From contig JAFGKV010000067.1 of assembly GCA_016928395.1 (NCBI GenBank), positions 1 through 33,571 of the forward strand: DNA of 33,571 nt. The letters are read 5' to 3'. The notes under the pieces are model-generated. The model made no database searches, had not been told where the DNA came from, and saw only the letters and a program-made list of their open reading frames with translations. The DNA comes from Candidatus Fermentibacterota bacterium. Its GTDB lineage: Bacteria; JAFGKV01. Positions 1 to 33,571 of the stretch are shown here, in pieces (the stretch's first letter is position 1; each line of letters opens with the position of its first letter). Position numbers and translations under genes: made by a program.

Positions 1-798
1 CAGGGCTGGTTCGGGACGCGACCAGTCGACTGAGACCGCCAGCCCTTCCTGCCGTACGACTCGGGCGCTGCGAAGGGCCTCAATGGCCGTGGCGGCACGG
101 GCCAGCAGGGCTACTCCCACCAACCTACTGGCCCACCGCAATCGGCTGTCCGCCTTGGCCCGCATGCCACGGTACTCATCACGGAGGGGTGACACGAAAC
201 TGAAGTGAAGACCGTCAGCATCCTGCCACCAGTAGTCGCCGTTCCCGAATTCGTGGGGCGCCCAGTCCTCCCAGCCAAAGATATAGGCATTGGAGGCCTC
301 GATATCCTGGTAGTAACGGGTGCGGTCACGTTCGTAGGCGTCGCGGATGTCTCTCCAGTACACCGAATCTGCCCAGATGAAAGAAGGATCGATAATGCGG
401 AAAAACTCCCACCATTCATGCCACCCGCGCTCGGCATCGTTCCCATACTCGGGGTTGGTGAGCTCATAGTGCTCATCGGCGAAGCGACGATAGCTACGCT
501 GCATGTCGCTGCCGTCGTTTCGTAGCATGGCAAAACCGGCCCAGAGCGCCGCGTCAGTGGCCACGAAGGCCCACCCCATGGACCTTCCCTGGTAGATCTG
601 CCCGGCACCTGGCACCAGGGCAGACAGCAGGAATGAAAGGCCAGGCGACGGCGCACTGCCTTTCTGCCCATTGATTGCCGCCGCAGCGGCAGGCACCACC
701 GGCGGCGTAATGGCGAGATCCGTGCCGCGCATGAGAAACCGCAGCTCTTCCTGCGCCAAAGCGCCGTTTGACAGTGCCAGGAGCAACACAATCATCAT
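1..798 (-). CDS. exported DUF5683-like protein (3' end outside window)
   Basis: The reading frame stays open for 266 codons to the left edge, so the C-terminus is missing. It starts at an ATG-ATG pair. A GGGGAGG Shine-Dalgarno overlaps the end of the upstream protease gene, so the two are probably translationally coupled. The N-terminus is a short signal peptide (MMIVLLLALSNGALA), followed by a spacer and a hydrophobic segment containing ALVPGAGQIYQG. That motif is typical of DUF5683-type membrane proteins, whose function is unknown. The middle is rich in Trp and Tyr and predicted soluble, and a second hydrophobic stretch (LVGVALLARAATAIEAL) follows near the edge. The gene at 19402-19836 carries a similar LPGWGQ motif. 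Family membership is moderately sure; a role in the envelope is inferred from the signal peptide and neighbours. Confidence 0.7.
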   Translation of the reverse strand, partial: MMIVLLLALSNGALAQEELRFLMRGTDLAITPPVVPAAAAAINGQKGSAPSPGLSFLLSALVPGAGQIYQGRSMGWAFVATDAALWAGFAMLRNDGSDMQRSYRRFADEHYELTNPEYGNDAERGWHEWWEFFRIIDPSFIWADSVYWRDIRDAYERDRTRYYQDIEASNAYIFGWEDWAPHEFGNGDYWWQDADGLHFSFVSPLRDEYRGMRAKADSRLRWASRLVGVALLARAATAIEALRSARVVRQEGLAVSVDWSRPEPAL

Positions 799-808
799 CC
801 GTCCCACG

Positions 809-3800
809 TCATTCCTCCCCGACAATGGCAAACCGGTGGATGAGAGCCGTGGAGGCCCCTCCATCGCGGGCCTCCAAACGACAGAGGTAGACTCCCATGG
901 GAAGACGCGCCTCCCACCGCCAATCCTGCCGCTGACCTGAGGCGGTACCCTGCCATGCAGACCGGGACCGTCCGGCAGCATCCAAGATGGTGAGACTGAC
1001 TACCGCCCCCGGTCGCGCGCGGAACGAGATAGTGGCGTGGCCACCCGCCACGGGGCTCGGCCAGCAGTAGAACTCGTCAGCCTCAATTAGGTCTACGTTT
1101 CGCGAGGGAGTTGTCCCTGCGCCAGCCCAGCCGGTCATGGCGGCGTCTCCCCGCGGTAGGAACCACCCATTCAAGGCCTCGTAGGGAAGATCCCATGCAT
1201 GAAGGGATCCGAGGCTGTCTGCCACCACGATCTCAAGATCACCGTCGCCGTCCAGATCTAAGGCGCTGGCGCCGGTTGCCGACTGCACCGATAGGGGCCA
1301 GCCGCTGAGGCTGTGACCCGACGCCTGGCGGAGGTCGGCTTCATGACCGCCGACACACAGGAAATCGCCCAGCCCGTCGCCAGTGGCATCAAATGCCATG
1401 AGGGACAATACAGAGACCGTCGGGCCGGGGGGGCGCGACCCCATGCAATCGGTCAGGAGATGTCCTGCTGATGACCAGGCCCAAATCCCGCCCGCGCCAT
1501 CGGTCGCGGCGATATCCAAGGCTCCGTCACCATCGATATCGAAGATCAGAACAGGCGGCGTAAGCGGAGCCCCCGGCGTGACAGGCCAGCCTTGGCGGAC
1601 TTGCCCGTCACCGCCCAGAACCCACACCCCTTCCACGGATCCAACGACAATGTCCACGCCGCCGTCACCCTCCAGATCGGCGATCAGCGGTTCGAACAAC
1701 CCAGGGTGACCCTGTAGCGCGGGCCACCCGGAAGGAGATGAGCCGTCCATGGCCAGGGCATGCACACCATCTGCACAGAATACCAGGTCCCTCCTACCAT
1801 CGCCGTCTACGTCAGCCACCGCAGGAGGCCCCACGGCGCTATCACTCAGCACCACAGGCCAGCCGGCTGCCATCTGGGCGTCCAGGTTCAGAAGGCACGC
1901 GCGGCCGTCTGCGCTTCCCACGGCCACCTCCACCGCGCCGTCGCCGTCAAGATCAGCCAACACCGGCGTGGAAAGGGCGCGTCCTGTCGGCGTCACGGGC
2001 CACCCCGACAGGGGCACACCAGCCGCGGAACCGCGCAATGGGAATAGGACAAGGCGACCGCCCTGGGCCCCCGCGGCCACCAGTGCCTCTTGTTCTCCCT
2101 CCACCAAGAAGGCCGCCGGGGGATTCACGACCTGCTGGAAGCTGTCCCACAACTGCCGGGGCTGCCGGTCCTCGCCGATAGTGAAGATCCTGCCCCGTCC
2201 CGCAACCAAGATCACGGGCTCGCCCGACGAAGTTTGCATCACGTTTGGGACCGTGAGCGGTCCCTGGCTCACCGATACCGGCCACCCTTCCTGCCGCCAT
2301 GTCCGCTGGAACGTGAAGGTCATGGTAGGGCCGGCGGGGGAGATGTCGCTCACCTCCACATGCGTGAGCCGGGCTGCGTTGTTCCAGGATGCGGGCCGCG
2401 AATCATCGCCGAACCGATCGTTGTTGCCTGACCGGAAGGGGTCGTCGGGACCTCCCGCGGGATCCACCGCGACGGTGCCGGGAGGGCTGGAACCGGCCTC
2501 GTAGTACTGAAGGCCGATGTCCTCCACCCCGTCCGCTTCCTCCAGAGCGACGCCCCGGTGTCGGATGAGCGTATCGGCATCGGCATCATACTCCAGGTAG
2601 TTGGGGAGACCCCACTCCCACAGGCCGACGGTGGTGTCTACGTGCCAGAGCAGCATCCCGGATCCCGGGAGACCCGCGTCATACTCGGAAGTCGTGCTAT
2701 CGCTCTCCGCCGATGAAGGGCCGAGGATCACGCCGTGGTCCGTCTTGAGATACACGGCGGGATCCCCGTCCGTATCGCCCTGGCGGTTCTCGATGAGGAA
2801 ATGCTCGGTGTCACTGAGCGTGATACGGTAGGCCGAGGGCGCGAGAGTGGTCGCTGTTATCGAATACTGACCGTCTCCTCCCAGTTCATCGGGGACCACC
2901 CAGCCGAGCAGTATCTTGCTGAAGACGCACAGTGAGGGAGGAAGCACTCCGGTGAGGACTCGCCCGTGTTGATCCTGGAATGCCATCCCGTCTCCGTTGT
3001 CCATGAGGGCCCAGTATCCCACCACATTGCTCCAGTAGGAATAATCATAGAGATCCAGAAGACCGAGCTGATGTCCGAACTCATGGGCGAGTTCGGAATG
3101 GATGCACGCGATCTCGCGACTGGGATCCAGATCCTGGTGTATCGCCTCCGGCATGACGATGAGATCATCCACTGCGTGGGTGCTGTCATCGACCATGACC
3201 GGCGCGCCCAGCAAAGTGGTGAGCGACGGTATGTACGCCGTGATGAGATCGCAGGGCGAATCACCATTGTAGTCGTGCTGCCAATCTCCTCCGGCATGAA
3301 ACACGATGTAGGCATCAAAGTCGCTGACAACCACCGACGAATCGCTATCCACGGCTTTCAACGCATCGGCACCCAGGCGAGCCAGGCGTTTCTCCCGCTC
3401 CTGCAGATCGGAGGAGTTCAGGTAGTAGCTGTACCACGCGGTGCGATGGGGCATCCGGTACGCGCCGTCATCTTCATCGGGAGTGACCCGATACTCCACT
3501 GTCACCGCCCCGTATGACTGCACGGCGTAGTATCGGGCCAAGGCCTCCAGTACACCCTCGAAGTAGCGCTTGTTGTGCGGGGGCGCGCCGGGATACCTGT
3601 CCGGCGTGTCCTGACCGGAGAGATCGAACATCCCATCGCCCGAGATTCCGCACACATCACCAGGATCGGGTGGCGGGAAGTCGACTCGGATGGCCAGTAC
3701 GCGGAGAGTCGCCCGCGTTGTTCCGCGCTGGCGGGGGATCAACTGCCTGCGGCTTCCCCCTGGGAACATCCGGGGCGGCGCCCGCCGCGCGACTCGTTGT

Positions 3801-3925
3801 CGGAGAGCGGAATGCTCGACCCGTTCTGCCCGCAATGAGCCGGCCCGGCCCTGGCTAGGGGTGAGGAATACCGCAGTCAGAAAAGCGAAGGCGCCGAAAA
3901 GCAGCCTGTGACTATGATGGCGCAC
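809..3925 (-). CDS. secreted M6-family metalloprotease with FG-GAP repeats and FlgD/T9SS-like C-terminus
   Basis: This is a 1038-residue exported zinc protease. A signal peptide covers about residues 1-29. The catalytic region carries HEFGHQLGLLD at 281-291: two zinc-binding His, the catalytic Glu and a third ligand of the M6 (immune inhibitor A-like) family, followed by DLYD and a downstream ALMDNGDG. Residues of roughly 640-930 hold repeated DxDGDGxxD segments of the FG-GAP/VCBS type, expected to fold as a calcium-binding beta-propeller. The last 80 residues (SPVAGGHATISF, then DAAGRSRSAW and GVYLCRLEA) match the FlgD-like/type IX sorting-domain pattern. The start is GTG, two bases after the stop of the PorV-like gene, with only a weak Shine-Dalgarno, which suggests coupling. 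The target of the protease is unknown. The role is probably extracellular or surface-attached proteolysis. Confidence 0.9.
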   Translation of the reverse strand: MRHHSHRLLFGAFAFLTAVFLTPSQGRAGSLRAERVEHSALRQRVARRAPPRMFPGGSRRQLIPRQRGTTRATLRVLAIRVDFPPPDPGDVCGISGDGMFDLSGQDTPDRYPGAPPHNKRYFEGVLEALARYYAVQSYGAVTVEYRVTPDEDDGAYRMPHRTAWYSYYLNSSDLQEREKRLARLGADALKAVDSDSSVVVSDFDAYIVFHAGGDWQHDYNGDSPCDLITAYIPSLTTLLGAPVMVDDSTHAVDDLIVMPEAIHQDLDPSREIACIHSELAHEFGHQLGLLDLYDYSYWSNVVGYWALMDNGDGMAFQDQHGRVLTGVLPPSLCVFSKILLGWVVPDELGGDGQYSITATTLAPSAYRITLSDTEHFLIENRQGDTDGDPAVYLKTDHGVILGPSSAESDSTTSEYDAGLPGSGMLLWHVDTTVGLWEWGLPNYLEYDADADTLIRHRGVALEEADGVEDIGLQYYEAGSSPPGTVAVDPAGGPDDPFRSGNNDRFGDDSRPASWNNAARLTHVEVSDISPAGPTMTFTFQRTWRQEGWPVSVSQGPLTVPNVMQTSSGEPVILVAGRGRIFTIGEDRQPRQLWDSFQQVVNPPAAFLVEGEQEALVAAGAQGGRLVLFPLRGSAAGVPLSGWPVTPTGRALSTPVLADLDGDGAVEVAVGSADGRACLLNLDAQMAAGWPVVLSDSAVGPPAVADVDGDGRRDLVFCADGVHALAMDGSSPSGWPALQGHPGLFEPLIADLEGDGGVDIVVGSVEGVWVLGGDGQVRQGWPVTPGAPLTPPVLIFDIDGDGALDIAATDGAGGIWAWSSAGHLLTDCMGSRPPGPTVSVLSLMAFDATGDGLGDFLCVGGHEADLRQASGHSLSGWPLSVQSATGASALDLDGDGDLEIVVADSLGSLHAWDLPYEALNGWFLPRGDAAMTGWAGAGTTPSRNVDLIEADEFYCWPSPVAGGHATISFRARPGAVVSLTILDAAGRSRSAWQGTASGQRQDWRWEARLPMGVYLCRLEARDGGASTALIHRFAIVGEE

Positions 3926-3927
3926 CG

Positions 3928-4968
3928 TCAGATGAGCACCCTGAGAGAATACATCTTGGTGTAGGTGCTCCCCAGGTCCTCCGGAGGCGCGATGAACGCG
4001 AAGTCGAATTGGAAAGACTTGTATTTGAGGCCGCCGCCGAACGTCGCACCCTTGGGTACGTTGGGGGCCTCTCGGTCATAGTAGTACCCACCGCGCAAAA
4101 ACACGGCGTAGGCATCATCAACGTCCGCATATTTGTACTCGGCGCCGATGCACCGCTGGCTTTCCCGGATTTCGTTGGCGAAACCGTCCTTGGACCAGTT
4201 GACCATGACCTTGTCGAATTCGGTTGAAAGCAGAAGAGACCCGATCGAGGGGCGGTTCATGATCTCGTAGGCCAGCCCGACCCGCAGAAGCCGCGGCAAG
4301 GGATCTGAGGCGGCCTCAGACCGGTAGGAAATTTCGGGTCCCACATTGGAGAGACTGGCCCCCAGGCGCAACCCATTGAGGAACCCAGGTCCTTTCATCC
4401 GGTATAGCCAGCCGACATCCACCGCCCAGTTGCTGCCCACCCCATCTTGAGGATGGAGCTGGCTTCGGATGTACTTCAGATTGCCCCCCACACCCATGTT
4501 CGACGTCACACGGGTGCTGTACGATAGATTCAAAGCAATGTCATAGACCCGGAACATACCCAGTTCGTTGTTGTTCTCGTCGGTCTCCATGACCTCGCCC
4601 ACATGCAGGTAGTTGGCACTGACCGCGAAGTGGCCCCATCCCGGCACGTGCTGCGTGTAGGCGAAGTACTCCAAGTAGAGATCGTCCAAGTCAAACACCG
4701 GCATCCACGGTGAGTGCATCAGAAACAGCTCTCGCGGGCAGCGCGATTCAGAATCCTCATCACACGTGAGAGCCAGGCCACCGGGGTTATAGAACGCGGC
4801 GGTGGCATCATCCGACACCGCAACAAAGGCCTGGCCCATGCCTCTGGCCCGCGCGCCCGGCGCTAGAAGGAGGAACACCACCGCAGTGCCTACCTCGCCC
4901 TGAGCCGGTTGGGGTAGCATGCATGCGGTGAGTGCGACCAAAACGGTTGCGGTGAATCTGTGAAGCAC
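3928..4968 (-). CDS. PorV/PorQ-family outer membrane protein
   Basis: This is a 346-residue exported protein. A signal peptide is followed by the hallmark ARGMGQAFVAVSDDATAAFYNPGGLA, the N-terminal signature shared by PorV/PorQ and FadL-like beta-barrels of FCB bacteria. The rest alternates in a way expected for an outer-membrane barrel and ends in aromatic/hydrophobic strands (FQFDFAFIAPP). The start is GTG at 4968 with GGAGG seven bases upstream. In type IX secretion, PorV shuttles folded cargo to the PorU attachment complex. Here it sits two bases upstream of a protease that has a sorting-like C-terminus, so a dedicated export or anchoring role for that cargo is plausible. That role is inference: no other type IX components are present in this window. 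Confidence 0.85.
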   Translation of the reverse strand: MLHRFTATVLVALTACMLPQPAQGEVGTAVVFLLLAPGARARGMGQAFVAVSDDATAAFYNPGGLALTCDEDSESRCPRELFLMHSPWMPVFDLDDLYLEYFAYTQHVPGWGHFAVSANYLHVGEVMETDENNNELGMFRVYDIALNLSYSTRVTSNMGVGGNLKYIRSQLHPQDGVGSNWAVDVGWLYRMKGPGFLNGLRLGASLSNVGPEISYRSEAASDPLPRLLRVGLAYEIMNRPSIGSLLLSTEFDKVMVNWSKDGFANEIRESQRCIGAEYKYADVDDAYAVFLRGGYYYDREAPNVPKGATFGGGLKYKSFQFDFAFIAPPEDLGSTYTKMYSLRVLI

Positions 4969-5023
4969 GTGCTGTCCTCCTCGAGGCTGTAGCGGATCTC
5001 GCTAAGAATGGTTGGGTGAGCCG

Positions 5024-6073
5024 TCAGCTCCCATTGAGCATACCCTCACCCCGGGCGGTGGTTCCAGGTGATCCCAGCGACACCACGAAGGCCGTCAATG
5101 CGGTATCCAGTCGTGCCGACCCCGATTTCCAGGCAAGCTCCGCCTTGAACAGATCATCGAAGGCTTGAAGCACTCCCTCGGCGGTCCATCCACGGGCCCG
5201 GGATACAACCTCCTTGAGTCTCCAGGGAGGAAACTTCCCCGCAAGGGCATCCGGAGCGAGAAACACCGCCATTCGGATCTCCTCGAAGAGGGAAACTAAG
5301 GCGGGTAGTGCCCGCGCCGTGTTTCGAGGAAGCAACAGCACGTCATCCAATGCCTGTAGGGCCCGGGGGACGTCACACGATGCCACGGCCTCCAAGAGCT
5401 CGGGGAGTGAGCCCGCACTGGAGTCTGCCACCTCATCAACCATGGAGCGAGTGATCTCCGTGTCGCCTCCCGCGTAGGCCGCCAGTTTGCCCAGTTCCTG
5501 CTCCAGATCCAACAGGTTGGATCCGGTGAGGGCGACAAGGCGGGCGACGGCTGCCCCGTCAATGCGAAGACCCCGTTCATGCGCTTCGCGCCGTATCCAT
5601 TGGCCCAACTGCCGCTCCGGGAGCGGATACGCACCGTAGCAGGCCATCGCCTTGACAATGTCGCCACCTGGCATGGAGGGCAATGAGATCGACGGGCTGG
5701 CCAGCAGCACCAGGCACCAGGAGGCCTCACGTTCGGAGAGCGTCGAGGCCAGTTGACGGGCTTCCCGGGTTGGCTTTCCACCACGCTGCGCTTTGGCCAA
5801 GAGCTTCTCGGCCTGTCGCACGATGACCAGACGCCTCGGAGCGACCATGGGCAGAGTGGAGATCTCCTCGGCCACATCAGCCAAGCTCGCCTCCGTGCCG
5901 GAAAGCTCCGCGAGATCCAGAGGGCGCACCTGGCCGCAAAGCTCCATGATGCGATCCAAGGCGCGTCTCGTCAGATACTCCTCCGGGCCGTACAGCAGGT
6001 AGGCCTCCCTGAGAAGAGGAGATGAAGCGGTGAGTTCGGCCCATAGGTCGGGAAAGTACGTACGCTTGGCCAT
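5024..6073 (-). CDS. holA: DNA polymerase III subunit delta
   Basis: HolA is the clamp-loader subunit that opens the beta sliding clamp. The 349-residue length is normal for the family. Residues about 25-34 read LLYGPEEYL, matching the degenerate nucleotide-binding region of delta (LYGxExxL). Further along come the PMVAPRRLVIVRQAEKL strand-helix and DLEQELGKLAAYAGG with following helices, all characteristic of HolA. I chose the ATG at 6073 (MAKRTYFP). An in-frame GTG 18 bases upstream has no better ribosome site, and GAGG lies about ten bases before the ATG. The gene is followed after about 55 bases by the PorV-like gene on the same strand, and it is divergent from the PEGA gene with only 44 bases between starts. 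Confidence 0.92.
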   Translation of the reverse strand: MAKRTYFPDLWAELTASSPLLREAYLLYGPEEYLTRRALDRIMELCGQVRPLDLAELSGTEASLADVAEEISTLPMVAPRRLVIVRQAEKLLAKAQRGGKPTREARQLASTLSEREASWCLVLLASPSISLPSMPGGDIVKAMACYGAYPLPERQLGQWIRREAHERGLRIDGAAVARLVALTGSNLLDLEQELGKLAAYAGGDTEITRSMVDEVADSSAGSLPELLEAVASCDVPRALQALDDVLLLPRNTARALPALVSLFEEIRMAVFLAPDALAGKFPPWRLKEVVSRARGWTAEGVLQAFDDLFKAELAWKSGSARLDTALTAFVVSLGSPGTTARGEGMLNGS

Positions 6074-6117
6074 GGGTGACAAACCTCGCACCGCGGATCA
6101 CATTGTCCGCAGCGCTC

Positions 6118-6885
6118 ATGAGAAGGGATCGTTACGTTTGGCCTCCAACTAGAGAAGCCGTTGTGTGTGGTCAACTCCTGCTTGCGTTGCTGCTTGGGAT
6201 AGCGTCTCATACCCGGCTGCACGTCGCCACTGTTCCCACAGGGCTGGACGTGTGGGTAAATGAATCGATGCGTGGTCCCGCGCCGGTGACAGTGGAAGAC
6301 ATTGCCCCGGGCCTCTGTTCAATACGGGTCGCATCGCGGCACCATTGGGCGATACAGCCGGTCGACACCGTGGTACACCTCCGTCAAGGCACGAACTACC
6401 TTGTCTTGACTGCCCCGGGTGCCCTTCAGATCATCTGCGAGGGCTTGGCAGCGATGGTTGAAGAAGACGAACGCATCATCGGCCATACTCCTCTACTCAT
6501 CTCACGGGCCGCCTCACGACGGCACCGGTTCAGGGTGTGGACCGATGGAATAGTGCTTCATCAATGGGACTGGACACCGTCGCCCGGGGCTTTCGCCACG
6601 GTCTCGGTCTTCCCTCCACGACTAATCGCGAAGAGTCCACGCCACGGCCGGATTCGGGGTGCAGCCGTCGCCGCTGCGGCCTCTGCAGCTATGGCGGTTG
6701 CATCCGCGGTACTGGCTCGGCACGCTGACGACGCCTTCGACGACTATGCCGCCACGGCTAATCCCGATCGGGGACGCACCCTGTTTCGTCGGGCACGGCG
6801 TCTGGATCGGTGGTCATCGGGGTTGTGGACCGGATTCGAAATCGGTGCCGCGGCCGCGCTTGTCTGGTGGATTGTCTCGCCATGA
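6118..6885 (+). CDS. PEGA-domain membrane protein
   Basis: This protein has 255 residues from the ATG at 6118. A GTG start in the same frame at 6076 is possible but would overlap the divergent holA promoter region. After an N-terminal hydrophobic segment (QLLLALLLGIA), residues about 33-100 hold a PEGA domain: VATVPTGLDVWVNES, GPAPVTVEDIAPG and a final hydrophobic strand. PEGA domains are small beta-sandwiches found in surface proteins. The C-terminal part has two hydrophobic helices (AAVAAAASAAMAVASAVLA and EIGAAAALVWWIV) separated by a charged loop, so the protein is probably anchored at both ends. Its stop overlaps the next start as ATGA, showing an operon. Its function is unknown; a part in an envelope assembly is inferred from the neighbours. 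Confidence 0.75.
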   Translation: MRRDRYVWPPTREAVVCGQLLLALLLGIASHTRLHVATVPTGLDVWVNESMRGPAPVTVEDIAPGLCSIRVASRHHWAIQPVDTVVHLRQGTNYLVLTAPGALQIICEGLAAMVEEDERIIGHTPLLISRAASRRHRFRVWTDGIVLHQWDWTPSPGAFATVSVFPPRLIAKSPRHGRIRGAAVAAAASAAMAVASAVLARHADDAFDDYAATANPDRGRTLFRRARRLDRWSSGLWTGFEIGAAAALVWWIVSP

Positions 6886-8087
6886 GGCGCATCTGGCTGG
6901 CTCTCTTCGCTCTGACTTCGCTGTGGTGCAGCAATCGTCAACACACCAACCCGTTTGACCCGCAGAATCCCGACACAGGCGGGCAACCGTTGAAGCTGTG
7001 GGCCATTCCCGCCATGTCTGGCGTGCGCGTGCACTGGTCCGCGCCGGACATGGCGGATCGTGAACCTTTGAGACTGCTGAGAACCCGTCCTGGCCATGGC
7101 ACAGACACCCTGCTGGCCGACATGCCCTCCGCTGGTACATGGATGGATCATCCACCCGCATCCGGTGCACTTCGGTACACAGTGGAGGCCGACGTGATCG
7201 GATGGAGTGGGGTACACCGTTCCGACACATCAGTAGCGGCACTCTCCCCCGGTACATGCTGGGTGGCATCGGGATATGATCATCTGGCCCTGGTGTCACC
7301 CTTCACTCCTTCGTTACTTCCCTCCGTGTCTGTCGGCACCTTCCTTGTCGACGTAAGTTCCACGGGTGAGGTGCTGTGGGCGGCCGGAATGCCCGGAGGC
7401 GTGGTGTACCGCGTGGAAGCATCGACACAGAGTCCTTTCGTGAGCGCCCATTGGGAGACATCGCTGCCTCTTTGCGCGATTACGACATCACCTCGCCTAA
7501 ACCGTGTCCTACTTGTGCACACCGACGGGCTTTCATGGCTCGATCCAGCTCAGCACATACTGGAACCGTGGCCAGCAACCCACGTATGTTCACTCCGATT
7601 CGGGAGACTGGCGCCAGATGGAGAACACGCCTGGGTGTGGTATGCCGATGATTCGTTGGCCTGCCTATCGCCCGGCGACGCGACTCCGACCGTCTTTGGT
7701 GCCTTGAGCCGCGTGGTTGACCTCTCCCCGGTCTCAGGCTCGTGGTGCTGGGTGGGTAGCGGTAACGGCCTCTTCCGTGCAGACCCCGGCGGCATCCTGG
7801 CGGTCCTGGCTCAACCCGTTTCTGCCGTCTTTGGGATGTCGGCTGAAAGATGCTGGGTGTCTCTGGAGGATGGCACCGTACGCTTGGTGACGCTCCAAGG
7901 TGACATCCTGGAATCGCGCCCTCTCGGAGGACACAGCCTCTGCTTCGACCATGACAGCGGAATGCTGTGGGTTGTGGCGGGCGAAGCGAGATTGTGGAAG
8001 CTGTCCAGTACTCTGGAGACGGCCGCCGATCTGGATCTTCCGATACGACCCTGGGCCGTGCTCCCCGGACCTCGGTCTGTTCGATGA
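6882..8087 (+). CDS. probable lipoprotein with beta-propeller-like repeats
   Basis: This 401-residue protein starts with the ATG of an ATGA overlap with the PEGA gene, so the two are co-translated. The N-terminus (MRRIWLALFALTSLWC) is a signal sequence ending in Cys16. The lipobox is imperfect because Trp precedes the Cys. Soon after come NPFDPQNPD, a tail seen in many lipoproteins of FCB-group and related candidate phyla. An early Fn3-like stretch (WAIPAMSGVRVHWSAPD) is followed by repeated units with W or C at strand ends (CWVASGYDHLALV, CWVGSGNGLFRAD, CWVSLEDGTVRLV, LWVVAGEARLWKL), as in a WD/NHL-type propeller. It could bind a partner protein or a glycan. I do not recognise an enzyme motif. 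Confidence 0.75.
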   Translation: MRRIWLALFALTSLWCSNRQHTNPFDPQNPDTGGQPLKLWAIPAMSGVRVHWSAPDMADREPLRLLRTRPGHGTDTLLADMPSAGTWMDHPPASGALRYTVEADVIGWSGVHRSDTSVAALSPGTCWVASGYDHLALVSPFTPSLLPSVSVGTFLVDVSSTGEVLWAAGMPGGVVYRVEASTQSPFVSAHWETSLPLCAITTSPRLNRVLLVHTDGLSWLDPAQHILEPWPATHVCSLRFGRLAPDGEHAWVWYADDSLACLSPGDATPTVFGALSRVVDLSPVSGSWCWVGSGNGLFRADPGGILAVLAQPVSAVFGMSAERCWVSLEDGTVRLVTLQGDILESRPLGGHSLCFDHDSGMLWVVAGEARLWKLSSTLETAADLDLPIRPWAVLPGPRSVR

Positions 8088-8107
8088 ACGGCGTGTTCAC
8101 TCGATGC

Positions 8108-8136
8108 TTGACAGAGAGCACGCGCCCTTTTTCTGT
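8108..8136 (+). promoter_or_regulatory. weak sigma-70 promoter candidate before the TPR/SH3 gene
   Basis: A perfect TTGACA at 8108-8113 is followed after 17 bases by TTCTGT at 8131-8136, which is a poor -10. It lies in the 109-base gap before the TPR/SH3 gene. Only the -35 is convincing. Confidence 0.25.
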
Positions 8137-8196
8137 ACGGAAAGGGATCGGCTTCAGGCAGAGTGTCTCCCGGGCGTTTCAAGGAAGGATTACACC

Positions 8197-9378
8197 ATGA
8201 GATCTCGATCTTCAAATCTGCTGTTTCTGTTGCTGGCCGTGGGACTGAACGCCATGTGCGGCCCACCTGCGTTGTTGGCGCCCCCATCCTCCTATCGATC
8301 AACGGCAGATGCGGTGCGGGCCTATCAAGACGCCCTCGGCCGTGACCCTGATGATGCCAAGGCACACCTGTGGCTGGGGATGATCATGATCCAGGAGGGC
8401 AACCGGGAGGAAGGCATACCCCATCTTTACAGTGCTAAGAAAGCCGATCCCTCCCTGACAGAGGCCTTCGTGGCGTTGGGTCGTCAGCTTGAGATCGACG
8501 GCAAGTACCCCGAGGCTCTTGCGCTGTACGATGAGGGGATCAGGGGAAATGACGCCGTGCGGCACGTGGTCGAACGCAAACACGACCTCGAACAGCGCCG
8601 AGCCTCGGCGCTCAACAAGGTCGATATCGCATGGGCCCTCATGTCCCAAGGCAAACCTGAGGACGCCTTGGACCTGCTCCGAGCGATCCCCGCAGAATTG
8701 CCTGACATTGCCCGGGTTCATGAGCTGACTGCCCGGGCAGCCGTGGATATCGCCAAGTCTCTCTTGACCTATGATGACCGCAAGGCGCTGATGGTGGAGG
8801 CCCAGGCGGCCATCACGGCTGCCGTCGCTTCCGGATCGCCAAATGTGGAGACGCTATCCTCAGTGGTTGACAGCCTTCGAGCGCACGACGAAGAGCATGT
8901 GGCCCAGGCAAGGGAGAAGGTCGAGGAGGGGGGTCAGACCTTCATGCGCGACATCTGCCTGTCGCAGAGGGCTCCGCTTCTCACCGTCACCAATCGCCGC
9001 GCATACGATGTGACATTGGACGTGCATTTCCTGGGTGGAGCAAGTCAGTCGGTGGTGATCAATGATCAGGTTGCGATGCGATCAAGCCCAAGCCGTGATG
9101 CCGACCGGGTGGCACTCCTTCCCCGGGGAACCGCGGTGTGGCCAACGCGACAGGGACCGGAGGACTACGTGTACGTCATGTCGGCCATCGGCGAGGGGTG
9201 GGTCGCCGGTTCGATGATCGACCGGGCCAGCTTCGTGAGCTTCACCATTCGTGCAGGATCCACCCTTCGCGTTGTGCTGAATCCAGGATCGGTTCAATTT
9301 CGGCTAGGCCGGGGCATGCGAAGCCTTGCCGAGGGCACGGAGGAGTTCCTCCCCTACCTGTGTTACTCGTGGGAGTAG
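8197..9378 (+). CDS. exported TPR protein with C-terminal bacterial SH3 domain
   Basis: This is a 393-residue protein starting at an ATG six bases after AAGGAAGGAT. The N-terminus is a signal sequence (NLLFLLLAVGLNAMC), possibly a non-canonical lipoprotein signal with Cys21. Residues about 30-210 contain TPR repeats (AYQDALGRDPDDAKAHLWLG, AFVALGRQLEIDGKYPEALALYDEG, ALMSQGKPEDALDLLRAIP). Near the C-terminus, VAMRSSPSRDADRVALLPRGTAV and a later GWVAGSMI match bacterial SH3 (SH3_3) domains, which often bind cell-wall peptides or partner proteins. It lies about 110 bases after the propeller lipoprotein on the same strand. A scaffold role in the envelope fits, but no specific partner can be named. 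Confidence 0.82.
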   Translation: MRSRSSNLLFLLLAVGLNAMCGPPALLAPPSSYRSTADAVRAYQDALGRDPDDAKAHLWLGMIMIQEGNREEGIPHLYSAKKADPSLTEAFVALGRQLEIDGKYPEALALYDEGIRGNDAVRHVVERKHDLEQRRASALNKVDIAWALMSQGKPEDALDLLRAIPAELPDIARVHELTARAAVDIAKSLLTYDDRKALMVEAQAAITAAVASGSPNVETLSSVVDSLRAHDEEHVAQAREKVEEGGQTFMRDICLSQRAPLLTVTNRRAYDVTLDVHFLGGASQSVVINDQVAMRSSPSRDADRVALLPRGTAVWPTRQGPEDYVYVMSAIGEGWVAGSMIDRASFVSFTIRAGSTLRVVLNPGSVQFRLGRGMRSLAEGTEEFLPYLCYSWE

Positions 9379-9458
9379 CAGTGGGCGAATGGCGAGCACG
9401 CGCCGCCCACGACACGAGACGGGGCGGCCATGTCGCCTATCATCGTTTCGACAAGTGA

Positions 9459-9487
9459 TTGACTTGAGCGATTGCATCACATACCAT
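9459..9487 (+). promoter_or_regulatory. sigma-70 promoter candidate for the FGE-like gene
   Basis: TTGACT (9459-9464) and TACCAT (9482-9487) are separated by 17 bases. A transcript from here would have a leader of about 190 bases that includes the strong hairpin at 9575-9633. Confidence 0.4.
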
Positions 9488-9574
9488 GATGAGGCTTCCG
9501 GGCAGTTTGCCCTGCAGAGACGGTTCGGGCTTGGCACCCTTCTCCTGCAGCCTAGAAGCGCTCCGCGGGGTTTC

Positions 9575-9633
9575 CTCGTAATCTCGGCCAAGGCTGCGTA
9601 TCCCGTACCGGTCAGCCTCGGCGGGGTTACGAG
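9575..9633 (+). ncRNA. structured 5'-leader hairpin (candidate cis-regulatory RNA)
   Basis: Bases 9575-9586 pair with 9622-9633 over 12 consecutive positions, two of them G-U. Inside an asymmetric internal loop, 9591-9596 (AGGCTG) pairs with 9613-9618 (CAGCCT), closing a 16-base loop. The structure ends 50 bases before the ATG of the FGE-like gene. I do not recognise it as a known riboswitch. It could also be transcribed from the other strand, where the fold is also possible. Confidence 0.4.
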
Positions 9634-9683
9634 ACATCCTCTGCAGATGGTGTGGAATTCTGACACAGATTGAGGGAACGACC

Positions 9684-11831
9684 ATGAACTCCCAGGTCGA
9701 CAGGATTCGTGACGACTTCCTATCTCGGGCGAAACAACTGGGGTATCGGGTCGAAGTGCTTGCCCGCCCCCCCCAAGGATACCTCTTCTGCGCAGATGTG
9801 TTTGCCGGTGAGTCCAAGGCCGGCCGTCTCTATGCACGGAAGAAATCAGTATCGTGGCGGGCTGTTGGGGCAACCCAAGTGATCCGTGTCGATGAGACAC
9901 ACCCCGCGACCGAGCTTTTGCCGCCTGTGGGCTTACAAGGCCCGGAACCCGCAGTTCCCTCCAAGGATCTCGAAGGTTCAGAGGCACCCGAGGCGCGGGA
10001 TGCCGTTGACGTGGAAGATGAGCGCGTCCCTGCTACCTCTCTGCAGACCGCGCCCGAACCCCCCACCGAGAAACTCGAGGCAGCGGAATCCCGCGAGGAG
10101 CCAGAGAACGGGCCACTCCGTTCCAGCGACACGTCCCGTTCCCACGAAGGTGTTGCGCAGCCGCCAGAGCCTCCCTCGCATCCCGAACCAACACCACAGA
10201 CTCCTCCTCAAGCCCCACCCGCACCCATGCTCGATCATGGGAAACCGGCTCCCGCGACGCCGCAAGGGGAGGAGCCTTCCGCTGTGGCAACGGCACCACC
10301 GAAGACATCGAGTGGACTGACCCGCGCCGTGAACGCGTTCAAGGAGGGTGACTTTAAGAAGGCCGCGCAATGGGCCCAGTTGGCCTTGGCCGAGAATCCC
10401 GAGAGCCCGACGGCCAAGGAAATCCTGGCACGAGCCCAGAGGCTGCTCGAAGCCGACCAACCAAGAGCCGTTGCCGATGAGCCCAAAGCGCCTGTCTCGT
10501 CGCCACCACCTTCGAGCCAGACCCCACCGACTCCCCCTGGTATTCAGACACCTTCAGCGTCAACATCCAGGGCCACTCCCTTGCCACCGCCTCAAGTACA
10601 GGCAGCGACCACCGCGGCGACGGCAGCGAGGGCTCTGCCACGCAAACGACGAATTCCGCCATGGGTATTCGTCGCCTTCGGTGCTGTATTGATCGTGATG
10701 GCCGTGACCTGGCCTCGGATGACCGCCCGCGCTCCTCTCGCAGAGCCGCCTGAGGAAGTAGCAGTGGATACGCTGGAGGTCATGAGAGTGGACGCCACCC
10801 GGTTGATGGCCGCCATTGCGGCCGATACTCTCGGGCGCGTCGGTGAGGAAGCCATGGCACTGGCTTTGGGCATCCTGTCCCGCGATGCATCGGACAGCCT
10901 GGTGATGCACCAAATCGGAGACCTAAGCCGGAGGGCGGATTCCCTGGCGCAGATCCATCTATCCGCCCACCGTTTCGCGTCGGCCGCAACCCATCTCGAC
11001 CAAGCCCGCAAGGGCTGGCTCGCACTCAGAGCAGTGTTGGCCAAGGACACCACGATCGTACTCCAGGCCGAACGCAACCAGCAACAGCGCATGGTGCTGG
11101 ACACGAAGCGATCCATGTTCTCTGCGATGGTCCATGTACCGCCTGGTCCATTCCGTCGAGGCTCAAACCGGGGTGGCTTGAACTCCCGGCCCGAGCGCGA
11201 GGTTGAACTCGAAGGGTTCTACGTCGACAAAACGGAAGTCACCGTTGGCCACTACCTGGTGTTCCTCATGGATACCGCCGCGCGCGATACTGCAGGAGAT
11301 GCGCCGCCGAGTGAGCGAGCGATAGGCGCCTCAGAAGGCGACGAACTCAATCTTCCCGTGGTGTCTGTGACGTGGAGGGAGGCCGTTCGCTTTGCGGCGT
11401 GGGCCGGGAAACGACTGCCCACCGAGGCTGAGTGGGAGAAAGCCGCCCGTGGCACCGATGGGCGGGCATATCCCTGGGGTGATGAGTATGACCCGTCCCT
11501 GGTCGTCGCCAAAGGCGCCGGCGCACCCTCACCCGTAGGTAGCACACCATCGGATGCCAGCCCCTACGGGGCGCTGGACATGGCGGGTAATGTTCGGGAG
11601 TGGACAGCGGACTTCTATGATCCACTGTACTACGGTAAAGCCCCCAAGGTCGATCCCAAGGGACCTGCCCGTGGCCGAGACCGTGTCGTTCGCGGGGGTT
11701 CATGGCGTCGTGACTGTGAGGATGAGGGTCTTACCCACGCTCGGATGCACGAACCACCCACCACAGAATCCATCGACCTTGGCTTCCGGCTGGTCGTGTC
11801 GGAAAGCGATTACCCAGCGGACCTTCGCTAA
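9684..11831 (+). CDS. membrane-anchored TPR protein with C-terminal formylglycine-generating-enzyme-like (SUMF1) domain
   Basis: This 715-residue protein starts at an ATG with GAGGGA eight bases upstream. Residues 1-70 form an unrecognised basic N-terminal domain. A Pro/Glu-rich linker runs to about 210, a TPR-like helical pair lies at about 211-255, and a second Pro-rich linker follows. One membrane helix lies at about 325-343, then a helical region to about 480. The FGE-sulfatase fold spans about 482-706 (MVHVPPGPFRRGS, DKTEVTVGHY, RLPTEAEWEKAARG, DMAGNVREWTADFYD, VRGGSW, DLGFRLV). The charged residues before the helix predict a cytoplasmic N-terminus and an extracytoplasmic SUMF1 domain. 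The active-site Cys pair of true sulfatase-activating enzymes is not seen: RGGSW is followed by RRDCEDEGLTHARMHE. The domain is therefore probably non-catalytic or has another activity. Confidence 0.85.
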   Translation: MNSQVDRIRDDFLSRAKQLGYRVEVLARPPQGYLFCADVFAGESKAGRLYARKKSVSWRAVGATQVIRVDETHPATELLPPVGLQGPEPAVPSKDLEGSEAPEARDAVDVEDERVPATSLQTAPEPPTEKLEAAESREEPENGPLRSSDTSRSHEGVAQPPEPPSHPEPTPQTPPQAPPAPMLDHGKPAPATPQGEEPSAVATAPPKTSSGLTRAVNAFKEGDFKKAAQWAQLALAENPESPTAKEILARAQRLLEADQPRAVADEPKAPVSSPPPSSQTPPTPPGIQTPSASTSRATPLPPPQVQAATTAATAARALPRKRRIPPWVFVAFGAVLIVMAVTWPRMTARAPLAEPPEEVAVDTLEVMRVDATRLMAAIAADTLGRVGEEAMALALGILSRDASDSLVMHQIGDLSRRADSLAQIHLSAHRFASAATHLDQARKGWLALRAVLAKDTTIVLQAERNQQQRMVLDTKRSMFSAMVHVPPGPFRRGSNRGGLNSRPEREVELEGFYVDKTEVTVGHYLVFLMDTAARDTAGDAPPSERAIGASEGDELNLPVVSVTWREAVRFAAWAGKRLPTEAEWEKAARGTDGRAYPWGDEYDPSLVVAKGAGAPSPVGSTPSDASPYGALDMAGNVREWTADFYDPLYYGKAPKVDPKGPARGRDRVVRGGSWRRDCEDEGLTHARMHEPPTTESIDLGFRLVVSESDYPADLR

Positions 11832-11842
11832 CGTTGCACGCC

Positions 11843-11868
11843 GAGGATGCGCCCTCCTCGTCATCCTC
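11843..11868 (+). terminator. terminator-like hairpin after the FGE-like gene
   Basis: GAGGATG pairs with CATCCTC around a 12-base loop, 11 bases after the stop codon. There is no T-tract, so intrinsic termination is uncertain. Confidence 0.35.
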
Positions 11869-12048
11869 AGGTGAAGGTTGAGAGGGCAGACCCTTCCCGG
11901 AAACCTCGTTCTTCCGGCATCAAGTGCCTCGCCATCGGTACCCAACGATCCACGTTCGGAGCGTGTCGCTTGGTGGGCCTGCGAGGTGGCAGCCTGGCGA
12001 TCCCATCGCAGTCGAATGCTCGATTCACGCATCGGCCCCACATCAATG

Positions 12049-12076
12049 CCCGTCGCCTTCCAGGGCGGGCGACGGG
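12049..12076. repeat. inverted repeat, 9-bp stem
   Basis: CCCGTCGCC and GGCGACGGG flank a 10-base loop. No T-tract lies on either side. It could be a REP-like element or an RNA stability hairpin. Confidence 0.35.
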
Positions 12077-12133
12077 AGACGGTCGCTCCTACGACGGCGG
12101 AGTGTCATCGCTTCCGCTCTCAACCCCGAAAGA

Positions 12134-12155
12134 TCTGAGGGCGTGCTCCCTCAGA
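12134..12155 (-). terminator. terminator for the DUF4446 gene
   Basis: An 8-bp stem (TCTGAGGG/CCCTCAGA) with a six-base loop lies 43 bases beyond the DUF4446 stop. Read on the minus strand it is followed by TCTTTC, the best T-rich tail among the hairpins in this window. Confidence 0.5.
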
Positions 12156-12197
12156 GGCCCCGCTGAACCCCGAACTGCCACATGCCTGTACGGATCG

Positions 12198-12683
12198 CTA
12201 TTTCGTTTTCATCGCTTCAGCAATGGCCTTCTCTTCCTCCGGCGACAGTCTGTGAGTTGAGTTTCGTTGCTCTATGGGCTTGCCGTAGACCCGCGAACTC
12301 CCATCACCACTCTGCAGACACGATACCACGACACCGCTAGCAGTGTCATCCAGGAGGGCGACGCTGAAACTCTGCTCAGCGACGCCCGCGCCGAACGGGT
12401 TGAACCGAACGACATGCACGTGGGAAATAGCTCGCTCAAGGTGGTGACGGATCCGGCCGAGAGCATCCTTGGTCTCAATCTCTCTTTTCCTAATGGCCTC
12501 GATCTTGTCGCCATGCGCGACGATGACATCTTCCAGATCGTGGGCATTTTCCCCTCTGAACAGACGCCGGTATTTCACCCACAGCACGATGAACAGGACT
12601 TGCAGGACCAGAAGCCACACGAGCCCGACTGCCGCGCCTATGGCGACGACGCCGGGCTCCAACCGGCTAAACAGATGGATCAT
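12198..12683 (-). CDS. DUF4446 family membrane protein
   Basis: This 161-residue protein has one N-terminal membrane helix (VVAIGAAVGLVWLLVLQVLFIVLWVKY, given here in part). A coiled-coil-like region (DLEDVIVAHGDKIEAIRKRE) and the conserved DUF4446 C-terminal core follow (VVRFNPFG, EQSFSVALLDD, GVVVSCLQSGD, SRVYGKPIE, LSPEEEKAI). The family is widespread in bacteria and has no established function. It is often encoded near chromosome-partition or tRNA genes in Firmicutes, but no such neighbours are present here. I chose the ATG at 12683 because AAGGA lies seven bases upstream. A longer reading from 12728 has no ribosome site. It is convergent with the FGE-like gene. Confidence 0.88.
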   Translation of the reverse strand: MIHLFSRLEPGVVAIGAAVGLVWLLVLQVLFIVLWVKYRRLFRGENAHDLEDVIVAHGDKIEAIRKREIETKDALGRIRHHLERAISHVHVVRFNPFGAGVAEQSFSVALLDDTASGVVVSCLQSGDGSSRVYGKPIEQRNSTHRLSPEEEKAIAEAMKTK

Positions 12684-12983
12684 TGACGATTCCTTGTCAC
12701 GGAGTTGACTGCCCCAGCGGATAACCACGGGCGTCGAGGGTCGCCTGTGGTGAGGGCCGCGACTGTGCGCGGCCCGTAGCTATCACCCGTTCGGATTCCT
12801 TGATGCCTGGCATGCCAAGTACGCTGTGCGGATGGCGCTGTCAAGAAGGCCTCAGGCTGTGGGCCTTCAGCCTGCAAGTCCCCGCGCGCTCACGCCACGC
12901 GTCGCAATCCGCTGGAGCCAACACCACGAACACCGCCGATGAGAACACAGGAACGCGTCGAATGCCGCCCTGCAACTGTGGTA
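12684..12983. other. intergenic region with two GC-rich hairpins
   Basis: No gene is supported in these 300 bases. An 8-bp stem (GGGCCGCG/CGCGGCCC, 12754-12775) and a 7-bp stem (GAAGGCC/GGCCTTC, 12845-12868) lie downstream of the molybdenum hydroxylase operon and may end or stabilise its transcript. Confidence 0.4.
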
Positions 12984-15299
12984 CTACTCCCCCTTGAGTA
13001 GCCTCCACACGCGATCAGGGGTAAAAGGAGATGACCTTAACCTGACGCCAACTGCATCGTACACCGCATTAGAGATAACCGGTAGCGGACCATTGATGGA
13101 AATCTCGCTGATGCTCTTGGCGCCGTAAGGCCCCGTGGGCTCGTAGGTCGGTACCAGAATAGTCACCAGATCGGGTACATCCCGGGAACTGGGAATTCGA
13201 TACCCCACGAAGCTGCCGTTGCGCATCCTGCCCCGGTCGTCCATGAGGTACTCCTCGCAGAGCGCATAACCGATGCCGTTCATGACCGCGCCCTCTGTCT
13301 GGCCTTGCGCCAACGCAGGGTTGATGGCGACGCCGCAGTCGACGGCAGCAACGTAGCGGACTACTCTGATTCGGCCTGTGAGCGTATCGACCTCTATCTC
13401 GGCAAAATGCGCGGAGAACGGTGGGGGCGAGACCTCTCCCCACGCGGAGGCCATGCCCATGAGCTGTTCTTGATCCTCCTGGTAGAGGCTGCGGAGCGCG
13501 ACATCGGACACTGCGACCACCCGGTCCCCTCCGATGACCAAACCTCCCCGCAGCGAGAGACCGTGCAGTTCTGTTCCCATCATACGCGCGGCGACCCGGA
13601 TGATCTTGCCCGCGAGATCCGATGCGGCTCGACGCACCGCTTCACCCGAGATGTAGGTAGTGGATGATGCGTAGGCACCGGTATCAAAGGGCGTGAGATC
13701 AGTGTCCGAGGAGTAGACAACAACCTGGTCGGCTCGAATTCCCAAGGTCTCCGCGGCGATTTGTGCGAGAATTGTGTCGCTTCCAGTGCCCAGATCCGTG
13801 GCGCCTACCAGCAGGTTCACTGAACCGTCATCGTTGAGCTTAAGGGTGGCCGAGGCCATGTCGATGCGGGGAATCCCCGACCCCTGCATGAGGGCTGCCA
13901 TGCCAATGCCTCTCACGAGTCTGCCATTCCCTCCCCTTCCTCGCTTCTCCTCCCAGCCAATGGCCTTGGACCCCTGCTCCAGGCACTGCTCCAAGCCGCA
14001 TGACCGAATGGACATGGGTACCCCCTCGGTGCCTTCGCCCAGTGCTTGAAACACCGGAGAACTCTCACCGGACCGGATGTGGTTACGCCTCCACAGCTCC
14101 AGCACGTCCAAACCCAGATCCCGGGCCATCTCATCCATCTGCACATTCAGAGCGAAAGCGCCCTGGGTCGCCCCATACCCTCGATAGGCCCCGGAGACAG
14201 GAAGCGTGGTGTACGCGGAGCGTGCTCTGAAGCGAACGGCCCGGGTCCGATTCACTAAAGGAAGCACCTTGCTACCTGTGTTTGTCGCCACCGTGAGGGC
14301 GTGGCTGCCGTAAGCCCCGGTATCCAGCACGGTATCCAGATCAAGCAGAGTGACTCGCCCCTCCCCATCCGCAGCACTACGAAGGCGCAGATGCTGCGGA
14401 TGGCGCGTCCTGGATGTCATGAAGACTTCCTGGCGGGTCAGGCGAAGCCTCACCGGCAGCTCGGTCCGTAGGCAGAGAAGGCCCGCGATCTGCTCCAGGA
14501 ACACCTCCTGTTTCCCGCCGAATCCGCCGCCTATGCGAGGCTTGATAACCCTGACTCGCCCCACCGGCAGACCGAGCACATTGGCTACGATACGCCTCGC
14601 GTGGAAGGGTACTTGGGTTGAAGAACGAAGGATCAACCTTCCATCCGGATCCAGGTACGCGATCACCTCGTGAGGCTCTATAGCGCAGTGGGAAGCGCGA
14701 TGCACCTGGTAGGTCCGATCGAGACGATGGGTCGCCTGGTCCCAGACCTCATCCACGGGACCGGTGGAGAACTCGGCGGAAGCTGCCAGGTTCTGCTTCG
14801 GCCGGTACACCACCGGGATGGCGGCATGAGCCTCGGGTTCATCGTGAATCACCGGTGCGCCGGGCTCCAGCGCCCGTAACGGATCAAACACGGGCTCCAG
14901 TACCTCATAGTTGACTCGGATGAGCCCCAATGCGGCCTCGGCAACTTCCTCGCTCACCGCCGCGATGACTGCAACCCGATCACCCACATGACGAACCTTC
15001 CAGTCGAACATGACCGAATCGTGCGGAGACGGCTCGGGGAAACCCTGGCCCGCCGTAGTGTGGAAAACCCGCGGAGCATTCGCGGCGCTTACCACACTCA
15101 CAACCCCCGGCAGGACGAGTGCCTCCGATGCATCGACGCTGGTGATCCGGGCATGGGCGTGAGGCGAGAGAAGTAGGCGCGCATGAAGCATACCGGGGAG
15201 GGCAAAATCGTCAGTGAAGGTATGCCTCCCCGAAGCCAGGCCCATCGCATCCAACTTGCGTACGCTGTGGCCGACAACCGTGGTATCGTACTCATTCAT
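12984..15299 (-). CDS. xanthine dehydrogenase-family protein, molybdopterin-binding (large) subunit
   Basis: This 771-residue subunit carries the Mo cofactor and the substrate site. The ATG at 15299 overlaps the stop of the 2Fe-2S gene (ATGA); earlier in-frame codons are only a shadow of that gene. Family marks include GRHTFTDDF at the start, IGGGFGGKQEVFLEQ (Mo-cofactor contact), GAYRGYGATQGAFA, GATDLGTGSDT and the C-terminal GAKSISE with the presumed catalytic Glu at about 732. The CO-dehydrogenase active-site loop AYxCSFR is absent, so this is a purine, aldehyde or N-heterocycle hydroxylase rather than CoxL. The exact substrate cannot be read from the sequence. It is the last gene of a FAD/2Fe-2S/Mo operon; no XdhC-like maturation factor is present nearby. 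Confidence 0.92.
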   Translation of the reverse strand: MNEYDTTVVGHSVRKLDAMGLASGRHTFTDDFALPGMLHARLLLSPHAHARITSVDASEALVLPGVVSVVSAANAPRVFHTTAGQGFPEPSPHDSVMFDWKVRHVGDRVAVIAAVSEEVAEAALGLIRVNYEVLEPVFDPLRALEPGAPVIHDEPEAHAAIPVVYRPKQNLAASAEFSTGPVDEVWDQATHRLDRTYQVHRASHCAIEPHEVIAYLDPDGRLILRSSTQVPFHARRIVANVLGLPVGRVRVIKPRIGGGFGGKQEVFLEQIAGLLCLRTELPVRLRLTRQEVFMTSRTRHPQHLRLRSAADGEGRVTLLDLDTVLDTGAYGSHALTVATNTGSKVLPLVNRTRAVRFRARSAYTTLPVSGAYRGYGATQGAFALNVQMDEMARDLGLDVLELWRRNHIRSGESSPVFQALGEGTEGVPMSIRSCGLEQCLEQGSKAIGWEEKRGRGGNGRLVRGIGMAALMQGSGIPRIDMASATLKLNDDGSVNLLVGATDLGTGSDTILAQIAAETLGIRADQVVVYSSDTDLTPFDTGAYASSTTYISGEAVRRAASDLAGKIIRVAARMMGTELHGLSLRGGLVIGGDRVVAVSDVALRSLYQEDQEQLMGMASAWGEVSPPPFSAHFAEIEVDTLTGRIRVVRYVAAVDCGVAINPALAQGQTEGAVMNGIGYALCEEYLMDDRGRMRNGSFVGYRIPSSRDVPDLVTILVPTYEPTGPYGAKSISEISINGPLPVISNAVYDAVGVRLRSSPFTPDRVWRLLKGE

Positions 15300-15769
15300 G
15301 AGAGTGCCTCCCCGCGCAGCCGCGCAGCGGCCATCATCACTGCGTCGATGATCTTCACATAGCCCGTGCACCGGCACAGATTTCCGTCCAGCGCTGCCGC
15401 GACATCCTCCCTTGTGGGATGAGGATTGCGCTGCAGAAGCGCATAGGCGGACAGCACCATGCCGGGGGTGCAGTAGCCACACTGAACCGCGCCGGCCTCG
15501 GCAAATGCCTCCTGAATCGGATGGGGTACCGATGGTGTACCAAGCCCTTCGATGGTGGTGATACTGTGGCCTTCGATTCTGGGTAGTACCACGAGACACG
15601 AATTGACCGGTTCACCATCCAGCAGCACCACGCAGGCTCCACACTCTCCGCTGCCGCAGCCATACTTGGTTCCCGTGAGCCCGTGGGCTCGCAGCACGTC
15701 GACCAGCCGTTCTCCGGGCGCCACGTCGCATGAAAAAGGTGATCCGTTCACAGTGGCCGTCACTCTCAT
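15296..15769 (-). CDS. xanthine dehydrogenase-family 2Fe-2S subunit
   Basis: This 157-residue electron-transfer subunit passes electrons from the Mo centre to FAD. The plant-ferredoxin-type N-terminal cluster is ligated by Cys38, Cys43, Cys46 and Cys58 (KYGCGSGECGACVVLL, then NSC). The second, all-helical domain supplies Cys97, Cys100, Cys132 and Cys134 (CGYCTPGM and CRCTGY). All eight expected ligands are present and the length is typical. The start ATG at 15769 overlaps the FAD-subunit stop by ATGA, and the gene's own stop overlaps the Mo-subunit start in the same way, so the three subunits are translationally coupled. Confidence 0.95.
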   Translation of the reverse strand: MRVTATVNGSPFSCDVAPGERLVDVLRAHGLTGTKYGCGSGECGACVVLLDGEPVNSCLVVLPRIEGHSITTIEGLGTPSVPHPIQEAFAEAGAVQCGYCTPGMVLSAYALLQRNPHPTREDVAAALDGNLCRCTGYVKIIDAVMMAAARLRGEALS

Positions 15770-16602
15770 GCTGACGCCTCCCGGGTTGCAGTCTCGAAAC
15801 AGTCCATCACACACGTTCCCGCCAAGTCCAGCCGGTAGACGGCCTCTGCCCGAGGGTCATGGCGCGGAGTGACAAGAGAACCGAGGAGTTCACTCAACGC
15901 GCCTCTGTCGATGACTCCCCTGGTGAGGGACTCCTCAACGGCCTCGATTCGGAGAGGGCGGGAGACCAGACCACCGATTGCGACCCGAACCCGCGGCTGA
16001 ACACCGTCGTCGAACACGACAACCGAGGCCGACGCCATGGCCAGATCGGTTTCGTTCCGGCCAAGCTTGATGAATGCCCCCCCTTTGACACCATCCACAC
16101 TCATCCGAATCTCGCTGATGATGGCGCCAGCAATGCTGCGCGGCCCGTCGGCCAGAAACCGCTCGATGGAAATCACCGTGGTCCCGTTCAGTACGATGTC
16201 GGCCCCCAGCGCCAGCAGCGCAACCGGAAGATCAGACCACGGCCCGACTCCCGCAATCACTCCTCCGGCCGTAATCAGATTCCGCAAAGGTGTGGTCGCC
16301 GTTCGCCGGACAGTCACCATTAGTAAGCGCTCCACCGGGGAATCGCCCGCCAGCATACGTTCGAGGTGGCCCAGCGTCACTCCTGCACCGATGCGAAGGG
16401 TTCCCCCTTCACGCTCGACCGCATCAAGACCAAGCCGCTCGATGCTGACGACGCCGCGTACGGCCCGACGCGGTACCATGCCCAGGGATACGCCCCCTGC
16501 CAGCACCATGACTGACGCGCCACCCTCGTGCAGAATCCGCAGAGCCTCATCCAGGGAGGCGGGCCGGTGGTATCGCTCCAGTGAAGGTAGAATCTGTGAC
16601 AC
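15766..16602 (-). CDS. xanthine dehydrogenase-family FAD-binding (medium) subunit
   Basis: This is a 278-residue CoxM/XdhB-type flavoprotein. Features include the N-terminal YHRPASLDEALRILHEGG, the FAD diphosphate loop VMVLAGGVSLGMVPR, the second FAD motif TTPLRNLITAGGVIAGVGPWSDLP (shown here only as a landmark) and a CO_deh_flav_C-type domain (GGAFIKLGRNETDLAMAS). It would accept electrons from the 2Fe-2S subunit and reduce NAD or another acceptor. The start is GTG at 16602 with AAGGAG six bases upstream. The family Gly-rich motifs are slightly altered (AGGVSLG rather than AGGTDLL), as in several divergent members. It is the first gene of the three-gene hydroxylase operon, 126 bases after amrS on the same strand. 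Confidence 0.93.
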   Translation of the reverse strand: MSQILPSLERYHRPASLDEALRILHEGGASVMVLAGGVSLGMVPRRAVRGVVSIERLGLDAVEREGGTLRIGAGVTLGHLERMLAGDSPVERLLMVTVRRTATTPLRNLITAGGVIAGVGPWSDLPVALLALGADIVLNGTTVISIERFLADGPRSIAGAIISEIRMSVDGVKGGAFIKLGRNETDLAMASASVVVFDDGVQPRVRVAIGGLVSRPLRIEAVEESLTRGVIDRGALSELLGSLVTPRHDPRAEAVYRLDLAGTCVMDCFETATREASA

Positions 16603-16728
16603 GTGTGACTCCTTCTGCCGGGCGACTCAGGTGGCAGGGTTCTGGGGGTCAGGAAGAACATCAAACATCAAACGCCCAACGCGAATGACGGCAATGAGTG
16701 CTCCGGGCGGCATCACCCCTTCGCCTCT

Positions 16729-17847
16729 TCACACCCTCGGATCCCCTTCCTCGTGCTTTGCGCTATCGGCGGCATCCGCCGCCGTGGATCCAACTCCAAG
16801 ACCTGCCAGGGGCGTCCCGCAACGAGGACATGACCCGTCGGCCATCGTGTCATTGGAGATCATCCTAAACCCTTCGCGGACAATGAGAACCTTCCCGCAC
16901 GAGGCACAACGCGTCGGCGTCTCCGCCGCTACATTGCCCAAGTACACGTGGGCAAGCCCAGCTCGTTCGCCGATGTCGCGGGCCTGCTCCAGCCGTGCGA
17001 CCGGCGTGGGCTGAAGACTACCCATGCGATATGCCGGGTGCGACCGGCTGATGTGCCACGGAGTCTCAGTGCCCAGCTCAGTCGCGAGAAACGTCGCCGT
17101 CCGCTCCAGCTCATCGAGTTCATCATTGATGCCATGCACGAGGAGAGTCGTCACCTCCACCCAGATGCCGTGACGCGTCATGGCTCGCAGAGTATCCAGC
17201 ACCGGTGCGAGGTGTGCGCCGACATAGGTCGAGTAGGTCTCTTCGCTGAAGGCTTTGAGATCGACATTGGCGGCATCCAAATGGGGAGCGATGAGGTCCA
17301 GCGCTTCTCTACTCATGTAGCCATTGGTAACAAAGGAGTTCTTGAGCCCGGCGGCATGGGCTGCCAGGGCGGTGTCAAGGGCGAATTCGAAAAACACGGT
17401 GGGTTCGGTGTAGGTATAGGAGATGCTGGCACAGCCCGAGGCGAGGGCGCGCCGCACGACTTCCTCCGGCGCGACCGAATCACCCACTATTCGCCCCTGG
17501 TCCCGGGGCATCTGAGAGATCTCCCAATTCTGACACCAACGGCAGCGGAAGTTGCATCCCACCGTGGCGATCGAGTACGCCCGAGACCCCGGCAACACAT
17601 GATAAAACGGCTTCTTCTCTATCGGGTCGACCGTAGCGGCAATGAGCCTGCCGTGTACGAGGGAGTAGAGGGTTCCGCCCCGGTTCACGCGAACCCGGCA
17701 TATGCCGCTGTCCCCGTCCGGAATACTGCACCGATGGGCACAGAGGCCGCATCGCACCACGTCGCCATCCACACGCTCATAGAGCAACGCCTCTCTCGGC
17801 AACCCTTCCCGGCCCTGCACGGAACTCACCTTCCCCTTGTTCTCCAC
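16729..17847 (-). CDS. amrS: AmmeMemoRadiSam-system radical SAM protein
   Basis: This 372-residue protein belongs to the AmrS/PflA-like radical SAM group. It has an N-terminal Cys cluster (Cys33, 36, 40, 50; CGLCAHRC), then the 4Fe-4S SAM motif CNFRCRWC at 98-105 followed by QNWEIS. The family strings SYTYTEPTVFFEFALD, KNSFVTNGYMS, NVDLKAFSEETY, LVHGINDE and PWHISRSHPAYRM are all present. A C-terminal pair of CxxC motifs (RCASCGKVL and CPRCGTPL) may bind zinc or another metal. The usual partners, Memo and AMMECR1, are not in this window, and the reaction of AmrS is not settled. The start is GTG at 17847 with a G-rich but weak ribosome site; a GTG a few codons downstream is also possible. The next genes on the same strand are the Mo hydroxylase subunits. 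Confidence 0.93.
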   Translation of the reverse strand: MENKGKVSSVQGREGLPREALLYERVDGDVVRCGLCAHRCSIPDGDSGICRVRVNRGGTLYSLVHGRLIAATVDPIEKKPFYHVLPGSRAYSIATVGCNFRCRWCQNWEISQMPRDQGRIVGDSVAPEEVVRRALASGCASISYTYTEPTVFFEFALDTALAAHAAGLKNSFVTNGYMSREALDLIAPHLDAANVDLKAFSEETYSTYVGAHLAPVLDTLRAMTRHGIWVEVTTLLVHGINDELDELERTATFLATELGTETPWHISRSHPAYRMGSLQPTPVARLEQARDIGERAGLAHVYLGNVAAETPTRCASCGKVLIVREGFRMISNDTMADGSCPRCGTPLAGLGVGSTAADAADSAKHEEGDPRV

Positions 17848-18271
17848 CCCCGACCCACCGGGACTTCGTCACAAGGCGCCGGTATCATCGCACTGGCAGG
17901 TGTACGGCGTCTGGACCAGAGGCTGATGCACGGGCCGGCCCGATGCCGACAGAGATCGGCCTGGAGATAGTGAGGAGCCCGGCAACCGGAATTGCGACGC
18001 CCTGGGCCTGAGCTGCTCGAAGCCACCAGGGCCGGCCATGCGTAGTATCCCATGATGCTCACCGATCTCAGCCGCGACCGGGTCAACAGTGAGATGCCTC
18101 ACGGCGCCTCAGCGATATGGGGCCGAAGGAGTTGAGGGACACAGTCATCGGCCACTGCCGCATGCCATTCCTATCGATCCGGGCAGTGCCATCGTTCGAT
18201 TCGACGGCACTGCCCCCACGGACAGCTCTATCCGACGACCTCCATCAGGCAGGCGCAGCGATTCCGTTCGC
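17848..18271. other. 424-base intergenic region
   Basis: No coding potential or RNA gene is recognised here. The only clear structure is the hairpin at 18181-18215. The promoter for amrS should lie in the left part, but I cannot find a convincing pair of hexamers. Confidence 0.4.
18181..18215 (-). terminator. hairpin downstream of the TPR lipoprotein gene
   Basis: GGGCAGTGCC and GGCACTGCCC form a perfect 10-bp stem, and three further pairs are possible inside after a mismatch. It lies about 57 bases beyond the TPR gene stop. No T-tract follows on the minus strand. Confidence 0.45.
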
Positions 18272-19294
18272 TCACTGCACACCCAGTGTAGTCGCCTTTT
18301 CGTAGGCCGCTTTGGCGCCATCGGTATCACCGAGGTTCAGGAGACAGATCGCCAGATTCTGCCAGGCCTGGCCGTTTTCGGGATCGAGTTCAGTAACTTT
18401 CTGGAAGGCGTTGCGGGCCATGTCCCATCGTTTCAGATTCAGGGCCATGACGCCCATGTTGTACTGAGCTTCCTTGTCGTCTGGCACCATCTGCACGACG
18501 TGCACAAATGCATCCTCGGCCTCTTCGATCATCCCCAGTTTGGAGTAAATCACGCCGAGGTTGAACCACGCATCCACGTTCTCCGGATCGATGGCCAATA
18601 TCTGCCGATAGATATCGAGGGCCTCCTGCTCTCGGCCCATGGCGTCGAGGAGACCTGCCTTGAAGCTTAGGAGCTCAACGTCGGCCTGCTTGACAGTGAG
18701 GATGGAATCGGTGTGCGCCAGGGCCTCGGCATAGGCGCTGTCCTGCATGGCGAGCTTGGCAAACACATCGTGCGCCTGGACCCAATTCTCATCGCCCCGC
18801 TGCGAGAGCTCCAAGACCGCTTTCCACTCCTGCTCCGACTCGTCCTCGTCACCGGCCCGGAGAAGGGCAATGGCTCGATTCTTGTGAGCATCGATGAAAC
18901 CAGGCTCGATCTGAGTGGCGATCGCATACTCCTCGGCGGCCTCAGCGAACTTCTCATTCTGGAAAAGCGCGTTTCCCCGCTTCACATGTTCGCCGGCGAA
19001 CCCATGCTGTGCGAGCTTGATCTGCTCGAGCTTCTTGGGAGCGTCCACCGCGTCTCGTGCCCTTTCGAAGCTCTCGCCGGCCTTGCCAAACTCACGCAGC
19101 TCGTAGTAGGCCTGGGCCAGGTAGCCATAGGCCTCACCATTCTGGGGATTATGCTGGGTCTCAAGCTCGAACTGCTCTTGAGCCTTCTCCCAGTTGGACT
19201 GCTGCATGTAGACCTTTCCGCTTGTCATATACCTGGACTGACAGGCGACCAAAGCGACGAGTGCGAAGAGCACAAACATGCGCGATAGCTTCAT
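18272..19294 (-). CDS. TPR-repeat lipoprotein
   Basis: This 340-residue protein begins with a classic lipoprotein signal, MKLSRMFVLFALVALVAC, with the lipidated Cys at 18. The ATG at 19294 was chosen because GGAGG lies six bases upstream. The mature part is almost entirely TPR. Consensus units can be read from YMQQSNWEKAQEQFELETQHNP through GNALFQNEKFAEAAEEYAIATQIEP, LDIYRQILAIDPENVDAWFNLG and WDMARNAFQKVTELDPENGQAW. Such lipoproteins act as protein-interaction scaffolds on an envelope membrane. It is separated by about 105 bases from the DUF5683-like gene on the same strand. The partner is unknown. Confidence 0.9.
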   Translation of the reverse strand: MKLSRMFVLFALVALVACQSRYMTSGKVYMQQSNWEKAQEQFELETQHNPQNGEAYGYLAQAYYELREFGKAGESFERARDAVDAPKKLEQIKLAQHGFAGEHVKRGNALFQNEKFAEAAEEYAIATQIEPGFIDAHKNRAIALLRAGDEDESEQEWKAVLELSQRGDENWVQAHDVFAKLAMQDSAYAEALAHTDSILTVKQADVELLSFKAGLLDAMGREQEALDIYRQILAIDPENVDAWFNLGVIYSKLGMIEEAEDAFVHVVQMVPDDKEAQYNMGVMALNLKRWDMARNAFQKVTELDPENGQAWQNLAICLLNLGDTDGAKAAYEKATTLGVQ

Positions 19295-19401
19295 CAACGG
19301 CCTCCACTACGGTTAGGGAATCACGACTCTCTCCATCACGTGAACAAGACTGGGCAGTTTGAGCCTCGCCGAAGCACTGTCAAGCGAAATCTTCGACGAG
19401 G

Positions 19402-19836
19402 CTACCATCGCAGCGAGATGCCAATGTCCATGGCGGGCGAGACCTGGGCATCATCCACCAGGCCCGTGCCGATGCCGTCCATCTCCTGCATCTCCCGGTC
19501 AAAGGAGCGCAGGTATCCATCCACATAGGCGTCACCCAGGTTGTACACCCAGAACAAAACGGTCCACCGGTTCAATTCGCGACGCTGCCCCGAACTCAGA
19601 TCCGAAGCGCGGATATGCCCATAGGCCAATGATGCGGAAAGGGCCAGAAACACCACACCTTTGACAGTTGATCCGGCAGTGACCTGGCCCCAGCCGGGGA
19701 GAACGGCGGAACGGAGAAGGGCGCGACCTCCGTCCCTTGACGGTGTGGCATAGGCGTTCTGGAGCATCCCGGCGCACAGCAGCACGAGCACCACATCCGT
19801 GACGGCGCGAGGGCTCATTGACAGCGTGTGTTCCAT
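19402..19836 (-). CDS. small exported DUF5683-like membrane protein
   Basis: This protein has 144 residues from the ATG at 19836; an ATG at 19818 is equally possible, and neither has a good Shine-Dalgarno. A signal peptide (VVLVLLCAGMLQNAYA) is followed by LLRSAVLPGWGQVTAGS, the Pro-Gly-Gly-Gln motif typical of DUF5683-like proteins. A hydrophobic helix comes next (GVVFLALSASLAYGHI), then LNRWTVLFWVYNLGDAYVDGYL, whose N-x-x-D-A-Y segment is also common to that family. The function is unknown. The same motif occurs in the gene at 1-798. It lies between RidA and the TPR lipoprotein on one strand, with gaps of 100-160 bases. Confidence 0.75.
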   Translation of the reverse strand: MEHTLSMSPRAVTDVVLVLLCAGMLQNAYATPSRDGGRALLRSAVLPGWGQVTAGSTVKGVVFLALSASLAYGHIRASDLSSGQRRELNRWTVLFWVYNLGDAYVDGYLRSFDREMQEMDGIGTGLVDDAQVSPAMDIGISLRW

Positions 19837-19994
19837 CCCTGAAAGACGCTCAGAAATCAAGAAGAGAAGAGCGAGACGCGCCGGACCCACAGAGCGAAGA
19901 CGGCGGAAACTCGCCGCTTCTCATATCCGACGAGCGCCATCGGACCTCGCGAGGTATCGACCGCCGAATGCGGAGGTAGTCCCGGGACGAAACA

Positions 19995-20375
19995 CTAGTA
20001 CCGCGTGGCAATGAACTCGATCTCAACCCGGGCACCGGCAGGGAGCCGCACAACTTGCACCGTTGACCGCGCGGGCCGGCACTCCCCCATGACCGCGGCA
20101 TAAGCGGCATTGAACTCTTGGAACTCGTCCATGTCTAGCAGAAAGACCGTGGCCTTCACGACCCGATCCAGCCCAGTATCCGCGGCTTCCAGCACTCGCG
20201 CCAGATTCGCACATGCCTGCTTCGTCTCGGCGGTAATTCCGCCCTCTGCGAGGTGGCCGGTCGAGGGGTCAATGCCCACCTGGCCGGCCGTGAAGACCAG
20301 CTCTCCCGCGGCGATGGCCTGGCTGTAGGGGCCCAGGGCGGGAGGAGCACCATCGGCGCGTACACGACGGTTCAT
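19995..20375 (-). CDS. ridA: RidA family reactive intermediate (enamine/imine) deaminase
   Basis: RidA-family proteins hydrolyse reactive 2-aminoacrylate-type enamines released by PLP enzymes. The 126-residue length is typical. Diagnostic strings are GPYSQAIAAGELVFTAGQ near the N-terminus, GGITAETKQACANLARVLEAA, VVKATVFLLDMDEF and C-terminal RSTVQVVRLPAGARVEIEFIA. The active-site Arg is in RSTVQV and the conserved Glu in ARVEIEFIA. The start at 20375 (MNRRVRADGAPPA) fits the usual family N-terminus, but its ribosome site is weak. A longer start at 20423 would overlap the preceding DUF507 gene by 11 bases. The gene is the fourth of the operon that starts at 21298. Confidence 0.92.
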   Translation of the reverse strand: MNRRVRADGAPPALGPYSQAIAAGELVFTAGQVGIDPSTGHLAEGGITAETKQACANLARVLEAADTGLDRVVKATVFLLDMDEFQEFNAAYAAVMGECRPARSTVQVVRLPAGARVEIEFIATRY

Positions 20376-20412
20376 TCGCGGATCTCGAAGGCAGCAGATC
20401 GTCCGATCCCTG

Positions 20413-20694
20413 TCATAGCGCATACCCCCGTCGCTGGGCCAGGTCGTCGCGCGTCTGCCGCAACTTGATGTCCCATTCTTCGCTGCCCTCTTCCGGCGGC
20501 CGGCTGAGGGAACGAAGAATCCTGCGCGCCTCTCGATCGATCTCATCCTCTGTCTTCAGGTCATCGATGATCCACGCCGCCACGCGTTGCTTGAGGAGGT
20601 TCTCGTTGTCAGGAGCGACTACCGCCTCCGCTTCGACAAGTTTCTGCACGATGTGGGCGGCCAGTACGTGCACCCGTTCCTCACTTAGTCTCAC
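20413..20694 (-). CDS. DUF507 family protein (downstream copy)
   Basis: This 93-residue protein matches the DUF507 family along its whole length: MRLSEERVHVLAAHIVQKL at the start, a helix-rich middle (RVAAWIIDDLKTEDEIDREA) and the end DDLAQRRGYAL. DUF507 proteins are small, helical and of unknown function, and often occur as adjacent pairs. The start is GTG at 20694 with GGAGG six bases upstream. The other DUF507 copy ends 32 bases before it, and the two are clearly paralogous. Confidence 0.9.
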   Translation of the reverse strand: MRLSEERVHVLAAHIVQKLVEAEAVVAPDNENLLKQRVAAWIIDDLKTEDEIDREARRILRSLSRPPEEGSEEWDIKLRQTRDDLAQRRGYAL

Positions 20695-20726
20695 CGCTCA
20701 CCTCCAAGCCCGACGCGGTACTAGCA

Positions 20727-21008
20727 TCACAATACAAAACCCCTGCGCTTCGCCAGCTCAGCCTTCACCTTGACGAAGGCGGTTCGCTGGTCCACGCCCT
20801 CCCGAATCATTACCGCGGAGTGTTTCAGGAGCAGATCCCGGACCTCTGCGTCGATGGCGGCCTCCTCTTCGAGGTTGTGGTTGATCGCTCTCGCGACTAT
20901 CGACTCGATCTCATCCGGAGAAACACGGATCTCAGCGGCTCTCTCATTCACCAAATTCGTCGCGACCAGTTGTGCCAGCCGTTCCACCCGGTGTCTTGAA
21001 AGCCTCAT
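20727..21008 (-). CDS. DUF507 family protein (upstream copy)
   Basis: This 93-residue protein is paralogous to the next gene. It opens with MRLSRHRVERLAQLVATNL and ends with VKAELAKRRGFVL, with an acidic helical middle (NHNLEEEAAIDAEVRDLL). The ATG at 21008 was chosen because GGAGGG lies six bases upstream; an earlier in-frame start lacks one. The identical length and shared N- and C-terminal signatures indicate an old tandem duplication. The function is unknown. The paired arrangement suggests that the two products may form a heteromer, which is inference. Confidence 0.9.
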   Translation of the reverse strand: MRLSRHRVERLAQLVATNLVNERAAEIRVSPDEIESIVARAINHNLEEEAAIDAEVRDLLLKHSAVMIREGVDQRTAFVKVKAELAKRRGFVL

Positions 21009-21079
21009 CACACACCCTCCAATCACATCTCATCATCCCGATCACCATACCGACGAATGCCCATTCTCATGCAGAACCC

Positions 21080-21298
21080 TCATGGCTCCTCGGGAGGCGA
21101 ACCGGTGCGATAGCGTTCGCTCTTGATCGACCTGATGGCATCCAGAAGCTCTTCAGGTTTGATGATCTTCTTCTTCACAAGCAGAGAGACTAGCGCCTCA
21201 AGACTCATCGTATTGCTCAGGCAAAGCTCGTCGAAGCTTACCTTCTTCTGAACACCGTCTTTGACGATGATCACTCCCTTGAACCCGTCGTGATCCAA
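21080..21298 (-). CDS. small unknown protein, 72 residues
   Basis: The start is TTG at 21298, with GGGAGG five bases upstream; no ATG would give a sensible product. The protein has a short beta-like N-terminal part (GVIIVKDGVQKKVSFDEL), then two predicted helices (NTMSLEALVSLLVKKKIIKPEELLDAIRSI, split around the KIIK turn) and a Pro-rich acidic tail. The NTxSLEALVxLLVxKxII pattern resembles a winged-helix or small regulator fold, but I do not recognise a family. It is the first gene of the DUF507/RidA operon and is driven by the promoter at 21351-21379. Its position as leader gene of that operon is the only clue to its function. Confidence 0.7.
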   Translation of the reverse strand: MDHDGFKGVIIVKDGVQKKVSFDELCLSNTMSLEALVSLLVKKKIIKPEELLDAIRSIKSERYRTGSPPEEP

Positions 21299-21350
21299 CG
21301 TATCCTCCCGCTCCGATCCGGCTTGTGCTGTTCTCGTTCGGCAGCATGCG

Positions 21351-21379
21351 ATCTTACCGCATGACAAGCGGAATGTCAA
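21351..21379 (-). promoter_or_regulatory. sigma-70 promoter of the DUF507/RidA operon
   Basis: On the minus strand a perfect TTGACA (21374-21379) is followed after exactly 17 bases by TAAGAT (21351-21356). It lies about 53 bases upstream of the TTG start of the 72-residue protein. Confidence 0.6.
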
Positions 21380-21393
21380 TCGCCCCACGCGGC

Positions 21394-21422
21394 TTGACAT
21401 CGGGGTTCATCACGCATTCACT
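21394..21422 (+). promoter_or_regulatory. sigma-70 promoter candidate of the GHMP kinase gene
   Basis: A perfect TTGACA (21394-21399) is followed after 17 bases by TTCACT (21417-21422), 53 bases before the kinase ATG. The -10 is weak. It lies back to back with the minus-strand promoter. Confidence 0.4.
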
Positions 21423-21474
21423 CATTCATCGACGTCACTGTTTTGACTTCTGGACTACCGCCACTGGTGTAGCC

Positions 21475-22662
21475 ATGCCGCAACGTGCACCCATGCCCAG
21501 ACCTGCGGAGCGACGGCGCATCATCCGTCTCCATGAATCCTGCCACGGCACCGCGCCCTCCTGCCTGGCCTCGGCACCGGGCCGTCTGGTGCTCTTGGGC
21601 TCCGGCGCCTATACCGATGATGGGATATCGCTGGCATGCGCCGTGGGGCGGCATGTCTGGGTCGCGGCGTCGCGCCGTGCAGACCGCCGTTTGGTGGTGC
21701 ATTCCGAATGGGCCCGGCAGACCTTACGCTTTGCGCCGCGTCCACCCGTTCCTACCGGCCACGGGTTTTGGGGTGACTATGTGTTGGGGATGTGGTCCGC
21801 CCTGGCAGCAGGGCGCATCAAGGAGAGAGGTGTTACGCTCACGATCGCGGGTGATCTGCCGCCCGGTATCGGCCTGGGGAGTTCGGCCGCACTGGAAGTG
21901 GCCGTCGGCCTCGCACTCCGTGATCTCTGGGACCTTCCCCTGGAGAACAAGGATCTTGCCCTGGTCGCCCACCGCGTAGAAGGCCAATTCGTGGGGGTTC
22001 GCGCCGGGCTTGTCGACCAGATGACCGCGCTGTTCGCTCGGCCATCTCGGATCCTTGTTCTCGATTCCAACACGCTTGAACTCGACTACGTCGATATGCC
22101 GGCCGACGTGACATGCGTCGTCTGTGATTCCGGCATTCACCGGATGCTGGCACTGGCCCCTTTGAATGCCAGGATGCTGGAGCTGGAGGAAGCGCTACGC
22201 TTCTTCCGCAATCGCTATTCGGGCTTGACCGGTTTCCGACAAGTGAGTGCCGAAATGCTGGTCGTCGCCGCTCAGGAGTTGCCGGCTCCGGTCTTGGCGC
22301 GGGCACGCCATGTGGTTACAGAAAATGACCGTGCCCGTCGCGCAGTCATCGCGCTGCGCTGGGGTGACGTGGAACAGCTCGGCGGCCTCACAACTGCTTC
22401 GCATCGTTCCGCGCGCTGTTCATTCGAGGCATCTTCGCCCGAGTTGGACGAGATTATCCAGCTCGGTCGGGGCGTTGCCGGTGTACTCGGTGCCCATGTC
22501 GCGGGTCCAGGTTTCGGAGGATGCACGGTGCATCTCGTGCAAAAAGCCAGTGCCCCTGCCTTGGTCAAGCGGCTTCGAAGAGGGTACAAGACCCCCGCCA
22601 TGAGGACACCCGCAGTCTATACATTTCCCCCTGCGGGGTGTGCTACCAGTATCTGTTCTTGA
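21475..22662 (+). CDS. galactokinase-like GHMP kinase with altered sugar signature
   Basis: This 395-residue GHMP-superfamily sugar kinase follows galactokinase along most of its length. The ATP-binding motif LPPGIGLGSSAALEVAVG lies at about 128-145. The catalytic Asp is at about 181 (RAGLVDQMTALFA), then come CDSGIHRMLA and HVVTENDRARRAVIALRWGD, a SHRSARCSFEASSPELD segment and the third motif AGPGFGGCTVHLV. The N-terminal signature differs. Where galactokinases have GRVNLIGEHTDYNGG, this protein has GRLVLLGSGAYTDDG: Arg and TD are kept, but the Glu-His pair that contacts galactose is lost and two residues are inserted. It probably phosphorylates another sugar or a sugar derivative. The ATG at 21475 has no strong ribosome site; an ATG at 21493 is an alternative. 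Confidence 0.85.
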   Translation: MPQRAPMPRPAERRRIIRLHESCHGTAPSCLASAPGRLVLLGSGAYTDDGISLACAVGRHVWVAASRRADRRLVVHSEWARQTLRFAPRPPVPTGHGFWGDYVLGMWSALAAGRIKERGVTLTIAGDLPPGIGLGSSAALEVAVGLALRDLWDLPLENKDLALVAHRVEGQFVGVRAGLVDQMTALFARPSRILVLDSNTLELDYVDMPADVTCVVCDSGIHRMLALAPLNARMLELEEALRFFRNRYSGLTGFRQVSAEMLVVAAQELPAPVLARARHVVTENDRARRAVIALRWGDVEQLGGLTTASHRSARCSFEASSPELDEIIQLGRGVAGVLGAHVAGPGFGGCTVHLVQKASAPALVKRLRRGYKTPAMRTPAVYTFPPAGCATSICS

Positions 22663-22728
22663 GCGAAAGACCCAGTCTCGCGGGGTGTCGTCAGTCGTAT
22701 CGCGCAGCCCTTGGTGCTTCCCGGAATC

Positions 22729-22753
22729 GTTCCGCCGTATCGAAATGCGGAAC
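22729..22753. terminator. hairpin between convergent genes
   Basis: GTTCCGC and GCGGAAC form a 7-bp stem with an 11-base loop between the GHMP kinase and the sulfatase-like gene. There is no clear T-tract, but TTC follows on the plus strand. Confidence 0.35.
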
Positions 22754-22827
22754 TTCTGCAAGACGATCCTACCGGTGGACGGTGGTGAGTACCAGCGCGG
22801 CGGCGAGACCGGACCCTGAGCCCTCTG

Positions 22828-24621
22828 TCACCGCGATGGCGAGCCGGCCCAGCGCTCCATTTCCCGCTCCATCTCACGGCGTTGCGGCAGATGAGGATCC
22901 ATCTGCAGCGCGTGGCGCCAGAGAGCGGCGGCCTGGTCGCGGTCCCGAAGCTCATAGGCCAGAAGGCTGCCCATATCGCGGAGAATCCGGGCATCAGTTG
23001 GCCTGACCTCCGCCAGGCGCTGGTAGGCCGCCAGGCTCTCCGTGTGCTTGCCTTGCCGCCGCAAACACACAGCAAGCGCCTCCAGCGAGGTTGGGTCGGC
23101 CGGCATGATCTCCAGAACTGCGGTGTGCAGCAACTCGGCCTCCTCGTCATCCTCGAGCATGAGTCGGATCATGGCCAGATTCTGGAGTGCCGGCAGGTAC
23201 GCGGGATGGACAGCCAAGAGGGATCTGAACACGCTATCGGCGCCGGCAAGGTTGCGGCTGGCAGCCAGACTTGTGCCGACCCCCATCCGTGCCCACAGAT
23301 TTCCTGGATCGCGGATCATCACCTGTTCGAAAACGGCTCGCGCGTCGTCCCACCGCTTCTGCTGCATCAGATGATTGCCCCGCTCCACTGCCTCCAGCAG
23401 TTCCTCCCGAGGCGTGATCGAGGCCCCTGGATCCGGGAAGTACCCCAAGGCTGCCAGAGCCTGCCGGTCATGAGAATCGAGAGGAGAGATGTGACCCACG
23501 GCAGGAATGGGAGGGAGAAAAGGGCGAAGCGCAGCGACGGTGTCAGGAAAGTCACGGCTGACGTCGATCAGCTCATCGGGATCCGTGCGGGTCCGGTAGA
23601 GTTCGATGCGTTCGCCCTGAATCAGCTTCCACCCCTCGTGCTCGACGCTCCGCAGTGGCGGCCATCCATAGCGCACCAATGGGTGGATAGTCTCTGCCTG
23701 AATGGGCCGGGACGTATGGGGAATCCGAAGATCCCGCCCGGAGGATGGTGGTGGTGTGACTCCGGCGGCTGATAGAATCGTGGGGAAGAGATCAGGAAGA
23801 GAGACCGTATCCGTCCGGAGTGCGCCCTGGCTCCAGCCGTGCCCCGTGGCGATGAGCGGAACCCGGAGGGTCGATCCGTAGAGGCAGTCTCCGTGGGTGT
23901 CCTCACCATGGTCTCCCAACCCCTCGCCATGGTCACCGGCCGCGATGATCATCCATCGGCCTTTCGGCAACCCCCTCAGAAGCCTCCCCAGTTCCTGATC
24001 GACGCGGGCGATCTCCACATCGTATCCCGTGAGCTGACCACGAGGCCTCCCATAGGGAGCGTGGGGATCGAAATAGTGAACCCACAGGAACGCGGGATCT
24101 GACCTCGAGCGGAGGTCCAGGGCAGCCAATGCTCGTGAGGTTACCTCAAACGCCGGACGCTCGGGGTATTCAAAGTCACTGGCTGTTGGCTGAACCGTGT
24201 CGTCGTAGACCCGGAAACCACGGGATAGTCCATACTGCGCCGCCAACGGGTGAGCTCCGATGATTGCGGCGCACCAGTACCCGGCTCCGGCCAGTAGTTC
24301 CGCCACGACTGGCAGTGTTTCGTCCAAGCGGTACAAGCCATTGTCGCGCACCTGATGCTCCCAAGGATAGGCGCCGGTCATCATCGATGCGTGGGCCGGC
24401 AGGGTCAGGGGCACGGGCGTGAACGCCGAGGCGAAGCGGACGCCGGCAGCCGCGAGTGAATCCAGAACGGGTGTATGCGCCACACCGCGGCCGTAGCACC
24501 CAAGGTGATCTGCCCTGGTGGTATCCAGGGTCACCAGAAGTATGTGGGGGCGCCCCCCACAGCCCAGTACGCTCGCTACGACAAGGATGACGACTCGGAA
24601 GCGCCGGGACATGATGCTCAC
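22828..24621 (-). CDS. sulfatase-fold lipoprotein with C-terminal TPR repeats
   Basis: This 597-residue protein has an N-terminal lipoprotein signal ending in Cys21 (VASVLGC), an alkaline-phosphatase/sulfatase fold to about 390, and TPR repeats at about 405-585 (DDARAVFEQVMIRDPGNLWA, ESLAAYQRLAEVRPTDARIL). Metal-binding motifs are seen in LLVTLDTTRADHLGCYG (Asp33) and GDHGEGLGDHGEDTHG. The position of the sulfatase formylglycine (CxPxR) reads T73-L-P-A-H77. A type I sulfatase modification is therefore impossible, and Thr may be the nucleophile as in LtaS/EptA-type phosphotransferases. It could hydrolyse or transfer phospho- or sulfo-groups on envelope glycans. The start is GTG at 24621, about 14 bases after AGGAG; ATG at 24612 is an alternative. 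It is the last gene of a three-gene operon. Confidence 0.87.
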   Translation of the reverse strand: MSIMSRRFRVVILVVASVLGCGGRPHILLVTLDTTRADHLGCYGRGVAHTPVLDSLAAAGVRFASAFTPVPLTLPAHASMMTGAYPWEHQVRDNGLYRLDETLPVVAELLAGAGYWCAAIIGAHPLAAQYGLSRGFRVYDDTVQPTASDFEYPERPAFEVTSRALAALDLRSRSDPAFLWVHYFDPHAPYGRPRGQLTGYDVEIARVDQELGRLLRGLPKGRWMIIAAGDHGEGLGDHGEDTHGDCLYGSTLRVPLIATGHGWSQGALRTDTVSLPDLFPTILSAAGVTPPPSSGRDLRIPHTSRPIQAETIHPLVRYGWPPLRSVEHEGWKLIQGERIELYRTRTDPDELIDVSRDFPDTVAALRPFLPPIPAVGHISPLDSHDRQALAALGYFPDPGASITPREELLEAVERGNHLMQQKRWDDARAVFEQVMIRDPGNLWARMGVGTSLAASRNLAGADSVFRSLLAVHPAYLPALQNLAMIRLMLEDDEEAELLHTAVLEIMPADPTSLEALAVCLRRQGKHTESLAAYQRLAEVRPTDARILRDMGSLLAYELRDRDQAAALWRHALQMDPHLPQRREMEREMERWAGSPSR

Positions 24622-24629
24622 AAAACCCG

Positions 24630-25820
24630 CTACTTCTCCTTCCGACGGCTGTCTGCCGCATCGCTCTCGGCGCGGGCATTCGCCTGTTCGCGACGTTCGC
24701 TTGTCTCAGCCTTCTCGCGGTAGAAAGGGCGGGTCTGAATGGAACGTTCCTGTTCGGACGAAGGCGGTTTGTCGCGGGTCGGCTCGGGCGAAGATGGCTT
24801 GTCGCGGGGCGGCTCTGAACCCCGGGGCGTCGCCGGATCAGAACGGCGGGGTTCTATGGCCCGTTCCTTCGCGGGTGGATTCCTCACCCTGATCTCAGGC
24901 GCGGCCGGCCGGTCCGGGGGCGTGACTTCCTTCCAGCGCGGCGCAGGATCGTGAGGCTGACGGTCGCCACCGTCCTTACCATCCCTGGGCTGCACGTCGG
25001 TGGGATAGTCCCACTTCCGCTTCGAGCGACCCTCCCAGTACTCCCTCCCGGGCGCATTCTTGCGCTTCACGGTTGGGTAATCGCGGTTGGTCTTGCGCTT
25101 ATACCAATAGTAAGGCCGCCGGCCCCACGGGTTGTAAGGCGGGCGGTAGTAGTATGAATCATAACGGCTGTAGATGACGATCTCAAATGCGGGACAGATG
25201 GAGTAGTACGGGTCCCAATGCCGGGGGCTGTGGCAGTCATAGCACATGTAGCGAGGATACGGAACACGGCGTTCCACGTAGAAGCTCGTTCGATCGCTTA
25301 CGTAGTAGGGAGTCCCTCCATACGTCGGGGCAATCAACTGATTAATGCGTTCGATACCGATCTGAGGATCGGTCACAATGGTCTCCAGAACACCGCCTCC
25401 GGCTAGCTGCTCGGTGTACTCGTCCCACACAAACGGCTCCGTGCTGGCGACCACCACGACATACTCGATGCCGGTAGGTCCCGCGATGCTCATGTCCCAC
25501 TGTGCTTCCGCCGGTGGCAGAGTATGGGTGGCACGGCCCGAAACCCACCCGCCACGGTAGGGATCGGTGGGAAACAAGAGCTTCACGCGGCCTTCAGTGT
25601 CGACATCGTACACGACAAGGTAAGCGTCGCGGCTGACCTTGAAGTAGAGCTTGATCGTCTCGCCGGGATAGTAGACCGCCCGCTCGCCGCGGTCTGTCCA
25701 CACACCAACCTCCAAAGAAGGCAGCACAGGTTCCACAATGATCTCCCGGGCACCCTCGAAGTCAACTGCAAAGGCCGTACCGGCCATCACCAGCAAGAAC
25801 CCCAGAGTAACCGTGCGCAT
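24630..25820 (-). CDS. exported DUF4384 protein with CxxCH motif and proline-rich charged tail
   Basis: This 396-residue protein starts nine bases after AGGAG; the site overlaps the end of the upstream lipoprotein gene. A signal peptide (MRTVTLGFLLVMAGTAFA) precedes a DUF4384-like domain at about 35-140 (VYYPGETIKLYFKVSRDAYLV, DTEGRVKLLFPTDPYRGG). DUF4384 is a beta-sandwich seen in surface and caspase-linked proteins. The next part, about 185-245, is very rich in Tyr, Arg and Pro and contains Cys193-Tyr-Asp-Cys196-His197, formally a c-type haem motif, with a further Cys209. The tail from about 255 is low-complexity, with RDKPSSPEPTRDKPPSSE repeats. Haem attachment is speculative; zinc or disulfide is possible. 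It lies between the Fn3 lipoprotein and the sulfatase-like protein. Confidence 0.82.
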   Translation of the reverse strand: MRTVTLGFLLVMAGTAFAVDFEGAREIIVEPVLPSLEVGVWTDRGERAVYYPGETIKLYFKVSRDAYLVVYDVDTEGRVKLLFPTDPYRGGWVSGRATHTLPPAEAQWDMSIAGPTGIEYVVVVASTEPFVWDEYTEQLAGGGVLETIVTDPQIGIERINQLIAPTYGGTPYYVSDRTSFYVERRVPYPRYMCYDCHSPRHWDPYYSICPAFEIVIYSRYDSYYYRPPYNPWGRRPYYWYKRKTNRDYPTVKRKNAPGREYWEGRSKRKWDYPTDVQPRDGKDGGDRQPHDPAPRWKEVTPPDRPAAPEIRVRNPPAKERAIEPRRSDPATPRGSEPPRDKPSSPEPTRDKPPSSEQERSIQTRPFYREKAETSERREQANARAESDAADSRRKEK

Positions 25821-25825
25821 GGCTT

Positions 25826-26704
25826 CTAGCTCCTCTCTCTATATGATGCGTCACCACGGAGAGGCTTCGTCACCAGGAACGCCGGGGCATCGCCTCCCAC
25901 CTGGGGCGCAAGTTCCGGGTTGCCTTCAGCTGTCTGATACGCCCAATCCAGGGTCACGTTGTCAGACCCGACACGGGTCACTAAAATCTTGGCAAACCGA
26001 TTATCCCACGTCCACACCAGATAGGCGTGAGACTGGGAGACCATCATGCTTCCGCCCGGAACCCATCCATGTTCAGGGGCGATATCGATCTCATCCAGGC
26101 TCTGCACATAGCCCCAGGGAAGCACGTCGGTGTCCATGGCCGCGGCCGAGAGAAACAGCGACGAACCGCTACGCTCGAGATAGATGTCGGCGCCATTGTC
26201 ATCCCAGGGGACGATCATGGCGCTATTCCCAGAACGGTACCGGGAGAAGTCGATGCCGGCTTCATCAGGATAGACGGAGACTTCCCACACCCGCAGCCCG
26301 TATCCCGACGGACGGGGAGTGTCAAACACGGTTTCGTAGCTCAGATCGCTGGAGTTGCCGCATCGATCGAAAGCGTCCACGGCGAAATAGTATGTCCGTC
26401 CATTGCTGAGACTTCCCACGTAGTACGATGTGGCCGTTGTCGTGGCTATGCGGGTATAGTATCCTCCGGCGGTGTCATTCCAGTAGACGCCGTAGCCGGC
26501 AGTGTCGTAGTCTGGCGAAGGTTCCCACGAGAGCCGCACGCTCCCGTCGCCGGTTACGCTCTGCACACCTCGCGGCACGCCGGGAGCCGTATGATCGTAG
26601 CGACAGTCATTCTCCGGCTGAGGCCAATCAGGGCCATAGTTGTGAACTTCACAGGCAACCGCCAACAGAATCATCATCAACGCTGAAAGGGCTCTTGCGG
26701 TCAT
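25826..26704 (-). CDS. fibronectin type III lipoprotein
   Basis: This 292-residue lipoprotein has the signal MTARALSALMMILLAVAC (lipobox LAVAC, Cys18). The ATG at 26704 is chosen because AAGGAGG lies seven bases upstream. One fibronectin type III domain follows at about 38-130 (GVPRGVQSVTGDGSVRLSWEPSPD, shown as a landmark in part; YYVGSLSNGRTYYFAVDAFDRCGN). The C-terminal half is beta-rich with no family I recognise. It is the first gene of an operon with the DUF4384 and sulfatase-like genes, with only five bases to the next start. A probable sigma-54 promoter lies just upstream, next to a sigma-54 activator gene. A surface-binding role is inferred. Confidence 0.85.
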   Translation of the reverse strand: MTARALSALMMILLAVACEVHNYGPDWPQPENDCRYDHTAPGVPRGVQSVTGDGSVRLSWEPSPDYDTAGYGVYWNDTAGGYYTRIATTTATSYYVGSLSNGRTYYFAVDAFDRCGNSSDLSYETVFDTPRPSGYGLRVWEVSVYPDEAGIDFSRYRSGNSAMIVPWDDNGADIYLERSGSSLFLSAAAMDTDVLPWGYVQSLDEIDIAPEHGWVPGGSMMVSQSHAYLVWTWDNRFAKILVTRVGSDNVTLDWAYQTAEGNPELAPQVGGDAPAFLVTKPLRGDASYRERS

Positions 26705-26750
26705 GGGCGTTCCTCCTTCAACTGTGTGGCAAACCCGGCTGCCATGGGAG

Positions 26751-26766
26751 AGCAAGAACCACGCCC
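26751..26766 (-). promoter_or_regulatory. sigma-54 (-24/-12) promoter candidate
   Basis: The minus strand reads GGGCGTGGTTCTTGCT, matching the TGGCACG-N4-TTGCW consensus at the invariant GG (-24) and GC (-12), and with a complete TTGC. The predicted start is about 36 bases before the Fn3 lipoprotein ATG. The neighbouring upstream gene encodes a sigma-54 activator. Confidence 0.5.
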
Positions 26767-26783
26767 AAGTTGAATGACTTTTC

Positions 26784-26802
26784 GTGCAAGGTGTTCATGC
26801 AC
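26784..26802. promoter_or_regulatory. inverted repeat, possible activator-binding site
   Basis: GTGCA-N9-TGCAC lies about 18 bases upstream of the sigma-54 element. It may be a binding site for the adjacent NtrC-type regulator, which is inferred from position and symmetry only. Confidence 0.3.
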
Positions 26803-26858
26803 TCGGCGCACTCCGATGCGTCCTCCAGTGGGCGACAACCTGTACTCATCCGGGGACA

Positions 26859-28223
26859 TCACGCGCGGGGGCGACGCAGGCCATGCCGCTCGATCTTCTT
26901 GTACAGGTTGGAACGCTGCATCCCTATGTCCTGCGCCGCTTTCGTCACGTTCCATCCGGCCTGCTCAAGCCTGCGAGCGAGGTAGTCTCGCTCGGCGGAC
27001 TGAACGAACTGCTCGAAGGTCTCCCCATAGGGAAGGGCATCTGAGGATGCGCTCAAGCCTTGATCAATATGACGACTGAGCTGCTGTGGGCTGATCTCGG
27101 CCTGCGTGCAGAACAACGCCACGCGCTCCATTACGTTCTTCAACTCCCGCACATTGCCGGGCCACGGATGGGCCATGAGCAGCCCTCGCGCTGTATCCCC
27201 GAGACGAATTGGCGGTTTGCCCATCTTCATCGAGAAGGCCTCAAGGAAATGCGCTGCAAGAACAGGTATATCTTCCCGTCGTTCCCGCAGAGGCGGCACC
27301 CTGATTGGCACGACGTTCAGCCTGTAGTAGAGATCCTCGCGAAACCGTCCCTGAGCGACCTCGTCACCCAGCGGTTTGTTCGTCGCAGCGATAACGCGAA
27401 CGTCGACGCTGATGGCGGCATTCCCTCCGACTCTTGACAGCGTTCCTTCCTCCAGCACGCGAAGCACTTTCGCCTGTGCGGTCATGCTCATATCACCGAC
27501 CTCATCCAGAAACAGGGTTCCCTTGTGGGCCAGCTCGAACTTCCCCTGACGGCGAGCCGTTGCGCCGGTGAACGCCCCTTTCTCATGCCCGAATAGCTCA
27601 CTCTCGATCAGCTCTGCCGGCAATGCGGCGCAGTTCACCTCGACAAAGGGTTCATCCCTGCGGGTGCCGCCCGCATGTATGGCCCGGGCGACCAACTCCT
27701 TGCCGGTACCCGACTCCCCGGTGATGAGAGCTCGCGAGTCGGTTGACGCGACCAGCACAATGGTCGCGCGAAGACTCACCGTGGCCGGAGAAACGCCCAG
27801 AATGCTGTTCAATCCCGGCTGGCCCGTCCGGAGTAATCGCGCCTCCCGGGCGAGCCGACGCTGCCGGCCCGCGTTCCGCACGGTGACCAGAAGACGATCC
27901 TGATCTAACGGCTTCTCCAGGAAGTCGAATGCACCCAGCCTTGTCGCCTGTACCGCCGTAGATAGGTCGGCATGGGCCGAGACCATAATGACTTCCGGTC
28001 GGTTGTCCTCCGCCGAGAGCCGCTCCATCATCTCCAGGCCATCCATTCTTGGCAGCCGAAGATCCAGCAGCACGACGTCAAAATGAGATTTGTTGATCCT
28101 CTCCAGTCCCTGCTCCCCCGAGGAAGCCTCGTCCACCGTCATCCCGGCGTACTCCATCACCATGCGCATTCCTTCACGCACGGGGGCTTCGTCGTCGACA
28201 ATGAGAATGCGGAGTTGTTCCAC
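26859..28223 (-). CDS. NtrC-family sigma-54-dependent response regulator
   Basis: This 454-residue regulator has three complete parts. The receiver domain (about 5-118) has the acidic pair at 10-11, phospho-acceptor Asp54 (VVLLDLRLPRMDG) and Lys104 (FLEKPLD). The AAA+ domain has Walker A GESGTGKE at 169-176, the sigma-54 contact loop GAFTGA at 216-221 and Walker B GTLFLDEVGD at about 235-244. The C-terminal Fis-type helix-turn-helix reads WNVTKAAQDIGMQRSNLYKKI. I chose the GTG at 28223 because GGAGG lies five bases upstream; a longer start at 28259 has none. No histidine kinase gene is in the window, so it is an orphan here. It should activate sigma-54 promoters, with the one at 26751-26766 as the nearest candidate. 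Confidence 0.95.
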   Translation of the reverse strand: MEQLRILIVDDEAPVREGMRMVMEYAGMTVDEASSGEQGLERINKSHFDVVLLDLRLPRMDGLEMMERLSAEDNRPEVIMVSAHADLSTAVQATRLGAFDFLEKPLDQDRLLVTVRNAGRQRRLAREARLLRTGQPGLNSILGVSPATVSLRATIVLVASTDSRALITGESGTGKELVARAIHAGGTRRDEPFVEVNCAALPAELIESELFGHEKGAFTGATARRQGKFELAHKGTLFLDEVGDMSMTAQAKVLRVLEEGTLSRVGGNAAISVDVRVIAATNKPLGDEVAQGRFREDLYYRLNVVPIRVPPLRERREDIPVLAAHFLEAFSMKMGKPPIRLGDTARGLLMAHPWPGNVRELKNVMERVALFCTQAEISPQQLSRHIDQGLSASSDALPYGETFEQFVQSAERDYLARRLEQAGWNVTKAAQDIGMQRSNLYKKIERHGLRRPRA

Positions 28224-28296
28224 CGTTGCCTCCAGACCAGATGCCCATGAATGCGCCATCAGCTACAAGAATTCCCCTCCATTGTCAAGCCGGGCC

Positions 28297-28341
28297 GGCC
28301 TCCGAGGCCTTTCGACCGACGAGGATGAGGCCTCGGTGGCC
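28297..28341. repeat. long GC-rich inverted repeat
   Basis: GGCC-T-CCGAGGCC pairs with GGCCTCGG-T-GGCC, giving 12 pairs around one T-T mismatch with a 19-base loop. It lies upstream of the sigma-54 regulator gene. It has no T-tract, so it may be a regulatory or stability element. Confidence 0.4.
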
Positions 28342-28686
28342 GAACAGGATCCGGCCCTGAATTCACAGACGCGGGCTGGCATCGCATCGCAATCGTAATC
28401 GCATCGCAGTCGAGTGCACGGGCGCGCATCCACCCCGATAGCGACACCCACACCGAGCCAATCGGCCCGCCCCGCATCCGCCGGTGCGGGGCTCCCACAA
28501 AAAACCAACCGGAGCGAGCGGAGTCGAAATTCAGAAGCTCCACTCCTCCATTCATCCATCCATCCCCTCCATTCCATCCTTCCCGTATCTCGTGCTCTCA
28601 GCCCTAAAGAATCAGAGCGCGCCCGCGCCTTCGGAGGCCCCACTGGACCCTATACAGCCATCGCGCACATGCAAGACAGCCTTCAT

Positions 28687-28715
28687 TTGCCCCCCCAACC
28701 TCGGGAGCGTATACT
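28687..28715 (+). promoter_or_regulatory. sigma-70 promoter candidate of the first Ig-like lipoprotein gene
   Basis: TTGCCC (28687-28692) and TATACT (28710-28715) are separated by 17 bases. The same CGTATACTG -10 context recurs at 32601-32608 before the paralogous gene, at nearly the same distance from its ATG (about 80 bases). Confidence 0.5.
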
Positions 28716-29331
28716 GCGAGGCCGATGCACGTGGAAATCAAATACCCCGCTGCAAGCCTTCGCTCTCACACCCGTCCTCGAAGGGAGTCATTGGATGATG
28801 CGATTCGGTGTGGTTCTCCTCACTCTGGTCGTGCTGTTACTCTCATGTACATCCAAGTCGGAATCACCTGCCAGCCGGAAGGTCTCTACCGACACCGCAC
28901 TCACGGCAGGCAAGCCTGGGCCGGCCAAACTTGTACCTCGCAAGCCTCCAGCCAAGCCGGCCACACGAGTTGACCCCGCCTACGCGTACAAGCTCCTCAA
29001 ACATGCTACCCCGCAGGAGATGCAGGCGGAATCGGTAGCCGTTGTGTCGGTGAGACTCAAGAATGCATCGAACCGTGCGTGGACGACGAAGGGCCCCGTC
29101 AAGCTGGGCTACTACTGGCTGGATGCCGCGGGCAAACGGATTCCCAAAGCCCAGGGCCGTGCCCTCGTGCGAAAGGATACGCCTCCCGACTCGACGGTGG
29201 GGATCCGGTGCCGCGTCAAGGCCCCGACGGCCAAGGGTGAGCATATTCTCGTCTATGACATGATTGAGGACACAACCTGGTTCGGCAACAAGGGCGCCCC
29301 AAGGACTCGCGTCTCCGTCAAGGTGAAGTAG
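28710..29331 (+). repeat. direct duplication, copy 1
   Basis: From the -10 element to the stop codon this segment parallels 32602-33221. The coding parts are about 80% identical by eye and equally long, with the same CGTATACTG -10 context. The two copies flank the acyltransferase pair. Confidence 0.7.
28795..29331 (+). CDS. Ig-like surface lipoprotein, copy 1
   Basis: This is a 178-residue lipoprotein with the signal MMRFGVVLLTLVVLLLSC (Cys18) and the start ATG at 28795, seven bases after AGGGAG. A Pro/Lys/Ala-rich linker runs to about 62. A single beta-sandwich domain follows, with the pattern VVSVRLKNASNRAWTTKG, LGYYWLDAAGKRI, TPPDSTVGIRCRVKAP and YDMIEDTTWFGNKG. This resembles the Ig-like (NBR1/CARDB-type) domain found in many bacterial glycosyltransferase-linked proteins. 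The gene is paralogous to 32685-33221. It lies upstream of the MBOAT gene and probably belongs to the same envelope-glycan function. The exact ligand is unknown. Confidence 0.82.
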   Translation: MMRFGVVLLTLVVLLLSCTSKSESPASRKVSTDTALTAGKPGPAKLVPRKPPAKPATRVDPAYAYKLLKHATPQEMQAESVAVVSVRLKNASNRAWTTKGPVKLGYYWLDAAGKRIPKAQGRALVRKDTPPDSTVGIRCRVKAPTAKGEHILVYDMIEDTTWFGNKGAPRTRVSVKVK

Positions 29332-29591
29332 ACCCGAGTCTCTTGTGGGGCGGGGGTGGCGACAGCGTCGGATTCGTCGGCCGTGGCTCGACCCATTAGA
29401 AACCACCCGCCCGGAAGGCATATGGAGCTTGGCCGATGCGCCCTTCTCATGCTCCACAGTAGCCTCTGCAGATTCCCCCGCGATCTGCCGCCTTATTCGC
29501 GCAGGCACGGGGTCCTGCACCTATTCAGAGTGAAGGGCGGCCGGCTGGACATGGGTACTAGCCGTCTCATGATGGGGGGGCGAATCCTTCA

Positions 29592-31025
29592 TTGACCTTC
29601 TCCAGCGGCGTCTTCTTGTTCTACTTCTTGCCGCTCTTTCTCCTGGTGTACGCTGTAGTGCCTCAGCGACATCGGCTGATGGTGATTTCGCTGGCCAGCT
29701 ACGTCTACTGCGCCTGGTGGCGGCCGGGATTCGTCCTGCCCCTGGCCATCGTCACCATCATTGGATTCGTCGGCGGCGTCGTGATCGACAGGGAACGATC
29801 CCACGGTCGCAAAGGCGAAGGATGTTTGCTGGCCACCCTCATCGCACTGCTGGGGCTTCTGACATACTTCAAGTATAGCGTGTTCGCCGTGGACATCCTG
29901 AACGCCGTTCTTCGTCGTACAGGAGCCCCTCCGATCAGGATCGCCGATATCATCCTCCCGGTCGGGCTCTCGTTCTACACCTTCAAGACCGTCAGCTATA
30001 TCATCGACGTCTACCGAGGGGCCTCTCCTCCGGCGGCGAATCTCCTGGCGTTCGCGACCTATGTGGCCATGTTTCCCCAGCTCGTCGCCGGCCCGATTGG
30101 CCGCTACAAAGCGACATCGGACGAACTGCGCTCGCGGAACCACTCAGTGGAGCTGTTCTACCGTGGAGTGCTCTTCTTCCAGATCGGACTCGCCGGCAAG
30201 GTATTGGTGGCCGACACGTTGGGTTCCGTTGCAGACCAGGCATTCGACTCGGGCGTGGGAGGGCTCGCTGATGCATGGATCGGGGCACTGGCATACACCT
30301 TCCAGCTCTTCTTCGACTTCGCGGGCTACTCAGACATGGCGATCGGGCTTGGCCTCATGATGGGCTTTCACTTCCCCGTGAACTTCAACTGCCCCTACCG
30401 GGCCGTCAGTGTCACGGACTTTTGGCAACGCTGGCACATCACGCTTTCGACTTGGCTTCGTGACTATCTGTTCTTGCCGGTGGCATACCTTGGCTCACGC
30501 CGGGTTCGGGATTTCCGCCTCTTTGGGTTCAGCCAGGACTACTATGTCTACGCGCTGGCGGCGCTGGTGACCATGTCATTGGCGGGTCTCTGGCACGGTG
30601 CAGGTTGGAGTTTCGTTGCATGGGGTACATACCACGGGCTCTGGCTGGTGATCGACCGGTTCCTTACCAGAAAGCGACTCTGCCGTCACACGCCGCGTCC
30701 ATTGCGTGTCTTTGCGACCTTCTTGATTATCCTCTTCGGATGGATTCTCTTTCGGTCGGGAACGCTACGGGACGCGGGGGCCTATCTCAGGACAATGCTG
30801 GCGCTGGGCTCTGATCCCTTGGCGCCTCTTGCTCTCGAGATCCGCCCGATTCATCTCCTGATAGGTGCTCTCGCGGCCGCCTGGGCTTGGTTAGCGCCGC
30901 CGGCGCACGACCTCGTTCCCACTGCTGGGCCCGCCGCAGTCTTTCTGCTTCAGCTTGTCTTCATCATCAGCATCCTTCATCTGCATTTCCACGAGCATGT
31001 CCCCTTCCTCTACTTCCGATTCTGA
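29592..31025 (+). CDS. MBOAT family O-acyltransferase (AlgI-like)
   Basis: This 477-residue polytopic membrane protein transfers acyl groups, usually acetyl, across the membrane to an extracytoplasmic polysaccharide. The first start that gives the standard N-terminus (MTFSSGVFLFYFLPL) is TTG at 29592. A preceding small ORF overlaps it as TTGA, and no ATG is available upstream before a stop. Family marks are YFKYSVF, LPVGLSFYTFKTVSYIIDVYRG, FPQLVAGPI, TDFWQRWHITLSTWLRDYLFLP (His282) and SLAGLWHGAGWSFVAWG with the presumed catalytic His335. Ten or more membrane helices are expected. The next gene encodes its usual partner type, an AlgX/AlgJ-like SGNH protein. The target polymer is unknown; alginate synthesis genes are not seen here. 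Confidence 0.93.
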   Translation: MTFSSGVFLFYFLPLFLLVYAVVPQRHRLMVISLASYVYCAWWRPGFVLPLAIVTIIGFVGGVVIDRERSHGRKGEGCLLATLIALLGLLTYFKYSVFAVDILNAVLRRTGAPPIRIADIILPVGLSFYTFKTVSYIIDVYRGASPPAANLLAFATYVAMFPQLVAGPIGRYKATSDELRSRNHSVELFYRGVLFFQIGLAGKVLVADTLGSVADQAFDSGVGGLADAWIGALAYTFQLFFDFAGYSDMAIGLGLMMGFHFPVNFNCPYRAVSVTDFWQRWHITLSTWLRDYLFLPVAYLGSRRVRDFRLFGFSQDYYVYALAALVTMSLAGLWHGAGWSFVAWGTYHGLWLVIDRFLTRKRLCRHTPRPLRVFATFLIILFGWILFRSGTLRDAGAYLRTMLALGSDPLAPLALEIRPIHLLIGALAAAWAWLAPPAHDLVPTAGPAAVFLLQLVFIISILHLHFHEHVPFLYFRF

Positions 31026-31089
31026 AGCCCGGGAACTTCTCCCCGGAAATGGCGAGAGGTCGACCCGAGGCATGTGTGGGGCCTGGTGG

Positions 31090-32277
31090 ATGAAGAGTGT
31101 CGCACGATGGTCTGTGGTGGTGCTGTTCCTCGTCGTCACGGCCGGCACTGGGATAGTCGATTCCCTAACGCCGCTGCCCATGCCCCGTTTGGTGGGGAGA
31201 GAGAAGGCTTCCGAAGAGCGACTGAGACGAGAAGCAAGGATCGCCGACGGATCCAAGGCTCGACTCGTCGAACGGTCTCAGCGCATGCGGTCACGCGTCC
31301 GACAGGCGGCTGCATGCGAGTATGGCTTCGTCTTGTACCGATGGCTCCACGAGGTTCGCCCTACTGTAGTTCGAGGGAAGGACGGGTGGCTCTTCCTGAA
31401 AAGCCGGGCCTGTCCTCGCCGGATCATACATGATGCCGCCCTCTCGAGGCTGGCATCGCAGATAGCGGTGATCTCAAAGCGGCTGGCCGATCAGGGCTCA
31501 CGACTTGTGATGGTACCAGTCCCCAGGAAGGCCGTGCTTTGCGCCGATCGCCTTCCATCCTGGTGTAATTCGCAAGCCGCCGTCGATAGCGCGTTCGTCG
31601 CTCATCTGACAGGCAACGGCGTCATCTGCGTCGATCTCCTGCACGCTCTGAGGGCTTCCTCCGCGTCACCCTACTACTACAAGCTCGGAAGCCACTGGAA
31701 TCATAAGAGTAGGATAGTCGCAGCCGAGGAGATGTGCCGCGTCGCGGGCATTCTCGCCCCTGAGACTGATAGGCTCACGCGAATCCTTCCCCTTGGTCAG
31801 CGACCCGAGGACTTTGACGTCCTCAAGTACGCAGGCATCGAACCCAATCGGCGGATCAAACGGCGCCTTGCGGGCACGACCTCTCTATGCTACAGGGTTT
31901 CGTCGCCGCGGGGAAAGGCGGCGAGGTCCGACGTGGACTTGCCGATACTGCTTTTTGGATCCAGTTTCTCCAACACTCCCCTTCCCGATCTGATCCATCA
32001 CTACTCGACTATTCCCGTGGAGCGACACGCGCGGCCGGGCGTCAAAGCGCTGGATTTCCTTGCCAAATACCTTCGTGAGGCCGGCGGGCGACTTGCGGCG
32101 GGAGACCGGCCGCGGACGATATTCGTTGAACTGCCTGTCCACTCTGTGTTCGATGGGTTGGATAGTAGCATCTCGTCGCTGTTGAGCCTTCTGCCGCCTT
32201 CCCGCCCGATTCTCGCGTCATCCGAAGGACGATCTGGAATGAGGCACGACCTCAAGAAGGACCCAGTCGTTGACTGA
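31090..32277 (+). CDS. AlgX/AlgJ-like SGNH-fold protein, partner of the MBOAT protein
   Basis: This protein has 395 residues from the ATG at 31090; an ATG at 31072 is also possible, and neither has a strong ribosome site. One N-terminal membrane anchor (VARWSVVVLFLVVTAGTGIV) is followed by an extracytoplasmic domain. VVRGKDGWLFLKS is the common start of AlgX/AlgJ-like acetyltransferase domains, and YYYKLGSHWNHKS aligns with their DxHW motif. LPILLFGSSFSN aligns with the GDSFS nucleophile block. His202 and Ser292 are kept. The catalytic Asp of DxHW is replaced by Gly200, and the Asp of GDS by Ser. It may therefore have weakened or changed activity, or bind glycan without catalysis. It lies 64 bases after the MBOAT gene. 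Confidence 0.8.
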   Translation: MKSVARWSVVVLFLVVTAGTGIVDSLTPLPMPRLVGREKASEERLRREARIADGSKARLVERSQRMRSRVRQAAACEYGFVLYRWLHEVRPTVVRGKDGWLFLKSRACPRRIIHDAALSRLASQIAVISKRLADQGSRLVMVPVPRKAVLCADRLPSWCNSQAAVDSAFVAHLTGNGVICVDLLHALRASSASPYYYKLGSHWNHKSRIVAAEEMCRVAGILAPETDRLTRILPLGQRPEDFDVLKYAGIEPNRRIKRRLAGTTSLCYRVSSPRGKAARSDVDLPILLFGSSFSNTPLPDLIHHYSTIPVERHARPGVKALDFLAKYLREAGGRLAAGDRPRTIFVELPVHSVFDGLDSSISSLLSLLPPSRPILASSEGRSGMRHDLKKDPVVD

Positions 32278-32453
32278 CGCCGCGTCCCGGCACTCCGCCT
32301 ACCATCTGGAGTCGTAGCCTAGACGGCAACACGCTTGGTGCGAGTTCGCATGGTCGGCAGAATCAGTCCAGGAGACTCGGAGAAAGTCGGCCGCCGTGGG
32401 GCATCGCTCCCTACCTATGTGGCCTCTGGATGGACCCGCACACCCGCGTGCAT

Positions 32454-32469
32454 AAGCCCCCATGGGCTT
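32454..32469 (+). terminator. small hairpin after the SGNH gene
   Basis: A perfect 6-bp stem with a four-base loop lies about 180 bases after the stop codon. There is no T-tract. Confidence 0.25.
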
Positions 32470-32601
32470 CTGCCATCGAAATCCCCGTACTCACGCGCAC
32501 GCATTCTGTCGAGGAGCCAGATCACCCTTGGAACTGGCCTCTGGTTACCGGGGATCGCCTTCGGTGCAGCAGACTGCCTGCTACACGAGACCGCGCGACC
32601 G

Positions 32602-32607
32602 TATACT
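32602..32607 (+). promoter_or_regulatory. -10 element of the second Ig-like lipoprotein gene
   Basis: TATACT in the context CGTATACTG is identical to the -10 before copy 1, at nearly the same distance from the ATG. The -35 (near CTGCTAC) is poor. Confidence 0.4.
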
Positions 32608-32684
32608 GTCGGGCCAGTGTAAGAGTAAGTCGAACACCCCTCTCCGGGTCTTCCCCCACACACCTTTTCGAAAGGAGTCCCTGA

Positions 32685-33221
32685 ATGATGCGACACGGTG
32701 TGGTCCTTCTCGCCGCGGTCGTGCTCTTGTTCTCATGTGCCTCCAAGTCCGAGCCCCCGGCCAAACGCGGGGACTCCGCCTCCGGCGCGCTCACCGCGGG
32801 CACACCCGGTGCGGCCAAGCCTATCCCTGGCAAACCTGCGGCGAAGCCTGCCAGGCGCGTTGACCCTGCGTTCGCGTACAAGCTCCTCAAGCATGACACT
32901 CCGAAGGAGATGCGCTCGGAATCCGTGACGGTGGTGTCGGTGAGAGTAAGAAACTCCTCCAACCGCACGTGGCTGGCCAAGGGCCCCATCAAACTGGGCT
33001 ACTATTGGCTGGATGCCGCGGGCACGCGCATCCCCAAAGCCCAGGGGCGCGTTCTTGTGAGGAAGGATACCCCTCCCGACTCGACGGTGGGCATCCGCTG
33101 CCGCGCCAAGGCCCCGGCGACCAAGGGTGAGCATGCCCTCGCCTATGACATGATCGACGGCACGACCTGGTCCGGCAACAAGGACGCCCCAAGGACTCGC
33201 GTCCCCCTCAAGGTCAAGTAG
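32685..33221 (+). CDS. Ig-like surface lipoprotein, copy 2
   Basis: This 178-residue paralog of the lipoprotein at 28795-29331 has the same length, the signal MMRHGVVLLAAVVLLFSC (Cys18), a similar linker and the same Ig-like domain (VVSVRVRNSSNRTWLAKG, LGYYWLDAAGTRI, TPPDSTVGIRCRAKAP, YDMIDGTTWSGNKD). The start has AAAGGAG six to seven bases upstream. The Trp-Phe of copy 1 (TTWFGNKG) is Trp-Ser here, a possible difference in the ligand-binding loop. Substitutions are frequent in the linker and at third codon positions, so both copies appear to be under coding constraint. The gene closes the cassette with the acyltransferase pair. Confidence 0.82.
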   Translation: MMRHGVVLLAAVVLLFSCASKSEPPAKRGDSASGALTAGTPGAAKPIPGKPAAKPARRVDPAFAYKLLKHDTPKEMRSESVTVVSVRVRNSSNRTWLAKGPIKLGYYWLDAAGTRIPKAQGRVLVRKDTPPDSTVGIRCRAKAPATKGEHALAYDMIDGTTWSGNKDAPRTRVPLKVK

Positions 33222-33571
33222 CCCCAATCACGTACCGAAGCCACGCAACCGTTGCGGAGGTAGAGGCGTTTTCTCCTGTCGCCTGCTGCACGAGGGGGAG
33301 TTGACGGTTATCCTGCTCCGCGGGAGAATGCAGCGCGAGCCGCGATCAGTGAAGGCGACTGGCGCGAGTACTATTTCCCGCCCGAAGCCTCCACCCCCGC
33401 GGCCTGATCAGTAGCGCAGGATCAGGGCGATGCGTTGGTACTCGCGGAGGAGGTCTTTCTCCACGAAGACCACTCTGCCCTTCTTCGGATGTTCCGCGTT
33501 TGCGAGACGGGGTGGGGAGTACGAAAGACGTTGCCATTTAAGGCGATTTCCGTCTCTCGGTCAGCTTCTTC
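33222..33571. other. right-edge region after the second lipoprotein
   Basis: No complete gene is seen in these 350 bases. A minus-strand open frame without a start lies at 33408-33560. I see no RNA gene or terminator with a T-tract. Confidence 0.4.
33408..33560 (-). pseudogene. startless ORF fragment, possible frameshifted 3' end of a gene
   Basis: On the minus strand a frame ending at a TGA (33408-33410) reads plausibly as protein (AEHPKKGRVVFVEKDLL, EYQRIALILRY) but has a stop at its left end (33561-33563) and no good start codon. The frame beside it is open to the window edge (EADRETEIALNGNVFR) and ends soon after. A frameshift or a decayed gene would explain both. It could also be chance. 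No family is recognised. Confidence 0.25.

Follow-up and report, generated by a model that had tools for sequence, protein, structure and literature searches.

A predicted MBOAT-SGNH acylation gene pair between duplicated Ig-like lipoprotein genes in Candidatus Fermentibacterota

The four genes and their setting

The window, by which we mean the whole stretch of 33,571 nucleotides of Candidatus Fermentibacterota DNA that was analysed, is the entire contig C97 of the source genome (G000). Near its end lie genes for two lipoproteins and, between them, for a predicted MBOAT acyltransferase and an SGNH protein of the AlgX/AlgJ kind; all four open reading frames were confirmed on the + strand, at the positions and in the one-strand layout given by the original prediction. 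The features are:

28710..28715, + strand: promoter-like -10 of lipoprotein 1 (TATACT), set 17 nt after a -35-like hexamer (TTGCCC, at 28687); a consensus match only
28795..29331, + strand: lipoprotein 1, 178 aa, made up of a signal peptide with LLSC, a linker rich in Pro, Ala and Lys, and a domain resembling the NBR1-type Ig-like domain
29592..31025, + strand: predicted MBOAT acyltransferase of 477 aa, beginning with TTG; LWHG contains His335, and the C-terminal FLYFRF contains Tyr474
31090..32277, + strand: SGNH/AlgX-AlgJ-like protein of 395 aa with a membrane anchor at the N terminus; Gly200 and His202 lie in GSHW, Ser292 in GSS
32602..32607, + strand: TATACT upstream of lipoprotein 2, homologous with the lipoprotein 1 hexamer and lacking a good -35
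32685..33221, + strand: lipoprotein 2, of 178 aa like its paralogue lipoprotein 1; lipobox-like LFSC

The intergenic gaps are, in order, 260, 64 and 407 bp, only the MBOAT and SGNH genes being closely spaced; the four do not form a single tight operon. The wider context after lipoprotein 2 is missing because the contig ends 350 bp past that gene (at 33571). Upstream of the four genes (window 24630-28259), the genes for an NtrC-type response regulator, an fn3 protein and a DUF4384 protein form a trio that is conserved with another genome of the same family, G002 (L124 13063-16814).

The acyltransferase pair and its active sites

The MBOAT protein matches PF03062 (E=7e-19; 68.7 bits against a cut-off of 27), a domain found in 100 of the 386 genomes sampled. 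Its TTG start was fixed by alignment, its relatives beginning M(V/F)FSS; His335, within LWHG, is invariant in the A4 alignment; and its C-terminal FLYFRF fits the FXYXXF acyl-shuttle motif, whose tyrosine in PatA is auto-acetylated and shuttles the acetyl group to a serine of PatB (PMC12148441). The protein encoded next to it matches the ALGX family PF16822 (E=1.3e-23; 84.5 bits against 26.5), present in 39 of 366 genomes, and its closest solved structure is AlgJ (4o8v; E=1e-5). The claim that the middle two genes form an MBOAT-SGNH acylation pair of the AlgI/AlgJ and PatA/PatB kind is, with both families over their cut-offs, the LWHG histidine and the FXYXXF motif present and a gap of 64 bp on the same strand, a well-founded prediction.

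As in the AlgI-AlgJ/AlgX system of Pseudomonas alginate O-acetylation, an MBOAT is combined with a PF16822 SGNH protein, and the active-site His and Ser align; the window differs in having Gly200 for the Asp of DxH, one SGNH gene and not two, and no alginate synthesis genes. The PatA-PatB system of peptidoglycan O-acetylation is similar in that an MBOAT with a C-terminal FXYXXF adjoins an SGNH protein, but the SGNH protein of the window belongs to PF16822 (AlgX/AlgJ) and is not assigned to PatB. DltB, the MBOAT of D-alanylation, was considered and rejected as an identity for the MBOAT protein: the DltB model (TIGR04091) recognises it with E=8e-56, but its 189.9 bits do not reach the 375 required of an equivalog, and here it is the MBOAT itself that carries the shuttle motif.

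A cluster of a related kind is conserved between another contig of the source genome (G000:C58; L035 3664-10216) and G002 (G002:C97; L036 6083-12357); in it, a secreted-type protein of 664-669 aa (the C58 copy matching LamG weakly) is followed by an MBOAT, an SGNH protein of 554-560 aa and an SGNH protein of 339-350 aa. The SGNH protein of the window is 23-26% identical to those of these canonical clusters. We rejected recent copying from the C58 cluster as the origin of the window pair, since its MBOAT lies outside the well-supported C58/G002 clade. Arrangements related to the C58 cluster, some with fused SGNH domains, were also seen at G120:C145, G085:C69 and G186:C35. Outside the phylum, the best four matches to the window SGNH protein (P0004) are encoded just behind a same-strand MBOAT or fused near one.

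Aligned with AlgJ, the SGNH protein keeps the PVPRKA segment, His202 and Ser292, and has Gly200 at the position of the AlgJ catalytic Asp, the DxH of the catalytic Asp-His-Ser triad being replaced by GSHW (window 31687-31698). The Asp of DxHW is present in 29 of the 35 distinct relatives listed with the motif (a by-eye count), and Gly stands at this position in three PF16822 proteins (those of the window, L104 and L119), each encoded beside an MBOAT gene. Because the AlgJ catalytic Asp is Gly200 here, full activity of the SGNH protein is uncertain: alginate is no longer acetylated in vivo with AlgJ D193A or AlgX D174 variants, while AlgJ triad alanine variants retain about 20% of esterase activity (PMC4148444). 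Structure prediction of the SGNH protein alone gave an unusable model (mean pLDDT 33). A pair in decay, its SGNH protein inactive for want of the catalytic Asp, would account for Gly200, for the GSS in place of the usual GDS and for a codon-usage score below that of the neighbouring genes, and would agree with the in vivo loss in the Asp variants; we nevertheless consider it unlikely, as the 395-codon frame is open, the His, the Ser and the PxxKA motif are retained, AlgJ itself has GTS and not GDS, the MBOAT-linked L104 and L119 share the Gly, and AlgJ triad variants keep part of their esterase activity. Gly for the catalytic Asp beside an MBOAT may thus be a recurrent variant rather than a sign of decay.

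The duplicated Ig-like lipoproteins and their relatives

Both lipoproteins are, as originally described, paralogues of 178 residues with a common -10 context: they share 75% identity at the protein and 79% at the DNA level, and their homology extends about 80-90 bp upstream, through the TATACT of each copy, with none downstream. Each gene has, judging from these upstream matches, its own promoter-like region. The two represent a lineage-specific duplication, with dN of 0.149 and dS of 0.651 (NG86); their dN/dS ratio is 0.23 by NG86 and 0.16 by YN00, and therefore both copies are under purifying selection.

The leaders are hydrophobic with Cys18, and neither copy has a strong lipobox (LLSC and LFSC, with L or F at -2); relatives have boxes of the VACA, LVSC or IGAC type. 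The best and only credible domain is N_BRCA1_IG (PF16158), which matches five of the six members of the lipoprotein family (best E=1e-6), although the two window copies, at 21.8 and 15.9 bits, stay below the curated cut-off of 28 and thus show a resemblance to this NBR1-type Ig-like domain; it would be the sole domain of these small secreted lipoproteins. Searched against solved structures, the lipoprotein alignment returned chance-level matches only, and structure prediction (A1) gave an unusable model with a mean pLDDT of 45.

The source genome carries four copies of the lipoprotein gene (two in the window and one each on C200 and C3), and one gene each is present in G001, of the same genus, and in G002; the phylum is represented in the sample by these three genomes alone, which leaves little power for co-occurrence analysis within it. 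A scan for close relatives with a single lipoprotein as query found nothing, the six-row lipoprotein alignment picked up G001 and G002 together with three Chloroflexi loci, and a plasmid search gave no match. The copies on G000:C3 (L008 7318-8412) and G001:C234 (L014 8-775) are orthologous, both following a gene for a PF00144 hydrolase of the beta-lactamase type; genes for a sulfatase and an S41 protease flank the copy on C200, and the G002 copy lies near those for Wzz, an O-antigen ligase and a uracil-DNA glycosylase.

Across the bacterial domain, the Ig domain was found in 20 of 386 genomes (the source genome, G001 and G002 included), elsewhere mostly within larger proteins with GT4 glycosyltransferase, radical SAM-SPASM, F5/8 or CBM9 domains. 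The suggested resemblance to Ig domains linked to glycosyltransferases is borne out by a fusion to a GT4 glycosyltransferase, seen once in the sample and as one among several kinds of fusion. A protein of 1481 aa in genome G178 (L076 2681-7123) has ubiquitin, F5/8 and NBR1-type Ig-like domains, a combination that would be odd in a bacterial genome, if G178 is one.

The relation between the lipoproteins and the pair

The original prediction had the lipoproteins presenting or binding the acylated polymer, a link that the neighbourhoods of their relatives speak against. In the 6 to 14 kb read at each of the C200, C3, G001 and G002 loci, neither an MBOAT nor an AlgX-type gene was detected, and none was found near any of 19 distant Ig-domain loci or of three Chloroflexi loci. 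Linkage outside the window thus stands at 0 of 26 loci (four of six lipoprotein genes of the phylum and 22 of 22 distant Ig-domain loci being without it), as judged by profile searches in limited flanks, which very divergent SGNH genes could escape. Conversely, the canonical MBOAT-SGNH-SGNH clusters (G000:C58 and G002:C97) have no Ig-like lipoprotein. The lipoproteins occur mostly away from MBOAT and SGNH genes, an outcome that the original prediction had itself named as refuting the link.

We think it probable, therefore, that the locus combines two independent neighbours: an acylation operon and an unrelated, duplicated Ig-like lipoprotein. For the former, an acyl path may be inferred from PatA/PatB, because the MBOAT protein ends in FLYFRF and keeps the LWHG His335. 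The MBOAT would take an acyl group, probably acetyl, from acyl-CoA and load it onto Tyr474 of its own FLYFRF tail; outside the membrane the group would be handed to Ser292 of the SGNH protein, which would pass it to an envelope or exported glycan, our inferred substrate. The NBR1-type Ig-like lipoproteins would have an envelope role that is not specific to acylation. Counting against such separate neighbours are the two window copies flanking the pair on one strand (with the contig ending 350 bp later), the sampling of only three genomes of the phylum, and the single Ig-glycosyltransferase fusion, which is compatible with a glycan role.

Some of the same observations favor a dedicated cassette, in which the lipoproteins present or bind the acylated polymer and replace the second SGNH protein or the carbohydrate-binding module of other systems: the lipoproteins stand on both sides of the pair on the same strand, the pair has one SGNH gene where the clusters of G000:C58 and G002:C97 have two, and an Ig-like domain is joined elsewhere to a GT4 glycosyltransferase. 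Yet no second case exists among the 26 other loci, each lipoprotein gene has a promoter-like region of its own, and other single-SGNH pairs are without such a lipoprotein in the stretches read; we therefore hold a dedicated cassette to be quite improbable. Still more doubtful, in our judgment, is that the lipoproteins, as partners of this pair, not only replace the second SGNH or carbohydrate-binding part but also compensate for the Asp-less SGNH site.

The original prediction further saw in the direct duplication a recombination route for gain or loss of the core. A direct repeat of about 530-620 bp does flank a 3.4-kb core, and the syntenic locus of G002, marked by the genes for the NtrC-type regulator, the fn3 protein and the DUF4384 protein, carries upstream neither a lipoprotein gene nor an MBOAT or SGNH gene, the entire block being absent. 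(In G001 the contig begins within the DUF4384 gene and is uninformative on the presence of the block.) Efficient homologous recombination in E. coli needs about 25-30 bp of identity. The repeats here are not near-identical, and recombination between the copies appears unlikely because their DNA identity is 79% and their longest identical run 20 bp. Moreover, G002 is without both copies and not only one, and no one-copy remnant turned up; GC and GC3 are ordinary, except that GC3 is raised in lipoprotein 2; and the window proteins scanned included no recognisable transposase or integrase. A mobile block bounded by direct repeats, and gained or lost through the lipoprotein copies, is accordingly the reading to which we give least credence.

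Read as an acylation operon with a separate duplicated lipoprotein as neighbour, the locus would add an MBOAT-SGNH pair of known kind from a lineage with poor sampling, together with a small family of Ig-like lipoproteins that is so far confined to this lineage. The recurrent Gly for the catalytic Asp in PF16822 proteins encoded beside an MBOAT is the more useful side result, as it bears on how strictly the triad is needed.
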